This document shows positions 1 to 64,000 of a stretch of DNA of 64,000 bases, in pieces (within the stretch, counting starts at the first letter, position 1; every line of letters starts with the position of its first letter). The notes under the pieces were generated by a model. That model worked only from the letters and a program-made list of their open reading frames with translations, did not search any database and had not been told where the DNA came from. The stretch comes from Thermococcus aggregans (GTDB lineage Archaea > Methanobacteriota_B > Thermococci > Thermococcales > Thermococcaceae), in NCBI RefSeq assembly GCF_024022995.1, contig NZ_CP099582.1:1663054-1727053 (forward strand). Reading direction: 5' to 3'. Made by a program: the position numbers and the translations under genes.

Positions 1-316
1 GGGAAAGTTCCTCATAACTTAGACCGCTCTTTTGAATTGCTTCCCTGACTCTTTCGGCGTAATCTTCGACAATATCCTCTGTGTAAAGAGGTCTCTGCAT
101 TCTTGGAGCTGGCTTTGGCTTTGGTCTTGCTTCATAGTGCCTTCTTGGCTCTCTTCCTGTGGGCATTGGGCTCCAAGTGCCGGGCTTTTTCCTGCCGTAC
201 TTTTGGTAACATTTGCTACAAACTAAAAGCTCCGCACCCTCTATTTTTACCGTGTGGCCCTGTCCTCTAATCTCTGCTCCACAGACTTCACAAATTCTTG
301 GCTTGGCCTTTGCCAT
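1..316 (-). CDS. Multiprotein bridging factor 1 (MBF1), 3' part cut by window edge
   Basis: Archaeal MBF1-type protein: an N-terminal zinc ribbon followed by a cro/C1-type helix-turn-helix, thought to act in transcription or translation. Visible are Cys9-x2-Cys12 and Cys33-x2-Cys36 of the ribbon, a Pro/Arg-rich linker, and the start of the HTH region. The gene runs off the left edge, so the C-terminal part of the HTH is missing. It begins at the ATG at 314-316, preceded by a GGTGA ribosome site. It is divergent from the GNAT gene and appears to share a TATA element with it. Family assignment is confident; function follows from the family. Confidence 0.88.
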   Translation of the reverse strand, partial: MAKAKPRICEVCGAEIRGQGHTVKIEGAELLVCSKCYQKYGRKKPGTWSPMPTGREPRRHYEARPKPKPAPRMQRPLYTEDIVEDYAERVREAIQKSGLSYEELS

Positions 317-357
317 TAAAATCACCTTCGTCGCTCTCTACTCTCAGTTGAGGATTA

Positions 358-370
358 GATTTTATAAATC
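358..370. promoter_or_regulatory. Shared bidirectional TATA element (MBF1 / GNAT)
   Basis: The near-palindrome GATTTTATAAATC lies between two divergent genes. Read rightward it is a TATA box about 25 nt before the GNAT start codon, suggesting a leaderless transcript because no ribosome site is visible. Read leftward it is a TATA box that would give MBF1 a short leader containing its GGTGA site. Position and motif are seen; use in both directions is inferred. Confidence 0.45.
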
Positions 371-390
371 CATCTGAAAATTTAACACCG

Positions 391-885
391 ATGGATATGT
401 CGAATGAAATCAAAATAGAGAAGCTAAAGAAACTAGATCAAGAAACCCTCGAAACTCTTGTTGGAATATACATGCGGGGCTATGAAAACCTACGGGAATA
501 CGGCGGTGAAGGAGAAAGCTACGCGAAGAGATACATCCGCTGGTGCTGGAGCAAAGCTAGCGATGGGTTTTTTGTGGCAAAAGATGAAGATAGGATAGTA
601 GGTTTCATTGTATGCGATAACGACTGGCACAGCAGATATGAAAACAGAGTAGTAGGAGCTATACACGAGTTCGTAATTGATAAAGACTATCAAGGAAAGA
701 GCGTTGGCAAAAAACTCATGGAAAAAGCCTTGGAGTATTTGAGCAAATACAACGATAAAATAGAGCTCTGGGTCGGAGAGAAAAACACCAAGGCAATCGA
801 GTTCTATAAAAAATATGGGTTTAAAGTAGCTGGGAAAAGCGGCATATGGGTAAGAATGGTAAAGGATTTAAAAGAGGAAAAATAA
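391..885 (+). CDS. GNAT-family N-acetyltransferase
   Basis: A 164-residue single-domain acetyltransferase of the GNAT superfamily, which moves an acetyl group from acetyl-CoA to an amine. Motif A (acetyl-CoA pyrophosphate loop) is seen as Q101-G-K-S-V-G106 after a beta-4 strand. Motif B is seen as N132 followed by FYKKYGF at about 138-144. The substrate cannot be read from sequence; peptide N-termini, polyamines and small molecules are all possible. No ribosome site precedes the ATG at 391, and a TATA box about 25 nt upstream fits a leaderless mRNA. A second ATG at 397 is an alternative start. Confidence 0.8.
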   Translation: MDMSNEIKIEKLKKLDQETLETLVGIYMRGYENLREYGGEGESYAKRYIRWCWSKASDGFFVAKDEDRIVGFIVCDNDWHSRYENRVVGAIHEFVIDKDYQGKSVGKKLMEKALEYLSKYNDKIELWVGEKNTKAIEFYKKYGFKVAGKSGIWVRMVKDLKEEK

Positions 886-886
886 G

Positions 887-1294
887 TCACTTTATCGGAG
901 GTCTGAACTTGTAGCCGTAGAGGATTATTCCGTCTTCTTCGAACTCTCTGATCTTTCTTGTGACCATTTCAACTTCCATTCCAAAGTCTATTTCTTCCGG
1001 ATCAACGTCTGTGAGCTGAGCCAAAACCACTGGCCCCTCTTCAAGCTCAACTAGGGCTATTGGATAGGGCTTGTAGTACTCATAACCGCTCGGTGGGTTT
1101 CTCACTATGGTCCAGCTAACAACTTTACCTTTCCCGCTGAACTGGAAGTCCTCTATCTCCTGGCTTCCACATTCGGGACATACAGGCCTCTTCGGGAAGT
1201 GAACGTGACCACAGCTCTTACATTTGCCTCCGATGAGGCGGTACTTTTCTTTAAAGTGCCTCCAATACCTTGCAACCTGCATGGGCCTTCCCAT
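887..1294 (-). CDS. DUF35 zinc-ribbon/OB-fold scaffold protein of thiolase-HMGCS complex
   Basis: A 135-residue DUF35 protein: a rubredoxin-like zinc ribbon (C25-x2-C28, C39-x2-C42) followed by an OB-fold. In archaea this protein sits between acetoacetyl-CoA thiolase and HMG-CoA synthase and holds them in one channelling complex, as described for a methanogen homologue. Gene order here (HMGCS, thiolase, DUF35) matches that complex. The ATG at 1292-1294 has GGAGGG seven bases upstream; a TTG six bases earlier is possible but badly spaced. The thiolase stop lies two bases before this start, so translation is probably coupled. Confidence 0.87.
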   Translation of the reverse strand: MGRPMQVARYWRHFKEKYRLIGGKCKSCGHVHFPKRPVCPECGSQEIEDFQFSGKGKVVSWTIVRNPPSGYEYYKPYPIALVELEEGPVVLAQLTDVDPEEIDFGMEVEMVTRKIREFEEDGIILYGYKFRPPIK

Positions 1295-1296
1295 CT

Positions 1297-2454
1297 TCAA
1301 ACCCTCCTCAATATGGTTACAGTTATGTTTGAACCCGTTCCACCGATGTTTTGGGTCAAGCCAATCTCCGCATCGGGCACTTGGTTCGGGGCTTCTCCTC
1401 TAAGCTGCCAAACTGCTTCAACAGTTTGATAAACTCCAGTTGCTCCTACTGGATGCCCTCTCGCCTTCAATCCACCCAAAGTTTGGATTGGATAGTCTCC
1501 ATCTATGGCTATCTGCCCTTCTTTTGCGAGCATTGCACCTTTTCCTCTTTCGGCTACTCCTATTGATTCTAAACTTAATGCAGCCATAATAGTGAATGCA
1601 TCGTGAACCTCAAAGAAGTCTATGTCATCAACACTAACTCCCGCCATCTTGTATGCTCTCTCAGCGGCAACCTTTGCGGCCTTGAGGAATAAGAGGTCTT
1701 TCCTATTTGCTAAGTTTATTGTGTCTATTGCCCTTCCCATTCCGGCAACTTCGACCATCTTTGCCTTATCCACGAACTCCTTGGCTTTTTCTTCGGTGGT
1801 TATTATTACCGCAGCGGCTCCATCTGCTATTGGGGAGGCATCAAAGAGCTTCAGTGGATTCGCTACATATGGGCTCTTCATAACGGTCTCAACTGTTATC
1901 GGCTTTTTGAACATTGCATAGGGGTTCTTAGCGCCGTTTGCGTGGGCGTTAACTGCAAAGAGCGCCAAATCCTCTTCGGTGTAGCCGTATTCCTTCATGT
2001 AGAGCCTCATGGTGAGAGCGTTTAAAGCGACAAAGCTTACTCCATGGAAGAGCTCCCACTCTGCATCCGCAGCATAAGCGAGGTATCTTGTAGCGTCGCT
2101 TGGCCAAGCATCGGTCATCTTCTCAACGCCTACAACGGCAACGACGTCTTCAAGGCCGCTCATAACTGCTTTTACTCCCTCTTGAACAGCAGTTCCTCCG
2201 GAAGCACATGCGGCTTCGACTTTAACCGCTGGAATATTTCCAAGACCTGCCCAGTCTGCTATTAATGCACCAAGGTTTTCTTGCTCAACGAATGAACCTG
2301 AGGCCATGTTTCCAACATAAAGGGAATCCACCTTATCAACGCCTGCATCTTCCATTGCGTTGAGCAGTGCTTCAACCGCTAAATCTCTAAGGCTGAGCCT
2401 CCAGTGCTCTCCAACCGGAGTTAGCCCCACACCAATAATTACTGGCTTCCTCAT
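1297..2454 (-). CDS. Acetyl-CoA C-acetyltransferase (thiolase), mevalonate pathway
   Basis: Archaeal thiolase of 385 residues that condenses two acetyl-CoA into acetoacetyl-CoA, the first step of the mevalonate pathway to isoprenoid ether lipids. The nucleophilic Cys83 lies in ACASGG. The C-terminal GHPVGATG stretch provides the His of the active site. It is annotated in other genomes as a sterol-carrier-like thiolase, but its context between HMGCS and DUF35 supports the mevalonate role. The start at the ATG ending at 2454 follows GAGGTGG, ten bases after the HMGCS stop. The longer reading frame into HMGCS is rejected because it lacks a ribosome site. Confidence 0.9.
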   Translation of the reverse strand: MRKPVIIGVGLTPVGEHWRLSLRDLAVEALLNAMEDAGVDKVDSLYVGNMASGSFVEQENLGALIADWAGLGNIPAVKVEAACASGGTAVQEGVKAVMSGLEDVVAVVGVEKMTDAWPSDATRYLAYAADAEWELFHGVSFVALNALTMRLYMKEYGYTEEDLALFAVNAHANGAKNPYAMFKKPITVETVMKSPYVANPLKLFDASPIADGAAAVIITTEEKAKEFVDKAKMVEVAGMGRAIDTINLANRKDLLFLKAAKVAAERAYKMAGVSVDDIDFFEVHDAFTIMAALSLESIGVAERGKGAMLAKEGQIAIDGDYPIQTLGGLKARGHPVGATGVYQTVEAVWQLRGEAPNQVPDAEIGLTQNIGGTGSNITVTILRRV

Positions 2455-2464
2455 TTTAACCACC

Positions 2465-3517
2465 TCACAAGATGTACTTACCTCTGTGCTTTGCATAGAG
2501 TGCATAATCGATGTATTTCTTTCTATTTACGTAGTCCATGGTCTTTGGCGCTAAGTCCCTCTTTTCTTCTATTGCATCTTGCACAACCAAGCTGAAAGCG
2601 TCGCTTCCAGCTCCGCTTCCAAAGCTTACCCAAAGAATCCTATCTCCTGGCTTTGCTATGTCTAAAACCGCTGAAATGCCCACGAGGGTTGCACCGCTGT
2701 AGGTGTTTCCTATTATTCCACTCAGCAATCCTGGAAGGACTTTCTCCTTGGGAATTCCCAGTATTTTTGCGGCAGTTAACGGGAACTTAACGTTTGGTTG
2801 GTGGAATACGGCATAGTCAAAGTCACTTGGTGAGTATCCAAGCTCCTCCATCAATCCCTTCGCGGCGTTTATTATGTGATGGAAGTAAGCGGGCTCTCCG
2901 GTAAATCTATTTCCATGTCTTGGATAAGGCTCGTGCTGCCTTCTCCAGAAATCGGGGGTATCGGTTACGTAGGAATAGCTTCCTTCAAAATAAGCAACCG
3001 TTTCCGAGCTCTTCTCTCCAATGATATAAGCGGCTCCTCCGGCTGATGCGGTAAATTCCAAGTGGTCTCCGGGTCTCCCTTGGGAAGTATCGGCACCGAT
3101 TGCCATGGCATACTTTGCCATTCCGCTTCCCACAAATCCAATTGCGGCTTGAAGAGCTTCAGTTCCGGCTTTACATGCGAATTCAAAATCGGCTGCATCT
3201 AAATCGGGAGTTGCCCCAATTGCTTCCGCAATCACAGTTGCAGAGGGCTTAACGGCGTAGGGCTTAGATTCCGTTCCAAACCACAATGCCCTAATCTCTT
3301 TTGGGTCTATTTGAGCTCTTTTGAGGGCATTCCTTGCCGCTTCAATTCCTATGGTTATAGCATCTTCATCTAAATTGTTTACGGACTTTTCCTGTATGGG
3401 AAAGCTGTTTACTCCCCATACCCTTCCAATTTCTTCATTTTTAATTCTGTACATTGGCACATAAGCACCGTAGCCAACAATTCCGACATCCTTTATTGGC
3501 TTTAGCAGTCTTCTCAT
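2465..3517 (-). CDS. Hydroxymethylglutaryl-CoA synthase, archaeal type
   Basis: A 350-residue HMG-CoA synthase that joins acetyl-CoA and acetoacetyl-CoA to give HMG-CoA, the second mevalonate-pathway step. Catalytic Cys115 is in FACKAG and the catalytic His239 in FHQPN, both at the usual places for archaeal HMGCS. It is the first gene of a three-gene operon with thiolase and DUF35. The start has GGTGG seven bases upstream. On the minus strand a TATA-like TTTTATAAT lies at about 3577-3585. Confidence 0.93.
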
Positions 3518-3648
3518 TGGGCACCACCTTTTTAAGGAATTAGCTTAAATGGGTTCTTTCGGAGGTTAATGGTGTACATTATAAAAGTCTTTCGGTAAAT
3601 GTGCAACGTTTTTTCGACAATTGCTTATAAGGCCATGTTGCAGAGTAG

Positions 3649-3657
3649 GTTTAAAAG
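3649..3657 (+). promoter_or_regulatory. TATA box of the nop5-fibrillarin operon
   Basis: GTTTAAAAG lies about 50 bases before the Nop5 start and would place transcription start near 3680. A second TATA-like TTATAAGG at about 3624-3631 is an alternative. This is inferred from position only. Confidence 0.4.
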
Positions 3658-3705
3658 CCCAACTCTTTTATACCTCTTCAACAAAAAATGGAAAAGGTGA
3701 TGCTC

Positions 3706-4938
3706 ATGAAAGCATACATAAGCGAAAACGTGCAGGGGATCTACGCCTTTGATGGAGAAGGCAAACTCATAGGAAAAAGAATCTTCACGGAGAAGCCAGA
3801 AGTTGCATTGGACGAGCTCCTAAAGGGAGAAGTCACAGAAGACCTCACTGCTTTCATAAAAGAACTGAAAGAGAAAGGGTACTCAAGTTTTGTGTTCGAA
3901 CATCCGGAGCTGAGCAGAAACGTGAGGGAGCTCGGTTTCGAAGCTGAATTCGAATTCCCCAACTTGGCTGGGGAGAGACTTAGAGAAAACCCCGCGGAGT
4001 TTTTAGGAGAAGAGTGGTTTGAGAAGTACTTCACAGTGGGAGTGGCTTTAACCAGGCTTAGGATACAGGAGCAGAGCGGTGCAAGGGACAAGATGGTAAT
4101 CCAAGCAATAGAAGCTCTTGACGACATTGACAAGGTCATAAACCTCCTTGTTTCCAGACTCAGGGAGTGGTATTCCCTCCACTTCCCCGAGCTTGACGAA
4201 CTTTTGCCCAAGCACCCGCAGTATGTGAGCTTTGTTAAGACCATTGGACACAGAGACAACATTACGAGGGAGATGCTGGAATCCCTCGGATTGGGAGAAA
4301 ACAAGATAGCAAAAATCCTTGAAGCAAAGGAGAAGACAATGGGTGCATGGATGGATGAAAAGGACATCAAGGTTATCCAAGACTTGGCAAAGGAAATCGA
4401 CGACCTCTACAAGCTGAGAAGCGAAATCGAGGACTACATTGACAAGGCAATGGACGACGTCGCTCCAAACTTGAAGGCTCTAGTGGGAGCGAAGCTTGCT
4501 GCCAGGCTGATTAGTCTGGCTGGTGGTCTAAAAGAGCTGGCAATGATGCCGGCATCGACGATTCAAGTTCTCGGTGCAGAAAAAGCCTTGTTCAGACACC
4601 TAAGAACCGGTGCAAAGCCACCAAAGCACGGAGTTATTTACCAATATCCAGCTATCAACAGGTCTCCATGGTGGCAAAGGGGTAAAATTGCAAGAGCCTT
4701 GGCTGGAAAGCTTGCAATAGCAGCTAGAGTTGACTACTTCTCAGGTGAATACATAGCAGAGGAGCTTAAGAAGGAGCTTGAAGCAAGAATTAAAGAAATC
4801 AAGGAGAAGTATCCAAAGCCACCAAAGCGCAAAGAGAAGCCCAAGAAAGAGAAGAAGAGATTTAAGAAGAAAGAAAAAGGAAAGAAATTCAAGGACAAGA
4901 AGAAAAAGAAAGGAAAAGAGAAAGGCAGGAGGAGGTGA
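3706..4938 (+). CDS. C/D box sRNP core protein Nop5 (Nop56/58-like)
   Basis: Scaffold of archaeal C/D sRNPs: it binds L7Ae-bound guide RNA and fibrillarin and dimerises through a coiled coil. Visible in order are an N-terminal fibrillarin-binding domain, a long helical coiled-coil region around residues 110-240, and the NOP domain with its GAKPPKHG segment. A very Lys-rich tail covers roughly the last 45 residues and is typical of Thermococcales. The ATG at 3706 has GGTGA upstream; an in-frame ATG at 3688 would add six residues but lacks a site. The fibrillarin start follows five bases after the stop codon. Confidence 0.95.
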   Translation: MKAYISENVQGIYAFDGEGKLIGKRIFTEKPEVALDELLKGEVTEDLTAFIKELKEKGYSSFVFEHPELSRNVRELGFEAEFEFPNLAGERLRENPAEFLGEEWFEKYFTVGVALTRLRIQEQSGARDKMVIQAIEALDDIDKVINLLVSRLREWYSLHFPELDELLPKHPQYVSFVKTIGHRDNITREMLESLGLGENKIAKILEAKEKTMGAWMDEKDIKVIQDLAKEIDDLYKLRSEIEDYIDKAMDDVAPNLKALVGAKLAARLISLAGGLKELAMMPASTIQVLGAEKALFRHLRTGAKPPKHGVIYQYPAINRSPWWQRGKIARALAGKLAIAARVDYFSGEYIAEELKKELEARIKEIKEKYPKPPKRKEKPKKEKKRFKKKEKGKKFKDKKKKKGKEKGRRR

Positions 4939-4943
4939 TGTAA

Positions 4944-5624
4944 ATGAACGTTAAAAAACACAAATTCCCTGGCGTTTACATTGTCATTGATGATGACGGC
5001 AGCGAGAAGATAGCGACCAAAAACCTCGTCCCAGGACAGAAGGTTTACGGTGAGAGAGTTATCAAGTGGGAAGGGGAAGAGTACAGAATATGGAATCCAA
5101 ACAGATCAAAACTTGCTGCTGCTATCCTTAACGGACTTAAAAACTTCCCGATAAAGCCCGGAACAACCGTGCTTTACCTTGGAATAGCGAGCGGTACCAC
5201 AGCTTCTCACGTGAGCGACATCATAGGGTGGGAAGGAAAAATCTTTGGTGTTGAATTTTCCCCAAGAGTCCTTAGAGAGCTCGTCCCACTTGTAGAAGAA
5301 AGGAGAAACATCATACCCATTTTGGGCGATGCAACAAAGCCCGAAGAATACAGAGCGCTGGTTACTAAAGTGGACGTAATCTTTGAGGACGTTGCCCAGC
5401 CAACGCAAGCTAAGATACTCATAGATAACGCTAAAGCTTACCTCAAGAGAGGCGGCTACGGTATGATATCCATTAAGAGCAGGAGCATAGACGTTACAAA
5501 GGAGCCGGAGGAAGTTTTCAGGGAAGTTGAGAAAGAACTTAGCGAATACTTCGAAGTCGTTGAGAGAATCTCCTTAGAGCCATATGAAAAGGACCACGCA
5601 TTGATAGTTGTCAGAAAGCCTTGA
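4944..5624 (+). CDS. flpA: Fibrillarin-like rRNA/tRNA 2'-O-methyltransferase
   Basis: SAM-dependent 2'-O-methyltransferase of C/D sRNPs, 226 residues, matching the archaeal length. The SAM-binding motif is seen as LYLGIASGT (residues 77-85), followed by GVEFSPR (about 102-108), and IFEDVAQP contributes the catalytic Asp region. GGAGGTGATG precedes the ATG with good spacing. It works with Nop5 upstream. A C/D guide RNA in this same window (36964-37019) would be one of its substrates' guides. A T-rich tract at about 5650-5671 probably ends the transcript. Confidence 0.96.
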
Positions 5625-5687
5625 ATTTAAGTAATCCTTTGCTCAAGAAGTTTTCTTTCCTTTTCATCTTTAAGATTGATTAAGTAG

Positions 5688-5872
5688 ATAGTAACCGTTC
5701 TGGTTGTCCGCTACTTTTGGGACATGCGAAACCATCGTAGCGGGCAACCTTCCACCCTCCCGTCTTCATTGGGTGGCTTTCGGGGGGAACGGTAACTCCC
5801 CACATCTCTCAGGACTTTCAGCAGTCCCCATTCGGGCTTAGAACCCCCACATACCGGAGACTGCCACATCAC
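5688..5872 (-). ncRNA. Structured non-coding RNA candidate, about 180 nt, unassigned
   Basis: A GC-rich island in an AT-rich gap with several long complementary arms. 5691-5700 pairs with 5787-5796 (one mismatch). 5702-5714 pairs with 5737-5749 (13 pairs, one G-U in one orientation). CCACCC at 5752-5757 pairs with GGGTGG at 5771-5776. 5821-5829 pairs with 5856-5864 (nine positions, one wobble). The first three form a closed branched domain and the fourth a separate hairpin. A strong TATA (TTTATATAG, minus strand, about 5892-5900) would start transcription near 5870, favouring the minus strand. On the plus strand an ACA follows the 5856-5864 arm, so an H/ACA RNA on plus is the alternative. It may correspond to a Pyrococcus hgc-type RNA; I cannot confirm which. 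No ORF fits. Confidence 0.55.
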
Positions 5873-5940
5873 TAAAAACTACCCCACAAGGCTATATAAA
5901 AATTACGGAAAACAAAAGCCAACAAATGTTTCGTAAATTC

Positions 5941-6395
5941 CTATTTACGAAACAGCCCATGACCATTTTTAGCCTTCTTGCTTCTATAAACATCTTGAGC
6001 AAAAGTTAAAACAAATGCATCTTCGACTTTGAATTTTAAAGCCCCTGTTTTTGCAGAATTTAGCAAATGATAGTCTTTTCTCCCAATGGCTTCCCCTTCT
6101 ATCTCAAACTCATGATTTTCTGTTGGGACTTTTCTCATTTTTCGTAGTATTGAGGAAAGCAATTTAAAAGACTGTGGGGCAATTCTTGACTGCTTGAGTC
6201 GTTTCTTAAGGGCTTCTAAATGACGATAATACTCACTTGCAGTATCTGCATTAATTACGAAAATAATATTTCCACATTTAATAAGAGTTCTGTAACGATT
6301 TCATATGCAAGTTTAGTTTCCTCATCACCTTTTAGACCTTTTTCCTCTTCAAGAGCTCTTCTAAGCACATTGGTATCAAGCACAATGACAATCAT
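5941..6395 (-). pseudogene. PIN-domain nuclease, frameshifted
   Basis: Two reading frames together encode one PIN-like protein. The first starts at the ATG ending 6395 (MIVIVLDTNVLRRAL), with the first catalytic Asp in LDTNVL, and stops near 6258. The second continues in another frame from about 6280 (KCGNIIFVINADTASEYY) to the stop at 5941, including a late acidic EDAFVL segment. One base gained or lost in the TTATTAAATG stretch near 6275 explains the break. It follows the ATPase gene by ten bases and has its own GGGGAAG site. A natural pseudogene or a sequencing error cannot be told apart here. Confidence 0.6.
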
Positions 6396-6405
6396 TATCT
6401 TCCCC

Positions 6406-7448
6406 TCATGCTTTTAGCCAATCAAGGAATACATCTATATCTGCTTCAAAAAAGTCTTGAAGATCCCCTTCAACACTTCCGTCTTCATGAACAATAAGCC
6501 TATTAAAAACTGACTCTCCTTGCTCTTTCCGTGATGAATAAATAACGAGATCCTCTGGAGATAAACGTTTCGAGGCTACGGCATTTAACAACCCATATAA
6601 CAAGTGCTCTGAATGAGTCTCAATTATCAGCTGGTAATCTCTCTTCTCTGATACCATTAAGAAGAATTCAGCAAGCTCATACTGAAGTTTTGGATGAAGA
6701 TGCATTTCTGGATGTTCAATGAAAATAGTACTCCCTTTGGGATAAAATGCCAGAGCAGTTACTATCGGGAAAAGTGCATTTAATCCTGCACCTGCATCTG
6801 CGAGATTTATGTCAACCCCTTCTGGAGTCGTTGCAATAATTTCATACTGGCCTTGTGTTTCTGTTGGCACCCATCTTAGATTTTGGAGCCCATATTTTGC
6901 GTAAAACTCACGAATGATTCCAATATTTTCCTGGAATTCTGAACGATAACAAGCATAATAAAAAATTGCATGAGAATTTGAAGTATCAACAGCGGATGTA
7001 TCCGCTAACACTCCCCTAATCTTCGCCCTACTCTACGGTTAGTTTTTAGAATGTGAAGTATTCGCGAAAGTTCCATTTTTAAGTCTCTGTTAGAGGATTG
7101 GTTGCCAATTAGTTTTCTAGTACCTTTTTCTTTTGACAATGAAACCTCAACTCTCAGTATTCCTACGTCTTTAAAATCAGCATTTATGTGAATTGTCTTA
7201 GAAATATCGTGAGCATGGACTATTTCATCGAAGAATTTAATCTCAAATAAGTTTTCAAGAACACTCTCGATACCTACGGTGTTGGTTATAGAACCAGTAT
7301 AGACATGTGGATTCCGCAGAACCTCGGCACATTCCAAAATGGACGTTTTTCCACTTCCATTCGGCCCTACGAGAACATTAATTTTCGAGAACTCCAGCTC
7401 CGCTTTTTTGATTGATTTATAATTCTCAATGAGCATTTTTGTAAGCAT
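6406..7448 (-). pseudogene. AAA/ABC-type ATPase (AAA_15/DUF3696-like), frameshifted
   Basis: An OLD/RecF-like ATPase in two frames. Positions 7448-7005 carry the N-terminal FKSI-like start and Walker A GPNGSGKTS (residues 29-37). Positions about 7020-6406 carry the ABC-like signature region (LADAGAGLNALFP), Walker B (IFIEHPEMHLHP) and the H-loop (THSEHLL). The break falls at a run of four Gs (minus strand) near 7013-7016. Joined, the product would be about 347 residues, normal for the family. Such ATPases often pair with a nuclease or toxin, and a PIN gene follows directly. The pair may be a defence or toxin-antitoxin-like module; this is inference. Confidence 0.65.
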
Positions 7449-7518
7449 AAGCTTTCACCATCTTTATCTAAGTTATCGAGAATATTTAAAGGTATCTCCA
7501 GAGAAAAAAAGAGAGAAA

Positions 7519-8811
7519 TCAGAGCAGTGGGTTCCTAAACTTCTTACCTGGATAGTAGGCTACTCCTTCAAGCTCTTCCTCGATTCTTAGGAGCTGGTTG
7601 TACTTGGCGTTTCTATCGCTCCTTGCTGGTGCTCCCGTCTTAATTTGCCCAGCATTTAATGCAACGGCTATGTCTGCAATTGTTGAATCTTCGGTTTCAC
7701 CGGAGCGGTGGGATACGACAACTCCATAGCCCGCTCTAAATGCCAAGTAAGCGGCATCCATTGCTTCACTTAGCGTTCCAATCTGGTTTACCTTGAGGAG
7801 CAGTGCATTTCCGGCTCCCATCTCAATGCCCTTCTTGAGCCTCTTGACGTTTGTAACAAAGATGTCGTCACCAACTAGCTGAACCTTCTTGCCGAGCTCC
7901 TTTGTGACCATCGCGAAGCCTTCGAAGTCCTCTTCTTGAACTGGGTCTTCAATGGAGACTATCGGATATGTTGATATGAGCTCCTTGTAGAGGTCAATGA
8001 GCTCTTCCCTTGTGTATTCCTTGCCTCCAACAACGTAGACACCTTTTTCTTCCTCATAAAGCTCGCTTGATGCAACGTCAAGGGCAAACGCTATTTCATC
8101 TCCAACTTTGTAACCGCTCTCTTCAATTGCTTTTACAAGGGCATCTAAGGGCTCGGTTACCTCTTTCATTGGTGGAGCAAAACCTCCTTCGTCACCAACG
8201 TTGACCGCTAACTTGCCGTACTTCTCCATGAGAAGCTTCTTTAAGGTGTGGTAGGTTTCGCTTACCATCTGAATTGCTTCCCTAAAGCTCTTTGCACCGA
8301 CTGGCATGATCATGAACTCTTGGAAGTCCAAATCATTGCCAGCGTGAGCTCCACCATTGATAACGTTGCTCATTGGAACGGGCAAAACATAAGCGTTTGC
8401 TCCACCGAGGTAGCGGTAGAGCGGTATTCCAAGTGTGTTTGCCGCAGCCTTTGCGACTGCTAAAGAAACACCAAGAATAGCGTTTGCACCGAGGTTGCTC
8501 TTGTTTTCAGTGCCGTCAAGCTCAAGCATGAGCATGTCTATGTCCCTTTGAAGCGTAACATCCATTCCAATAAGCTCTGGGGCGATTATCTTGTTGACGT
8601 TCTCAACGGCCCTCTTAACGCCTTTTCCGTGGTATCTCTTTCCGCCGTCCCTAAGCTCTAAAGCTTCGTGAATTCCCGTTGATGCTCCACTTGGAACAGC
8701 GGCTCTTCCCATTGCGACTGGAGTATATACGTCAACTTCAACTGTGGGGTTTCCCCTTGAATCTAAGATTTCCCTTGCAACAACTCCGGTAATTTCAAAT
8801 GGGTTCTCCAT
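7519..8811 (-). CDS. eno: Enolase (phosphopyruvate hydratase)
   Basis: A 430-residue enolase interconverting 2-phosphoglycerate and phosphoenolpyruvate. Family motifs are clear: SGASTG near the N-terminus, VGDEGGFAP with the catalytic Glu, VGDDIFVTN with a Mg ligand, LLKVNQIGT with the general-base Lys, and SHRSGETED with substrate-binding residues. The ATG ending at 8811 is chosen because GAGGTG lies just before it; the upstream in-frame GTG overlaps that site. A TATA (CTTTAAAG, about 8842-8851) lies upstream, and a near-perfect glycolytic motif covers the leader. Confidence 0.97.
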
Positions 8812-8814
8812 TGC

Positions 8815-8831
8815 TTTCACCTCGGGTGATA
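8815..8831 (-). promoter_or_regulatory. Near-match to Thermococcales glycolytic motif at enolase
   Basis: On the minus strand the sequence is TATCAC-N5-GTGAAA against the consensus TATCAC-N5-GTGATA, one mismatch. It lies downstream of the TATA box and overlaps the ribosome site. In this order, binding downstream of TATA by the TrmBL1/Tgr regulator represses glycolytic genes. The half-site overlaps GAGGTGA, so part of the match could reflect the ribosome site. Confidence 0.4.
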
Positions 8832-8939
8832 TTTGGGGTTTCTCTTTAAAGCTTTTTCACATAAGGAGATAGTTAGGACAAGCTTTGCAGAAAATTACGA
8901 ATCGCAAATGGGCTTCAATCCATATTTAAACCAAAGTAC

Positions 8940-9416
8940 TTGTACAAGGCACAGCTGGAGTTAGCCGGCATTGACACCAGCTTCTTGAATGATGTTAAAG
9001 TCGTAAAACTCGGTGGCAGGCTGAACGTCGGGCAAGTTGTGGGGAGGATTAGAGTTGAAGAGCTGGCGATTCAAGAGCACGAGTACAGGAAGGTTTTTGA
9101 CTCTCTGCTGAGGGAAAGAGAAATAGTAATTAATCCCATTTTGGGCTTTGAAAAGATATTCTCTCTCGCTGAGTCTACAAGAGAGGTGTTCCGTATTGTG
9201 AATGACGTCCTTTCTTTTGTTGGGGATAAGCGCAGGATTGCGTTTTACTTCATCAATACTGACGTGTTAGAGCGTGCTGTTCCAGATGCTTTGCCATTGC
9301 TTGAAGAGTTGGCAACAACCATAGTCGAGGTCACCACAGAGGGTAAGCTCTACAGGTTCTCTGTAGTGAAGTCTGTGAACAATGAACTCTCGGGACTCGA
9401 GTTCACTCTACCGTGA
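8940..9416 (+). pseudogene. DUF257-family protein, N-terminally truncated remnant
   Basis: The 158-residue frame resembles the C-terminal two thirds of DUF257, a Thermococcales-specific family of about 200 residues with a RecA/KaiC-like fold and unknown function. The block from LELAGIDTSFLNDVKV through VVGRIRVEE to LPLLEELATTIVEV fits. The first codon available is TTG, with no ribosome site, and the open frame upstream has no ATG or GTG. The N-terminal strand and loop region is therefore missing. I read it as a decayed gene. Assignment to DUF257 is from memory of conserved blocks. Confidence 0.5.
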
Positions 9417-9423
9417 TGCCAAA

Positions 9424-10299
9424 TTAGAGAAATAGCCTAAGGGCAAGAAAGAGGGCTAAAACTGCGAGAGTTAACACAATCGTAACTCCAATCCCCTCTT
9501 CTTCTTTAAGCTTATAATGAGCTAAAATGGCATTTGCCATTATTGCGGGAGGCATTGAAGCCTCAACAAGTACTGCATAGAATATTTCCGGATCAGCTCT
9601 TAGTGTTGAAGCGACAAAAACAAAAGGCAGGACTATTCTAAACGTCCCTACCTCAAGGAGCTTCCTCCATTCAAACTTCTGAAGGTTTATGCGGGAGCCG
9701 AAGTAAATGAGAATCGCGGGAATACTCCACCATCCGATTTTGTTCATACAACTCAGCAATCCTGAGGGAAGTTTAATACCCAGTAGCACAAAGGATAAGG
9801 CTAGTAGATTAGCAGTTGTAGGCGGAAACTTAAGCGCTCTTAGGAGGCTTTCCCTGAGCGAAGCTTTTCCGCTCGAATAATGTGCAGCAACGAAAGTCAC
9901 TATTGGAAGGACTATCAAGGTGTTTGTATTTGCATAGATAATCGCAGGGGTTAAGTCGTCCAAAAAGAGGCTTGCTATTGGGAATCCCATTGCCACTGTA
10001 TTTGGATACGTTGAGAGTATTATCAAAGCTCCCCGCCATTTTTTATCCTGCACAAAAAATCTGCCATAAAGAAAAGACGCCCCAAGGCTTAGGACAATGA
10101 CCAAGAAGACATACAAGAATACTACTTTAATCTCCATAAGGTATTCAATGTCCTTTGAGGCAACGTTTGAAAAGACGTAGAAGGTTAAAAGTCCCTGTGA
10201 GGCAAGCTTATTTAAATAGATGAACGGTATTTCAGACTTTACTAACCTCCGAAGGATAAGCCCTATGCCGATTAAAGCAAGCATTTCGTAGATGTTCAT
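9424..10299 (-). CDS. AEC-family (auxin efflux carrier-like) transporter
   Basis: A 291-residue integral membrane protein with about ten hydrophobic helices arranged as two repeats. The N-x3-M-GFP motif (NTVAMGFPIA) after the third to fourth helix is a hallmark of the Mem_trans/AEC family. Bacterial and archaeal members move organic acids or amino acids; the substrate here is unknown. It stands alone on the minus strand, and its end lies seven bases after the convergent DUF257 remnant. Confidence 0.78.
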   Translation of the reverse strand: MNIYEMLALIGIGLILRRLVKSEIPFIYLNKLASQGLLTFYVFSNVASKDIEYLMEIKVVFLYVFLVIVLSLGASFLYGRFFVQDKKWRGALIILSTYPNTVAMGFPIASLFLDDLTPAIIYANTNTLIVLPIVTFVAAHYSSGKASLRESLLRALKFPPTTANLLALSFVLLGIKLPSGLLSCMNKIGWWSIPAILIYFGSRINLQKFEWRKLLEVGTFRIVLPFVFVASTLRADPEIFYAVLVEASMPPAIMANAILAHYKLKEEEGIGVTIVLTLAVLALFLALRLFL

Positions 10300-10356
10300 G
10301 CTCTTAGGTAATAAGAAGGTTTAAAGAATTTTTCGCTCTGGAAATCCGTTATTTTG

Positions 10357-10701
10357 TCAATCCTCCAGCCAGACGGTATCTTCCCCAAAGTAGTTCAGCT
10401 TAACCACAAAGAGCCTAAATGGTTCTTCCCTTTCGTTTACAACCCAGTGAATTGTTTTTGGCTTTACAAGGTAGATATCGCCCGGTTTGGCGTTGTACTC
10501 CCCCCCTCCGATGCTGAGTTTTGCCTCACCGCTGATTATGCAAAAAAGCTCATATTGCTTCTCATGGTAGTGCTTTGGAACTCTTTGCTTTGGCTTTATC
10601 TCAACTATTTGGGCGTAACTCCCTTCCGGGAGCTCTCCCTCAAACAGGGGAGCCTTTCTATACGTGTCCCTATCAACAAACTCCTCAATTTTTGCCTTCA
10701 T
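10357..10701 (-). CDS. Cupin-domain protein
   Basis: A small (114 residues) single cupin barrel. Metal-ligand motif 1 is visible as H-x-H-x4-E (KHYHEKQYELF) followed by G; motif 2 is the PGDIYLVKPKTIH region. It could be a mannose-6-phosphate isomerase-like or regulatory cupin; the reaction is not predictable. It is divergent from the carbamoyltransferase, and the 61-bp gap holds a TATA-like TTTAAAAAG for the plus gene. Confidence 0.75.
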   Translation of the reverse strand: MKAKIEEFVDRDTYRKAPLFEGELPEGSYAQIVEIKPKQRVPKHYHEKQYELFCIISGEAKLSIGGGEYNAKPGDIYLVKPKTIHWVVNEREEPFRLFVVKLNYFGEDTVWLED

Positions 10702-10762
10702 TTCAATCCCCTGTGTTATGTTCCAAAGTTACGTTTAAAAAGCATTTGTCTAATCCCCACAC

Positions 10763-12364
10763 ATGATAATACTTGGAGTGCACGATGGACACGACGCAGG
10801 GGCAGTGCTATTCACGGAGAAAGAGATATACGCCGTAAACGAAGAGAGACTAAACAGAATAAAGAAGTATCGCGGGTTCCCGGAGCTCAGCATAAAGAAA
10901 GTTTTGGAAATGGGGGATATTCATCCAGAAGAAGTGGAAATAATAGCGGTTGCTGGCCTTTTCAGGAAGCAATCCCGGTTGTTGGAGCTAGAAAAACGGT
11001 TAAAGTCCATTTTTGGCAAAGACTTCAAAAAGAAAGTTCTCTTTGTTGAGCACCACCTTTGTCATGCCGCTTCCGCTTATCTCACCTCGGGATGGAGGGA
11101 GGCTCTGGCATTAAGTATAGACGCGGCGGGTGATGGACTAAGCTCCTCTATTTACATCGGAAGAGATGGCGAGATGATAAGAATAGCCCAGAGCACTTAT
11201 TTGGACTCACTTGGGGATTTTTACGCTTCTGTTACTGAGCTTTTAGGCTTTAAACCAATGAGGCATGAAGGGAAAGTAATGAGCTTAGCCGCCTATGGAA
11301 AGCCAGCTTATGATCTCTCAAACATCATTGAACTCAATGGATTGAGTTTTGAAAACAAGCTCAAGGTTGTCGGGATCGAAGCCACAAAAAAGCTTGCCGA
11401 GTTCTTTAATTATCCACTCTCCAAGGCCAAGGAAATTGCCCAGCAGATGAAAAAGGGCAACCTTGATGGAGAACTACAGAAAAAGGCAATTGAGATTGCG
11501 GCCTCTGCCCAAGCACGTCTTGAAAAGCTTCTCGACGAGCTCGGTTTAAAACTTAGAAGTTACAACTTAAAACTCGCCTACGCTGGAGGGGTTGCACAAA
11601 ACGTAAAGGCAAATGCAATATTGAGGAAGCATTTCCCGGATTTGTGGGTATTTCCCGCTATGGACGATGCTGGCTTAGCTTTCGGTGCTGCGGCATTTGT
11701 AAAGGCACAAATGGAGAGGCTGGATGGAAAGTGGAAGCCTTTTAAACTGGAGCATGTGTATTTGGGTCCCTCTTATGACGAAAACAAAATTGAGTCCCTC
11801 TTGAGAGAGGAAAACCTAAAATTTGAGTACCGTGAAGATGTCGAGGAAGTTGTGGTAGAAATGCTCCTAGAAGGAAAGCTTGTGGGCTTTTTCCAGGGAA
11901 AAATGGAATATGGGCCCAGAGCACTCGGCAACCGTTCTATCCTTGCCAATCCGATGGACAAGGAAGTTGTGAAAAAACTTAACGTGTCGTTAAATAGAGA
12001 CGTCTTCCAGCCCTTTGCCCCTTCAATGCTGGAGGAAAGAATCGAGGACTACCTCCAAGACCCATATCCAAACAAGTTCATGACAATGAGCTACAAGGCA
12101 ACGGAAAAAATGATAAAGGAAGCCCCGGCAGTTGTGCACGTTGACGGTACTACAAGACCTCAGACCCTTCTTAGAGACGACAATCCGAGGTATTATGACG
12201 TAATAAAACGTTTTGAGGAGGAAACCGGTGTTGGAATTGTCCTAAACACGAGCTTCAACATGCATGGGGAACCAATAGTTTGCTCCCCAGCAGACGCGGT
12301 TAGAACTTTCAGAAAAGCAAGGCTTGATGCCCTCGTTTTAGAGAACTTTGTTGTATATTCATAG
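10763..12364 (+). CDS. Carbamoyltransferase, NodU/CmcH/TobZ family
   Basis: A 533-residue O-carbamoyltransferase with an N-terminal Kae1-like ASKHA domain and a C-terminal Carbam_trans_C domain from about residue 340. The metal motif H97/H98-x2-H101-A-x-S-A is present. The C-terminal domain shows GRMEYGPRALGNRS-type signature (here KMEYGPRALGNRSILA) and NTSFNMHGEPIV. The family carbamoylates sugars or antibiotics from carbamoyl phosphate via carbamoyl-AMP; the Thermococcales acceptor is unknown. The protein is full length. Confidence 0.87.
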   Translation: MIILGVHDGHDAGAVLFTEKEIYAVNEERLNRIKKYRGFPELSIKKVLEMGDIHPEEVEIIAVAGLFRKQSRLLELEKRLKSIFGKDFKKKVLFVEHHLCHAASAYLTSGWREALALSIDAAGDGLSSSIYIGRDGEMIRIAQSTYLDSLGDFYASVTELLGFKPMRHEGKVMSLAAYGKPAYDLSNIIELNGLSFENKLKVVGIEATKKLAEFFNYPLSKAKEIAQQMKKGNLDGELQKKAIEIAASAQARLEKLLDELGLKLRSYNLKLAYAGGVAQNVKANAILRKHFPDLWVFPAMDDAGLAFGAAAFVKAQMERLDGKWKPFKLEHVYLGPSYDENKIESLLREENLKFEYREDVEEVVVEMLLEGKLVGFFQGKMEYGPRALGNRSILANPMDKEVVKKLNVSLNRDVFQPFAPSMLEERIEDYLQDPYPNKFMTMSYKATEKMIKEAPAVVHVDGTTRPQTLLRDDNPRYYDVIKRFEEETGVGIVLNTSFNMHGEPIVCSPADAVRTFRKARLDALVLENFVVYS

Positions 12365-12432
12365 GTTCCTCTCCTTTACATTCTCGGTTGATTTTCCTTG
12401 AAATGTTTCAGGAGAAACCTTGCGTGTTAAAA

Positions 12433-12933
12433 TCAAACTAAACCAAAATAAATTACCCCCGGAACCTTATTTTTAAATTTAAATTCCCTGTATCTTATAT
12501 CTTTTAATGATCCGGAAATTTTCCGCAAATGCATTTGCCAATTTTTATGGTTATGAGTTGCAGGAAAAACTACAAACAAAATCGCCTTATTGGTGTAATC
12601 TGTAGATCTTAGTTTTTCAATGTCTTCGAGTATCCCCTGGATATTTTTAGTAATCGGTCTATGCTTGTTCTTGACGTCTTCATATCTGTAATTAGTGTTG
12701 ATAGTTTTTAGTTCTATTGCCCAGTCATCAAAGGTAATATCAATTCTGTCTTTTTCTGGAATTATTATTAAAGTTGGGAAATGTTTTAGTAGGCTCTCAC
12801 ATAATTCTACCTTGAGCCAACCTTCAAATTTTGCTCTCTCTTTGCAAAATACTGCTACACCAATATTGTTTTCTAATTTGGGTATTATGTCTTTGAATAT
12901 GACCTCAGCCAATTTTTCAAACGTTATTTCCAT
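12433..12933 (-). CDS. Putative PD-(D/E)XK nuclease, orphan
   Basis: A 166-residue protein I cannot name. A PD-(D/E)XK pattern is visible: helix-borne E37 and E43, D65 in RIDITF, then E74-L-K76 in WAIELKT, which together form a typical nuclease metal site. A Lys-rich segment around residues 86-95 and a strand LFVVFP follow. No methyltransferase or partner gene is next to it. It could be a solitary restriction-like enzyme or a repair nuclease. The start ATG has GGGAAT upstream. The coding region is AT-rich like acquired genes. Confidence 0.5.
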   Translation of the reverse strand: MEITFEKLAEVIFKDIIPKLENNIGVAVFCKERAKFEGWLKVELCESLLKHFPTLIIIPEKDRIDITFDDWAIELKTINTNYRYEDVKNKHRPITKNIQGILEDIEKLRSTDYTNKAILFVVFPATHNHKNWQMHLRKISGSLKDIRYREFKFKNKVPGVIYFGLV

Positions 12934-13092
12934 TGTTTATTCCCTCAAAGTTAATTACTGCTTAGATCACATATAAATTTTACGATAATTATGAGAAAAT
13001 AGAGAATGAGGATCGACAAAACTCAAACTTCTGATATGATTTGATATAGGTAAAATTATAAACATCAACGAGAAATCCCTCTGGTGAGGCTC

Positions 13093-14262
13093 ATGGCGCT
13101 AAGTGATAGGCTTGAAATGGTAAACCCTTCTGAAATAAGGAAGCTCTTTGACCTTGCTCAGGGAATTGAAGGCGTAATATCACTTGGGATTGGGGAACCA
13201 GACTTTGACACTCCAGAGCACATAAAAGAATACGCAAAGGAAGCCCTTGACAAGGGACTAACGCACTACAGCCCAAACGCAGGAATTTTGGAACTCAGGG
13301 AAGCCGTTGCAGAAAAGTTCAAGAAGCATAACGGGATTGACGCGGATCCAAAAACCCAAATAATGATAACTGTTGGCACAAATCAGCAGATCCTAATGGG
13401 GCTTGCAACGTTCCTCAGGGATAATGAGGAAGTCCTCATTCCTTCTCCAATGTTCGTCAGCTATGCCCCCGCGGTTATCTTAGCCGGAGGAAAACCCGTT
13501 GAAGTGCCCACATACGAGGAGAACGAATTCCGCTTAACCGTTGACGACCTCGAGAAATACGTCACCCCAAAAACAAGGGCTTTGATCATAAACACTCCTA
13601 ACAACCCGACTGGAGCCGTTTTAACGAAAAAAGACCTCGAAGAAATTGCAGACTTTGCCGTAGAGCATGATTTAATGGTTTTAAGCGACGAAGTTTACGA
13701 ATACTTCGTCTACGACGGCGTCAAAAACTACAGCATCGCTTCTCTAGACGGCATGTTTGAAAGAACAATAACTATGAACGGCTTTTCAAAAACCTTTGCA
13801 ATGACTGGATGGCGTTTGGGATTTTTAGCGGCTCCTGAGTGGGTCATAGAGAAGATGGTCCGCTTCCAGATGTACAATGCCACATGCCCGGTAACGTTTA
13901 TCCAATACGCAGCTGCAAAGGCTTTAAGGGACGAAAGGAGCTGGAAAGCTGTAGAGGAGATGCGCAGGGAGTATGAGAGGAGGAGAAACCTTGTTTGGAA
14001 GAGGCTAAACGAGATGGGACTGCCAACGGTTAAGCCCAAGGGAGCGTTCTACATATTCCCGAGAATTAAGGATACTGGGCTTACAAGCAAAGAGTTCAGC
14101 GAACTCATGATAAAGGAGGCCAAGGTCGTCGTTGTTCCAGGAAGCGCCTTTGGAAATGCTGGAGAAGGCTACGTGAGGATAAGCTATGCCACAGCCTACG
14201 AAAAGCTTGAGGAAGCAATGGACAGAATGGAAAAAGTTCTGAAAGAAAAGAACCTCGTTTAA
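13093..14262 (+). CDS. Class I/II PLP aminotransferase (aspartate/aromatic type)
   Basis: A fold-type I aminotransferase of 389 residues. Landmarks: N171 in NTPNNPTG, D199-x2-Y202 in SDEVYEYF, the PLP-linking K233 in GFSKTFAMTGWRLG, and a C-terminal substrate Arg in YVRISYA. It probably uses aspartate or aromatic amino acids with 2-oxoglutarate; sequence alone does not decide. The ATG at 13093 is chosen because GGTGAGG precedes it; an upstream in-frame GTG at 13084 is part of that site. Confidence 0.88.
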   Translation: MALSDRLEMVNPSEIRKLFDLAQGIEGVISLGIGEPDFDTPEHIKEYAKEALDKGLTHYSPNAGILELREAVAEKFKKHNGIDADPKTQIMITVGTNQQILMGLATFLRDNEEVLIPSPMFVSYAPAVILAGGKPVEVPTYEENEFRLTVDDLEKYVTPKTRALIINTPNNPTGAVLTKKDLEEIADFAVEHDLMVLSDEVYEYFVYDGVKNYSIASLDGMFERTITMNGFSKTFAMTGWRLGFLAAPEWVIEKMVRFQMYNATCPVTFIQYAAAKALRDERSWKAVEEMRREYERRRNLVWKRLNEMGLPTVKPKGAFYIFPRIKDTGLTSKEFSELMIKEAKVVVVPGSAFGNAGEGYVRISYATAYEKLEEAMDRMEKVLKEKNLV

Positions 14263-14352
14263 GCTTGATATCTTTCCTTTTTATGCTTAACCATCCAAAG
14301 CCGAGGAGGAAAAGAAGGATTGGAAGAGAAAGTCTTTCAACTCCAAGACCCC

Positions 14353-15708
14353 CTATTGGAGATTTTCCATAAGTACAGCTTCAATCTCTTCCACCTCAAC
14401 TTTGTTATTTCTGTTTAAATCCCTCCATCTGAGCAGTGTGAGCTTTTCAGGCCTTCTTTCCTTATAGTAAAGCAGGCAAGCTCTGGTTCCATACCTGTGT
14501 GTCCCTACTATGAACACTCTTCCACTTTCGGGCTGAATTAGGCAGTAATCTTCTTTCTTCCAAGTGCTTTTATAAATAATCCCATCAAATTCCATGGTAT
14601 CCCTTGTAAAAGTCGCGTTAACAAACTTAGCTGCAGCTTTTCCGAGAACAATCTGCTTGTTGGGAGTTTCATTAGAGAACACTTCTCTTGCTATACTCTC
14701 ATCAACGTCTGTAACCGTTACAAATGGTTTAAACGTGAAGAAATGAACTCCTTGAGAGTCTGCTATTACAGCGTTTAGCCCGAAAACCGCAGTATGTTTG
14801 ACATCAGTGGTATAACTCCCCAAAACCCCGTTTTCTGAAATGAAATACACCCTATTAGGAGTCACGGCGAGAGCCAGAGAATCTGATGTCTCGAGGGATG
14901 TGATATTCCCATCAAGCTTGAATCTCCGGATAAGTGTGCCGTTAAGGGAATAGAACTCCACATTGTTGTCTATTCCAACGAGTAAATTATTGGCGAAAAA
15001 TTTGATGTTGAGGTATTTAGCTGAGGGGGTCTTGAATATTGTACCATTGCATAGACACTCATGTATTGATGTCACGTTGGGCGTAAGTTGCATTCTCCAG
15101 AGTTCTCTGGAATCTTTTAGTAAGATTAAAGTCCCGTTTTCAAGTGCCAAAGCAACAAAATCTTTGTATGCATCGAGGCTTTTGATTGATACACAAGGAG
15201 GCAGACTAAGTACTTTCTCAATTCTTCCATTTTTAACGGCATAGAGGTCATCTCCACCAAGATAAACTGTGTTGCCATCAATGGCAATGGTGTTAACGGA
15301 AAATGAAATGTTTGCAGACCATATTATACCCTCTCTACCAAGGAGATAGAGCTTAGGCATGCCCATGGGATCAAGGTCGTAAACTGCGAGGTATTTTTCT
15401 GAATCTGTAAACCATGGGGGATTTTTGAGTGAAATATTATATGAGCGGATTGGGAAGTTTTTATCAATCCATAGTGCTCTATCCTTGGTTAGGGATACAA
15501 GGTATCCATCAGAAAAGCCAATCCAGAGAGGCGTTACGTTATATTCCAAAAGAACCTCACCACTTTCGTCAAGAATGTAGAGCTTGTCAGAGGTAACTGC
15601 AACGAGATTCTCATTTACTGCGATAGAGTTGGCACTAAGTTGAATGCTCCACAACGGATTAGTTGCCAGCAGAGCTAAGATGAATAAAGGAAAAGAGAGG
15701 GGCAACAT
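14353..15708 (-). CDS. Secreted beta-propeller (PQQ-like) protein with C-terminal EF-hand-like loop
   Basis: A 451-residue exported protein. A hydrophobic N-terminal segment (residues 1-20) acts as a signal peptide or anchor. It is followed by many short blade-like repeats with alternating strands, for example KLYILDESGEVL and NNVEFYSLNGTLI, as in PQQ/WD-like propellers. Near the C-terminus DLNRNNKVEVEEIE has the spacing of a calcium-binding or dockerin-type loop. It sits 12 bases after a small secreted protein in the same direction. The role is unknown; cell-surface binding is likely. Confidence 0.6.
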   Translation of the reverse strand: MLPLSFPLFILALLATNPLWSIQLSANSIAVNENLVAVTSDKLYILDESGEVLLEYNVTPLWIGFSDGYLVSLTKDRALWIDKNFPIRSYNISLKNPPWFTDSEKYLAVYDLDPMGMPKLYLLGREGIIWSANISFSVNTIAIDGNTVYLGGDDLYAVKNGRIEKVLSLPPCVSIKSLDAYKDFVALALENGTLILLKDSRELWRMQLTPNVTSIHECLCNGTIFKTPSAKYLNIKFFANNLLVGIDNNVEFYSLNGTLIRRFKLDGNITSLETSDSLALAVTPNRVYFISENGVLGSYTTDVKHTAVFGLNAVIADSQGVHFFTFKPFVTVTDVDESIAREVFSNETPNKQIVLGKAAAKFVNATFTRDTMEFDGIIYKSTWKKEDYCLIQPESGRVFIVGTHRYGTRACLLYYKERRPEKLTLLRWRDLNRNNKVEVEEIEAVLMENLQ

Positions 15709-15720
15709 CTGTCGTCCCTC

Positions 15721-15927
15721 CTACCCTGCCGCTACCTCCATAGTGGTAAGAACTTGATTATCTACCCCTGCAAACTCCCCTTTTTGCACTATCGTTCCAC
15801 CTGTTAATCCTGTAGTTCTTCCACTCTGACAAGCCTTGTCCTTATCACCGTTGCCAATTCCCGCACTACCGAAAAATCCTAAAACCACCAAACCAAGTAA
15901 CAAAAAGCTTAACAACTTTAACCGCAT
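15721..15927 (-). CDS. Small secreted protein, unknown function
   Basis: 68 residues with a clear hydrophobic signal segment (KLLSFLLLGLVVLGFFGSA), then a Gly/Thr-rich mature part of about 45 residues with one Cys. GGTGATG precedes the ATG with good spacing. It is probably cotranscribed with the beta-propeller gene downstream. No family is recognised. Confidence 0.5.
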   Translation of the reverse strand: MRLKLLSFLLLGLVVLGFFGSAGIGNGDKDKACQSGRTTGLTGGTIVQKGEFAGVDNQVLTTMEVAAG

Positions 15928-16026
15928 TGAGCATCACCAACGGAAGTTTTCATAGACTATTTATGTCTATTAAGCCATTTAAATTTTTGGTTTGCAATAG
16001 AAAATTAGTTTTGAAAAAAGTAAGCA

Positions 16027-16240
16027 TTAAAAAGACTCCAATTTTAATCCTGCTGGTGGATTGAACAAACCGTTGATGCTATTCTCTGCATAAAGTCACA
16101 ACAGATTCTGAATTATTAGTGTCCCTCCTATTGTAGAGCTCCTCTAAATACCGCTCTGCGTAGTTGAAACCATTGAATTGGCCTATTTGAATAAATAATT
16201 CCCGAGCCGTCGAGTTAGCAATAGAGGGAGTAATAGACTA
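16027..16240 (-). pseudogene. Possible degenerate gene fragment in the 15928-16390 gap
   Basis: The 463-bp gap has no intact gene. On the minus strand one frame reads ARELFIQIGQFNGFNYAERY and onward to a stop at 16079; the next frame continues with GLFNPPAGLKLESF to a stop at 16027. The composition is protein-like, which suggests a frameshifted C-terminal remnant. No family is recognised and chance is possible. TATA-like TTTTTATC at about 16350-16357 probably serves the HypE-like gene. Confidence 0.25.
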
Positions 16241-16390
16241 TAGACTTAAGATAGAGCTTAAGGACCACACCGAAACCTGACAAGTGGAAAAATAATTTGC
16301 AAACGTTCTCGTCTTCGGTAAAAAGATTACTTTATTAGTTTTGGACAACCTTTTTATCTTTTCTATCCTCATTTTAATGGGGATGAAAAA

Positions 16391-17380
16391 ATGCTTCCAG
16401 GAAAGGTTCCTCCAGAGATACTTGAGAAGATCGTTTTTAACCTTCTAGGGGCCCAAGATGAAAGAGTGATAGTAAAATCCGGTGTGGGAATTGATGCGGC
16501 TGCAATAGACTTTGGGGAAACCGTTCTCGTTGCATCCAGTGACCCCATAACGGGAGCAGAGAAGCACATAGGCTTTTATGCAATAAACGTGAACGCAAAC
16601 GATGTTGCAACATTTGGAGCCAGACCGAGATGGTTTCTTGCAACAATTTTGCTCCCCGAGAATGCCGATGAGGATGTGCTTAGGGAAATAATGGAGGACA
16701 TGCACAAAAGCGCCGAAAAACTTGGAGTTTCAATAGTTGGCGGTCACACGGAAGTTACGATTGGGTTAAATAGGCCAATAGTTATTGGAACAATGCTCGG
16801 CGAGGTTAAAAAAGAAAAGCTTGTGCGTTCAAACGGCGCAAAAGCTGGAGATGTCATAATCCTAACCAAAGGCGCGGGAATTGAGGGAACATCCATCATA
16901 GCAAGCGAAAAGGAGGAAGAGCTAAGGGAAGTGTTCGGGGACGAGCTTGTAGAGAGGGCAAAGCGGTTCCTTGAGAAAATAAGCGTGGTTAAAGAAGCCC
17001 TAATTGCCACAGAGATTGGAGTTCACGCTATGCATGACCCCACAGAGGGAGGAATAGCAAACGGCTTCCACGAGATGGCGGATGCAGCCGGGCTGGGATT
17101 TAGGGTTTACTACGATAGGATACCCATTGCAGAAGAGACCAAGAAGCTGTGCGAGTACTTTAACTTAGACCCCTTGGCGTTGATAAGCTCGGGCTCCCTT
17201 CTAATTGCAGCACCGCCAGAAAAAGCCGAAGAAATTGTGAAGGCAATAAAGAAAGAAGGAATTGAGGCTGCAATAGTTGGGGAGTTTCTGGAAGATAAGA
17301 ACGTAAAGGTTATCGTAAGAGACGGAAAAGAAGTTCCACTAAAAAGACCTGAAACAGATGAAATTTGGAAACTCTTTTAA
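16391..17380 (+). CDS. HypE-like AIR synthase-family protein
   Basis: 329 residues with the two-domain AIR-synthase (PurM) fold used by HypE, SelD, ThiL and PurL. N-terminal ATP-binding residues are seen in VGIDAAAIDFGE, NVNANDVATFGA and VGGHTEVT; the C-terminal domain has HDPTEGGIANGFHEMA. It is closest to HypE, which dehydrates a thiocarboxamide on its own C-terminal Cys during NiFe-hydrogenase maturation. Here the protein ends DEIWKLF and lacks that Cys, so it is a paralogue with another substrate. No other hyp genes are near. Confidence 0.75.
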   Translation: MLPGKVPPEILEKIVFNLLGAQDERVIVKSGVGIDAAAIDFGETVLVASSDPITGAEKHIGFYAINVNANDVATFGARPRWFLATILLPENADEDVLREIMEDMHKSAEKLGVSIVGGHTEVTIGLNRPIVIGTMLGEVKKEKLVRSNGAKAGDVIILTKGAGIEGTSIIASEKEEELREVFGDELVERAKRFLEKISVVKEALIATEIGVHAMHDPTEGGIANGFHEMADAAGLGFRVYYDRIPIAEETKKLCEYFNLDPLALISSGSLLIAAPPEKAEEIVKAIKKEGIEAAIVGEFLEDKNVKVIVRDGKEVPLKRPETDEIWKLF

Positions 17381-17415
17381 GGATTTTTACATTTATTACT
17401 ATTGGGGATTGTCAA

Positions 17416-17736
17416 ATGGCAGATGTAGAAATGGCGAAAAAGTTGATAAAAGTCGGTGGTATTCTAAGCGTCATAGAGCCATTCTTCATAGCGGTTCTCC
17501 TTCTGCTCACAGTTGTGGGAATAGTGCTCGCAATACCCTTCGCAATCCTCGGCTACTGGATACTTAAGAGGTCAGAGGAGGTCATTGAACTTATTGAAAA
17601 CAAAGAGTACAAAAAAGCAAAAGACAAACTTTTAATTCCAGCAGTAATTGCCCTCATCTTGACGAGTAGAGTGGGAGGAATTTTAATGCTCCTAGGTTTG
17701 GTGTTGCTTCCTTCGGAAGACTCTATCTCCGTTTGA
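17416..17736 (+). CDS. Small membrane protein, unknown function
   Basis: 106 residues from the ATG at 17416, preceded by GGGGAT. Two or three hydrophobic helices are visible (about residues 20-50 and 75-100), with a charged cytoplasmic loop containing KRSEEVIELIENKEYKKAK. It overlaps the convergent gene by 14 bases. The 17365 ATG would overlap the HypE-like gene and lacks a ribosome site. No family is recognised. Confidence 0.55.
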   Translation: MADVEMAKKLIKVGGILSVIEPFFIAVLLLLTVVGIVLAIPFAILGYWILKRSEEVIELIENKEYKKAKDKLLIPAVIALILTSRVGGILMLLGLVLLPSEDSISV

Positions 17737-18541
17737 TTTTCCCACCTTTTATGTCTATGCGCCCTTCTTTTTCCAGCATTCTCAAAATTTCTTCAAATGC
17801 CTTCCCGTCTGTCACGTTTATTATCATGGTGCCCTTTTCAGTGGGTATTTCCATGGGCATTGCCTTGAGAAACGTTCCAACTAACTCGTCTTTTGGAACT
17901 TTTTCATTGCCAAGGGCATTTAACACTTCGTTGGCAACTATTCCCCTTGAGATTAAAGCAAAGTATACGCCCATAACCGCTTCCTCTTCAAAGTACTTCG
18001 CCGCTATGTGAAGGGCTTTATTTATTTTCTCTATTTCAAGCTCCCTGATCTCTATCTCATACTCGGGAAGCAGATCTACGAAAGCAAACTGCTTTGCTAT
18101 CTTCTCTATGCTTTCGAGGTTTTTTGCAATTTGATATGGGAATCTGAACTGGAATTTTAGCTTTGTAACATCAACGTCTTCCTTTAGCCTTGCTTTGTTC
18201 TCTTCAACAACAAGTGCGCCGTTTTTAAACAATTGCTCAAGAACATCTCCCATCCAGTATCCTTCTTGGAGAAGGTGGTTTATTTCCTCACCTTCTTTGA
18301 GATGCTCAAGGGCATGGTTTATTTGCTCCTTAAACGCGAGAAAACCCTCGATAAGGATTTCCTTCTCCTCACCTTCAAAGGAATTTAAAGTGTTGCTTAT
18401 CTCCTCCAAAGTCCCCTCTATCATGTAGCCTATGAATGCCTCGTACCCAAGCCTTTCCGTAACGGCAAATTTAATTCCTTCCCTCTTGAGTTCATTTAAA
18501 AAGGCATCTTTAACAACCTCGTTCTTTGTAACCAGCCTCAT
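17723..18541 (-). CDS. Conserved hypothetical protein, mainly helical
   Basis: 272 residues, rich in Glu, Leu and Lys, without signal peptide or membrane segments. The last 40 residues (DGKAFEEILRMLEKEGRIDI) resemble a winged-helix tail. GGTGATTGC precedes the start. No motif identifies a reaction. Codon use and length suggest a real Thermococcales gene. Confidence 0.6.
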   Translation of the reverse strand: MRLVTKNEVVKDAFLNELKREGIKFAVTERLGYEAFIGYMIEGTLEEISNTLNSFEGEEKEILIEGFLAFKEQINHALEHLKEGEEINHLLQEGYWMGDVLEQLFKNGALVVEENKARLKEDVDVTKLKFQFRFPYQIAKNLESIEKIAKQFAFVDLLPEYEIEIRELEIEKINKALHIAAKYFEEEAVMGVYFALISRGIVANEVLNALGNEKVPKDELVGTFLKAMPMEIPTEKGTMIINVTDGKAFEEILRMLEKEGRIDIKGGKIKRR

Positions 18542-18599
18542 GCAATCACCACATGGAAAAAGCTAAAAGCCATTTATAGTCTTTTCCTATGGTGAGAAC

Positions 18600-18821
18600 A
18601 TGAGCGAGGAGAAACCACTTTTACTGGACGAAACCCTCAAAAAGTGGAAGGGGAAACGAATAGCCTTGGCCGTAAGCGGAGACCACTCCTTTACTGGCAT
18701 TCTAAAGGATTTCGATGAAGAGATAATCATCTTGGAGAACGTCGCCGACGTTGTAGGAAACAGGGGAAAAGCACTGGTAGTCAAGATAGACGACGTTAAT
18801 TGGATAATGCTCCTAGAGTGA
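18600..18821 (+). CDS. LSm-domain small protein
   Basis: A 73-residue single Sm-fold protein. The Sm1 motif includes KRIALAVSGDHSFTGILKDFDEE, and the Sm2-like end is ALVVKIDDVNWIMLLE. It differs from the canonical archaeal Sm1 ring protein and resembles the Thermococcales LSm-like paralogues. RNA binding is likely but not shown. It lies six bases ahead of the mobB start, so the two are probably cotranscribed. Confidence 0.68.
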   Translation: MSEEKPLLLDETLKKWKGKRIALAVSGDHSFTGILKDFDEEIIILENVADVVGNRGKALVVKIDDVNWIMLLE

Positions 18822-18826
18822 TTAAA

Positions 18827-19558
18827 ATGAGGGCAGTTGCGTTTGTAGGATTCAAAAAGAGCGGAAAGACAACTACAGTGGAGAACGTTGCAAAAGAGCT
18901 CAAAAAAAGAGGGTACTGTGTGGGGATAGCAAAGAGCATGCACACGAATTTTGATAGAAAAGAAAGCGACACATGGAGGCTGAAAAGAGTAGCTGATTGC
19001 GTGATTGTGAGGGCTCAGGACACAGATGCCCTTCTTTTTGATGCAAAGGACTTAAACGCTCTCCTTTCTGTAATGCCTGAAGTAGATTTTCTTCTTCTTG
19101 AGGGGTTTAAAGATGCCAAGCATTTGCCCAAAGTGATATGTGCTAAAAGCGAAGAAGAAGTAAAAGTGCTAAACGATGGGCTCGCGATAGCGGTTAGCGG
19201 AGTCATATCCAATGAACTCAAAAGCGTTGATGGTCTTGAGGTTATAAACGCTCTGGAAAACCCCGAAAGGCTTACCGATTTGATAGAGGAAAAAGCCTTC
19301 ATTCTGCCGAATATTAACTGCAGACTGTGCGGGCTTGACTGCTATGAAATGGCAAAGCTAATAGTAAAGGGCGAAAAGACCGTAAAAGACTGTGTCGTCT
19401 TGAGTTCAAAACCAAAGGTCATTGTTAAAATTGATGGAAAGGAGCTTCCAATGAAAGATTGGGTTCAAGAAGTAGTGGAAAAGACCATTAAGGGAATGCT
19501 CTCTGCCATGAAAGGGTACAAAGAGGGGCGGAAAATAGAGATTATAATTCAGGACTAG
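18827..19558 (+). CDS. mobB: MobB-like GTPase with C-terminal Fe-S-type Cys motif
   Basis: 243 residues. The N-terminal half is the MobB P-loop domain (Walker A GFKKSGKTT at residues 8-16, DFLLLEGFKD at 87-96), associated with molybdopterin-guanine dinucleotide formation. The C-terminal part adds C165-x2-C168-x3-C172 and C189, the spacing of a ferredoxin-like or FeS-domain cluster site. Thermococcales use tungstopterin enzymes, so the protein may act in W-cofactor maturation. The ATG at 18827 is chosen since the upstream frame overlaps LSm. Confidence 0.78.
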   Translation: MRAVAFVGFKKSGKTTTVENVAKELKKRGYCVGIAKSMHTNFDRKESDTWRLKRVADCVIVRAQDTDALLFDAKDLNALLSVMPEVDFLLLEGFKDAKHLPKVICAKSEEEVKVLNDGLAIAVSGVISNELKSVDGLEVINALENPERLTDLIEEKAFILPNINCRLCGLDCYEMAKLIVKGEKTVKDCVVLSSKPKVIVKIDGKELPMKDWVQEVVEKTIKGMLSAMKGYKEGRKIEIIIQD

Positions 19559-19956
19559 ACTGCCTCTACTTTAACTTCTTTTACTTTGCCCCCTTCGAGT
19601 ATAAACGCTCTGTACTCTCTGAGGTTGTTCACTATCAGCCATATGTTTCTCCACAAGTCCATGCCCTTCAAATCTTTGGATGAAGGGTACGGTGGGCGGT
19701 TGACGTGGGAATGGAAAATACCCACTATCTCCTTTCCTTCTCTTTCAGCACTCTCAAGAACTTTGAGGATCTCTAGAGGGTCTATCTCAAATTCAACCGG
19801 GGAAGTTAATTTGTTGTTTGCAAACGAAACCTTTTCCACAAAGGCAGCTTTTCCTTCTATTTTTCCCACTAAAAACCCGCATATTTCAACCTTGCTTTCC
19901 TTAGCTTTCCTGAGGATTTCTTCCAAATGTGCACGTTTTATGAAAAGGACTTCCAT
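19555..19956 (-). CDS. JAMM/MPN+ metalloprotease (possible desampylase)
   Basis: 133 residues forming a complete JAMM domain: E24, then H82-S-H84-x7-S92-x2-D95, exactly the zinc-protease signature. Archaeal homologues (HvJAMM1, Pyrococcus JAMM1) remove SAMP ubiquitin-like proteins from targets or process sulfur carriers. It is convergent with mobB with a 4-base overlap, which suggests a cofactor or sulfur-carrier context. The active site appears intact. Confidence 0.85.
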   Translation of the reverse strand: MEVLFIKRAHLEEILRKAKESKVEICGFLVGKIEGKAAFVEKVSFANNKLTSPVEFEIDPLEILKVLESAEREGKEIVGIFHSHVNRPPYPSSKDLKGMDLWRNIWLIVNNLREYRAFILEGGKVKEVKVEAV

Positions 19957-20023
19957 GGGGGCTTCTTTTCGTTAACCCTTTTAATTCTTTTTGTTCATTG
20001 ACGTACATATTAGCACAGAAAAG

Positions 20024-20031
20024 CTTATAAA
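20024..20031 (+). promoter_or_regulatory. TATA box upstream of the 47-residue ORF
   Basis: CTTATAAA lies 69-76 bases before the ATG at 20100. Initiation about 25 bases later would leave the glycolytic-motif palindrome at 20067-20085 inside the leader. Confidence 0.5.
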
Positions 20032-20066
20032 TGTGTTTACAATCATCAAGGTTAGATACTACTGTA

Positions 20067-20085
20067 ATATCACTCGAAGTGATAT
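20067..20085. promoter_or_regulatory. Perfect Thermococcales glycolytic motif (TGM) operator
   Basis: ATATCACTCGAAGTGATAT is an 8+8 inverted repeat with a 3-base centre and contains TATCAC-N5-GTGATA exactly. That is the published binding consensus of the TrmB-like regulator TrmBL1/Tgr. It lies downstream of the TATA box, the arrangement linked with repression. The gene behind it is a small ORF of unknown role. Confidence 0.65.
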
Positions 20086-20099
20086 ATGGGGTGAGAGCT

Positions 20100-20243
20100 A
20101 TGCTCGCGAGAATAGTTTACTACAGGAGGAATTCAATCCCCGAGGAAGAAATTGTGGTAGTTAGCAGGGTAGAAAAAGCCTTTGAAATAGCGAGAAAGAA
20201 GTTGGGAAGAGAGATAATGGGCTTTGAAGTAGAAATAATTTGA
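20100..20243 (+). CDS. Small conserved-type protein (47 aa), likely TGM-regulated
   Basis: 47 residues (MLARIVYYRRNSIPEEEI...), basic N-terminus and amphipathic helix VEKAFEIARKKLG, ending in a strand. GGGTGAGAG precedes the ATG at 20100. No family is recognised. Its promoter has a perfect glycolytic operator, so expression probably responds to sugar metabolism. Confidence 0.55.
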   Translation: MLARIVYYRRNSIPEEEIVVVSRVEKAFEIARKKLGREIMGFEVEII

Positions 20244-20473
20244 TCACGATCGCCTTCTTCTCCCCGTTTTTATTTTAATTTATTGAAGAATGACAACGCA
20301 ACAGGATTTTTGGTTTTTATTGATTTCAATGAAGGTAAAAAACGCAGAAAACACAGCTCTTCTATCCAAAAATAACCAGTACTAAAATATACTATGACCG
20401 CGAATTAAAGATTGACACGCAAAAGTATATTAAGCGTGAAATGAATATTAATTCAAGGAAGAGGTGAATTTAT

Positions 20474-20704
20474 ATGGAAAAAAAGTTGTATAGAAGCAAA
20501 AAGAACAGAATACTTTTTGGCGTCTGTGGAGGACTTGCAGAGTACTTTAACGTAGATCCAACCCTTGTTAGGATACTCTTTATCCTTCTGCTGTTGGGGA
20601 GTGTGGGGACTGCGGCGTTGTTATACCTCCTGTTGGCTCTTGTAATGCCGGAAGAACCCGAAGAGGGAGGTGAAGTAAGTGGGGAAGAAACTCAGGAGGA
20701 GTAA
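20474..20704 (+). CDS. PspC-domain membrane protein
   Basis: 76 residues: KKLYRSKKNRILFGVCGGLAEYF is the PspC signature, followed by a transmembrane helix (about residues 30-57) and an acidic tail. GAGGTGAA precedes the ATG. The PspC family senses or transmits envelope stress. It overlaps the next PspC gene by 26 bases, so it is the first gene of a three-gene membrane operon. Confidence 0.85.
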   Translation: MEKKLYRSKKNRILFGVCGGLAEYFNVDPTLVRILFILLLLGSVGTAALLYLLLALVMPEEPEEGGEVSGEETQEE

Positions 20705-21122
20705 AAAGAATAGAATGTTCTTAGGAGTGTTGGGAGGAATTGCAGAGTATCTGGGGATTGATCCGACGATAGTGAGAATAATCTTCATACTGCTGTGTTT
20801 AGTAGAACCGGTGTTCATCTTAGCATACTTCTTGATGGCTATTGTCATGCCAGAAGAAGATGAAGAAGAGATAACCGCAGAGAAACTTCCTGAGAAGATT
20901 GAAAAAATAGCCGAAGAGGCTGGAAAAAGTGTGGAAGAACTCAGCAAAAAAGCCCCAGTAGTTGAGAAAAAAGATGACACGAAGCTCTTTGGAATTGCCC
21001 TTATTCTCTTAGGCGCAGTGCTACTCTTAAAAGCTTTCATACCTTTCCCCTTATTCGGGCTTAGGGAAATAGTCGCGGTGCTTATCCTATTGCTCGGCCT
21101 ATACTTGGTAGCGAGGGGATGA
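20679..21122 (+). CDS. PspC-domain membrane protein with C-terminal membrane region
   Basis: 147 residues beginning with GTG at 20679, six bases after GGAGGTG located inside the previous gene. The N-terminal 60 residues repeat the PspC domain (KKNRMFLGVLGGIAEYLGID). A charged linker (about 65-100) and two further hydrophobic helices follow. It looks like a tandem duplicate of the upstream gene extended at the C-terminus. Confidence 0.82.
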   Translation: MGKKLRRSKKNRMFLGVLGGIAEYLGIDPTIVRIIFILLCLVEPVFILAYFLMAIVMPEEDEEEITAEKLPEKIEKIAEEAGKSVEELSKKAPVVEKKDDTKLFGIALILLGAVLLLKAFIPFPLFGLREIVAVLILLLGLYLVARG

Positions 21123-21125
21123 AAA

Positions 21126-21995
21126 ATGAAACGACTCCTTGGTCTCTTTTTAACATTTTTAGGACTGCTGATCATTTTAAGAAGCCTTAGACCAGAGCTA
21201 TATGACTACCTCCTTCCATATGCGCCTTACATTAAAAGAGCGTTCTGGGGAGTAGTTCTCATTATCGCAGGTCTCTATGTGCTTATCAAAAACAAAACCG
21301 CAAGGACTGCTTTGGCGGTAGTTTTCATCATATACTTAGCGCTGTTTCTTGTAACTCCAGGTTCATATTCTTCATGGAAGTTCACCTTTAGGGATGTCGG
21401 AGAAGTAAAGGAAATCGGTGAATTCAGCGCTTCCGAGATCGCAATAGAAAATATTGCCGCAAAAATAATCGTAGAACGAGTACCGGGAGATACTATAAAA
21501 GTCCTCAGCAATCTGCCGGTGGAGGTAAGTGATGGCGAAACTCTAAAGCTCTCATGTTTCGAGTGCAACAAGGAAAACGGAAAACTCTTAATACAAGTTG
21601 GAGACGAGGTTAAGCTTGTTTCTTTAACCTTAAGGAATACTGCGGGTGACGTTGACCTTGAATTGGGAGAGACTGTTTCAGTTAACATGGATAACGTAGT
21701 TGGAGATGTCGCAGCCTCAGGAGTATTCAGCTCTTTTACTGTCACGAACTTCATAGGAGACATGGAGTTAACTCTTGAAAACTGTCCCGAGATAGAGATC
21801 GGTGGATATTGCTCCCAAATTGGAATATACAGAGGAAGCGGAGAGATTAACATCAACATCCCAGAAAACGTTAAGGTAGCACCTTCAATTGAGGGCTCTT
21901 TGGCTTCGGTTACTGTCAATAAAGGATTTGAAACTGGGGAGAAAACATTAAAACTAAGAGTCAAGAACTTCATTGGAAAAATAGTCGTGGAATGA
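21126..21995 (+). CDS. LiaF/DUF4097-like membrane protein
   Basis: 289 residues: three or four hydrophobic helices in the first 80 residues, then an extracytoplasmic beta-rich domain with repeated short strands (about 100-289), like the adhesin-type beta-solenoid of DUF4097/LiaF-like proteins. It comes directly after two PspC genes, the same pairing used by bacterial envelope-stress systems. Its stop overlaps the CitG-like start (ATGA). Confidence 0.6.
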   Translation: MKRLLGLFLTFLGLLIILRSLRPELYDYLLPYAPYIKRAFWGVVLIIAGLYVLIKNKTARTALAVVFIIYLALFLVTPGSYSSWKFTFRDVGEVKEIGEFSASEIAIENIAAKIIVERVPGDTIKVLSNLPVEVSDGETLKLSCFECNKENGKLLIQVGDEVKLVSLTLRNTAGDVDLELGETVSVNMDNVVGDVAASGVFSSFTVTNFIGDMELTLENCPEIEIGGYCSQIGIYRGSGEININIPENVKVAPSIEGSLASVTVNKGFETGEKTLKLRVKNFIGKIVVE

Positions 21996-22891
21996 TGGCT
22001 ATGGATAAGTGGGAGGTTGTCAAAGCCTTTACTCTAGGGCCCCTACTTGAAGTAGCCATCCCTAAGCCCGGCAACGTGAATAGATATAGGGACTTTGAAG
22101 ACCTTACCCTATACCATTTTCTCTTTGCCAACACTTCTGTAATTGATGTTCTTTTTGAAGCCGCTCATAGAGGGGAGCTCATAAGAGGGGGAAAACTTCA
22201 ACCAGAAGGGGCAAAACTCGGAGAGCTTATAAAAAAAGCCGTTGAAAACTCCAAAAAAGCCCAGAATTTAAACCCAAACTTTGGGATAATAACCCTCGCA
22301 ATTCCTCTCACGGTGGCACTTGGATGGGCGAAAGACATTGAGGCTGCCCGAGAAAAAGTTAAGCTTCTTATCTCTGCATCCAGCCCGTATGACAGCATAG
22401 AATTCTACAAAGCCATAAGAATTGCGAACCCAAAGGGAGTTAAAAGGGGAGTAAAATACGACGTTTACGATGATTCCTCTTTTGAAGAGCTCATCCGAGA
22501 CAAGATAAACCTTGAAAAGCTTGCGGAGATTTCGAGCGAGAGGGAGCTGATTTTTAAGGAGTGGCTTACCGGCTACCAGCTCAGCTACTCCACCTTTTAC
22601 AGGCTCAAAGAACTTAGCTCCATTTTTTCACTTGAGGAAGCAACCATCAGGGCATTCCTTGAGCTTCTATCCAACAACTTGGACACCTTGATTATAAGAA
22701 AAGCCGGGCTTGAGGAGGCAAAACTCGTTCAGACGAAAGCAAAAGAAACCCTCGCCGGAACGCTCAGCCTCGAGGAGTTTGACGAGTTTCTAAGAGAAAA
22801 GAAAGATTTAAGAAATCCCGGAAGTCTGGCAGATATAATGGCAGTTTCTTTAAGCCTGCTGATTTTAAGTGGATATTCCCTTAATCTTTGA
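21992..22891 (+). CDS. Triphosphoribosyl-dephospho-CoA synthase (CitG/MdcB)-like protein
   Basis: 299 residues with CitG-family landmarks: IPKPGNVNR near residue 25 and NPGSLADIMAVSL near the C-terminus. Bacterial CitG makes the prosthetic-group precursor of citrate lyase from ATP and dephospho-CoA; no citrate lyase is seen here, so the archaeal product is uncertain. Starts at 21992, 21995 or 22001 are all possible. It overlaps the membrane gene upstream by four bases and the convergent DUF1884 gene by 11. Confidence 0.72.
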   Translation: MMAMDKWEVVKAFTLGPLLEVAIPKPGNVNRYRDFEDLTLYHFLFANTSVIDVLFEAAHRGELIRGGKLQPEGAKLGELIKKAVENSKKAQNLNPNFGIITLAIPLTVALGWAKDIEAAREKVKLLISASSPYDSIEFYKAIRIANPKGVKRGVKYDVYDDSSFEELIRDKINLEKLAEISSERELIFKEWLTGYQLSYSTFYRLKELSSIFSLEEATIRAFLELLSNNLDTLIIRKAGLEEAKLVQTKAKETLAGTLSLEEFDEFLREKKDLRNPGSLADIMAVSLSLLILSGYSLNL

Positions 22892-23165
22892 TTATTTTAA
22901 CCCTTTTAGCCCCTCCGAGCCCTATGCCAAGAACTTTTGAGTCAATAACAACCGCATCTTTTCCGAGTTCTTCAACGACCTTGACCTTAAGCCCAGAAAT
23001 CTCGGAAACTCCCTCTTCCCCTCCAAACTCTTCGTTTATCTGCGCTTTCAAAAACTCGTAAGCCTCTTTCCCAAAGAGCACCAAATCTGGCTCGAATCCA
23101 TCCATTTTGAGCTCGTTAGCTTTTTCTTCAACAGCACTCAAAACCCTAATAAGTTCTCCTCTCAT
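22881..23165 (-). CDS. DUF1884 protein (A-domain, family 4 encapsulin-like)
   Basis: 94 residues: helix-rich N-terminus (MRGELIRVLSAVEEKANELK), then strands with KVKVVEELGKDAVVID and a GIGLGGAKRVKIIKD end. This is DUF1884, known structurally from Pyrococcus furiosus as an isolated HK97 A-domain fold and later grouped as family 4 encapsulin-like proteins of hyperthermophilic archaea. Such genes sit next to an enzyme proposed as cargo. Here the upstream neighbour in the same direction is an OsmC protein. The ATG ending 23165 follows GGTGATTTTG. Confidence 0.7.
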   Translation of the reverse strand: MRGELIRVLSAVEEKANELKMDGFEPDLVLFGKEAYEFLKAQINEEFGGEEGVSEISGLKVKVVEELGKDAVVIDSKVLGIGLGGAKRVKIIKD

Positions 23166-23199
23166 CAAAATCACCTAAAACATATTGAAAAAGAGGGAC

Positions 23200-23598
23200 T
23201 TAAACTTTTTCCCTAATAATCTCGTAGGAGTAAGTTACTTCAGTCCCGCTGAGTTTCAAATGAGCCCCGACTGAACAATATTTCTCTTGGCTAAGCTCTA
23301 TAGCCCTTTTTGCCTTTTCTTCTTTTACATCTCCATAAATCCTGTAGTGTATGTGGACTTTGGTGTAAATTCTTGGGTGCTCCTCTCTCCTTTCCCCGCT
23401 TATTTCAACTTCGAGGTTTTCAATAGGCTCGCGCATTTTTTGAAGGATCATCAAGACGTCTATTGCAGTACAACCAGCCACGCTGAGGAGGAGTGTTTTC
23501 ATCGGTGAAATGCCATTCTCCCCGAAGATTATTTTTCCGCCTTCCTCTGTAAGCGCTTCAAACTTGGAATCTCCGAGCCACCTAACTTTTCCTTTCAT
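23200..23598 (-). CDS. OsmC/Ohr-family peroxidase-like protein
   Basis: 132 residues of the OsmC fold. Both reactive cysteines are present: C43 in AGCTAIDVL and C108 in KYCSVG. Family members reduce organic hydroperoxides with a dithiol donor. The ATG ending at 23598 follows GGTGGTGG. It lies 34 bases upstream of the DUF1884 gene and is probably cotranscribed, a possible cargo of that shell-like protein. Confidence 0.87.
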   Translation of the reverse strand: MKGKVRWLGDSKFEALTEEGGKIIFGENGISPMKTLLLSVAGCTAIDVLMILQKMREPIENLEVEISGERREEHPRIYTKVHIHYRIYGDVKEEKAKRAIELSQEKYCSVGAHLKLSGTEVTYSYEIIREKV

Positions 23599-23658
23599 AG
23601 AAACCACCACCTTACAATGGCAGGAAAGTTTTAAATGTGTTTTGTGAACCTACGGTGT

Positions 23659-24498
23659 ATGTACATAAGACCTTTTGATCCCTGGAAGTCGAAGCTCTGC
23701 ACCTGTCCGTTTAAGTATACCCTCAACGTTTACACCGGCTGTGATCATGCGTGCGTTTACTGCTACATAACCTCTTACATCCCCAATGCATTTAAAGTGA
23801 GGATAAAAGAAAACCTTCTTCCAAACTTAGAACGGGAACTCCGAAAGCTTAAGGGGGAGTTTTTAGTGGCGCTTTCCTATTCTTCTGACCCTTACCCAAG
23901 GATAGACGAGAAGCTAAGGATAACCCGAAAGGTGCTTGAGCTTTTCAAGAGATACGATGTCCCCTGTTTGATTCTAACGAAGTCAAACCTGTTTGAGCGG
24001 GACTTGGACATTTTGAAAACTCTAAAATGTGCCGTTGGTGTTACCGTTACAACCATAGACAACGAAAAAGCGAGCCTCCTCGAACCAAATGCGCCCTCGC
24101 CAAAAGAAAGAATTAAAGCGCTAAAAAAAGCAAAGAAAGAAGGTATTCCTGTCTATGCTAGAATTGACCCAATAATACCATTTTACACGTGGGAGGACTT
24201 TGACGAGACCCTTGATGCGTTAAGCTTCGTGTCGCACATAACAGTATCTACGCTAAAACTCCGGCCAGATTCATGGAAGCGAATGGAGGCAAAGTTCCCA
24301 GAACTAATGAAAAAGCTCGCACCTCTCTACAGGAAAGGAGAAAGAATCGGTGGTTATTATTACCTTCCTAAAGACATAAGACTCAAACTCCTTGAAGAGG
24401 CAAGAAAGAAGATAGAATCAAAGGGCATAACCTTCGGGTCATGCAGGGAGGGCTACTACTCCTATCCAACTTGCGATGGTTCTCATCTAGTGTTATAG
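23659..24498 (+). CDS. SPL-family radical SAM protein
   Basis: 279 residues with the radical SAM cluster motif in GCDHACVYCY (C-x3-C-x2-C), like spore photoproduct lyase-type and related archaeal proteins. Two more cysteines precede it (LCTCPFKY). The substrate is unknown. The ATG at 23659 (MYIRPFDPW) is chosen by resemblance to family starts; an ATG at 23635 would add eight residues, and no good ribosome site decides. The 3' end overlaps the convergent amidotransferase-like gene by six bases. Confidence 0.8.
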   Translation: MYIRPFDPWKSKLCTCPFKYTLNVYTGCDHACVYCYITSYIPNAFKVRIKENLLPNLERELRKLKGEFLVALSYSSDPYPRIDEKLRITRKVLELFKRYDVPCLILTKSNLFERDLDILKTLKCAVGVTVTTIDNEKASLLEPNAPSPKERIKALKKAKKEGIPVYARIDPIIPFYTWEDFDETLDALSFVSHITVSTLKLRPDSWKRMEAKFPELMKKLAPLYRKGERIGGYYYLPKDIRLKLLEEARKKIESKGITFGSCREGYYSYPTCDGSHLVL

Positions 24499-25284
24499 CT
24501 CCTCCACTTGCAGGTCAATTGAATTTTTCTCCTGATCTAAAAGGCCTAGTTTTTTCTTTTTGTATTCCAGAGCCTTATCAACGAGAGCTTTGAACAGAGG
24601 TTCCATCTCATTAAGGTACTCAGCCAGCCATTGAACACCTATTGCAAACTTCCCTTCTACCTCAATTGCTTCTATTATGCCGTCCTCTGCATAGGCTACA
24701 GGCTTTACATTGTTTCCAAGCTTCTTAATCGCCTGATGATGGAAGCTGTTAACTCCTATAAACACTTCGCTCGTGGACTCAACGTTCAAGTTTTCTTTGA
24801 GTATCTCAAAGAGAAGCGAGTCGAGTTTTATCCTTACCTCGTGAACTTTTGCGGCAGGATGGACTAAAAACTTCCCATTTTTAAGCCAATTATGTCGTAT
24901 AGCCTTTGGAATTTCGCTTACATCCTGATACAAACTTCCTCCAAGGGCAACGTTTATTGCCTGTGCTCCTCTACCTATCCCCAGCATTGGTAGGTCTTTT
25001 CCCAAAGCGGCTTTAATGAGGGTAAGCTCAAATTCGTCCCTCTGGATATCAAGCCACTCAATTTTATCGGAGAGTGTGTCTCCATAATACCTTGGGTGTA
25101 TATCAGGGCCTTCTGGGATTATGAGTCCATCTATTGCTTCGATAACATCAGTTATCCCCAAGAGGGGCGGAATTGCAACAGGAATTCCTCCGGCTTTTCT
25201 AATTCTTTTTACATAAGTGTCGTTTATTGTGAGAGCTCCAGTTTCCCAGTCAAAGGAAGCCACAATTCCAATAATTGGCTTCAT
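24493..25284 (-). CDS. Class I glutamine amidotransferase-like (peptidase C26) protein lacking catalytic Cys and His
   Basis: 263 residues with the C26/PuuD fold. The family nucleophile elbow GICRG reads GIGRG here (Gly104 in place of Cys, codon GGT). The catalytic GVQWHPE reads GVQWLAE (Leu220 in place of His, while Glu222 remains). The oxyanion-side GG is also changed to EG (residues 58-59). The NSFHHQ segment remains. It is therefore predicted to be inactive as a glutaminase and may bind gamma-glutamyl compounds or act as a regulatory subunit. The frame is intact, so it is not a pseudogene. Confidence 0.82.
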   Translation of the reverse strand: MKPIIGIVASFDWETGALTINDTYVKRIRKAGGIPVAIPPLLGITDVIEAIDGLIIPEGPDIHPRYYGDTLSDKIEWLDIQRDEFELTLIKAALGKDLPMLGIGRGAQAINVALGGSLYQDVSEIPKAIRHNWLKNGKFLVHPAAKVHEVRIKLDSLLFEILKENLNVESTSEVFIGVNSFHHQAIKKLGNNVKPVAYAEDGIIEAIEVEGKFAIGVQWLAEYLNEMEPLFKALVDKALEYKKKKLGLLDQEKNSIDLQVEEL

Positions 25285-25402
25285 TCTCCCACCCTTAACT
25301 AGTTATGTGTAATTCCTAAATACTTTTCTAAAAAAGAATGTGTGCAATTTCGCAATACATACGTTGTTTGGTTCCAGCCTAGCACAAGAAGTACTAAAAA
25401 CA

Positions 25403-25633
25403 CTACCCGACAATTACGCCTAAGACTTCTCCCTCCTTGGGTTTTATCTCTTCTATCTTTAGAATCTCAAAATTTTCCTTTTTAGCACCCTCTTCTTGGA
25501 AATATTTCTCCACAAGGTTTTCTGCTTCTTTTTCGTCCTTTGCCAGCACAAGGAGAGATACATAGCTTGTTCCTTCTCCCAATTCCTGGACTTTCCTACT
25601 AACTTTAGATTTGACTTTAAACAATCTCATCAT
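25403..25633 (-). CDS. Small conserved hypothetical protein (76 aa)
   Basis: 76 residues from the double ATG at 25628-25633 (MMRLFKVKSK). Charged alpha/beta pattern with a central helix (DEKEAENLVEKYFQEEG). A minus-strand TATA (TATTTAAAGG, about 25653-25665) would start transcription at or next to the ATG, so the mRNA is probably leaderless. A palindrome spans that start. The longer upstream frame overlaps the PPC gene and is not chosen. No family is recognised. Confidence 0.55.
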   Translation of the reverse strand: MMRLFKVKSKVSRKVQELGEGTSYVSLLVLAKDEKEAENLVEKYFQEEGAKKENFEILKIEEIKPKEGEVLGVIVG

Positions 25634-25647
25634 GATATTTATATCAT
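25632..25647. promoter_or_regulatory. Palindromic operator candidate at the 25633 start
   Basis: ATGATATTTATATCAT is a perfect 7+7 inverted repeat with a 2-base centre, and weaker symmetry extends it to about 28 bp. It covers the predicted transcription and translation start of the small gene, a place where a bound repressor would block RNA polymerase. Confidence 0.4.
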
Positions 25648-25737
25648 CACGAGCCTTTAAATATTTTTGCTTAAAACTTTGCCTAAAACAAGAAACAAGT
25701 ATACAAATTGAAAAAGATAAAAAGATTCGCTCCCATT

Positions 25738-26160
25738 TCAATCCTCTTCAGCGTCCCATAGGGCTAAGCCGTTTTCTTGCGGCTTTCTTACCAGCGGTTC
25801 ACCAAGGAGCTCTTGGATGTAAACTTCTGCAACGAAGACTTCTCCTTCAACTAAATGGCCGCCAAACAGCCTTCCTTCGCTATCGCCCAAACTTACATGG
25901 ATGTGGACAAAGGGCTCATCGTCTTTTATGCTTATGTTTCCTAAGGCGGACACCAGCTCATAGGCGCCTTCGAGTTCGATAACTTTGTATTGTCCTTTTT
26001 CCTCTTCAAAATACCCTATTTTTGGATTCCTCAGAGTCCCAATTGCGCTGACAGTCCCAATTAACACGTTGTGCTTTTTTGCAAACTCGTTCAAAGCACT
26101 CAAAAACTCCTCCCCTTCTGGGATTCGGAACAGAAAGCTTCTACCCTTTGAAAACCTCAT
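25738..26160 (-). CDS. PPC/DUF296-domain protein
   Basis: 140 residues of the plant-and-prokaryote conserved (PPC/DUF296) fold, found alone in prokaryotes and with AT-hooks in plants. Conserved features: FLSALNEFAKKHNV, GTVSAIGTLRNP, and the metal-like HIHVSLGD and GGHLVEGEVF motifs. A DNA-binding or metal-binding trimer is usual; function is unproven. GGTGAT precedes the ATG ending at 26160. Confidence 0.83.
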   Translation of the reverse strand: MRFSKGRSFLFRIPEGEEFLSALNEFAKKHNVLIGTVSAIGTLRNPKIGYFEEEKGQYKVIELEGAYELVSALGNISIKDDEPFVHIHVSLGDSEGRLFGGHLVEGEVFVAEVYIQELLGEPLVRKPQENGLALWDAEED

Positions 26161-26219
26161 ATCATATCACCTTTCAAGGTATTGGGTTTTGTGCAATTTA
26201 ACTTTTTAGGTAAGTGCAT

Positions 26220-26675
26220 TCAGCATTCGAGGGTAATCTCGGCATAACTCCTTGGGTCCTCCCAGATCCTTACTTTAATCTTTCTCACGTTTTTTCCGGC
26301 TTTTTCCGCTATTCTCTCTGCAAACCACTCTGCAATGTACTCCGCCGTTACATTTGGCTTGTTAAGGATTACAACTTCATCTTGGGGAAGCTTTAGATGC
26401 TTGCCGTTTTTTTCCACAACTACATAGCTTCCTTCCCTGCTAGTTACCCACTTTTCACTGACAAGGATTTTATGATCAAGAAGCTTTACGAGGTTCCCCA
26501 GGTGGTTAAAGTCAAATATCATGCCGTTTTCGTTCAGCTCGCCCCATATCTCCACTTCAACATTATACGTATGCCCGTGAATTCTGAGGCATTTACTCTC
26601 ATAGGGTAAATCCAAGAAGTGGGAGCTGTCAAAGTCTTTATGCCACCTTATTTTCCTCTCAGCTATTTTGAACAT
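26220..26675 (-). CDS. 6-pyruvoyl-tetrahydropterin synthase / QueD family protein
   Basis: 151 residues of the T-fold. Zinc ligands H19, H33 and H35 are in SSHF and IHGH; C29 (ESKCLRIHGH) precedes as in QueD and PTPS-III types; WEDPRSYAE near the end carries the Glu that anchors the pterin. It may make 6-carboxy-tetrahydropterin for archaeosine tRNA modification or act in pterin synthesis. It is a stand-alone gene with GGTGGTGTCCC upstream. Confidence 0.85.
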   Translation of the reverse strand: MFKIAERKIRWHKDFDSSHFLDLPYESKCLRIHGHTYNVEVEIWGELNENGMIFDFNHLGNLVKLLDHKILVSEKWVTSREGSYVVVEKNGKHLKLPQDEVVILNKPNVTAEYIAEWFAERIAEKAGKNVRKIKVRIWEDPRSYAEITLEC

Positions 26676-26710
26676 GGGACACCACCAAGGATAAGAGCGA
26701 AGGACTGCTT

Positions 26711-26851
26711 TTAATGTTTTTGAATGAATCTAATTCCCCGTACGTCTTCTCTATTTAGCGTGTGCCTCTCAAGAATATGCTGTTTTAGCTCCTCAAGGCT
26801 TTTTGCTTTGTAGCCACAGAAGGGGCACACAAATATTTGAGTATTCTCCAT
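26711..26851 (-). CDS. C2H2 zinc-finger mini-protein (46 aa)
   Basis: A 46-residue ORF with C9-x2-C12-x12-H25-x4-H30, a single C2H2 finger (FVCPFCGYKA ... LKQHILERH), plus a basic tail. GAGGGAG lies just before the ATG ending at 26851. Such one-finger proteins occur in archaea, and a few bind DNA. It sits 35 bases before the QueD-like gene in the same direction. Confidence 0.6.
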   Translation of the reverse strand: MENTQIFVCPFCGYKAKSLEELKQHILERHTLNREDVRGIRFIQKH

Positions 26852-27488
26852 CTTTCTCCCTCAGAGTTTTTGTAATGCTTTCATGGTATAAATATCCTCC
26901 GGAATGTTTTACTACATTGAGTAGTATATTATCGGACTTGTGTGTCAATTTATCTCTCAACTTTTACTCGAATTTGTTACTATAATCTGTATTTACATCA
27001 TTTGAAATTTTATGCAGTACATAAAATACAATAATAGACATAATCTTTTATGGCAATAGTAACAAATAAATAATAATTACATATTCTCTAAACACTAATA
27101 TTACTACTAATAATGGTTACAAAACACAAATTTTTTACTACATAAAGTTGTGCAAATCAACGATGCAAGCCATACAGGTTTTTCTTTGCAATCCACGGTT
27201 CTACAAAAATTGAGGTAGTGTTCTTGTATAAGCCGGCATCATTGCCAATTTTTTCCGTTACAATTGGCGGTGGTAATAATTAAAAGCAATGTCACTACTT
27301 TGTTGTCGATTACTCCATTTCCTGGTGAGATCCACAAGTTGTGGCAGGTACATAGTAGATTTTTGGATAGCAAGCACTTCAAATTTATTCAAAGCCATAA
27401 ATATTTTAAACAGAGCTAAGGGGAGATTTAAAGGAAATAAGAGATAAATATCGATAAATACCATTAAAAGTAGATTCTAGACCCCTGA
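26852..27488. other. AT-rich gap, no convincing gene
   Basis: 637 bases of very AT-rich DNA. A minus-strand ORF of 68 codons at 27258-27464 has no ribosome site and no recognisable content, so I leave it out. No tRNA, tandem repeat or clear terminal inverted repeat was seen. The gap borders the accessory nuclease genes and probably marks an insertion boundary. Confidence 0.5.
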
Positions 27489-27869
27489 CTAGAGTTTATT
27501 AACCCCATATTTGTGGCATGGCCCAATACAGCTCTCTTCTAAGAGTTTGTTATAGACATTAATGATCTCTTGGGCTAACTTAAGATCATTATCTTTGATG
27601 TGGTGAGGGTTTATTACAAATGCCTTAACGAAGCCACGTCCAATTCTCACAGGCTTTTTTGGATAATTAAGCTCATCTAATACACATTTTTCCAATGAAG
27701 AGAGGCAACTAACTGGAATCACCAGCTCTAGGCGACCAGTCTTCTGATTTTCTCTAAAAAATGGTCTAGCATTATCTCGATTGAGAGTTGCCTGATGGAG
27801 TTTTGCCACAATTATCTCCCTCGAAAGGGATACTAAGGAAGGATATTTTGGAATAACATCCCTTACCAT
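27489..27869 (-). CDS. Unknown protein, partner of the adjacent nuclease-like gene
   Basis: 126 residues from the ATG ending 27869, five bases after the upstream gene's stop and with GGTGATT as ribosome site that overlaps that stop. Basic and mixed alpha/beta; two cysteines near the end lie as CIGPCHKYG (C-x3-C-x-H), perhaps a metal site. No family is recognised. Tight coupling to the nuclease-like gene suggests one system, either inhibitor, specificity subunit or second effector. Confidence 0.5.
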   Translation of the reverse strand: MVRDVIPKYPSLVSLSREIIVAKLHQATLNRDNARPFFRENQKTGRLELVIPVSCLSSLEKCVLDELNYPKKPVRIGRGFVKAFVINPHHIKDNDLKLAQEIINVYNKLLEESCIGPCHKYGVNKL

Positions 27870-27874
27870 TTTAA

Positions 27875-28705
27875 TCACCCAAAATCCACCATATTTGAAA
27901 ATAATCTACCGTAATCCGTCCGATATAAAACATATTTCGTATTTTTAGTTTCACCCATTCTTCTGAGTTTGTCCCATGATACATTTTTACCCACGATGAC
28001 GTATATATCCGGGCCTTTCTGTGCATACCCGTAATAATTTACAGTGTATCCCCAAGCATATTTTACCTCGATCCTAATGTCCTCTAGAGGTAGATAAAGA
28101 TCATATCTCTTGTTGCCTGATGTCCATTCCACTAAGCTTACAGTATACTTGGAGAGAGCCTTGGAAATGTGTGTTTTTATTATCCAATGAGGCACCTTTG
28201 ACTTTGTGTTTTTAATTGAAATCCCATCAAGCTTAATAAGAGCTTTCTCTATCCCAGTCTTTATAGCCTCAAAAATGTGCTCTGATGTGAGCGGTTTGGG
28301 TGTTTTTCTCACATTTTCAATCAGAGATTCTGCGCTTATCTGATGCTTCCATGAGGCTATGGCTTGGAGACTATCTAACTTTGCTCTGAGAGTGCGGCTT
28401 AGGTATAATGCCATGGTGTAAGTATCAGCTCCAGTCTCAGTTCGTGTTAGCAAGATAGCAAGGGTTCGCGGGTTCAAACTTCCAATCTTGGGGCTTTTGG
28501 AATAATACCACCGGAAAGGCCTTAGAATTTCGTCTTCTGTCCAAGGAGTAAGCTCCAGATATAGACTTTTATTTCTGACCAAATTATACGCTCCTCCCAT
28601 AGGGTTCCCCTTGAATGATAATTTTCCGTTCCTTTTAAACTTGTTGATTTTACCACTATACATAATTGGGATATAATCTACATTATATCTAATTTCCCTG
28701 TACAA
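27875..28705 (-). CDS. Putative PD-(D/E)XK nuclease, first gene of a two-gene module
   Basis: Up to 276 residues. The C-terminal third shows E193, D202 in KRYDLYLP and E213-V-K215 in IRIEVKYAW, followed by GPDIYVIVGKN: a PD-(D/E)XK metal site with the usual core strands. The N-terminal two thirds are helical and not recognised. The frame opens with TTG at 28705 without ribosome site; the ATG at residue 15 (ending 28663) is an alternative. No methyltransferase is nearby, so a classical restriction-modification pair is unlikely. AT-rich flanks suggest acquisition. Confidence 0.5.
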   Translation of the reverse strand: MYREIRYNVDYIPIMYSGKINKFKRNGKLSFKGNPMGGAYNLVRNKSLYLELTPWTEDEILRPFRWYYSKSPKIGSLNPRTLAILLTRTETGADTYTMALYLSRTLRAKLDSLQAIASWKHQISAESLIENVRKTPKPLTSEHIFEAIKTGIEKALIKLDGISIKNTKSKVPHWIIKTHISKALSKYTVSLVEWTSGNKRYDLYLPLEDIRIEVKYAWGYTVNYYGYAQKGPDIYVIVGKNVSWDKLRRMGETKNTKYVLYRTDYGRLFSNMVDFG

Positions 28706-29488
28706 AAAAGGGACATTACAACACGGGGAATTAGGATTTTGAAGGGGTATACTTCTCCATCAAGGAGCACCAAAAGGGATGACCACTAATCTTGGCTCAA
28801 GCAACAATATTAATGCTATCATATTGTCCAATGCATATATGAGATAGAGGTGTTCTTTTTCTAACAGATTTCCTGCTAGGGAGGTATTGGGGTTTGCATC
28901 TTCTCTTGCTCTTTCTCTCGTGTTATTGTCCTGTTGACCTAAATGCTGGTGATTACTCAAAGGTTGCTGGAAGGTGTAATTCTCGATGCACAATCTTGTT
29001 CAATAACGATAATTTGTGCGTCTTTTAATAGTAAAATTATTACTCCGAATATTTGTAATTTTTGCGAATTTTTACTTTAATTTAAAGTAATTTTTCTGCA
29101 TCCTAATTTTTTAATTATCATTATAGAATAAAATGTAATAAGTAGTACCATAATAAAGAGTAATTTTAACAACTATAAGCTACAGTAAAAAATTGGGTTA
29201 AACTCTGAGAGTCAAACTATCACAGAATAATTTCATAATTATAAAACGTTAAGATGGGCGTCTAAATAAATGATCCGAATGTGAACAGCCTTTTAGTCAA
29301 CTCAGCCGACCCATGAATAAGATTACCTTTACTGCGTAAGTATACAAGTCGAGTTACATTATCTGAAATTCTCCATGATGTTCCAGATTAAGGCAAGGGT
29401 TTGAATGTTTCAGGTCTCTCGAAGAGGATCCGAGAAGAGTAGCAGATACTCGAAATACTTGAGAAGCGGCAGAAATAAAGTTGAAGGC
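28706..29488. other. AT-rich gap, no convincing gene
   Basis: 783 bases. 29000-29260 is extremely AT-rich; 29270-29488 is less so and has short protein-like frames broken by stops on the plus strand, perhaps debris of a lost gene. The minus-strand 77-codon ORF at 28760-28993 lacks a ribosome site and is not accepted. No RNA gene or repeat was recognised. Confidence 0.45.
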
Positions 29489-30157
29489 TCAGTCAAGCAT
29501 CCTCAGTATCTTGTCCACTTCGTTTGATATTTCGACATCGAAGAGGTGTATAGTCGGCAAGAGCCACCAAAGGCGGTAATTGTGTGCATTATCTTCCTCG
29601 CCATAGTACTGGAAGACGAACCTTCCAACGCCGGTCATATCGCGGTGGACGTCCCTGACGGCCCTGAGAACGCGCCTGACCTTTGGTGAGTACTCCTCAA
29701 AGGGGAGGAGGATGCCTTTAACAAAGACTCTGTCCTTGAGGAAGTCTGTAGTTAAACCTACGCTTCCAACGTGCTTTTCAAGCTGGTTGAACTTCTTCAC
29801 AGTCCAAAAGCGGTGCAGGATCACTCGTGCGTCTTCCTTGGCGAGTGGGTAGTTACCCTCCTCTGTGTCGAGCCAGAACTCGATGTAGGGCTGACCGCGC
29901 TCGATAACTATCCTTGCAAGGAGCCTCGCATTCTTTGGGATCTCCTGCTGGCTCTCACTGATGTGGTACTCTTTGCCCTTCTCGGTGTAGGTCTCGCCCT
30001 CTTCCCGGGTTCCAGTCCTTGAGACGAAATAGGCCTCTTTTCCGTCTATCGTTCCAAGGTGCAGATCGTAACCCCACGCCTTCAAGTCCTTGAACTTGAA
30101 CCTTCTTTCAGCAGGGACGACTCCAGTGTTCTCGACTATGTAGTAGCCTTTGAGCAT
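29489..30157 (-). CDS. Hypothetical protein, base composition unlike neighbours
   Basis: 222 residues from the ATG ending 30157 with GGTGATC upstream. Mixed alpha/beta, no signal peptide or membrane segment. Recognisable features are only compositional: aromatic-rich C-terminus (NYRLWWLLPTIHLFDVE) and a basic, helix-like stretch VRRVLRAVRDVHRD. The gene is clearly richer in G and C than the DNA on both sides, which points to a different origin. No family is recognised. Confidence 0.5.
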   Translation of the reverse strand: MLKGYYIVENTGVVPAERRFKFKDLKAWGYDLHLGTIDGKEAYFVSRTGTREEGETYTEKGKEYHISESQQEIPKNARLLARIVIERGQPYIEFWLDTEEGNYPLAKEDARVILHRFWTVKKFNQLEKHVGSVGLTTDFLKDRVFVKGILLPFEEYSPKVRRVLRAVRDVHRDMTGVGRFVFQYYGEEDNAHNYRLWWLLPTIHLFDVEISNEVDKILRMLD

Positions 30158-30380
30158 TTTGATCACCTTTTGTTATTAAAATTTTTGTCCTATTTAAGCT
30201 TTTCTCCAGAGGCATTTAAGAAAAACGAGACTCTCATCACACGCCGAGAGCCTAAACATAACTCTCACTTAGTGGATATGGGAAAAAGATTGTATCTAGG
30301 TGCTCGGCTCTTACATAATTTCCTTATCCACTTTCGGAGAGAGAAAAAGGCAAAACCACCACTACACACGAAGAGATGAG

Positions 30381-30854
30381 TTAACTAAGAGGCAACTTAC
30401 TCTGCTTAGTGGCTTGTGCCTTGTAGATGTCTGAAACACGGTACACGGACACGTTAACCTCTTTCAAAGAGACTACGTCTCCGATCTCTACAAATAGAAG
30501 CAAGAATTCTGCTGGAATACCTTCAGGAAGGGACTTAAGGAACTTTTTCTGGTTGGCTGTAAATGTTAACCGACGTGTCTTTCCACTCTTGACTTCCACA
30601 AGTACTATCTTCCCGAGCCTTAAGATTGGGAGCTCAAAGTTTTTCTTAATTGGTTCCTCAGAGACGACCTCGAGTCTTTGTTTTCCTACAACATTGGCAG
30701 TCAGTATTATATAGTCAGGACGATATCCAACCCGCCCAGCGTGGTTTGGGAAAGATAATGTTCTGTAAAGTTCTGCAAGCCTGTCGATGTCTGTTTTGGG
30801 GAGGAAGTGAATCCCAGATATGAATGTTTCTACCTCTTTGAGGGTATCTTGCAA
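30381..30854 (-). CDS. PD-(D/E)XK nuclease core, possibly C-terminal half of a split gene
   Basis: 157 residues. Nuclease motif: GYRPDYIIL (P46-D47), then VLVEVKSG (E87-V-K89) and a Gln (Q102) in ANQKKFLKSLP, as in Holliday-resolvase and Mrr-like enzymes. The only start is TTG at 30854, without a ribosome site and inside the preceding gene. The motif-1 helix with its acidic residue is missing here but present in the upstream ORF. One frameshift near 30830-30855 would join them. Confidence 0.55.
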   Translation of the reverse strand: MQDTLKEVETFISGIHFLPKTDIDRLAELYRTLSFPNHAGRVGYRPDYIILTANVVGKQRLEVVSEEPIKKNFELPILRLGKIVLVEVKSGKTRRLTFTANQKKFLKSLPEGIPAEFLLLFVEIGDVVSLKEVNVSVYRVSDIYKAQATKQSKLPLS

Positions 30855-31297
30855 TTCCCTACCCTAATTATAAAAACTCGTTCATTTAGAGCGTTATCTC
30901 TTTCCAGTTTTAATCTGATCATAAACCTGTCAGAATCCCGCCGTTGCTCTTTTAAGACATACAACGTTTTGAAGGCGGTAGGTGGCACCCAAGTTGTACC
31001 ATAGTCTAATCCAAAAACTTCGCGAAAAAATCCCGAAGCAATTTCCAAGTTAGTTGGGGGCTTCCCCCCTATGGATGTCAAACGAACAGGGGCTAGATTG
31101 GAAAAGAACAAGCTGACATAATCATATTGCTTCTTCAACTCGGGGATTATTTTGTCCCACAAGTAAGCTCCTGCAATTTTCTCACCAAGATAGCCTTTTA
31201 AGCTCCTAACGAGTCCCGAGGGGATCTCAAAGGTTTCAGTCTTTTCCTCATCAAATTTAACACCGCTAACGCTCATCCGCTTCTTTCTAACCAACAA
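30830..31297 (-). CDS. Hypothetical protein, possibly N-terminal half of the nuclease
   Basis: 155 residues starting with TTG at 31297 after GGTGGGG; an ATG 21 bases later is an alternative. It contains GYLGEKIAGAYLWDKIIPEL, the type of helix with a conserved Glu that opens a PD-(D/E)XK domain whose core lies in the following ORF. The two overlap by 25 bases in different frames. Either two coupled genes or one broken gene; I favour one gene of about 300 residues. Confidence 0.45.
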   Translation of the reverse strand: MLVRKKRMSVSGVKFDEEKTETFEIPSGLVRSLKGYLGEKIAGAYLWDKIIPELKKQYDYVSLFFSNLAPVRLTSIGGKPPTNLEIASGFFREVFGLDYGTTWVPPTAFKTLYVLKEQRRDSDRFMIRLKLERDNALNERVFIIRVGNCKIPSKR

Positions 31298-31495
31298 AAC
31301 CCCACCTGTAGTCTTATTCGCAATTGTGTAAAATAAGGGTTACTGTCAGAATGAGTTTAACTTTTGGTTAACTCACTATCCCCCCCTGAAACTTTTGTTT
31401 AACCTTAGATTCAAAAAAGCTAAAGAAAGAGGCAAAAAACTATAGTTTGGGAGGGATTCAATTAACCACAGTTTTCACTTACCTGAGGTATCAAC

Positions 31496-32326
31496 TCAAA
31501 CAAACAGAATCCCCAAGTTTATCAAAAAGTGCAAGAGTGAGAACGCTATAATGGATGGGTACTTCTCATACAAGAAAATTGTTATTAATTGATACAGGAA
31601 GAGGTATGCAGCATAAAACGGGACTATACTCAAGTACGTGAAGAATATACTCAAGTTTAACAAGTGAGTAAGCGCGAAAACGACACTAGTGATGAGTTTT
31701 GCCATAGCCGAACCATCACCCTTTTTGTAAATGACGTCCTTCATTATAACCTCCTCAGCACTACTGAATAGGAAAAGTAAGAGCACTCCTTCGAGACTCT
31801 TCTCAAAAGGTATAATCTCTCCCAAAAGGTTCCCAATTACTACAAAAATTCCAACAGTGGCAAAAAAGAGCAACAACAACCTCTTACTCGGCTTATAAAT
31901 CCTCAATTCCCGGGCAAAGTTGAGAGCAAAATATACGGCAAGAACCATAAAAACAGAAGCGAGCTCATACCTCTTGACCACTAGAACTGTCACGAGATAC
32001 AACATTAGGAACAGTCTCGCTAGGAGTTCCCCCTTCTCAAGACTTAAAACCACAAAAAAGATTAGATAAAGCAGGAAAAATGATGTAGAATAAACTGAAG
32101 GCGATAATATCAAGAATGACAGTGCAACATAGAGAAGGATAACTTGAACCAAAAAAGGCGGAGAAGCGGAAACTGCCTCCTTAAACCACGTATGGCATAT
32201 CACAATGAGAGAGAGGACAAAAAACAGTAAAAGCATGAAGACAAAAATAATGAATTCCGAGTTTTTGTACCAGATGAAAATGCTTTCTGCCAGCGAGTAG
32301 ATGTATACGAGCACATATGGGATCAT
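31496..32326 (-). CDS. CPBP-family intramembrane metalloprotease-like protein
   Basis: 276 residues with about eight hydrophobic helices. The CPBP (Abi/CAAX protease) motif 1 appears as E191-E192-x3-K196 (usually EEx3R) and motif 2 as H221 in FALTHLLN. Family members cut membrane substrates, including prenylated or sorted proteins. It is the last gene of a three-gene operon with a ten-helix protein and a CGP-CTERM surface protein. Confidence 0.72.
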   Translation of the reverse strand: MIPYVLVYIYSLAESIFIWYKNSEFIIFVFMLLLFFVLSLIVICHTWFKEAVSASPPFLVQVILLYVALSFLILSPSVYSTSFFLLYLIFFVVLSLEKGELLARLFLMLYLVTVLVVKRYELASVFMVLAVYFALNFARELRIYKPSKRLLLLFFATVGIFVVIGNLLGEIIPFEKSLEGVLLLFLFSSAEEVIMKDVIYKKGDGSAMAKLITSVVFALTHLLNLSIFFTYLSIVPFYAAYLFLYQLITIFLYEKYPSIIAFSLLHFLINLGILFV

Positions 32327-32371
32327 AAATGATACTGAAGCAAGTGAGAGAATCGAGGAAAGGATCTTGCT

Positions 32372-33430
32372 TCAGTTCTTCTCATAAACACCCACTAACA
32401 CGAACAAAAGTAACACAGAAAGTAGCCCAAACATTACCATATACCTCTCCCGCTCTGGCACCCATGGCTCCATAACTACGCCGTACCCGTTGTAACTAAC
32501 CAGAGGACTGAGCATGACCGATGGAAAGAAAAAGAAAACAGCCATAGCAGTGATTTCAAGTATTGTCGGCTTCGAGATGTCTAGCTGTTCTGGAAGGACT
32601 CTCAAGAGAAAGGGATAAAGGATGAAGTATAGATACGCAGTGAGGGATATGTATCCCACAAGGGGCAAGGAAACCTTGGAAAGTGTCAGTCCGAGCTGAG
32701 CCAGGTAATCGGAAGAATCCCACAGCCCAAGTGTGGAGGGAATAATATACAAACTAAAATCAGAGAGGATGTAAAAGAGTAGAACCGCATGGAGGTAGAA
32801 TGGTAGCTTGTTGGTCTTACTTGCAGGTTTTATTAGAATTTCTTCCGCAATGATGTTATCAAAATCGAGAGCCCTTTGGAAGAGCTCCTTAAAGTTAATT
32901 CCTCTTATGGACGAGCTTTTGATTATTGAGTAAACTACGTAAATAGTGGCGGCAAGTGTGACGAACTTATCCATTATGAGAGGGTAAAGCTGGGCGACTG
33001 GATAAACTATGCCTATGGCGAATAAAACAAGCATTAGAAGAGTCTTTTTAACGCTCCTTTCAAAGTAATACGAGATGATAGGGAGGATCACGAATATGAG
33101 GACGATAGGGAGCGTGTTGAATATTCCCCTATGTGCAACCAGAAAACTCTCTGGGAGGACGAATTTTAGCATTATATTGGCGTTTGAAAAGAAGAATATT
33201 GAGAGGAGGGCATAAATGGTTAAGGGCTGGAGTTTGAATTCAATTTCGAGGAATTCTTGGAAGATGAAAATGGAAAGGAAGAATGTGGCGATTATTGAGA
33301 GTTTGTCGAGTACAAAGGGGAGCTCCAAGCTAATATTAAACGCATCAAGAACATCTAAGGTGAAATCGTAGACCTGAAGGACTAAGAGTAAAAGCATGAT
33401 GATTGAAACAAGAGTTTCTTTAAGCTTCAC
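32372..33430 (-). CDS. Polytopic membrane protein, unknown function
   Basis: 352 residues with about ten hydrophobic helices, short loops and an acidic-basic loop at roughly 185-210 (FDNIIAEEILIKPASK). No transporter or enzyme signature is recognised. It lies 45 bases upstream of the CPBP gene and 38 bases downstream of the CGP-CTERM gene, all minus strand, so the three are probably one transcript. Confidence 0.6.
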   Translation of the reverse strand: MKLKETLVSIIMLLLLVLQVYDFTLDVLDAFNISLELPFVLDKLSIIATFFLSIFIFQEFLEIEFKLQPLTIYALLSIFFFSNANIMLKFVLPESFLVAHRGIFNTLPIVLIFVILPIISYYFERSVKKTLLMLVLFAIGIVYPVAQLYPLIMDKFVTLAATIYVVYSIIKSSSIRGINFKELFQRALDFDNIIAEEILIKPASKTNKLPFYLHAVLLFYILSDFSLYIIPSTLGLWDSSDYLAQLGLTLSKVSLPLVGYISLTAYLYFILYPFLLRVLPEQLDISKPTILEITAMAVFFFFPSVMLSPLVSYNGYGVVMEPWVPERERYMVMFGLLSVLLLFVLVGVYEKN

Positions 33431-33468
33431 TGACTAAACCTCCCTAAGAATTAAAATGAAGTGTTATT

Positions 33469-34977
33469 TTACTTTTTCCTTCTCAGAATCGCCGGAATTA
33501 GTGTGAAGCCGAGGAAAGCTATCGGGCCGCAAGTAGAGTTTTCAGAGTTATTGCTTTTAGTGATGACTTCGTGGTCTATCTTAACTCCCTGCATAAATTC
33601 GCTCTCTGGAGCTTCAGTGAGGACGATTATCGTCTGGTTAACGGTCTGCCCTTCTTTCGGATCTTTTATGTCCAAGGCTATCACCGGTTCTGGGTTGATT
33701 ATTATAGCATCCGGCGGGAGGATCATATCATCAACACTGTAAGCGACCTCCTTGCTGACGTTGAATACTGTCCTAAAAGCTTCAACCTCACCTTCCACGT
33801 CGATTATGGTAACGTTGTGTCTGACTAAGTAACCGGGTTTTTCTTCACCGTCAACCTTGACAGTGACGTTATAAACTTCTGTGATTGCTTGGTAAGTAAC
33901 TACAGCAGTTTCATTCTCTACTGTTTCTTCGGCTTGCTCCTCACTAACCTTCTCTTGAATATTAACGTCATGACCATATATCCTAAGCGCACTAGAGGGG
34001 GTGTAAGTCCATAGTGTTTCTACTTCAGCGTTTGTGTTTTGAACTTCAGCATTTGTATTGCTTACTACAGCATTTGACGTCTTTACTATGGCGTTAGTTG
34101 TTTGCACTACAGCGTCACTCTCGTGGACTCCAATGCTTACTTCATTCCACGCCTCCCAGCCTGAATAGTTGGGCACTTCATCAACATTGAATCGAGCAAT
34201 GAGATCATACCATACCCCTACTAGTATTCCTGTCTTCTCGGGGAGAACTTTAATATCTGGTTCTGTGTTAGGTCCGCCTAACTCTATTGCCCACTTGAGC
34301 TCTCCGTCAGGACCTAACCTCAGCAGGTAATGCGTAGCTACTATGATATCTCCATTAGGAGCGATAGCAATTGCATAAGCTCTATTCCAGCTACTTCCGC
34401 CGTAAGTTTTCTGCCATTTCACATTCCCGTTCTTATCAAGCCTAAGAACCCAAACGTCCTTCCCACCGGCTCCAAAGCTTTCAGTCCAACCTGCTACTAT
34501 AATATCACCATTATTAGCGATATCGACTGCATAAGCCACATCCGACCATTCGCCACCGTAAGTTTTTTGCCACTTAACGTTACCATTCTCATCCAAGCGA
34601 AGAACCCAAACGTCACCCCAAACATCGCCGAAGCTTGCAGTAAAACCCGCCACTATAATGTCACCATTCTCAGCGATTGCAATTGTATATGCCTCATCAT
34701 TTTTACTCTCACTTCCTCCAAATGTTTTTTGCCATTTCACATTCCCGTTCTCATCAAGCCTAAGAACCCAAATATCTACACCACCAAGGTAATTAGTAAC
34801 ACCCACTACTATCACGTCACCGTTAGAAGCAATACCAACAGCATAAGCTCTATCAACCTCAAGTCCCCTATAGACCTTGGCCCAGTACGGTGATTCTTCT
34901 GCTTTTGCTTCCTTCGGCGTAATTACCAAAGCCCCCAGAAGGAGGCTGAGTAGGAAAAACGTGACTAATTTCCTCAC
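33469..34977 (-). CDS. CGP-CTERM surface protein with beta-propeller repeats
   Basis: 502 residues. An N-terminal signal peptide (about 1-26) is followed by four repeats of about 50 residues with the core NGDIIVAG ... WVLRL-DENGNVKWQKT-GG, forming a propeller. A Thr/Asn/Val repeat stretch (NAVVSNTNAEVQNTNAEV) and a beta-rich domain come next. The C-terminus STCGPIAFLGFTLIPAILRRKK-type (CGP, hydrophobic helix, basic end) is the CGP-CTERM anchor restricted to Thermococcales and relatives. The start is GTG at 34977. The repeats are also visible at DNA level at about 34400-34800. Confidence 0.85.
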   Translation of the reverse strand: MRKLVTFFLLSLLLGALVITPKEAKAEESPYWAKVYRGLEVDRAYAVGIASNGDVIVVGVTNYLGGVDIWVLRLDENGNVKWQKTFGGSESKNDEAYTIAIAENGDIIVAGFTASFGDVWGDVWVLRLDENGNVKWQKTYGGEWSDVAYAVDIANNGDIIVAGWTESFGAGGKDVWVLRLDKNGNVKWQKTYGGSSWNRAYAIAIAPNGDIIVATHYLLRLGPDGELKWAIELGGPNTEPDIKVLPEKTGILVGVWYDLIARFNVDEVPNYSGWEAWNEVSIGVHESDAVVQTTNAIVKTSNAVVSNTNAEVQNTNAEVETLWTYTPSSALRIYGHDVNIQEKVSEEQAEETVENETAVVTYQAITEVYNVTVKVDGEEKPGYLVRHNVTIIDVEGEVEAFRTVFNVSKEVAYSVDDMILPPDAIIINPEPVIALDIKDPKEGQTVNQTIIVLTEAPESEFMQGVKIDHEVITKSNNSENSTCGPIAFLGFTLIPAILRRKK

Positions 34978-35160
34978 GAGGCAACACCTAACTAGTTATT
35001 AGGGTACAATTATTAATAATAGTTGCGATAGTTGCGCATAAATTTGCTCTCTGGGAGAATCGTAGGCTGGGCTTGGTAATGGTGAGTTAACTCTTGGGTT
35101 CTGCCCACATGGTTTATTCTTGGAGAAAAGTTGGAGTTTATAAGAAGAGTAAGTTTGTGG

Positions 35161-35234
35161 AGCCGGGACCGGGATTTGAACCCGGGACCTGCGGATTACG
35201 AGTCCGCCGCCCTACCGAGCTAGGCTACCCCGGC
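35161..35234 (-). tRNA. tRNA-Thr (CGT anticodon)
   Basis: A 74-nt cloverleaf on the minus strand: acceptor stem GCCGGGG with TCCCGGC (one G-U), anticodon stem GCGGA/TCCGC with loop CTCGTAA, T arm CCGGG-TTCAAAT-CCCGG and discriminator T. The anticodon CGT reads ACG (threonine). The 3' CCA is not encoded. A TATA element (TTATAAATT, about 35262-35273) lies upstream. Confidence 0.95.
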
Positions 35235-35277
35235 ATATACCCAAAGGTGTTGATAATAGGGAAATTTATAAGCTTTT

Positions 35278-35694
35278 TCATACCAGCTCTTTACCCGTGG
35301 TAGTCATGACGAGCTTTCCATGCTTTACGCCCTTCAAGCTAATTAGCCTCTCAGCTATTTTCTTTATTTTGCTGGCTTTACCTTTAACAACAATGACTTC
35401 AAGGCAGTTGTGCTCGTCCATGTGCACGTGAAGGCTGGAGATAATCTCATTTAGGTAATCATGCTGCATATCAAGAAGTTCTTTCACAACATCAGCCTCG
35501 TCGTGATTGTAAACAATTGTTATAGTCCCTGCAACTTCTTTATCTCCTTCTTCCCACTCATGCCTCACTATAAAATCTCTCACCAAATCTCTAATAGCTT
35601 CGCTTCTATTGGCATATCCCTTTTCCTCTATTATGCTGTCGAACTTTTCTAGAAGGTCTTCCGGCATCGAAACACCAAAGCGGATTATCTTCAC
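35278..35694 (-). CDS. nikR: Nickel-responsive regulator NikR
   Basis: A 138-residue ribbon-helix-helix repressor with an ACT-like nickel domain. The N-terminal strand [18 protein letters not shown] is the DNA-binding ribbon. Nickel ligands H78, H89, H91 and C97 fit the NikR set ([14 protein letters not shown]). GTG at 35692-35694 is chosen as start because GGTGG lies just upstream and it gives the canonical length. It would repress nickel uptake genes, which are not in this window. Confidence 0.93.
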
Positions 35695-35801
35695 TTTCAA
35701 CCACCGGTGTAAATTCACCCCATAGATTTTTAAATTTTGATAAAACTCAAATGGTGCTTAAAATTTTGAGGAAGTTGTGAGTTCCTTGCCTTCTGCATGC
35801 A

Positions 35802-36338
35802 TCATAAAAACCGCTCTAAAGCTTTCTCCACTTCATAGGGGTGCTCAAGAACTATTACTCCCTCTTCCTTAAGGGCTTCAACATGCTCGAGATCAACTTT
35901 GCGCGGGTAAATTTTGAAGACCTCTCCGTTGGGTGCTTTTGTCTCAACCACGGGCTTGGAATCCGTTGGTACAAGAATGAGGGGAATTTTGCTCTTCAAA
36001 GCCTGAGAAGCACAGCAAGAAAGAAGGGAATCAGCTATTCCTAGCCTTATCTTTGCGACGGTATTTGACGTTGCGGGGGAGATAACAAAAACATCAAACT
36101 TGCCCAAGTTAAATGCGCCGCATGAAGGAAATGCATGCCCCTGTTTGGACTCACGCACAATGGGAAAAGCCCCTATTCTTTCTAGGACTCCGTACATTCT
36201 GGCTACTTCTTCCCCAGCCGCGGAGAGGAATACCTTTATGTTATGAACCTTTCCCAGCCGTTCAAGAACCTCAACGCTCTCGACGAGGAAATGTCCAGCT
36301 CCGCTGATCCCCCATGCTATTCTCAACACCTTCACCAT
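35802..36338 (-). CDS. Archaeoflavoprotein AfpA-like flavoprotein
   Basis: 178 residues of the flavodoxin-like/Flavoprotein (PF02441) fold. The N-terminal WGISGAGHFLVES forms the phosphate loop; SPATSNTVAKIRLGIADSL is the FMN-binding region; two Cys follow in LLSCCAS. Similar proteins are called AfpA or dihydromethanopterin-reductase-like. It takes part in electron transfer; its partner is unknown. Divergent from the HAD gene. Confidence 0.8.
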   Translation of the reverse strand: MVKVLRIAWGISGAGHFLVESVEVLERLGKVHNIKVFLSAAGEEVARMYGVLERIGAFPIVRESKQGHAFPSCGAFNLGKFDVFVISPATSNTVAKIRLGIADSLLSCCASQALKSKIPLILVPTDSKPVVETKAPNGEVFKIYPRKVDLEHVEALKEEGVIVLEHPYEVEKALERFL

Positions 36339-36396
36339 TCAAGCTTTGAGGGACAGAGTTTTAAGTCTTTTCGTGGAGTTAAAGAAGGGTGAAAAT

Positions 36397-36843
36397 ATGG
36401 AGATTCCAAACTATGGGCGAATTACTGCAAAGACGGTTATATTTGACTTAAACGGAACGCTGGGAGTTGATGGAAAGGTAAGCGAGGATGTGAAAGAGCT
36501 TCTGAAGAAGCTTACCGAGAAATATGAGGTCGTGGTTCTAAGCTCCAACACCTTTGGGACGCTTGAGGAGGAGCTCAAAGGGATTGACCTCAAGGTGGAG
36601 AGGGTTAAAGACGGCAACGAAAAGCTTGAGAAAGCTTTAGAGTATGAGCCGTACATAGGAATCGGCAACGGAAACAACGACGTTAGAATGCTTGAGAATG
36701 CAGAGCTGGCGATTTGTGTGGTAGGGGAAGAAGGGGCTAGTGTTGAGGCTTTGCTGGCCAGCGATGTGGTAGTTAAAGACGTTAAAGATGCCATAAATCT
36801 GCTGCTGAATGAAAAAAGACTAATAGCAACGCTTAGAGGGTAA
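36397..36843 (+). CDS. HAD-superfamily protein, soluble P-type ATPase-like
   Basis: 148 residues. HAD motif 1 is FDLNGTL, with Asn where many phosphatases have the second Asp, like P-type ATPase P-domains. Motif 4 is GNGNNDVRML. It has no cap domain. The family is described as soluble P-type-ATPase-like hydrolases, of which some members have phosphatase activity. The ATG at 36397 is chosen since GGTGAAAAT precedes it; the frame upstream lacks a site. Confidence 0.78.
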   Translation: MEIPNYGRITAKTVIFDLNGTLGVDGKVSEDVKELLKKLTEKYEVVVLSSNTFGTLEEELKGIDLKVERVKDGNEKLEKALEYEPYIGIGNGNNDVRMLENAELAICVVGEEGASVEALLASDVVVKDVKDAINLLLNEKRLIATLRG

Positions 36844-36935
36844 AACGCTCTTTAACAGCCCTGCCAATACATGTTTTTCTCTTTTCCTTTGGTCTTGGGC
36901 TAAACGGCATAGGTATTAAAATCCTTGAGGGAAAC

Positions 36936-36941
36936 TTAAAA
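36936..36941 (+). promoter_or_regulatory. TATA box of the C/D sRNA gene
   Basis: TTAAAA in CTTAAAAGG lies 28-23 bases before the predicted 5' end of the sRNA (about 36964), the expected archaeal spacing. Confidence 0.45.
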
Positions 36942-36963
36942 GGCAATAAGGGGAGTATAAAAT

Positions 36964-37019
36964 AGCGGATGATGATTAACTTGAGCTGATTGATGAAGAG
37001 CCCTATGAGCGCTGACGCC
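36964..37019 (+). ncRNA. C/D box sRNA guiding 2'-O-methylation of tRNA-Met C34 (sR49-like)
   Basis: All boxes are present in order: C box ATGATGA (36969-36975), D' CTGA (36986-36989), C' TGATGA (36991-36996), D CTGA (37012-37015), closed by GCG/CGC ends. The D guide CCCTATGAGC (37001-37010) is fully complementary to GCTCATAGGG at 44538-44547, the anticodon and first intron bases of the tRNA-Met gene in this window. Position N+5 upstream of the D box (37007) pairs with 44541, which is C34. The pyrococcal sRNA sR49 is known for this target. The D' guide (about 36976-36985) has no target I can name. The 3' end overlaps nob1 antisense by 17 nt. Confidence 0.9.
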
Positions 37020-37488
37020 TTTTCCTCTTCTTTTTGGGGAGCAGTCTAACCCGGCTTCCACAGTCGGGGCAAATATTATCCGGAGGCTGAGTTTCGAACT
37101 TTCTTCCGCAGCCGATGCAAACGTAGCGCCATTTTATGACCTTTTTTATCCCTCGCTTCAGGGTTCTGAACTTGAGACCAAGAAGGGTTGCAATGTTTTG
37201 CAGGTTGTAGTCATCGGTAAATATCTCCGCTTTAAGCTCATAAGCCAAAGCAAGTATCTCGATGTCAGCTTCGCTTAGCTCTCCAAGCTCGCCAGTTTCT
37301 AGGGCTTTTCCCTTAACAGCTTCTATACTCTCTTTTGAGGGAACCATTACCTTAACTTTGCCAACACTTATTAGGCTCTCAACAAAAAGCCTTGATTCCG
37401 GGTCTTTAATCTCTTCAAGCACTTTTGGACTTGTGACCCCTTCCACATCGACCCCTTGGATAAATATTGCAGTGTCTATGACTAGCAT
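37003..37488 (-). CDS. nob1: Endoribonuclease Nob1 (PIN domain, zinc ribbon)
   Basis: 161 residues. The PIN domain has D5 (VIDTAIF), D75 (EADIEILA) and D92-D93 (FTDDYNLQN); the C-terminal zinc ribbon has C124-x2-C127 and C140-x2-C143, then a basic tail. Nob1 trims the 3' end of 16S rRNA during small-subunit maturation. Its stop region overlaps the 3' end of the C/D sRNA on the other strand. Confidence 0.93.
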
Positions 37489-37724
37489 GGGGTGTAGTTG
37501 GAGGAAAGGGTTAAAGGTTTATCGCCTTATTGTTGTGGGGGCAGTTAAGATAAATTTGCTTTAAAAGAATTTTCCAGTGAGCTTTGAATCAAAGTAAAAA
37601 CAATCCCAAAATGTATAGCTGATAGCTTCATGAAATACTACTGTAGTCGTCCGACAGTATAGTTTTTCAGAATTCAAAAATTTAGGAAGTAATGAGAAAA
37701 AGAAAGAAAAATTTTGACAAAATG

Positions 37725-38372
37725 TCAAATCTTCTTCAGATATTCCTCAACACCTGTCTCAATTGCAATTTTTATTGCTTCTAGTTCCATTTCAAAGCAC
37801 ATACTCGGCATGTTCTGGCCCAAGATATAGAATTTGTTTGTAACTTGTTCTGGTAGATACGGGACATGTATGAATCCACTCATCTTGGGATATCCTTTAG
37901 TAGCGGAGTGGTGTAAGCTAAGGTACATAACGTAATTACAGAGGTATAATCCAGCACTGTTGGAGATAACTGCAGGAATTCCCTTTTCGTTTAGTCTCTC
38001 AACGATTTTACGAATTGGAAGGGTTGCAAAGTAAGCTATTGGGCCGTCAGGAACTATGGGCTCATCACGAGGCTGAAATCCTTCGTTATCTGGGATTCTT
38101 GCATCCATAAGGTTGACTGCAATTCTTTCAACGTTGATTCCACTTCTTGTTGGGGCAAGCCCCAAATGGATTGCAATATCTGGTTTTACTTCATCTAATA
38201 TGCCTTCTAGTACTTTGCGAGCTTTTCCAAACACTACTGGGAGAATCCTCCCTACAACCTCTGCATTGCCTATTTCTTTCCCGTCTAATTCTTTTGCAAT
38301 TTTTTCTGTTGGATTTATAGGGTCTCCTCCAAACGGCTCAAATCCCGTTACCAACACTTTGACTTCGGCCAA
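37725..38372 (-). CDS. pcp: Pyrrolidone-carboxylate (pyroglutamyl) peptidase
   Basis: 215 residues of peptidase family C15, which removes N-terminal pyroglutamate from peptides. The triad is visible: E82 in [11 protein letters not shown]145 in [11 protein letters not shown]169 in [12 protein letters not shown] at 38370-38372 is chosen as start because GGAGGTGG precedes it and the length then fits the Pyrococcus enzyme; the longer frame runs into the DUF979 gene. It is last in an operon with DUF969 and DUF979 membrane genes. Confidence 0.9.
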
Positions 38373-38386
38373 TTTCCACCACCTCC

Positions 38387-39322
38387 TCAGAACAACAACA
38401 CATACATTAAGATTATATGAGTTACCCACAAGACTATTGCCATTGGAATCTGAACTTTAATAACTTTATACTTGTCTTTGATGTCCAGTAAAGCTACGGG
38501 TACTATGTTGAAGTTAGCCGCCATTGGAGTTGTTAGAGTTCCACAGTACCCCGCAGTCATTGCGAGGGCTGTAGCGACAGCAGGATCTACTCCATATGCT
38601 TTTATGAGCAAAGGTACACCAATACCTGAAGTTATCACTGCAAATGCTGCGAAGGCATTCCCCATAATTATTGTAAAGATTGCCATTCCAAATGCATAGG
38701 CTACTATTGCCCCAAGTGGAGTACCAACTGGGAATATTGCCTTTACTAATTCAGAGACAATTTCTCCAACGCCTGCTTTATTAAACAAGGCTCCTAACGC
38801 AGCAAGATATGGTGGCAAAACTAAGGCCCATCCAAGTCTATCACTTGTTTCCCTTCCAGAGTCCAGGATGTGTGCAAACGAATCCTTGGGAGCGTAAAAC
38901 TTTGTTGCAATTAGTGCAAGAACGCTTCCGACGCCTAATCCAACTAAGGGGTGTAACTTAGCTAGAGCAAACGCTATTGCAGTACCTGAGATTAATACTA
39001 TTGGAATCAATAGTTTGTTACCTAATTCTTCACGTCTCTTCTGCTGGAATTCTAAAGTAGTACTAAAGTAAGTTCCTTTTCCTATTTTCTCCAATCCTGC
39101 CAACAATGCTATCAAAACCACCAAAGCACCGGAAACTACAGGCGGGAGCCATTTTCCACCTACAAAGATCAGCCCTAATACAAACCAAAATATGGCCGTC
39201 CCAATTCTTGCTTCATGTTTCTCATCCTTTAATGTCATATATGCATAAAACCAGAGAATTATCCCTGTGAGTATATAGAAGTACTCCAAAGTACTTTTAG
39301 ATGCTAGTAATTCCTTTATCAT
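38387..39322 (-). CDS. DUF979-family membrane protein, putative permease subunit
   Basis: 311 residues with about nine hydrophobic helices. It belongs to DUF979, which always accompanies DUF969 and often pcp, also in bacteria. The pair resembles ion-transporter-superfamily permeases split into two chains, and a role in moving 5-oxoproline or pyroglutamyl peptides is inferred from the pcp link. Its start overlaps the DUF969 stop (ATGA). Confidence 0.82.
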
Positions 39323-40002
39323 TGGGTTTCACCCCCAAGAACCTTCCTATCAAGTATCATAAAGTATACGAATCCGTAAATTGCAGTTATTATTCCTATT
39401 GGTATTGACGCTCTTGCCAAATCAGTGAGTTGAACAGAATACCCTAGTTCTTCCATAACCCCTTGAATTAAGAGAATTCCTGCTGCAGCAGGGAAGATAT
39501 TCTGAGCAAAAAAGTTTCCAAAGTTTTCAGCTGCAGCTGTCATAGCCTTGACAGTATCTATCTTTTCTTCTGATGCATCCTTAATTTTTTGTAAGAGAGC
39601 AGCCTCTGCCATTGGAGCAATAATTGGCTTAACGAATGCTGCGTGACCTCCTAGTCTCATACCTGTTGCGACGGAAATTTCCCTTATTAACTGATAGACG
39701 TAGGAAATTCTTCCAGGAGTTGCTCCTTTAAGCTTTGAAATGATATACTTCATTTGTTCCATTAGGCCATGTTTTTCAGCTATCCCTATAGCGGGCAACA
39801 TTATCAAAAATAGTATCATTGTCCTGCTACTCACAAAAGCGGTTCCTATAGTTTCGAGGATTTCCGTTATACTAAGTCCCCCAAGTATTCCTGAAACAAT
39901 ACCTCCGGCCAGCACAGCAAGTAGAGGGTTGATTTTATACTTGGAACCTAGCGCTAATCCCAATACGACTATCAAAACTCCCAATGCTGGTAACCATCCC
40001 AT
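39319..40002 (-). CDS. DUF969-family membrane protein, putative permease subunit
   Basis: 227 residues with about six hydrophobic helices and a loop RLGGHAAFVKPIIAPMAEAAL typical of DUF969. First gene of the DUF969-DUF979-pcp operon. GAGGTGG precedes; ATG ending 40002 has better spacing than the one at 40008. A stem with K-turn features lies in its leader. Confidence 0.82.
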   Translation of the reverse strand: MGWLPALGVLIVVLGLALGSKYKINPLLAVLAGGIVSGILGGLSITEILETIGTAFVSSRTMILFLIMLPAIGIAEKHGLMEQMKYIISKLKGATPGRISYVYQLIREISVATGMRLGGHAAFVKPIIAPMAEAALLQKIKDASEEKIDTVKAMTAAAENFGNFFAQNIFPAAAGILLIQGVMEELGYSVQLTDLARASIPIGIITAIYGFVYFMILDRKVLGGETQ

Positions 40003-40031
40003 TTTCATCCACCTCTTTTTCTTTTTTCTTC

Positions 40032-40072
40032 GGCTGGTGTCAGAACTAATTTGCTTCCATCATTCACCAGCC
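40032..40072 (-). promoter_or_regulatory. K-turn-like stem-loop in the leader of the DUF969 operon
   Basis: In the minus-strand transcript GGCTGGTG pairs perfectly with CACCAGCC (8 bp). Inside, the 5' side reads AAT-GA-TGG and the 3' side TTCT-GA, giving a 3-nt bulge, tandem G.A pairs, a U.U and a short second helix: the kink-turn (C/D box) signature bound by L7Ae. It lies about 30 bases before the start codon, next to the ribosome site. A leader bound by L7Ae could control translation; this is inferred. Confidence 0.5.
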
Positions 40073-40878
40073 TCACAGTTTTCCACTATTACTTTATGTT
40101 AAATTTGTATGTAGCAACGTTAACTTTTGCATCCCGGTAATTAAAAGTTTAACGTGTTAATTTTTGTCCATATATCTCGTAAAATGTTGACTTAAAAGTT
40201 GGCTTTAATCCTCTAAGTCTTGTAATTGTTGGTTAAAACTTAAACTGAAAAATCACAAATTTTTATCCAAATTTCACTATTAAAAATGTGAACAAGGTAA
40301 ATTCATATAGAAGCTTCCTCAATAATCTTCTCAATACTCAGACCGATGATGCTAACATTCAACCATAAAATCTAAAAAACTCAAATTTTGTCATACGTAT
40401 TTGAACTCACACGTACGTACACAGCGAACACTCAAAAACGTCAGAAAAACAGCAGTACCTTTCCAACAAGGAGAAACCAGCAGTTTGCTTGTAATCAGTA
40501 GAAATGTACCTTAAGTGGTCACGATTTCGAATTGTAGTGAGCTGGTAACTCAGCTTGGGATGAACATCACCTTGGCAAGGCGGAGACAAAAAAACTTCTT
40601 CTAAGGTAAGGAATTAACCCTCGAAGAGCATAGTTCTTGAAAGTAAACCTTCTCAAAAGGGTAACATTTTTACTGAAGGCGTAGAGCCTTTGCGTAGTTC
40701 CTATTGGGGAGTCTAGAATGATTAATTAAAAGATTTAAGCAAACAGCAGTTAAACGCACAAACTCTCTTATAATAATGTAATTCTCTTATTACGGTCTGA
40801 GAAAATAGTAGAATCAGATGACCTTTATAGTCCCCGTCTACAGTTATTGTCGCTAAAGAAGTAAAAGATAAAAGGAGA
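40073..40878. other. Gap with fragmentary coding traces, no intact gene
   Basis: 806 AT-rich bases. On the minus strand a short frame ending at 40303 reads WLNVSIIGLSIEKIIEEAS before its stop, perhaps the tail of a lost gene. A 60-codon minus ORF at 40407-40589 has no ribosome site and looks non-coding. AGCTG/CAGCT at about 40540-40556 can form a small hairpin. No RNA gene was identified. Confidence 0.35.
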
Positions 40879-41170
40879 TCACACAACTAAGCTCTCAAAG
40901 TCTCTTGGAACTTTTGTAATGACTTCTGCTCCTTTTTTAGTTACTATTACTGTATCTGAATGGCGGAAACCTCCAACTTTTGGGATATAAAATCCTGCCT
41001 CACAAACTTAAAAGCAGATTCATATTTCTTTGCATTATCAAACGGTTGTCTCCGTAAGATCTTCCAAAACAGCTAGGAAGAAATTCTTAGTAACCTACTA
41101 GTTCCTCGTTGTTGTAATCTCAACTGCTAGAACTTCCCACTTTCTATGTTAATTATCCTCAGAGAACATT
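40879..41170 (-). pseudogene. M24 (X-Pro dipeptidase/aminopeptidase) remnant
   Basis: The last 36 codons before the stop at 40879 read EAGFYIPKVGGFRHSDTV and onward, the conserved C-terminal end of M24 peptidases (GxYIPxxGGxRxEDT pattern). Upstream the frame breaks repeatedly; fragments such as HNRSYDEEILEEK occur in other frames. It is a decayed copy of a prolidase-like gene next to a pyroglutamyl-peptidase operon. Confidence 0.6.
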
Positions 41171-41302
41171 TTTTCCTCTAAAATTTCCTCATCATAACTG
41201 CGATTATGCTCCTTTTTTGACTGAGAGAGGTTTGGCAAGTATAATTTTATTATTCGAGAAGAAGAGGTAATAGCTTTCACAAAAGTAGAAAAGAAGAGGT
41301 AG

Positions 41303-41731
41303 TCATTCTTTTTCCCGGATAACCCTTACGATCTTGTATTTTTTCCCCTCACATTCAAAATCTCCAACAATTTCAAGAATCTTGACGAGGTCGCCCTCAA
41401 AAAGGCCTTCCGGCTTAACGAGGTCTTGCTTTTCTGGGTCGTTGCACTCTACAAAGCTCAGCTTTATTTTCGAGCCTACTACTGCTATCCTTGGCTCCAC
41501 TGCCACATCGATTGCCGGTTCTACGACCTCGACAACTCTTACTTTTCCTTCATGAAGGGGACACGAGTGCTCTATGTTTCTGACCCTTACGACTTTGTAC
41601 CTCCTTCCTGGTTCTAGGTTCCCTACGCAGACTCTTGCCAATCTACAGCTTTTGCATGGATCTGCAGGCCCGTAATAGATAAACTCTACTCCCGGTTTTG
41701 CAAGCTTTTCACCGACCAGCGTGATTACCAT
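41303..41731 (-). CDS. UPF0179 family protein
   Basis: 142 residues of the archaeal UPF0179 family, unknown function. Four cysteines C26-x2-C29-x5-C35 and C57 ([11 protein letters not shown] ... HSCPLH) suggest a zinc or iron-sulfur site. GGAGGTGTT precedes the ATG. Confidence 0.87.
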
Positions 41732-41755
41732 TTTAACACCTCCTGTGAAAGATGA

Positions 41756-42796
41756 TCATATTACACCTGTTATTTTAGCAGCTTTCTCTGCGGCTTCTCT
41801 TGTGAGGCCGTCTTTACCTAAAATTGTATACCTATCGGGTCTGATTGTGTGGGCTATTGTTAATGCCTCAATAATATACTCTGGATCAATTCCCAACTCG
41901 TATGCATTAGTAGGTGCCCTGACCTTCTTTAAGGTTTCCCTAATTTTCTGCCACTTAAGGCCGTGGAGGTATGCCATTATTATCGTTCCAACTCCACATT
42001 GTTCTCCATGGAGAGCAGGCTTTGGAGCAATTGCATCTAATGCGTGGCTGAATAAGTGCTCTGCACCGCTTGCAGGCCTTGAAGAGCCTGCTATACTCAT
42101 TGCTACACCGCTGGATATCAAGCCCTTTATAACTTTTCTCACACTTTCCTCATTGCCAAGCCGGATGATATCAGCGTTTTTGATAACCATCTTTGCGCTC
42201 ATAAGAGAAAGTGAAGCGGCGTATTCGCTGAAGTATTCCCCTTTAATCTTGTGGGCGAGCTCCCAATCTTTTACCGCTGTAAGGTTGCTTATCGTATCTC
42301 CCACTCCCGCCGCAAGATAGCGATAGGGGGCGGTCTTTATGACCTCAACATCCGCAATGACCGCTATAGGAGGGCGGGCTTTTATTGATGTTTTTGTGCC
42401 AAGATCCTTTATTGAGGCGTTTGCACTTGCTATGCCGTCATGAGAAGCCGTGGTTGGAAAGCTTATGAATGGGACGTCAGCCTTAAAAGAAGCCAATTTG
42501 GCAACGTCTATTATGCTTCCCCCTCCGACGCCAATAACCCAGTTTACGTTCTCGTCTCTTATTACGTTGAGAGCTTTTTCAACTTCTTTCATTGAAGCTT
42601 CTTTTACTACCAAACTCTTTACATCAAAAGACTCCTTTAAATGCTTCTCCACATCTTTTCCAGCAATTTCCTTTGTTTTTGGGCCATAAAGAATTAGGCT
42701 CCTCTCACCTAATTTGAGCCTTTTGGCAACTTGGCTAACTTTATCTTTGAGATTTTCGCCAAGAAGAACTTCCCTTGGTAGCTCCATTAAGTGCAT
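41756..42796 (-). CDS. egsA: sn-Glycerol-1-phosphate dehydrogenase
   Basis: 346 residues. It reduces dihydroxyacetone phosphate to sn-glycerol-1-phosphate, setting the archaeal lipid stereochemistry. The NAD-binding GVGGGSIIDVAKLAS and zinc ligands in SGAEHLFSHAL and ALHGEQCGVG identify the family. The ATG ending 42796 follows GGTGATTAT; the longer frame has no site. Works with DGGGP synthase at 55501 and the mevalonate genes. Confidence 0.93.
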   Translation of the reverse strand: MHLMELPREVLLGENLKDKVSQVAKRLKLGERSLILYGPKTKEIAGKDVEKHLKESFDVKSLVVKEASMKEVEKALNVIRDENVNWVIGVGGGSIIDVAKLASFKADVPFISFPTTASHDGIASANASIKDLGTKTSIKARPPIAVIADVEVIKTAPYRYLAAGVGDTISNLTAVKDWELAHKIKGEYFSEYAASLSLMSAKMVIKNADIIRLGNEESVRKVIKGLISSGVAMSIAGSSRPASGAEHLFSHALDAIAPKPALHGEQCGVGTIIMAYLHGLKWQKIRETLKKVRAPTNAYELGIDPEYIIEALTIAHTIRPDRYTILGKDGLTREAAEKAAKITGVI

Positions 42797-42890
42797 GATA
42801 ATCACCTTTCTATTCTTCTCCCTTAAGCTTAAAAAATAATTGGAAGAAAAAGTTTTAACCAATTTCGGGATACTCACTTCAGGTGATTAA

Positions 42891-43697
42891 ATGAGCATTG
42901 GAGAGGTTTTTCAGAGATATTTCATAGACCCAATAAGGTACAATCAGGGCTACAACGTTGTAAACACCCTCACCTATGCAGTAATTCTCGGATTGGCGGC
43001 CCTTGGCGTGTATAGGGTTCTTAAAAAACTCGGCATAAAATATGACAACGCGTTCTTTAGGGCATTAATTCCATACATGATTTTGGGCGCCTTTGGGAGA
43101 GCACTTACGGATGCAACTATAATCCCCAGAACCTATCTTACTGTTACACCGGGCATATATTTCGTCGTTTTTGCGATAACGTTCTCTGCACTTTTAATAA
43201 CCCACAGGCTTTTTGAAGACTGGAGAAAAGTATTTCTCTACTTTGGATGGGCTCTTGTCGGTGGAGAGTTCCTTCTTCTGCTTTTCAACTTAGACAAAGT
43301 AAGCTTTAACTTCGAGGTCTTAAAGTACTTCATTCCCTTTGTATCGCTTGCTCTGGCGGCGGTGTATCTCCTCTCCAAGAGGATAAGGCTCGTGAGGGAA
43401 AATTCTTACCTTTTTTACGCTCACTTTTACGATGCAACGACAACGTTTGTGGGTGTTGATTTCCTTGGCTACTGGGAGCAGCACGTGCTACCGAGGTATC
43501 TCATGAACCTTACGGGGACTGCCGCGGTTATGTATCTTTTGAAGTTTTCAGTCTTGATGATTGCCCTTTACCTAATGGAGGAGCTTCAGGAAAGTGAGAG
43601 CGATAGGGAGCTTATGGACTTTATAAAAATGGTAATGTTTATCCTCGGCTTTGCTCCGGGGACAAGAAATCTATTGAGAATGCTTATGGGGGTGTAG
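42891..43697 (+). CDS. DUF63-family membrane protein
   Basis: 268 residues with about seven to eight hydrophobic helices, of the archaeal DUF63 family (GAFGRALTDAT and AHFYDATTTFVGVDFLG are typical). Function unknown. GGTGATTAA precedes the ATG. The FBPase/IMPase gene starts three bases downstream, so they share a transcript. Confidence 0.83.
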   Translation: MSIGEVFQRYFIDPIRYNQGYNVVNTLTYAVILGLAALGVYRVLKKLGIKYDNAFFRALIPYMILGAFGRALTDATIIPRTYLTVTPGIYFVVFAITFSALLITHRLFEDWRKVFLYFGWALVGGEFLLLLFNLDKVSFNFEVLKYFIPFVSLALAAVYLLSKRIRLVRENSYLFYAHFYDATTTFVGVDFLGYWEQHVLPRYLMNLTGTAAVMYLLKFSVLMIALYLMEELQESESDRELMDFIKMVMFILGFAPGTRNLLRMLMGV

Positions 43698-43699
43698 AT

Positions 43700-44455
43700 A
43701 TGGATGAATGGAATGAGGTAGCCCTTAATCTTGCAAAAAATATTGAGCGGGAAATTATGCCTCTCTTTGGGACAAAAAAAGCCGGAGAGTTCGTAGGCTT
43801 TAGCCCGAGTGGAGACAAAACCAAACTTGTGGACAAGATTGCAGAAGATATTGTTTTGGAACACCTTAAGCCCCTTGGAGTAAACGTGGTGAGTGAGGAG
43901 ACGGGAAATATAGACGTGGGAAGTGAGTACACAGTTGTAGTTGACCCTCTTGATGGTTCATTCAACTTCATCCACGGCATCCCGATCTTTGGATTCAGCT
44001 TTGCAGTGTTCAAAAACAAAAACCCCGTTTATGCAATGCTCTACGAATTCATCACAAAGAACGTTTATGAGGGAATTCCTGGAGAAGGGGCATATCTGAA
44101 TGGCAAGAAAATACAGGTTAGACCTCTAAAAGAGGATTCGATCTCAATAAGCTTCTATACAAGGGGAAGAGGGATAAAACTTGCTGAAAAAGTTAAGAGA
44201 ACAAGAGTCTTGGGTGCCATAGCAGTAGAGCTTGCTTACCTTGCTAGAGGCTCATTGGATGGTGTAGCGGACGTAAGGAACTATGTAAGGCCTACCGATA
44301 TAGCGGCTAGCTATGTAATAGCAAAGGAAGCTGGAGCCATTATAACCGACGACAAGGGAAATAACCTTAAGTTTAGGCTAGATGTGACAGAAAGGCTAAA
44401 CATAATAGCTGTTAATGATGGAAAGCTCCTTGAACTCATACTTAGTGTCATCTAG
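43700..44455 (+). CDS. Bifunctional fructose-1,6-bisphosphatase / inositol monophosphatase
   Basis: 251 residues of the archaeal IMPase/FBPase family. Metal ligands E66-E67 in SEETG and D82-P-L-D85-G-S are present, and RPTDIAAS supplies the late metal Asp. It acts in gluconeogenesis and may hydrolyse inositol phosphate. A tRNA promoter (TTTAAAAA, about 44470) lies just after the stop. Confidence 0.9.
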   Translation: MDEWNEVALNLAKNIEREIMPLFGTKKAGEFVGFSPSGDKTKLVDKIAEDIVLEHLKPLGVNVVSEETGNIDVGSEYTVVVDPLDGSFNFIHGIPIFGFSFAVFKNKNPVYAMLYEFITKNVYEGIPGEGAYLNGKKIQVRPLKEDSISISFYTRGRGIKLAEKVKRTRVLGAIAVELAYLARGSLDGVADVRNYVRPTDIAASYVIAKEAGAIITDDKGNNLKFRLDVTERLNIIAVNDGKLLELILSVI

Positions 44456-44505
44456 TGATGGGCGAAAGATTTAAAAATAGAACGCAAAGAGGTATATGCG
44501 AAAGT

Positions 44506-44613
44506 GCGGGGGTGGCTCAGCCTGGTCAGAGCGCCCGGCTCATAGGGTTGCTCCCCTTCGGGGGAGCCTGGGAAACCGGGAGGTCGCGGGTTCGAAGCCC
44601 GCCCCCCGCACCA
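44506..44613 (+). tRNA. tRNA-Met (CAT), elongator type, with anticodon-loop intron
   Basis: Acceptor GCGGGGG/CCCCCGC, discriminator A and encoded CCA (44611-44613). The anticodon stem CCCGG/CCGGG encloses CTCATA, then an intron of about 30 nt (about 44545-44574) carrying a 7-bp hairpin with TTCG loop (44550-44567). The CAT anticodon is at 44541-44543. Thermococcales carry such an intron in elongator tRNA-Met. The guide of the sRNA at 36964-37019 pairs with 44538-44547, so methylation of C34 would precede splicing. Confidence 0.93.
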
Positions 44614-44637
44614 TTTACAACGCTTCTTGGTGTTCTT

Positions 44638-45102
44638 ATGTTGCTTACGAACCATGCTAGGGAGAGAATAATCAAACGTCTTTCAAAAAGCAGGCGGCTC
44701 GAGAAAATATACTCAGCCCTTCTGGATTTTCTTAAGGAAGCAGAAAAAATTGAGGTCAATGATAAGATCGTTATATTTACTGACAAGAGAAAATCCCTTG
44801 TGTGCTCTAGGCTCGAGTGTAAGAGGTTCAATAAGTCGGAAATTATAAACGAGATCAAAAATATTGGAGAAACCTATGAGTGCGTATTTTGGGGAGATAA
44901 AAAGATTGTAAAGAGAACCACCCCAAAGAAGTTTCTAAATGAAATCCCTGACGGAGAGTTCTACTTCTACATAAACAAGGATAAGAAAGTCATGTACATC
45001 GGAAAAGATGAACCCCTTCTCGCGATAACCTTTAGACCGGCAAAAAGAGGGGAGAGGGACTACGTTGGAATTACAAATATTTCTCCAAATGGTTCTTCTT
45101 GA
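44638..45102 (+). CDS. Hypothetical protein, 154 aa
   Basis: Starts at the ATG at 44638 with GGTG upstream, 24 bases after the tRNA. Basic N-terminal half with helix-rich segments and a beta-rich C-terminus (GEFYFYINKDKKVMYIG). No family is recognised. The 3' end overlaps scpA by 43 bases on the other strand. Confidence 0.55.
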   Translation: MLLTNHARERIIKRLSKSRRLEKIYSALLDFLKEAEKIEVNDKIVIFTDKRKSLVCSRLECKRFNKSEIINEIKNIGETYECVFWGDKKIVKRTTPKKFLNEIPDGEFYFYINKDKKVMYIGKDEPLLAITFRPAKRGERDYVGITNISPNGSS

Positions 45103-45710
45103 ATAAGCTCGACCTTTCCCATGTTTGCTAAAAAGAGCAAGTAGAGGAACGTTCTTGCTATTATTTTGGGAGTTGGATCAAATATCAGCTCCCAGAAGGA
45201 TATCTTATCTTTTGTTTCCTCGTAGAGCTCTTTGACTATTGCGTAAAGTCTGTTCACGTGCTTTTCTATGTCCACTCTGAAATCGTCAACAACGAATATT
45301 TCCTCCTCAATTTCAACCTTCTTTTTCTTCCGCGGCTTTTTCTTCTCTGCCTCTTCTAGTGCATCCATGAGGGCTTCAATAAGGTCATCGAGGGTGTAAT
45401 AGCGCTCAACTCTTCTAAGCGGTGGCACGTAGGGTTCTACGTCAACCCTGATTCTTTTTTCTTCCTTTTCTTCTTCCTCTTCTTCATCCCCGTAAAGCAG
45501 GGCCTCTGTTTTCATTCTAAGAAGAATGGAGGCGGCAAGAATTGCTCTAGCAGAGATTCTTAAATCGAGATCTCGCATCTCCCTAATGCGCTCAATGTAC
45601 TTTTCTGTGAGGTCAACTATGTCTATGTTCCATGGATCGACCTTGCCCATGGTGACGAGCTGAAGGAGGATGTCAATAGGTGTTATCTCTTCATCTCTTC
45701 GTTGCTCCAT
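45060..45710 (-). CDS. scpA: Segregation and condensation protein A
   Basis: 216 residues, the kleisin of archaeal condensin. The N-terminal ITPIDILLQLVTMGKVDPWNID block binds the SMC neck; a Lys/Glu-rich linker follows; the C-terminal winged-helix region ends with LANMGKVELIQEE. GGTGAAGAA precedes the ATG, ten bases after the SMC stop, so smc-scpA form an operon. ScpB is at 59107-59679. Confidence 0.92.
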   Translation of the reverse strand: MEQRRDEEITPIDILLQLVTMGKVDPWNIDIVDLTEKYIERIREMRDLDLRISARAILAASILLRMKTEALLYGDEEEEEEKEEKRIRVDVEPYVPPLRRVERYYTLDDLIEALMDALEEAEKKKPRKKKKVEIEEEIFVVDDFRVDIEKHVNRLYAIVKELYEETKDKISFWELIFDPTPKIIARTFLYLLFLANMGKVELIQEEPFGEIFVIPT

Positions 45711-45720
45711 TTTTCTTCAC

Positions 45721-48700
45721 CTATGATGCCGCGTTCTTTGCCCTTGCCTTCTCCAGATACTCCATGGCTTTCTCAAGGCTTAGGCTCACGACCCTTGAAA
45801 TTCCGTTGCGCATTGATACCCCTATAATCTTGTCTGCGTTGGCCATCATCACGTCTCTGAGAGTTATCACTATAAACTGGCTGTCCTTAGAGGCTTCTTT
45901 TATCAAATCTGCAACTCTCTTTACGTTTGCGTCATCAAGGTGGGCATCAATTTCGTCGAAGAGATAGAACGGAGCTGGCTTAAAGCGTTGAATTGCAAAG
46001 ACAAAAGCTAATGCCGTCAATGCCTTCTCTCCACCGCTCATAGCCTCTATCCTCTTCACTTCCTTTCCAGCTGGCTTAGCTTCTATGTCCAATCCACCGC
46101 TGAAGGGGTCCTCTGGGTTTTCGAGTATTAACTTGGCTTCTCCACCTGGAGAGAGCTTTGCGAACAGTTCCGAAAAGTTCTTTGCAATGGCATCCAGAGT
46201 TCTTATGAAAACGTTCTTCTTCTGCGCCTCTATCTCGTTTATGAACTCGATGATGCTGTCCTTTTCTGCTTCAAGTCTCTCCCTCTTTGATTTGAGTTCC
46301 AGATAGCGCCTCTCTACAACTTCATAATCCTCAATGGCCTTCATGTTAACAGGTTCGAGCTTTCTAATTTCTTCTTCCATCTCACTTATCTCTTCCTTGA
46401 GCTTCTCTAGGTCAAGAGGAATTTCTTTAACGCGCTTAACATCGTGATGCTTGAGCTCTCTTTCCTTCTCACGGAGCTGAGTCTCGTATTGAGCAATTCT
46501 TATCTTAAGCGAGTTTGCCTCGATTCTGAGCTTTTGCAAAGTATCTCTGAGTTCCTCCTTTTTCCCCCTTAGCTGAGATATTTCTTCTCTCAGCTTCTCT
46601 CTTTCGTCTCTTAGGTGTTTAAGTTCCTCTTTAACGTCTTTCTCTGCCTCTTGTAATTTTTCGAGCTCTTCTTGTAGCTGAGCAATGTCTTCTTCATTCT
46701 TTCTTATGCTCGCTTTGAAGGCATTTATTCTGTTTATAAGTCCCTCAATCTCTTCTTCTAAGTCGGCTTTCCTTGGGATTAGCTCCTCGTTGATTCTAAT
46801 ATCAAGACTTTCAAGCTTTGATTCAACCTTGCTTAGCTCTTCCCTAAGGGCACTAAGCTCGTGCTCTACTTCTCTTATCTTCTGGTTGAGTTCCCTCGCT
46901 TCTGGGTTGTCAAGGGCTTTTCTCAGCTTTTCTCTCTTTCTCTCAAGCCTTTCTATTCTTCCGCTGAGCTTTGCAAGCTTGCCTTTTGTTTGGTGAATTA
47001 ATTTTTCGAGCTCTTCTATTCTTTTTTCTCCCTCTTCAATTTCCTCTTTTAGTGCATTGTCTTCACTGAGCAGTCTGTCCATCTCCTTTTGGAGAACCTG
47101 AAGATCCTTTGAAAGGTCGCTCTTTTTCATTCTCAGCTCAAACAGCTCTCTCTCCAGACCCTTCTGCTCGGCTTTGAGAGCATTTATTTGGGATTCCAGC
47201 GATTCTCTTTCCATTTCTAAGGCCTCTAAGCGTCTTTTTATCTCATCAGTGTTTATCCCGAGCTTTGCTTTGGGTCTGTAATATCCACCGACAATCGCTC
47301 CACTTCTCTCTAGGAGCTCCCCCTCAAGTGTAACCATCCTAACTTTTCCAATTCCGACTTCTCTGGCTTCATCCATGTCGTTAACTATAAGCGTATCCCC
47401 AACCGCGAAAGAAACCGCATTTTTGAACCTGGGGTCGTATTCAATAACGTCCATAACTGGAATTCCTTTGGAGGTTTCAGCAAGCTTACGTGGCTTTATT
47501 TTGTTTAACGGGAGAAAAGTAAGCCTGCCAAGTTTGTTTTTCTTGAGGAAAGTTATTGCTTCTTCTGCAACTCTGTCGTCTTCAACAACAACGTTGTCTG
47601 CATGGGAGCCAAGGGCAACTTCAACCGCAGTAAGGTAGCTCTCGTCCTTGACCGTTATAAGCTCCGCTAAAGAACCGTAAATCCCTGGTATGTCTGCCTT
47701 CTTCAATGCCTCAAGTGTCCTGTTGCCGCTAATTTCTTTCTGTGCCTCTGCTTTTATGAGTTCTTCACTTACCTTCTTGATCTCCGGAAGTATTTTTTCC
47801 AGCTTTTGCCGCTTTTCTTCGAGCTCTTTCTCAAGGTGCCTCAATCTACTGCCAATTTTTTCCATTTTACCCTCTACTTCAGATAACTCGGACTTTTTCT
47901 CTTCAATCTCCTTTTTGATTTCCTCGATTTTACCTTTGAGTGCCAGCCTTTTTGTGGAGTTTTGAGCGTTCTTTGTACGAATTCTCTCTATTTCATCTTT
48001 CATTTTTTCTATTTCGTTTTCTTTGAGGTAGTATTCCTTTTTTGAGTCTTCTAGCTCTTTTTCAACTTTGTCAAACTCCTCCTTGGCTATGGAGAAGTTC
48101 TTGTCTATTTCCGCCAGCTTTAAAACAAGCTCGTTTCTTTCCTTTTCCTTTTCTCCTATTTCTTTGAGAAGTTTTTCTTTTCTTTTCTTCCATCTCTCTA
48201 TTGCGGACTTGCTTTTTTCTATCTCCTCAGAAACGGCCTTGAGTTCTTCCTTTGTTTTCACGAGTCTTCTTTGACTTTCTTCAATCTCTCTATTCGCTAT
48301 TTCAATATTCTTCTTCGCCAGCTCTATTTTGGATGTAACATCGCTTATTTTCCTCGTTACTTCGAGAATGCCATCTTCACTCTTTTCCTCAAGCTCTCTT
48401 TCAATTTGGTTGAGAGTTTTTTCCTTCTCGATTATCTCCTTTGCAATTTCTTCCAGCTTTTTGCTTATCTTTTCGATCTCCTCTTTGATTTCCTCGTCAC
48501 GTTTTTGGCTCTCTGCGATTAGGTTTTCAAGGCGTTTCACTTCCCCTACGAGTAAGGTCGTCTTAGCTACCTCTAGCTTTTCTTTTAGATCCAGATACCT
48601 TAAAGCATCGTTTCTTTCCTTCTCAAGCTTGTCAAGCTGTGTTTTTACTTCTCTAATCAGCAGGTCAACTCTTGCCAAGTTTTCTTCTGCCTGTTTCAGC

Positions 48701-49245
48701 TCTTCAAGGGCTTTCTTTTTCTTTTCATCGTACTCTGCAACACCAGAAATTTCGTCTATTATCATTCTCCTCTCTGTTGGACTCATTTTAATGAACTTGG
48801 TTATGTCACCTTGAAGCACCAAGTTGTAGCCATCGGGAGATATCATTGCAGCGCTCAATAAATCGAGGATATCGCTTCTGCTGGTTCTCCTTCCGTTAAG
48901 CCAGTAGTTGCTCCGCCCATCGGGGTAAACACGTCGCTTTATGACTACTTCATCCTCGTCTATTGGGAAGCCTCTGTCTTCGTTGTTGAAATATATCGCC
49001 ACTTCGGCATATTTAGCCGGGGGTTCCTCTCTCGTACCGGCGAATATTAGATCACTTATCCTTGTTGCACGCATAGCTTTTGCTGAAAGCCCACCAAGAA
49101 CGAAAAGAATAGCATCACCAATATTGCTTTTACCACTTCCATTGGCACCAACTATCGCTGTGAATCCACGAGAAAAAGGAACTACAACCTTTCTATTTCC
49201 ATATGATTTGAATCCCTTCATTTCCAATTTCTCTACATAGGGCAT
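45721..49245 (-). CDS. smc: Chromosome partition/condensin protein SMC
   Basis: 1174 residues. Walker A GANGSGKS (33-40) is in the N-terminal head; two long coiled-coil arms flank a hinge around residues 510-660 (GSLAELI to VGGYYRPK); the signature MSGGEKALTAL and Walker B FYLFDEIDAHLD are in the C-terminal head. SMC loops and organises DNA. The ATG ending 49245 is used, with GGTG just before; the GTG at 49254 belongs to that site. Confidence 0.97.
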   Translation of the reverse strand: MPYVEKLEMKGFKSYGNRKVVVPFSRGFTAIVGANGSGKSNIGDAILFVLGGLSAKAMRATRISDLIFAGTREEPPAKYAEVAIYFNNEDRGFPIDEDEVVIKRRVYPDGRSNYWLNGRRTSRSDILDLLSAAMISPDGYNLVLQGDITKFIKMSPTERRMIIDEISGVAEYDEKKKKALEELKQAEENLARVDLLIREVKTQLDKLEKERNDALRYLDLKEKLEVAKTTLLVGEVKRLENLIAESQKRDEEIKEEIEKISKKLEEIAKEIIEKEKTLNQIERELEEKSEDGILEVTRKISDVTSKIELAKKNIEIANREIEESQRRLVKTKEELKAVSEEIEKSKSAIERWKKRKEKLLKEIGEKEKERNELVLKLAEIDKNFSIAKEEFDKVEKELEDSKKEYYLKENEIEKMKDEIERIRTKNAQNSTKRLALKGKIEEIKKEIEEKKSELSEVEGKMEKIGSRLRHLEKELEEKRQKLEKILPEIKKVSEELIKAEAQKEISGNRTLEALKKADIPGIYGSLAELITVKDESYLTAVEVALGSHADNVVVEDDRVAEEAITFLKKNKLGRLTFLPLNKIKPRKLAETSKGIPVMDVIEYDPRFKNAVSFAVGDTLIVNDMDEAREVGIGKVRMVTLEGELLERSGAIVGGYYRPKAKLGINTDEIKRRLEALEMERESLESQINALKAEQKGLERELFELRMKKSDLSKDLQVLQKEMDRLLSEDNALKEEIEEGEKRIEELEKLIHQTKGKLAKLSGRIERLERKREKLRKALDNPEARELNQKIREVEHELSALREELSKVESKLESLDIRINEELIPRKADLEEEIEGLINRINAFKASIRKNEEDIAQLQEELEKLQEAEKDVKEELKHLRDEREKLREEISQLRGKKEELRDTLQKLRIEANSLKIRIAQYETQLREKERELKHHDVKRVKEIPLDLEKLKEEISEMEEEIRKLEPVNMKAIEDYEVVERRYLELKSKRERLEAEKDSIIEFINEIEAQKKNVFIRTLDAIAKNFSELFAKLSPGGEAKLILENPEDPFSGGLDIEAKPAGKEVKRIEAMSGGEKALTALAFVFAIQRFKPAPFYLFDEIDAHLDDANVKRVADLIKEASKDSQFIVITLRDVMMANADKIIGVSMRNGISRVVSLSLEKAMEYLEKARAKNAAS

Positions 49246-49299
49246 ATTTAACACCTAAGCCGAAGTAGGATAAAAAGTAGTTATATACCTTTCTCTGCT

Positions 49300-49707
49300 T
49301 TAAGGGAGCATGCCTTCAAGTTCGAGAATCTTTTTTTGTCGCAAATAAACTACGGGAATCCCTTTTTCGCGAAGTTTTCTTTTTAGTGCCTTGTCATTAG
49401 TACATACTATTACGTTTGGCGTTTTTAATGCAAACTCAAGTATTTGCTGGTCTATGGGCTTCTCTCCAAACTTGCCTATTTCAATAGTGTTAAACTTTTC
49501 AGCAAGCTTTTTTGCCATTCTGAGAGCAATAAGGTCTTTCCCTCTAACCTTGCGCTCTATTACCTCAAGTTCCTCAAGAACAACATTTGGAATGAGTATT
49601 TCAAACTTTACATCGAGAATTCTATGGAGCTCACTTACTATATCAACTCCAAACTGACCTGGAATTAAAAGAAAATTTGTATCGGGGATAACAATCCACT
49701 TCCGCAT
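49300..49707 (-). CDS. FCF1/Utp24-like PIN-domain RNase
   Basis: 135 residues of the PIN fold with D9 in IPDTNFLL, an acidic ELEVIE and the late D in CTNDKALKRKL. It resembles archaeal FCF1-like PIN proteins thought to act in 16S rRNA processing. It lies between smc and aIF2-gamma on the minus strand. Confidence 0.82.
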   Translation of the reverse strand: MRKWIVIPDTNFLLIPGQFGVDIVSELHRILDVKFEILIPNVVLEELEVIERKVRGKDLIALRMAKKLAEKFNTIEIGKFGEKPIDQQILEFALKTPNVIVCTNDKALKRKLREKGIPVVYLRQKKILELEGMLP

Positions 49708-49731
49708 AAAATCACCAAAAAAGGGAAAAGA

Positions 49732-50964
49732 TCACTCCCTTATGAAACCATAACCGATAAGTCTCCACCTTGAGCCTACCTGCCTGCTGATTGCAACTCT
49801 CTCTCTAGGCTCTGCACATATTGGGATTTGCAACTTGAGCTCGATTTCATCCTTGCTCAACCCTGTTACGAGACCCATTGTTCTCGCTGTTCCTACGTTA
49901 AGAAGGAGTATCTCTTTTCTCTTTATTGGCTCTACTTTGAGTTCCTCTTCAGTTCCAACGACTCTCTCTAGGAGGTGCACCTCTAATCTGAGCTCCTCCC
50001 AAACTGGTGGAAGCTTGCCTGGTTTTCCGACAACGTTGCCAGCCATTAAGTCTCCCTTGGTCAAGAAAGGATCAAGCTTAGTTCCTACACCTACAAGTCC
50101 GCCGGGATACGCTTCCTCTACGAACCTTCCTCCTGCTTGAAGGGAAACTATTTCAGTGGTTATGGGTTCGTACTTTATTCTTCCATGCTCTTCATACGGA
50201 ACTCCAGGCCTTATCTCAATCTCATCCCCAACTCTGAGCTTTCCTTGGACAATTGATCCTCCAATAACTCCACCTACGAGCTTTTCTGGGGGAGTACCTG
50301 GCTTGTTGACGTCGAAACTTCTCAAAACAAGCATTTTTGGTGGTTTGTTTGGATCCCTCTTGGGGGTTGGGATGAAGTCCTCTATGGCTTTTATCAGCAC
50401 GTCTATGTTTGCTCCATGAAGGGCAGATATCGGTATTATGGGGGCATTTTCAGCTACAGTATCTTTAACGAACTCTTTAATCTGTCTATAATTTTCAATT
50501 GCCTGCTCCTTCGTTACAAGCTCGATCTTGTTTTGAGCGATTATTATGTTTTTATTTCCTATTATCTGCAGTGCCATTAAGTGTTCTCTCGTTTGAGGTC
50601 GTGGACATGGTTCATTTGCAGCAATGACTAAAATTGCACCGTCCATAAGGGAAGCTCCAGCCAGCATTGTGGTCATCAAGGCCTCGTGTCCTGGAGCATC
50701 TATAAAAGAAACTCTCCTCTCGAACTCGGTTTCGGCTCCACAATATGGACATTTTGGAGAAGTAGAATACCTTCCACAGCTAGGGCACTTTCTTATTTCA
50801 GCATCAGCAAAACCTATTTTGATTGTAATACCTCTTCTGAGCTCCTCGCTATGCGTATCTGTCCAAATTCCAGTTAGGGCTTTTGTTAGTGTTGTCTTAC
50901 CGTGATCAACGTGACCAACCATACCGATATTGACTTCAGCCTGCTTAAACTTCTTCTTTGCCAT
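49732..50964 (-). CDS. Translation initiation factor aIF2 subunit gamma
   Basis: 410 residues: G1 [10 protein letters not shown]3 DAPGH, G4 NKIE, and a zinc finger CPSCGRYST ... CPYCG in the G domain, then two beta-barrel domains. It carries initiator tRNA to the ribosome as aIF2. The ATG ending 50964 with GAGGCGAGG upstream gives the normal length. Confidence 0.96.
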
Positions 50965-51072
50965 TTTCCTCGCCTCCAAAATTAAGGGTTTATTCTCCCT
51001 TATTAACCTTACCACAATGACTTTTAAATTAATCGATTGAGACAAAAGATTAAAGAATTGGAGAAGAAATCT

Positions 51073-51453
51073 TCATGGGTAGACAATTTTAACGTTTATC
51101 TGGGCAATTTCAGGGCTTATTGTATTGCCCCTGACGGTTTTCTTCCTTCTTTCTCCCTTTTCCTGAGGCCTAAATCCTGGGCCTCTTGAGAGGAGAATTC
51201 TAACTCTTCTTGGCCCGTGAACATCGGGTCTCATAGGAAATCCGTCCTTATCCGTTCCACCGGTTATCTTGAGCTTAACATCAGCTGGGATTTCGCTTCC
51301 AAAGATTTCACTTAAGTTAAGTCCCAGTTCCTTGGCCTCTATTTCGTCCCCTATTTTAAGACCAATCAACTTATCTGCTTCGGCTCCACTAATCTCAACC
51401 TGCTTTGCGATACCGCTCTTTGGGTCTGATATTACAAGCTTAAATGTTGCCAT
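51073..51453 (-). CDS. 30S ribosomal protein S6e
   Basis: 126 residues with the S6e signature block [31 protein letters not shown] precedes the ATG. Located just upstream of aIF2-gamma in the same direction, an arrangement common in Thermococcales. Confidence 0.96.
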
Positions 51454-51655
51454 TTCCTCCCACCTCCACGTTCATTAGCGGGATTCATTGGGTAAACCCC
51501 TTGTCCACCATGGGCTAAGCAACTTCATTTAAAAAGGTTTTCTTTATTTGAGTTAAGGTTGCCAAGTTAATACTAGAAGCCTTGTCTCGGGTAGGATTGA
51601 ACTAGAATAACTTCGAAAATTAAAGTAAAAATATTAAAATAAAAACAGAACCGGC

Positions 51656-51982
51656 TCACTTATGAGCGAATGCAATAGCCATCTTCCATGCCCTAGCAAC
51701 ATAATCCGGGGTAGGTGGGTAACTTTGACTAACTTCAACTATCTCTGCTTCTTTTTTGAAGACTGGGAAATCTTCCATTATTTTTTCAAGTGTTTCCTTG
51801 TTTGGCGCTTTCCAAACAGTGTATGCGCCATCAGCGAAGTTATAGCTGGCTAAAAATTCTACTCCGTCGGGAAATTTTGTACCATCAACTAAAACGGATT
51901 CAAAGAATTTGGTGGCTTCCTTCATTGCATCTATCAGTTCTGTTTCGGGGTTCCACTTATGGGTTATGATATACATTGGCAA
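51656..51982 (-). CDS. Hypothetical protein, ferredoxin-like fold suspected
   Basis: 108 residues (YIITHKWNPETELIDAMKEA ...) with a strand-helix-strand pattern and VWKAPNKETLEKIMEDFP, like small dimeric alpha/beta-barrel proteins. TTG at 51982 lies six bases after GGAGGTG, better spaced than the ATG six bases later. No firm family. Confidence 0.6.
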   Translation of the reverse strand: MPMYIITHKWNPETELIDAMKEATKFFESVLVDGTKFPDGVEFLASYNFADGAYTVWKAPNKETLEKIMEDFPVFKKEAEIVEVSQSYPPTPDYVARAWKMAIAFAHK

Positions 51983-52323
51983 TGCTTACACCTCCAAAAT
52001 AACTTCCTGAGATATCTTATGGTGCCAAGGGAGCACACAAGGGAGAGGTAGAATTGTTTGGGGACTTTTCAAGATGCTCCACATCAACTACTTATTCCTC
52101 TCTCTAGCTGGGTTTTCAATTGTAACTAATGTTCTTGTTGTATTTAGGGGTTCCCATTATTAAATCAAAATTTAAGTGGCATTTAATTTTACTTAGAGCA
52201 ACAAACCTTTTATTAAATCCATAGAAGCTTACACAATATCAGAAACTACTCCTGATAGCTGAAGCTTAATATCAAAACTTTTTTATATCCCCTTACTTTA
52301 TCCCCTCAACAAGAGGTGAGAAA
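51983..52323. promoter_or_regulatory. Gap with the Sec61-beta promoter
   Basis: 341 bases without a gene. TTTTTTATATCCCC at about 52278-52291 is a strong TATA for the Sec61-beta gene on the plus strand, placing transcription start near 52305 with a short leader including AGAGGTGAG. I see nothing else supportable; no RNA gene. Confidence 0.5.
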
Positions 52324-52494
52324 ATGGCCAAGGAGAAAACCACATTACCCCCAACCGGTGCGGGTTTAATGAGATTCTTCGATGAGGACACAAGGGCAAT
52401 AAAAATAAGCCCGAGAGGGGCAATAGCGATAGTTTTGATATTCGTAGCCATTGAAATACTGCTCAACGTGTTTGGTCACCAGATATTCGGCTAA
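52324..52494 (+). CDS. Preprotein translocase Sec61-beta (SecG-like) subunit
   Basis: 56 residues: an N-terminal cytosolic part TTLPPTGAGLMRFFDEDT, then one transmembrane helix (about 33-49), as in archaeal Sec61-beta. GAGGTGAG precedes the ATG. It joins SecY and SecE in the translocon. The stop overlaps the convergent PRC-barrel gene by four bases. Confidence 0.93.
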   Translation: MAKEKTTLPPTGAGLMRFFDEDTRAIKISPRGAIAIVLIFVAIEILLNVFGHQIFG

Positions 52495-53147
52495 AGGAGG
52501 GTTTTCTTTAATCCTCTTGCGTTTAATTCCTCGTTCACTATTTTTCTAACAACGTCTTCAATATATCCCTTAACGAGGGTCTCAACATCCGCTTTTATCT
52601 GGTCTATATCATGTCTTAGTCCTTCCAAGAGCTTTATGTACTCTTTTGCCATTTCAAGCTGTCCTTCTTGTCTTATAAGCTGTTCTTTTAGGTGTTCAAA
52701 GTCTTCTTTGAGAACTTGAAGCCTCTTTAGTTCTCTTGTAAGTTCATCAATTTGCTTAATTAGCTTTGAGTTCTCCTCCTTCAGCTCTGCGATAATTTTC
52801 TCTTTGTGCTCTAGCTCCTTCACTAGGCTGTTGTATTCCGAAGCTATATGATGGAGCCTCTCTATTTCCCTTAGTGGTGGAACCTGTCCATTTCCTAGTA
52901 TTATAACATCTGAGCCGACGCTGACAATGTCGGTGGGCTTAATTCTTATCTTTTTTTCGCTTGAGAACATGCCCGGCTGAAGTTCACCGCTCTTGCTTAT
53001 GTTCTCCAGGGGTTTGATTTTTAGAAGGAAGTAAAACTGATCTTGGTCGATCTCTACATTAATATCTGTTACATAACCGAGTATCTGACCATCGGTCAAT
53101 GAAACCACAAACTTATTAATGAGTTGAGTTCCCTGTTGATTCTCCAT
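52491..53147 (-). CDS. PRC-barrel-like and coiled-coil protein
   Basis: 218 residues. The first 100 residues look like a PRC-barrel-type beta domain (FVVSLTDGQILGYVTDINVEID); the rest (about 105-195) is a long coiled coil with many Leu/Glu/Lys heptads, ending VRKIVNEELNAR. This layout recalls CdvA of the ESCRT-type division system, but identity is not established. GGTGGTTACC precedes the ATG ending at 53147. Confidence 0.6.
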   Translation of the reverse strand: MENQQGTQLINKFVVSLTDGQILGYVTDINVEIDQDQFYFLLKIKPLENISKSGELQPGMFSSEKKIRIKPTDIVSVGSDVIILGNGQVPPLREIERLHHIASEYNSLVKELEHKEKIIAELKEENSKLIKQIDELTRELKRLQVLKEDFEHLKEQLIRQEGQLEMAKEYIKLLEGLRHDIDQIKADVETLVKGYIEDVVRKIVNEELNARGLKKTLL

Positions 53148-53217
53148 GGTAACCACCTAAGAAAGATTTTTGAAGTTACTCTACTTAAGCCTTTCCGAGA
53201 TAAAAGGGTGATAACCA

Positions 53218-53790
53218 ATGATAATCTTTGTTGGAAGGTCAAATGTTGGAAAAAGCACGCTGATATTTAGGCTTACTGGGAAGTATGTTAAAAGGGGTAA
53301 GAGGCCAGGAGTGACGAGAAAACCAGTAGAGATAGGATGGCGAGGAAAAACAATAGTTGACATGCCTGGTTTTGGTTTTATGAGCGGTGTCCCAAAACAT
53401 GTTCAAGAAAAGATAAAAACTGAAATAGTGCGTTTTATAGAAGACAACGCCGATAAAATTGAGCTTGCTGTTCTGGTTATAGATGGAAAGAGTGCTCTTG
53501 AAATAATTGAACGGTGGGAGAAGAGAGGGGAAATACCAATCGATGTCGAGTTCTTCCAGTTTCTCCAAGAGCTTAACATACCAACCATAGTCGCAGTTAA
53601 CAAGATGGACAAAGTGAAAAACCTAAATGCAACCATAAATCGTCTTATAGAGAAGTTTGGACTCGATGGAACGTGGGAAGATTATAAAGATGTTTTTGTA
53701 CCAATATCAGCAAAATTTGGGACAAATTTGGATCAACTTAGAAAAGTGATAGAAGAAAAACTCAGAGAGTCTCAAGGACGACGTGGGTGA
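53218..53790 (+). CDS. engB: GTP-binding protein EngB
   Basis: 190 residues of the TRAFAC EngB/YihA family: G1 GRSNVGKST at the N-terminus, G3 DMPGFG, G4 NKMDK, G5-like SAKFG. Bacterial members act in large-subunit assembly. The 3' end overlaps the convergent Lrp gene by 29 bases. Confidence 0.9.
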   Translation: MIIFVGRSNVGKSTLIFRLTGKYVKRGKRPGVTRKPVEIGWRGKTIVDMPGFGFMSGVPKHVQEKIKTEIVRFIEDNADKIELAVLVIDGKSALEIIERWEKRGEIPIDVEFFQFLQELNIPTIVAVNKMDKVKNLNATINRLIEKFGLDGTWEDYKDVFVPISAKFGTNLDQLRKVIEEKLRESQGRRG

Positions 53791-54226
53791 TTGTCTCTTT
53801 AACGCCATCAAGAGAAGCTATCTCTTCAAGTATTTCATCAAGCCTTGTTTTATCTGCCTCAACAATAAGGTCTATGTCACCAGTAACTCTATAAACGCGC
53901 TTAACTTTGAGCTTTTTGATTGCATCGTAAACGGCTTTTCTTTTGGTCGGTTCAATTCTAACAAAAATAAAGACATCCCCTTTCTTTTCTCCTAGGAACT
54001 CCAGCGCCTTGTCTGTAAGGTCTATGAACCCTCTGCCTGTCCTTATGTATCCAAGCTCCTTGAGAGCTTTGAGGTGATTGCTCAAAGCCTGCCTTGTTAT
54101 TCCCAGTTCTTCTGCTATTTCATCCTGAGTTTTTTCGACGGTATGTACTTCTATGGTTTTTCCTTCTTTGTAAAGCTTTTTGAGCAATTCCACTTGCCTT
54201 GATGTAAGTGCAGTTTCGTTATTCAT
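53762..54226 (-). CDS. Lrp/AsnC-family transcriptional regulator
   Basis: 154 residues: helix-turn-helix (QDEIAEELGITRQALSNHLKALKELGYI), then a RAM/ACT-like effector domain with VKRVYRVTGDIDLIVEAD. GAGGTGG precedes the ATG ending at 54226. The target is unknown; autoregulation is usual. Confidence 0.85.
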   Translation of the reverse strand: MNNETALTSRQVELLKKLYKEGKTIEVHTVEKTQDEIAEELGITRQALSNHLKALKELGYIRTGRGFIDLTDKALEFLGEKKGDVFIFVRIEPTKRKAVYDAIKKLKVKRVYRVTGDIDLIVEADKTRLDEILEEIASLDGVKETITHVVLETL

Positions 54227-54380
54227 TTTTACCACCTCTTCTTTGGTCATTTTCCCAATCCCGACTCAGATTTAGTTTAGTACTTTAATAAACCTTTTGG
54301 TCTTTGTAAACTGATTCCTCTACTTGGTTACTCTATGTTCCGGAGTTAACTTTTTAATTGTTTCCTTTTTACTTTTAACC

Positions 54381-55454
54381 ATGAACAAAGCAAAGTACAC
54401 CCAAGAAGTTCCAGAGGACAGAAAAGAAGTTCTTAAGATTATTCAAGAAGCAAAAAAGCCTCTTAAAATCATGATATTGGGTGGAGTTGATAGTGGAAAG
54501 ACTACCCTAACGGTATATCTTGCCAATGAACTTCTTTCTCAAGGGTTTAGAGTAGCGATTGTGGATAGCGATATCGGGCAAAAAGGTATTTTGCCGCCTG
54601 CTGTTATAAGCCTTGGATTTCCCGAGGGCATTTTCACATCCCTGGAGGAGATAAGGCCTGTAAAGCATTATTTTGTCGGTACGATAACTCCGAATCAGTT
54701 TTTTGGTGAGATGGTGACTGGAGTTGGGCTTCTCGTTAATGAAGCAATTAAAAGAAAAGCCGATGTCGTTATAATCGACACTACCGGCCTAGTCCACGGT
54801 TCTGGGGTTGAGCTGAAGAGAATGAAAATAGAAATAACCAAACCCGATTTGATATTGGCTTTGCAAAGAAAAAACGAGCTTGAGGACATTCTGAAGCCTT
54901 TCGAAAGCAAAACAAGGGTTATTAGGCTGGAGATCAGTGAAAATGCAAGACTCCACACAAGAGAGGAAAGACGAGATATAAGGCGAGAAAAATGGAAAAA
55001 GTATTTTGAAAACTCCAAAGAATATGTTTTGGATCTTAGAAAGTTTTACATCACTGGAACTCTGATGTTTCAAGGAAGAGAGATAATTGAAGAAGAAAAG
55101 AGCATCTTGGAGAACCTTTTCAAATGGATTGTTTTTTATGGAAGAAAGATTATTGACAAATATTTTGTTGTAAAAGCCGACATCGGAGCTTTCCCAAGAA
55201 GCTTTGATAAGAACATTATGAAAGCCATAGATCTTGAGAATTTAAGCAATCTTATCGTTGGTTTTATAGACAAGAATGGTTTTTGCTTGGGGCTTGGGAT
55301 TCTGAAGCTGATAAACTTTAAAGAGCTCAAAGCTCATGTTGTGACTCCACTAACTGAAGCCGAGCTTAGTAACGCCGTTGAAATAAGATTTGGGAGAATT
55401 AGGGTAAGAGAAGACGGAGAGGAACTTGGACTTTTAAACAGAGATGCTCTTTAG
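54381..55454 (+). CDS. Polynucleotide 5'-hydroxyl kinase, Clp1/Grc3 family
   Basis: 357 residues. Walker A GGVDSGKTT (34-42), DSDIGQKGILPP (the Clp1 loop) and TTGLVHGSG support RNA/DNA 5'-OH kinase. Pyrococcus Clp1 phosphorylates 5'-OH RNA ends. The ATG at 54381 has no ribosome site; a TTTTTAATTG TATA-like tract about 30 bases before fits a leaderless mRNA. Confidence 0.88.
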   Translation: MNKAKYTQEVPEDRKEVLKIIQEAKKPLKIMILGGVDSGKTTLTVYLANELLSQGFRVAIVDSDIGQKGILPPAVISLGFPEGIFTSLEEIRPVKHYFVGTITPNQFFGEMVTGVGLLVNEAIKRKADVVIIDTTGLVHGSGVELKRMKIEITKPDLILALQRKNELEDILKPFESKTRVIRLEISENARLHTREERRDIRREKWKKYFENSKEYVLDLRKFYITGTLMFQGREIIEEEKSILENLFKWIVFYGRKIIDKYFVVKADIGAFPRSFDKNIMKAIDLENLSNLIVGFIDKNGFCLGLGILKLINFKELKAHVVTPLTEAELSNAVEIRFGRIRVREDGEELGLLNRDAL

Positions 55455-55500
55455 AGAAAGCTTTTTAACCGCCTGTCAATTTTAGTATTAGGTGTGCCTA

Positions 55501-56340
55501 ATGGAAGCCAAGGGGTTCGTGGAAATTCTGAGGCCAGCAAACTGCATTGTAGCTGGTTTGGTTGGAATCCTAGGTGCTACTGTAGCATTAGGGAGTCTCC
55601 CCAGTTATGAAAAAAGCTTGATGATTTTCCTTGTGGTGTTCTTAGGATGTAGCTGGGGCAATATCATCAACGATTACTTTGACTATGAGATTGATAAAAT
55701 CAACCGACCTAATAGGCCACTTCCTAGAGGAGCTCTATCAAGAAAAGCTGCCCTTGTTTATGGGCTATGTTTAGCTGTGCTAGGGCTTTTGATAAGTTAT
55801 ATGCTCAACCTTTGGGCATTTTTATTTGCCCTTGGAGCTTATATCCTTATGTACTTCTATGCCTGGAAGTTAAAGCCCGCTCCATTTGTTGGAAATCTTA
55901 CGGTGGCAGCTCTTACTGGAGTTACTCCCCTCTATGGGGCTGTTGCCGTGGGTAAGATTGGCCTTGCCGGTTATCTTGCACTTTGTGCATTTTTAGTGAA
56001 TGTCGCAAGGGAAATATTCAAAGATATAGAAGACGTTGAGGGAGATAAAGCCCATGGGGCCAGAACCCTGCCTATTATCTGGAGCATTGAAAGAGCTTCA
56101 AAAGTGGGAGTTCTATTTAGTGTCGCTACTGTGATTGCTTCGTTCTTGCCAGTAAAAGCCGGAATTGGCCTTGGGTACCTCCCCATAATAGTGGTAGATG
56201 GAATAATTTTGTTATCTTCATACGAAATTTTAAAAGACCCCTCTCCAACTACTGCTGGAAGGGTCCAGAGAAAGTTGAAGGTTGCCATATATTTGGCGGT
56301 GTTCAGCTTTTTGTTGGGAGCGTTAACAAAGGGGGTGTGA
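55501..56340 (+). CDS. Digeranylgeranylglyceryl phosphate synthase (UbiA family)
   Basis: 279 residues with about eight membrane helices. Prenyltransferase motifs: NDYFDYEIDKINRPNRP (first Asp-rich) and REIFKDIEDVEGDKAHG (second). It adds the second geranylgeranyl chain in archaeal membrane-lipid synthesis, after EgsA and GGGP synthase. Start at ATG 55501 with TTAGGTG upstream. Confidence 0.92.
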   Translation: MEAKGFVEILRPANCIVAGLVGILGATVALGSLPSYEKSLMIFLVVFLGCSWGNIINDYFDYEIDKINRPNRPLPRGALSRKAALVYGLCLAVLGLLISYMLNLWAFLFALGAYILMYFYAWKLKPAPFVGNLTVAALTGVTPLYGAVAVGKIGLAGYLALCAFLVNVAREIFKDIEDVEGDKAHGARTLPIIWSIERASKVGVLFSVATVIASFLPVKAGIGLGYLPIIVVDGIILLSSYEILKDPSPTTAGRVQRKLKVAIYLAVFSFLLGALTKGV

Positions 56341-56344
56341 GGTT

Positions 56345-56725
56345 ATGGAATTTAAAGACCAAATTAAAGGCAAACTGGCTGATGAAAAATTGTGGACGGT
56401 CATCACTTTCAAAACTCCCTATGGCCCCGGAGACACCATGGACATCCTCGTAAACACTTTAGAAGAGCTAGGCTGGGAAGTTGTGTTCAAAGCCAACTGG
56501 TGGACTGCAGATGTCCCCTATGGGGTTATTAGAATAGACATCAGGCAAGGGGAAAAGGAAAAGATCGTGCTCGGAAGGTGGATACTGAGCAACAAGTGCG
56601 AGCTTTTAAAAATAGAAAGCATGGATCTGGAGAGAGGTAAAAATGAGTTCTACAGGCTCGTGGATGGCATAACCTCAACTCTAATCCATGACCCAGTGAT
56701 TAGGACAATGAGAGAGCAGTACTGA
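56345..56725 (+). CDS. Conserved hypothetical protein, 126 aa
   Basis: 126 residues, alpha/beta, starting four bases after the DGGGP synthase stop, with GAGGT upstream, so cotranscribed. Features: TPYGPGDTMDILVNTLEELGW and a C-terminal amphipathic helix. Function unknown; membrane-lipid context is only a neighbour clue. Confidence 0.6.
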   Translation: MEFKDQIKGKLADEKLWTVITFKTPYGPGDTMDILVNTLEELGWEVVFKANWWTADVPYGVIRIDIRQGEKEKIVLGRWILSNKCELLKIESMDLERGKNEFYRLVDGITSTLIHDPVIRTMREQY

Positions 56726-56757
56726 TTTTTTCCATTTTAAAATTTTAAAAAAGGAGG

Positions 56758-57561
56758 CTATTCAAGTATCTGATAATAGCCAACTTCTGGTTCGAAAATT
56801 TCTCCCTCTGCAAGAAGGGATCTGATAGCTTCTTCCACTGTTTCTGGATCGTATTTGTCTTGGAGTTTTCTTTGAATGAACTTGAGTGAAACTGCAGTGC
56901 CCTTTGATCTGAGTATCTCCAGCACGGCCTTCTTGACTTCTTCAAGGTCTTTGCTGGATTCCTCGGCTTCTTCTTCAAATAGTTCTTCCTCAAAAGCAGC
57001 CTCTTCAGCTTTTTGTTCCATTATTATGCCGTAAAGCTCGTCTATTGTGCTGAGCAGGTCTTCGCTGATTCCCTTGTTCTTTGCAATCACCTTGGCCTTT
57101 GCGGTAACTCCGTAGGTGTTGTATATCTCAAATGCAAGCCTGGCTTTTTTAATGTGCTCTACCTTGTCCCTAAGTGCTTCGTAGCGGTGAAGTATCCACA
57201 TATTGGGGTCAACTTTACTAACTCCCTCAACCAGTATCTGCTTGTCGTCTCTCCACTCTGCTATTTTTCCGATCAGCTGAACCATGTCGCCCCTCTTTAC
57301 TAAGCGGATGAACTTTGTGTCATCTCTAAATCCGAGAACCCATATTACGCCAGTTCCATCATCCACTTGGAACTTTCCATATGTTTCGTCTTCTGCGATT
57401 ATGGGCTCTCTAACAACAGTTCCCACTATTTTTGCCCTGTATATCTTCCTTGCATCCTTTGTGATAAGGTAATTAGGCTCAAAATCACCTTCACTCTTAA
57501 CGTAAAATCCCTCTAGGATGTCTTTTATGTAAACCCTCGTTGAAGGTAATCTCTTTTTCAT
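56758..57561 (-). CDS. Replication protein A subunit RPA32
   Basis: 267 residues: an OB-fold (about 45-125, QVDDGTGVIWVLGF), a helical linker, an acidic stretch (EEELFEEEAEES) and a C-terminal winged helix (about 200-267). It forms single-strand-DNA-binding RPA with RPA14 and RPA41. Its ATG overlaps the RPA14 stop (ATGA). Confidence 0.93.
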   Translation of the reverse strand: MKKRLPSTRVYIKDILEGFYVKSEGDFEPNYLITKDARKIYRAKIVGTVVREPIIAEDETYGKFQVDDGTGVIWVLGFRDDTKFIRLVKRGDMVQLIGKIAEWRDDKQILVEGVSKVDPNMWILHRYEALRDKVEHIKKARLAFEIYNTYGVTAKAKVIAKNKGISEDLLSTIDELYGIIMEQKAEEAAFEEELFEEEAEESSKDLEEVKKAVLEILRSKGTAVSLKFIQRKLQDKYDPETVEEAIRSLLAEGEIFEPEVGYYQILE

Positions 57562-57926
57562 TCTAACCACCACACAAGAGCGTTTTCGAGCTTGGGCAAG
57601 ATTTTCTTCTCAAGTTCTTGAATCTCCTCCAGGTAGTCCAGATTTACATTGCTGAAATCCTGAACTACCTCACCATAGATGTGCACTTTCTCGTTTCTAA
57701 TGACCCTACCAATTACTCTCACCGTCTGTCCAATTTTTGGCAAAATGTTCTCCTCACATTCAATTGCAATCACTCCCGTCCCATCATCGAGCCAAAAGAT
57801 GTAATCTATTTTGTCAACTTTAACAACCTTGCCGACTAATGAAACCCTAACATCTTCTGGAGTTATCTCGGCAATTTTCTTTTCAACTGCAGGCCTTCTT
57901 CTCCTAATTTGAGGAACTTCTTCCAT
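57558..57926 (-). CDS. Replication protein A subunit RPA14
   Basis: 122 residues forming a single OB-fold (VSLVGKVVKVDKIDYIFWLDDGTG). Lies one base after RPA41 and overlaps RPA32 by four, so all three are translated together. It is the structural core of the trimer. Confidence 0.93.
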   Translation of the reverse strand: MEEVPQIRRRRPAVEKKIAEITPEDVRVSLVGKVVKVDKIDYIFWLDDGTGVIAIECEENILPKIGQTVRVIGRVIRNEKVHIYGEVVQDFSNVNLDYLEEIQELEKKILPKLENALVWWLE

Positions 57927-57927
57927 A

Positions 57928-58989
57928 TCACTCTACCTCCTTCAAGAGTTCCCTCCTGACTCTTTCGATTTCTCTTTCGTAATCAATCTCATCCCAAGAA
58001 GAGGCCTTCAGGATAAGGCCCAAGAACCTGTCCTCAACGACGTTTCCTCTAACTATTATCTCCTTTCCAAGAACGTGGTAGAACTCTTCCTCTGCTAACT
58101 TTCTTCCAGCTTCCCTCATGGTTAATCCGCTGTTTACAAACTCTTTAAGCTTCTCGCTGATATCCTCTGGCTCAGCCCCAAGTATTTCTACTACATCATC
58201 TCCAAAGAGGGTAACCCTTATGTAGCCCGTTGAGTCGTCAAGACCGAAGTCTAATATAGTGGCTTTGATCGGTTTGACTTCACCGTGCTCTATACATACC
58301 CAGGTTTCAGTTGCCGGGTCATAATCAACTTTTCTCCTGCACTGGGGGCATGCATCGTATGCTATGATTCTGTAAAGCTTTGCTATTGTGCCCCTCACTT
58401 CGACGAACTTGTCTCCACCCATTAACTCTCCTATGTTCTTTCTTGTGTAGTTGTAGCTCCTAACTTCTTCAAGCGGTGGGATTTCGTTGACTCTTGGATC
58501 CTCAGGGTTGATTATCACCCTACTCCTAAAATTAACGTGGAGCTCCGGAAGTCCCCTAAGGCTCTCCCTTACATCTGCGTTTATAATCTTGACCACTGTG
58601 CCGGGCTGAATCTCATCGTAATATTTTGCAACCTCGGAGTCCCATAAAACAACTCTTGCCCTTCCAGTATTGTCGTAGATTAGAAGTGCAGCAACTCTGC
58701 CTTTTGAACCATCTCTTCTGGTGTACTCTCTAATAGGATACTTGCGCAAAACTCTGCCAACCACGTTTATGTTTCTCATTCCGGGAACCAGATCGGATAT
58801 ATGGATTAGAGCAGGCTCCTCTTCTTCGGTTTCTACTCCAAGCTGTTCTGCCAAAAGAAGTGCAGCCGCATGTTCGGATATCTCATTAGCTTGAGCAATC
58901 TCTTTGATTTTATGCTCTATCTCCTCCAAGCCCATCCCAGTTTTTTTCCTTATCCTATCCACAATCTCTTCTTTTGTTATAACCCTCAT
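57928..58989 (-). CDS. Replication protein A subunit RPA41
   Basis: 353 residues: helical N-terminus, OB-fold (about 70-160), and a zinc-containing second OB-fold with CPQCRRKVDYDP and a CIEHGE end. It binds single-stranded DNA in the three-subunit RPA of Thermococcales. The ATG ending 58989 has GGTGAG upstream; an earlier GTG is part of that region. Confidence 0.94.
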   Translation of the reverse strand: MRVITKEEIVDRIRKKTGMGLEEIEHKIKEIAQANEISEHAAALLLAEQLGVETEEEEPALIHISDLVPGMRNINVVGRVLRKYPIREYTRRDGSKGRVAALLIYDNTGRARVVLWDSEVAKYYDEIQPGTVVKIINADVRESLRGLPELHVNFRSRVIINPEDPRVNEIPPLEEVRSYNYTRKNIGELMGGDKFVEVRGTIAKLYRIIAYDACPQCRRKVDYDPATETWVCIEHGEVKPIKATILDFGLDDSTGYIRVTLFGDDVVEILGAEPEDISEKLKEFVNSGLTMREAGRKLAEEEFYHVLGKEIIVRGNVVEDRFLGLILKASSWDEIDYEREIERVRRELLKEVE

Positions 58990-59106
58990 ATACACTCACC
59001 TGAATAGTAATTCGCAGAACAGGTATTTAAAGTTTTTGAATCTTCAATAGACCTCCCAAATTTCTTCATAGTGCAGAAAAAGAAAAACGAGGAGTATAAG
59101 AAATTA

Positions 59107-59679
59107 CTACTCGACGTTTTTCTCTTTTTGTTGCTTCTCTATTTTTGCTATTAAGTCGGCATACTCGGCATGAACAACCTTCTTGAACGCCTCTTTAATT
59201 ATCAGGGGATCGTTCTCGGGAAATCCGTACAGTTCTGCAAACTTCTGTGTTGTTCCGAGAATCTTAGTTCTCTCATAGGGTTCCGCATAAATGAGGCCCA
59301 TTCCCAACAGGCGCTTTATGTGCTCGTAGGCTTGGCTTCCCCTTAGTTTTATCAGTTTGCTCTGTTCTATGGGCTGGAGGTATGCTATCAATGCGAGGGT
59401 CTTGAGTTCTCCAGTTCTCAAGTCTGGTTTCGGCATTAAATGGACAACCCTCTGGGAATACTCCTGCTTAACCTGCATTACGTATTTATCCCCAAGGACT
59501 CGAACAACCTCTATGGCGCTCTGCCTTTCAGCATATTCAGCAGCTATAAGCTCGATAAGCTTTTCAAGGTAGTCAAGGGATTTTATCCCCAAAGCTTTCG
59601 ACAGCTCTTTAAGGCTCAAAGGCCTCCCCGCTACAAATAAAGCCGCTTCAACTAAAGCCTTGTCTTCAATTAACCCCAT
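59107..59679 (-). CDS. scpB: Segregation and condensation protein B
   Basis: 190 residues with two winged-helix domains (FVAGRPLSLKELSKALG; KTLALIAYLQPIEQSKLIKLRG). The partner of ScpA and SMC in condensin, about 10 kb away from them. The ATG ending 59679 follows GGGTGAAG. Confidence 0.92.
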   Translation of the reverse strand: MGLIEDKALVEAALFVAGRPLSLKELSKALGIKSLDYLEKLIELIAAEYAERQSAIEVVRVLGDKYVMQVKQEYSQRVVHLMPKPDLRTGELKTLALIAYLQPIEQSKLIKLRGSQAYEHIKRLLGMGLIYAEPYERTKILGTTQKFAELYGFPENDPLIIKEAFKKVVHAEYADLIAKIEKQQKEKNVE

Positions 59680-59818
59680 AATCTTCACCCGAAGCAGATA
59701 ATTTTTAAGCTGTGAGTTATTTGCCGTCGCATCTTATATTGGTTTCGCATTAGTAGTTTTCATATATGGGAACGTAGAATCCTTTATCTATTATGCTTCT
59801 CTTTGTCTTCAAGCCAAG

Positions 59819-60640
59819 TCACTGGGCAAAGTTGACCTCTTTTCCAACGTGTAAGGGCTCCACTTTGTCCCCAAAGGCACTCATAAATGCACAAATTCCA
59901 TCAAACCCAGTGCAGTGGCCGGGGTAGAGCTTCTTAATTCCAAAAGTTCTAATGCCCCCAACTGCATCTTCCAGGACACTTCTTTTGGCCCCGCTTAGAT
60001 GAAATCCACCCAACAAGGCAAAAATCGGCTTATCAATAAGCTTTCTTGAGTGCTCCACTATGTTTAGAATACCGCTGTGACCGCAACCGCTTATAACGAC
60101 TGTTTTGCTCCCAAGCTCAATGAACAATGCCATATCATCCCTTAGAGGGTCTTTTACCAGTTTTTCTCCGCTCATAATGTAGCCAACTGCCCTATCCCAA
60201 GTTCTTCTTTCTATTTCACCGCTCGTATAAATTTCATCAAATATCCTAACGGGCTTCTCTTTCAGTATAAAGTTCGCTCCGAGTTTTTCCAAGTGTTCTT
60301 GCGAAAAGGGGATTCCAATCTCCCTGCGCTTGGGTTTCAATGCAATCCTCCTCAGGAAGACGTCAGGATGAGCGTAAATGTCTATGGAGCTTTTTCTCGC
60401 CTTTAAAAACTCTTCCAGTCCACCAGTGTGGTCATAATGACCATGTGTGAGGAACACCGCATCAACGTCCTCAGGCGAAATATCGAGAGCGTTCATATTG
60501 TGAAGCAAAATCTTTCCATCACTTCCGGTATCTACCAAAATACTCTTTCCTTTGTGTTTAACTAAAACTGAAAAGCCGTGGGCACCAAAAAGGCCCTTCT
60601 TAAACCCGGCGTGATTTTCAAAAAGCACTGTAATTTTCAT
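59819..60640 (-). CDS. MBL-fold metallo-hydrolase, RFAP-synthase-associated type
   Basis: 273 residues with H66-x-H68-x-D70-H71 in LTHGHYDHTGG, a typical MBL metal site, and SGCGHSGILNIVEH. Family members are annotated as dihydropterin-related phosphate synthase-like in archaea; the actual reaction is unproven. Its start lies three bases after the stop of the HerA-like gene, so the two are coupled. Confidence 0.82.
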   Translation of the reverse strand: MKITVLFENHAGFKKGLFGAHGFSVLVKHKGKSILVDTGSDGKILLHNMNALDISPEDVDAVFLTHGHYDHTGGLEEFLKARKSSIDIYAHPDVFLRRIALKPKRREIGIPFSQEHLEKLGANFILKEKPVRIFDEIYTSGEIERRTWDRAVGYIMSGEKLVKDPLRDDMALFIELGSKTVVISGCGHSGILNIVEHSRKLIDKPIFALLGGFHLSGAKRSVLEDAVGGIRTFGIKKLYPGHCTGFDGICAFMSAFGDKVEPLHVGKEVNFAQ

Positions 60641-60643
60641 TTC

Positions 60644-61552
60644 TCATCCCTCAAACGGGAGCTTTCCAAACTCGCCCTCTAAGGTTTGCGTTGTTCTCCA
60701 TATAAACGCTCCCTCCTCTTTAAGAACATGCTTTCTCATATCGCCCTGAGGAACACCATTCGCTTCGTAGATTATGCTCTGCAAATCTGGATCGTTGTAC
60801 AGCACTAAAGTTAGCCCAGGTATGTTGAGAATATTCTCCACAACGTATTTCGAGCCCAAAACCGTAACCCTTCCCCTCATGGGCTGGGTCAATAGAGGAA
60901 GGGTAGCACTCCCTGGAGTTGTGTAAAAGAGAACTGCCGCATCGTCAATTCCAATCAACGTGTTTCTCCTATCTCTAATTGCTGCTGCGAGAATTAAAAC
61001 TGCCATTCCAGCAATACTTATGCTGTATGTTTTTCCGAAGTCAACTAAAATGCTCTTACCGAGCTCCGGAGGCTCGCCTTCAAAAAAGGTCTCGTCAAGG
61101 GGAGTGTAAACTTCCCTTATGACTTCTCCGTAGTGTTCTTTTGACTTCGCTGCATCTTTTACGCTCTTGACTTTTCCCTCTAGGATGTCAGCGTAGAGCT
61201 TATCTGTGAGAGAGCGATCCAATCCATATATGGTTTGAATTATCGTAACGGCAGTGTAAAAGTCCTTTAAGAGACCTTTTTCGACCATCTTTATGGGATC
61301 AAGACCTGTGGGCTTGTTATCTTCTATTTTTATTACGGTGTCGAATTTCTCCTTGGGGTACTTTCCCTGCGTATCAAAGAAAATCAACCCGTAGTCTTTT
61401 TCAAGAAATTGGTCTCCTATGTATTCGATAACTCTTGAGGGGTTATCATCGATGCCAAAAATCTTCAGAGTTCTGCCGTGGTAGGCCGGATCATAGTATA
61501 TCTCTTTTTCTTCATGTTTCAAAATCTTCACAGCAAGTTTGCTATACTTCAT
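60644..61552 (-). CDS. Degenerate HerA/VirD4-like P-loop protein, unknown function
   Basis: 302 residues. An architecture like HerA-type ATPases can be traced: a strand LKIFGID where the Walker A (GxxxxGKS) should be, then YGLIFFDTQGKYP as the following strand, and TLIGIDDAAVLFY at the Walker B place. The Lys and Ser/Thr of Walker A are absent, so ATP binding is doubtful. ATG ending 61552 follows GGTGG. Coupled to the MBL gene. The relationship is inferred from pattern only. Confidence 0.4.
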   Translation of the reverse strand: MKYSKLAVKILKHEEKEIYYDPAYHGRTLKIFGIDDNPSRVIEYIGDQFLEKDYGLIFFDTQGKYPKEKFDTVIKIEDNKPTGLDPIKMVEKGLLKDFYTAVTIIQTIYGLDRSLTDKLYADILEGKVKSVKDAAKSKEHYGEVIREVYTPLDETFFEGEPPELGKSILVDFGKTYSISIAGMAVLILAAAIRDRRNTLIGIDDAAVLFYTTPGSATLPLLTQPMRGRVTVLGSKYVVENILNIPGLTLVLYNDPDLQSIIYEANGVPQGDMRKHVLKEEGAFIWRTTQTLEGEFGKLPFEG

Positions 61553-61602
61553 AAAGTCCACCGAAAATAATAGGGGGAACGGTTTTCTCTCAATTAAAGA
61601 GT

Positions 61603-62076
61603 TTACCACCCACCTCTTCCCTGTCCTCTTCCGCCGCCCATTCCACGGCCCATGCCTCTACCTCTTCCCATGCCGCGTCCCATCCCTCTACCCATGCCTC
61701 TGCCGGATCCGACCCCACCGCCTTCGGGGCCGAAAAGGGCTTGGGTGAGCTCACCCCTAAGGAAAGCTTCTACTGCCTCTCTAACGGTCATCGTGGCTGG
61801 GGCAGAGACCATTCTTATGCCTGCGGCCTGAAGCACTTGAGCAGAATTTGGCCCGAACTGACCTGCTATCACCACGTCTGCTCCTTGGTCTATGACGAAC
61901 TGGGCCGCGGTGATACCTGCTCCCCTAGGCTGGCTGTAACCCGGGTTCTGGACGACCTGGACGTTTGTTATCTCACCCTTCTCGACGTCAACTATAGTAA
62001 AAGTGGGCGTCCGCCCAAATGCCAGGTTCACCCTGTCGTTGAGTCCTCCGTTTACAGTTGAGACTATAATCCTCAT
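61603..62076 (-). CDS. NifX/NifB-family (dinitrogenase FeMo-cofactor-type) protein with Gly/Arg/Met tail
   Basis: 157 residues. Residues 1-110 are the NifX/DUF-type cofactor-binding RNase H-like fold (VNLAFGRTPTFTIVD, GADVVIAGQFGPNSAQVL). From about 115 on the sequence is a repetitive GRGMGRGMGRG tail with Met and Arg at regular steps, which may bind metal or nucleic acid. GGAGGTGACG precedes the ATG. Thermococcales have no nitrogenase, so a role in Fe-S or Mo/W cofactor handling is likely. Confidence 0.82.
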   Translation of the reverse strand: MRIIVSTVNGGLNDRVNLAFGRTPTFTIVDVEKGEITNVQVVQNPGYSQPRGAGITAAQFVIDQGADVVIAGQFGPNSAQVLQAAGIRMVSAPATMTVREAVEAFLRGELTQALFGPEGGGVGSGRGMGRGMGRGMGRGRGMGRGMGGGRGQGRGGW

Positions 62077-62131
62077 TCACGTCACCTCCAGATGAATTAG
62101 GAAAGCCGAACTTAAAAAAGTTTGCATAAGC

Positions 62132-62353
62132 TCAAAATGGCCTTCCCCATCCCCAGAAGCGGCGCCCTATGAACGACCTAAGGAGCAGGAGTACTACCAG
62201 TCCTAGGGCATAGGGGAGTGCCACGATGAAAAGCTTGAACAGAAAGTACAGGATTCCTAACAGGAGTAGCAGGTCAATTATGCCGTAAGCACCACCGAAT
62301 GGATAGAATCCGTATCTCTGCCTGCCGTATCCCCTCCCTATTCCTCTTGGCAT
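62132..62353 (-). CDS. Small membrane protein with Gly/Arg ends
   Basis: 73 residues: Arg/Gly/Tyr-rich N-terminus (IGRGYGRQRYGF), a double-length hydrophobic segment (about 25-60), and an Arg/Trp-rich end. GGAGGAATAAG precedes the ATG. It lies between two NifX-family genes with similar Gly/Arg-rich tails, so it may belong with them. Confidence 0.6.
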   Translation of the reverse strand: MPRGIGRGYGRQRYGFYPFGGAYGIIDLLLLLGILYFLFKLFIVALPYALGLVVLLLLRSFIGRRFWGWGRPF

Positions 62354-62412
62354 TCTTATTCCTCCGGTACGTTCTTAAAGCTCGCATTCATAAGAGATAA
62401 AAAAGAAAGGCC

Positions 62413-62985
62413 TCACCACCAGCCGTAGAGCCAGCGGAGGGTTCTTCTGCTGGGCTGGCCTGTCCAGGGGCAGTAGCCGAGCCTCGCGCCCCAGCCTCTT
62501 CCTCCTCTGCTCCATCCACGGCCGAAACCTCTGCCTCTTCCCCAGCCGCTACCGCGGCCCCAGCCTCTGCCCCAACCTGGGCCGTAGCCGTAGGCGGGAG
62601 CCGGTGCTGTTGGTGTCGCCGGGGCAGGCGGCGCTGGAACTGTGAACTGGCTGACACTTCCGCTGACCACAGCCTTTATAGCCTCCTTAACGGGGGTTCC
62701 TGGTGCTACTTGGTAGAGCTTTATCCCTGCCGCCTGGATTGCGCCAAGAGCGTTTGGGCCGACCTGTGGTGCTACTATTGCCTCGACGCCCTCGTTGATG
62801 AGGGTTTGGACAGCCATTGATCCAGCCCCTCCTCCTGCCATAGCGGCACTGTTCTGTATGACCTTGCTGTTGATAATGTTGCCTTTTTCATCAACGTCCA
62901 CTATGAGGAATGTTGGAGCTCTGGCAAAGACAGGGGCGACAGTATCCTCAAGTCCACCACCATTAGTTGGTATCGCGATCTTCAT
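62413..62985 (-). CDS. NifX/NifB-family protein with Pro/Ala linker and Gly/Arg/Trp tail
   Basis: 190 residues: NifX-like fold (about 1-115, VAPVFARAPTFLIVDVDEKG, NEGVEAIVAPQVGPNAL), a Pro/Ala linker (about 120-140), then a Gly/Trp/Arg-rich tail with WGRGSGWGRGRGFGRGW-like repeats and one Cys. The ATG ending 62985 follows GAGGTGG. Upstream lies a perfect palindrome between TATA and start site. Confidence 0.82.
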   Translation of the reverse strand: MKIAIPTNGGGLEDTVAPVFARAPTFLIVDVDEKGNIINSKVIQNSAAMAGGGAGSMAVQTLINEGVEAIVAPQVGPNALGAIQAAGIKLYQVAPGTPVKEAIKAVVSGSVSQFTVPAPPAPATPTAPAPAYGYGPGWGRGWGRGSGWGRGRGFGRGWSRGGRGWGARLGYCPWTGQPSRRTLRWLYGWW

Positions 62986-63014
62986 CTTTACCACCTCACT
63001 TTTGTTCTATTATT

Positions 63015-63030
63015 TTGTGCATATGCACAA
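63015..63030. promoter_or_regulatory. Perfect palindromic operator upstream of NifX-type gene
   Basis: TTGTGCATATGCACAA is an exact 16-bp palindrome just downstream of a minus-strand TATA (CTTTAAATATT, about 63029-63039) and before the gene's leader. This is where an archaeal repressor usually binds. The regulator is unknown. Confidence 0.55.
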
Positions 63031-63073
63031 TATTTAAAGTTTTCGGTTACCCTAACATTCAGACAACCATGTC

Positions 63074-64000
63074 TCACCGCGTTTCTCTGCTCTTCAGCTG
63101 CCTCATGTAGAACTTCTTTCCTTCATATTCCAGCTCTATGAGCTTATTTTCCCGAATCAGTTTTTCGATGATGCTCCAGTCGGCGTTCGCCTTCCGCAGG
63201 AACTCTCTTACGGCGTCTTCCCTCATTGGGTGAACGGCGGTGATGCTGAGTAAATCTTCCTCCACGTTTCCTGTAAATGCGAATGCGTTCCCCTCGTAGC
63301 CTATGAGGTACTCAACATGATCTTCGCCGAGGGCTTTGCTGAAGGCCTGAAAAGCCCTGTTAATGACCTCCTCTCTCGCGGGCCTCACCCATGGCTCGGC
63401 CGGGGGCCTGGTGGGGACGGCTATGTAGGCCGTGTCCGGCTTTAGCTCCTTTAAAAATTCTGCTATCCGCTCGAACTCATCTCCGTAGTCCACGTTGTCT
63501 ATTAACATGGTTTCAGTCACGAGCTTTCCTCTGAACTCCTTCCTGAACTCAAGCATTCCCTCAAGGATTTTCTCCAAGCTCAGGCTCTTGTGGGGCCTGT
63601 CAATCTTTCTCCACAGGGCCTCGCTGACGGCGTCCACCTTCAGCGAAACAAAGTCCAGCTTGAGAAGGTCTTCCCTCACGTCCTCGCGCCAGATTAAAGA
63701 AGCGTTTGTGAGGGCGGCTAACTTTATCCCCAGTTGCCTGAGGAGGTCTACCTCCCTTCCGAGGTTGACATCGAGTGTTGGCTCTCCGTCGGGGACGAAT
63801 GTTATGTAATCAATTTCTTCTCCCCTTTCCAAAGCTTCGTTGACTTTCTCAGAGACTTCCCTGAATATCAGCTCCGGGTCGTAGAAGGCCCTTCTCTCGA
63901 TTTCCATCCTTAAAGTTCTTCCAATCTGGCAGTAAACGCAGGCGTAGGTGCAGACCTTATCGGGAATGTTGTTCACTCCGAGGCTCCTCCCGAGCCTTCT
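63074..64000 (-). CDS. Radical SAM protein, start beyond window edge
   Basis: At least 309 residues; the frame stays open to the right edge, so the N-terminus is missing. The Fe-S motif C-x3-C-x2-C is in VCTYACVYCQ; FVPDGEPTLD and LTNASL are radical SAM landmarks. The C-terminal region (about 240-309) looks like a winged helix. Archaeal relatives are found beside metal-cofactor genes; the substrate is unknown. Confidence 0.85.
   Translation of the reverse strand, partial: RRLGRSLGVNNIPDKVCTYACVYCQIGRTLRMEIERRAFYDPELIFREVSEKVNEALERGEEIDYITFVPDGEPTLDVNLGREVDLLRQLGIKLAALTNASLIWREDVREDLLKLDFVSLKVDAVSEALWRKIDRPHKSLSLEKILEGMLEFRKEFRGKLVTETMLIDNVDYGDEFERIAEFLKELKPDTAYIAVPTRPPAEPWVRPAREEVINRAFQAFSKALGEDHVEYLIGYEGNAFAFTGNVEEDLLSITAVHPMREDAVREFLRKANADWSIIEKLIRENKLIELEYEGKKFYMRQLKSRETR

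Follow-up and report, generated by a model that had tools for sequence, protein, structure and literature searches.

The window, the whole 64,000-nucleotide stretch of Thermococcus aggregans DNA analyzed here, carries at 36965-37017 (+) what we read, with a probability of about 0.93, as an archaeal C/D box sRNA of conventional type that belongs to the functional group sR41/sR-tMet and acts on C34 of pre-tRNA-Met. The identification, the target, the N+5 site and the argument of an earlier note that methylation comes before splicing all hold at the sequence level.

The sRNA gene and its boxes

Window 36965-37017 (+) matched Rfam RF01126 (sR41) over the full model (1-53) with 66.7 bits and an E value of 5.5e-13. 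The gathering cut-off of this family is 54 bits, and the same site scored 52.3 in a genome-wide search run with other filters. The earlier note had claimed complete C, D', C' and D boxes; all four were read in the sequence, and the family match lay above the cut-off. The elements of the gene are as follows.

36930 to 36942, plus strand: putative archaeal BRE/TATA element GGAAACTTAAAAG, about 24-35 bases 5' of the sRNA
36965 to 37017, plus strand: C/D box sRNA gene (RF01126, sR41; sR49, the Pyrococcus tRNA-Met guide, in the literature)
36969 to 36975, plus strand: C box ATGATGA, from the sequence
36976 to 36985, plus strand: D' guide TTAACTTGAG, ten bases, orphan and unconserved, from the target scan and relatives
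36986 to 36989, plus strand: D' box CTGA, from the sequence
36990 to 36996, plus strand: C' box TTGATGA, immediately 3' of the D' box, from the sequence
36997 to 37011, plus strand: D guide AGAGCCCTATGAGCG, of which 36999-37010 pairs with pre-tRNA-Met, from the rRNA/tRNA target scan and 89 of 94 genomes
37012 to 37015, plus strand: D box CTGA, from the sequence; G37007, the fifth base upstream, faces C34

The C (RUGAUGA), D' (CUGA), C' and D boxes, with interbox spacings of about 12 nt, follow the archaeal C/D pattern, with a C' box that begins with U (UUGAUGA). The guide is complementary to a target whose N+5 site is C34 of elongator tRNA-Met, as that pattern also calls for. Element GGAAACTTAAAAG belongs to an upstream sequence common to most members of the window's genus and is the putative BRE/TATA element of the sRNA gene.

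Pairing with elongator pre-tRNA-Met

The target gene lies on the same strand of the window. ARAGORN overlooked it because it has an intron, whereas Rfam detected it.

44506 to 44613, plus strand: elongator tRNA-Met(CAT) gene with a 30-base intron (Rfam RF00005, 53.8 bits)
44545 to 44574, plus strand: intron GGGTTGCTCCCCTTCGGGGGAGCCTGGGAA, whose bases 1-5 pair with the guide, read from the sequence
44538 to 44549, plus strand: 12-bp guide target, made up of exon 1 (G31-A37) and intron bases 1-5, from the target scan
44541, plus strand: C34, the predicted 2'-O-methylation site by the N+5 rule

A ten-base complement between 37001-37010 and 44538-44547 had been proposed from the letters alone. It is exact, and the decamer GCTCATAGGG occurs at only two places in the window, the paired sites, against a chance expectation of 0.10. 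The duplex itself is longer than proposed. The wobble pair G37000-T44548 and the pair A36999-T44549 extend it to 12 bp (11 Watson-Crick, 1 G-U) between guide 36999-37010 and target 44538-44549. G37007, the fifth base upstream of the D box, faces 44541, in agreement with the claim that the N+5 site is C34.

The D guide was scanned against the 16S, 23S and 45 tRNA genes of the genome with pairing forced at the fifth base upstream of the D box. C34 of elongator tRNA-Met was the best site across this set. Among shuffled guides, 2 of 200 reached at least 11 Watson-Crick pairs anywhere in the 16S/23S/tRNA set, so the shuffle result for the D guide by itself is suggestive, and the comparative evidence decides. 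The match to tRNA-Met is not a chance one, because it recurs in 89 of 94 genomes.

Conservation in relatives

Matches to RF01126 were found in 59 of 94 Thermococcaceae genomes, spanning all six genera. A pattern of guide core and D box with a C' remnant was present in 89 of the 94 genomes, and in 73 of the 74 with at least 90% completeness and at most 5% contamination. Control matches to this pattern search never numbered more than a single one. The entropy of the D guide is a biased measure in loci gathered by a pattern that contains the guide; the loci collected through Rfam suffer less from this bias and give a concordant picture. A compensatory change between guide and intron was sought, and none was demonstrable: neither partner shows any variation in the ten paired bases, and changes at the outer positions follow no clear pattern.

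In GTDB genomes, a scan recovered sRNAs with the same guide from archaea of the Hydrothermarchaeota type, along with candidates from two genomes of methanogens. At five Hydrothermarchaeota-type loci (L191, L196, L205, L211 and L214), the tRNA-Met D guide was joined with the D' guide GTGATGGGCGAA, which matched 16S near E. coli C1402 with 11 Watson-Crick pairs and 1 wobble pair when scored on the 16S of the window genome.

The intron and the order of methylation and splicing

The tRNA-Met intron is placed directly after A37. A canonical bulge-helix-bulge (BHB) can be drawn for it, comprising the anticodon stem, bulge AAA, helix CUCA/UGGG, bulge UAG and the intron hairpin (-21.9 kcal/mol), and this arrangement has the expected two 3-nt bulges with a 4-bp helix between them at the 37/38 junction. 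In this drawing, C34 is paired within the 4-bp central helix (CUCA with UGGG). Structure prediction at 37 °C gives pre-tRNA-Met a minimum-energy fold other than the canonical BHB, which counts against our best explanation. An intron-bearing elongator tRNA-Met was found in all but one Thermococcaceae genome, the exception (G003) giving no full-length match. The intron start GGG and the end TG[AG]GAA are invariant in all relatives read, and the hairpin loop is variable. At locus L152 (G046), the intron is 16 bases long, with the loop almost gone and both conserved ends kept.

In the mechanism that we propose, L7Ae, Nop5 and fibrillarin would assemble on the C/D and C'/D' motifs, and the D guide would capture unspliced elongator tRNA-Met through G31-A37 and intron bases 1-5. 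Fibrillarin would then methylate the ribose of C34. The sRNP would have to open the BHB, and then depart, before the splicing endonuclease acts. The guide spans one entire side of the helix (its 5' strand), the bulge that contains the 5' splice site and the start of the intron, so the guide duplex and the BHB should, on paper, be mutually exclusive. C34 itself would lie within the central helix of the BHB, so that the sRNP would have to vacate the site first. This would set the order in pre-tRNA-Met, with methylation of C34 ahead of splicing. Genes for protein machinery of the C/D sRNP (3688-5624) also lie in the window.

3688 to 4938, plus strand: Nop5, C/D sRNP scaffold protein (Pfam PF01798, 257.9 bits)
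4944 to 5624, plus strand: archaeal fibrillarin, 2'-O-methyltransferase (Pfam PF01269, 343.9 bits)

Specificity among three CAU tRNAs

The core GCTCATA is common to three CAU tRNAs, where it offers 7 Watson-Crick pairs with the correct N+5 geometry. The third of these tRNAs (L086) is, from its sequence, probably tRNA-Ile. The predicted duplex energy was -22.4 kcal/mol with the precursor versus -14.1 kcal/mol with the spliced elongator anticodon region, and -13.1 and -11.4 kcal/mol on the anticodon regions of the initiator (L098) and of tRNA-Ile (L086), respectively. Since initiator tRNA-Met and tRNA-Ile(CAU) share just 7 bp with the guide, the intron would supply the specificity, and pairing with it may distinguish elongator tRNA-Met among three tRNAs with the same loop. 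After splicing, elongator tRNA-Met would present the same 7-bp core as the other two.

The shared core, with its correct geometry, also makes it conceivable, if unlikely, that the substrate is spliced elongator tRNA-Met, possibly along with initiator tRNA-Met and tRNA-Ile(CAU), and that the intron pairing is incidental. A report of Cm34 on the initiator would fit such an activity: the accessible part of PMC7668247 assigns Cm34 of P. furiosus to tRNA-Met^i. However, the guide bases that face the first three intron bases are as invariant as the exon-pairing bases in every homologue read, the predicted pairing with the spliced substrate is much weaker, and published reasoning prefers the precursor (PMC2584109). 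The guide and the intron are those of the elongator, so the assignment in that accessible part may possibly reflect a mislabel or a separate activity. If the intron-less initiator truly has Cm34, intron pairing would not be strictly needed, or another activity would be at work, and the specificity argument would be weakened.

The nob1 overlap and a second architecture

The 3' part of the sRNA gene overlaps a protein-coding gene on the opposite strand.

37003 to 37488, minus strand: nob1-like PIN/zinc-ribbon nuclease gene (Pfam PIN_6, 68.2 bits; PDB 2lcq, 8e-74)

In members of the window's genus, the sRNA and the nob1-like gene lie tail to tail, with the nob1 stop codon TAG (37003-37005) antisense within the guide. 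The stop lies at the identical offset in the guide in 38 of the 61 distinct contexts with nob1 nearby, and the offset is the same in both sRNA architectures. The stop and the last residues of nob1 are antisense in the guide (37003-37017) in the window and likewise at L004, L006, L013, L027, L052, L063 and L127.

This overlap, seen in those 38 contexts, is what would speak for the guide being conserved as antisense coding of the nob1 C-terminus and not as a guide, an explanation that we consider scarcely credible. The guide keeps its exact sequence where the end of nob1 is elsewhere, where the gene lies kilobases off or on the same strand, and in Hydrothermarchaeota-type genomes with no nob1 match in the fetched locus. 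The boxes and their spacing are likewise preserved. The nob1 reading frame as the agent that keeps the guide is refuted by these displaced cases.

A second form of the sRNA, found in most members of the large sister genus (g4), has the identical D guide, ends GGGC...GCCC and a conserved D' guide TCCAAGACGGG. Its C box is usually GTGACGA and its D box is CCGA. Examples are at L052 (near 5190), L127 (near 5143) and L224. This form gave a weak match to RF02163 and fell below the cut-off for RF01126; in genome G001 (L155), a form matched both families weakly. Guide TCCAAGACGGG fits 23S at CCGTCTTG with 8 Watson-Crick pairs in the 23S of the window genome, a value within the null range, and CCGTCTTG is offered as a lead to its target. 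In g4, and also in two genomes of genus g3, a second C/D-like unit with the guide GGACTGGCC immediately precedes the tRNA-Met sRNA in tandem (L224 on the minus strand, L114 at 1885, L005 at 1487 and L024 at 1488). A simple complement search found no target for GGACTGGCC.

The D' guide

The earlier note found no target for the D' guide and proposed a search with its complement. For TTAACTTGAG, a scan of 16S, 23S and 45 tRNAs gave nothing above chance, with a best result of 6 Watson-Crick pairs of 7 where shuffles usually reached 6-8. The D' guide stretch is altered at almost every position in relatives of the same architecture, and their D' guides, when scanned against the rRNA and tRNAs of the window genome, gave scattered sites and no consistent target. 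Most likely, then, TTAACTTGAG does not serve as a guide.

PMC2584109 suggested 23S G1950 as the target of an orphan "sR41". This site is unsupported here, the window D' guide having no 23S match, and the "sR41" of that paper may be a different RNA under an older numbering.

The intact D' and C' boxes, the 15 bases by which the sRNA overlaps the 3' end of nob1 antisense, and the conserved D' guide of the sister-genus form could be taken as signs of a second function, with the D' side guiding on a target outside rRNA and tRNA or the sRNA serving as an antisense regulator of nob1 mRNA. Such bifunctionality is very unlikely: the rRNA/tRNA scan gave no target for the D' guide, the guide drifts freely between close relatives, and the nob1 overlap is missing from part of the family.

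For the locus as a whole, we consider, at somewhat less than even odds, one ancestral position at the nob1 tail. The half of the sRNA that serves tRNA-Met (D guide, D box and nob1 stop) would have stayed fixed there, while the other half was swapped wholesale. In the window's genus and the Pyrococcus-like genera, the D' guide would be an orphan subject to drift, and in the sister genus a conserved rRNA-type guide with altered boxes. The guide that spans the intron junction would allow one C/D RNP to discriminate elongator tRNA-Met against the two remaining CAU tRNAs.

Relation to known guides

A paper of 2008 (PMC2584109) relates that sR49 had been predicted as the guide of tRNA-Met Cm34 in Pyrococcus, which bears out the literature name given in the earlier note, and its authors identified 18 candidate sRNAs for the site. 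That paper also states, for Pyrococcus and other archaea, that the guide duplex includes part of the intron and that splicing must wait for methylation. An intron-spanning guide with methylation before splicing is thus already published, and the window case is a good annotation, not a discovery. The Rfam name sR41 and the literature name sR49, compared by description, probably differ in the numbering scheme only.

The window sRNA resembles RF01126 sR41 (Pyrococcus) in its full-length match, identical D guide and boxes, whereas its D' guide TTAACTTGAG departs from the consensus, as in nearly every relative. With Pyrococcus sR49 (Clouet-d'Orval 2001, as cited in PMC2584109), likened by description alone, it shares the target, the position, the intron pairing and the methylation-first order. 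The sR-tMet of Haloferax volcanii (RF02163) was studied experimentally (Joardar 2011, as cited in PMC6601510 and PMC4033218) and, by these citing accounts, acts on the same nucleotide, C34 of elongator pre-tRNA-Met, through the same kind of exon-intron pairing. The window sRNA scores 31.4 bits against RF02163, below its cut-off of 50, and so falls outside that family. The sR-tMet RNAs of Halobacteria have degenerate boxes and a long D'-C' spacer of 19-21 (PMC2584109), versus 0 in the window sRNA.

The C/D guide in the tRNA-Trp intron (Cm34/Um39) likewise directs wobble methylation of an intron-containing pre-tRNA, but it lies inside its target's own intron, whereas the window sRNA is a separate gene about 7.5 kb from its target. 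Human SNORD97/SCARNA97 are also C/D guides for C34 of elongator tRNA-Met (PMC6601510, accessible part). These are different guide RNAs with different hosts, and the accessible part of PMC6601510 does not describe a guide at the exon-intron junction.

We found no description of the two-architecture comparison in the accessible literature, and it may be new; the nob1-tail overlap and the two architectures at one locus may add new details. The window case confirms, in another genome, a textbook type of RNA-guided wobble methylation that is possible only with the intron present. If pairing with the intron sets apart one of three tRNAs whose anticodon loops are the same, this could help explain why the intron is retained in all these genomes. 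The exchange of one guide half at a fixed locus, with a stop codon embedded in the other, would offer a compact case of target change in C/D RNAs.
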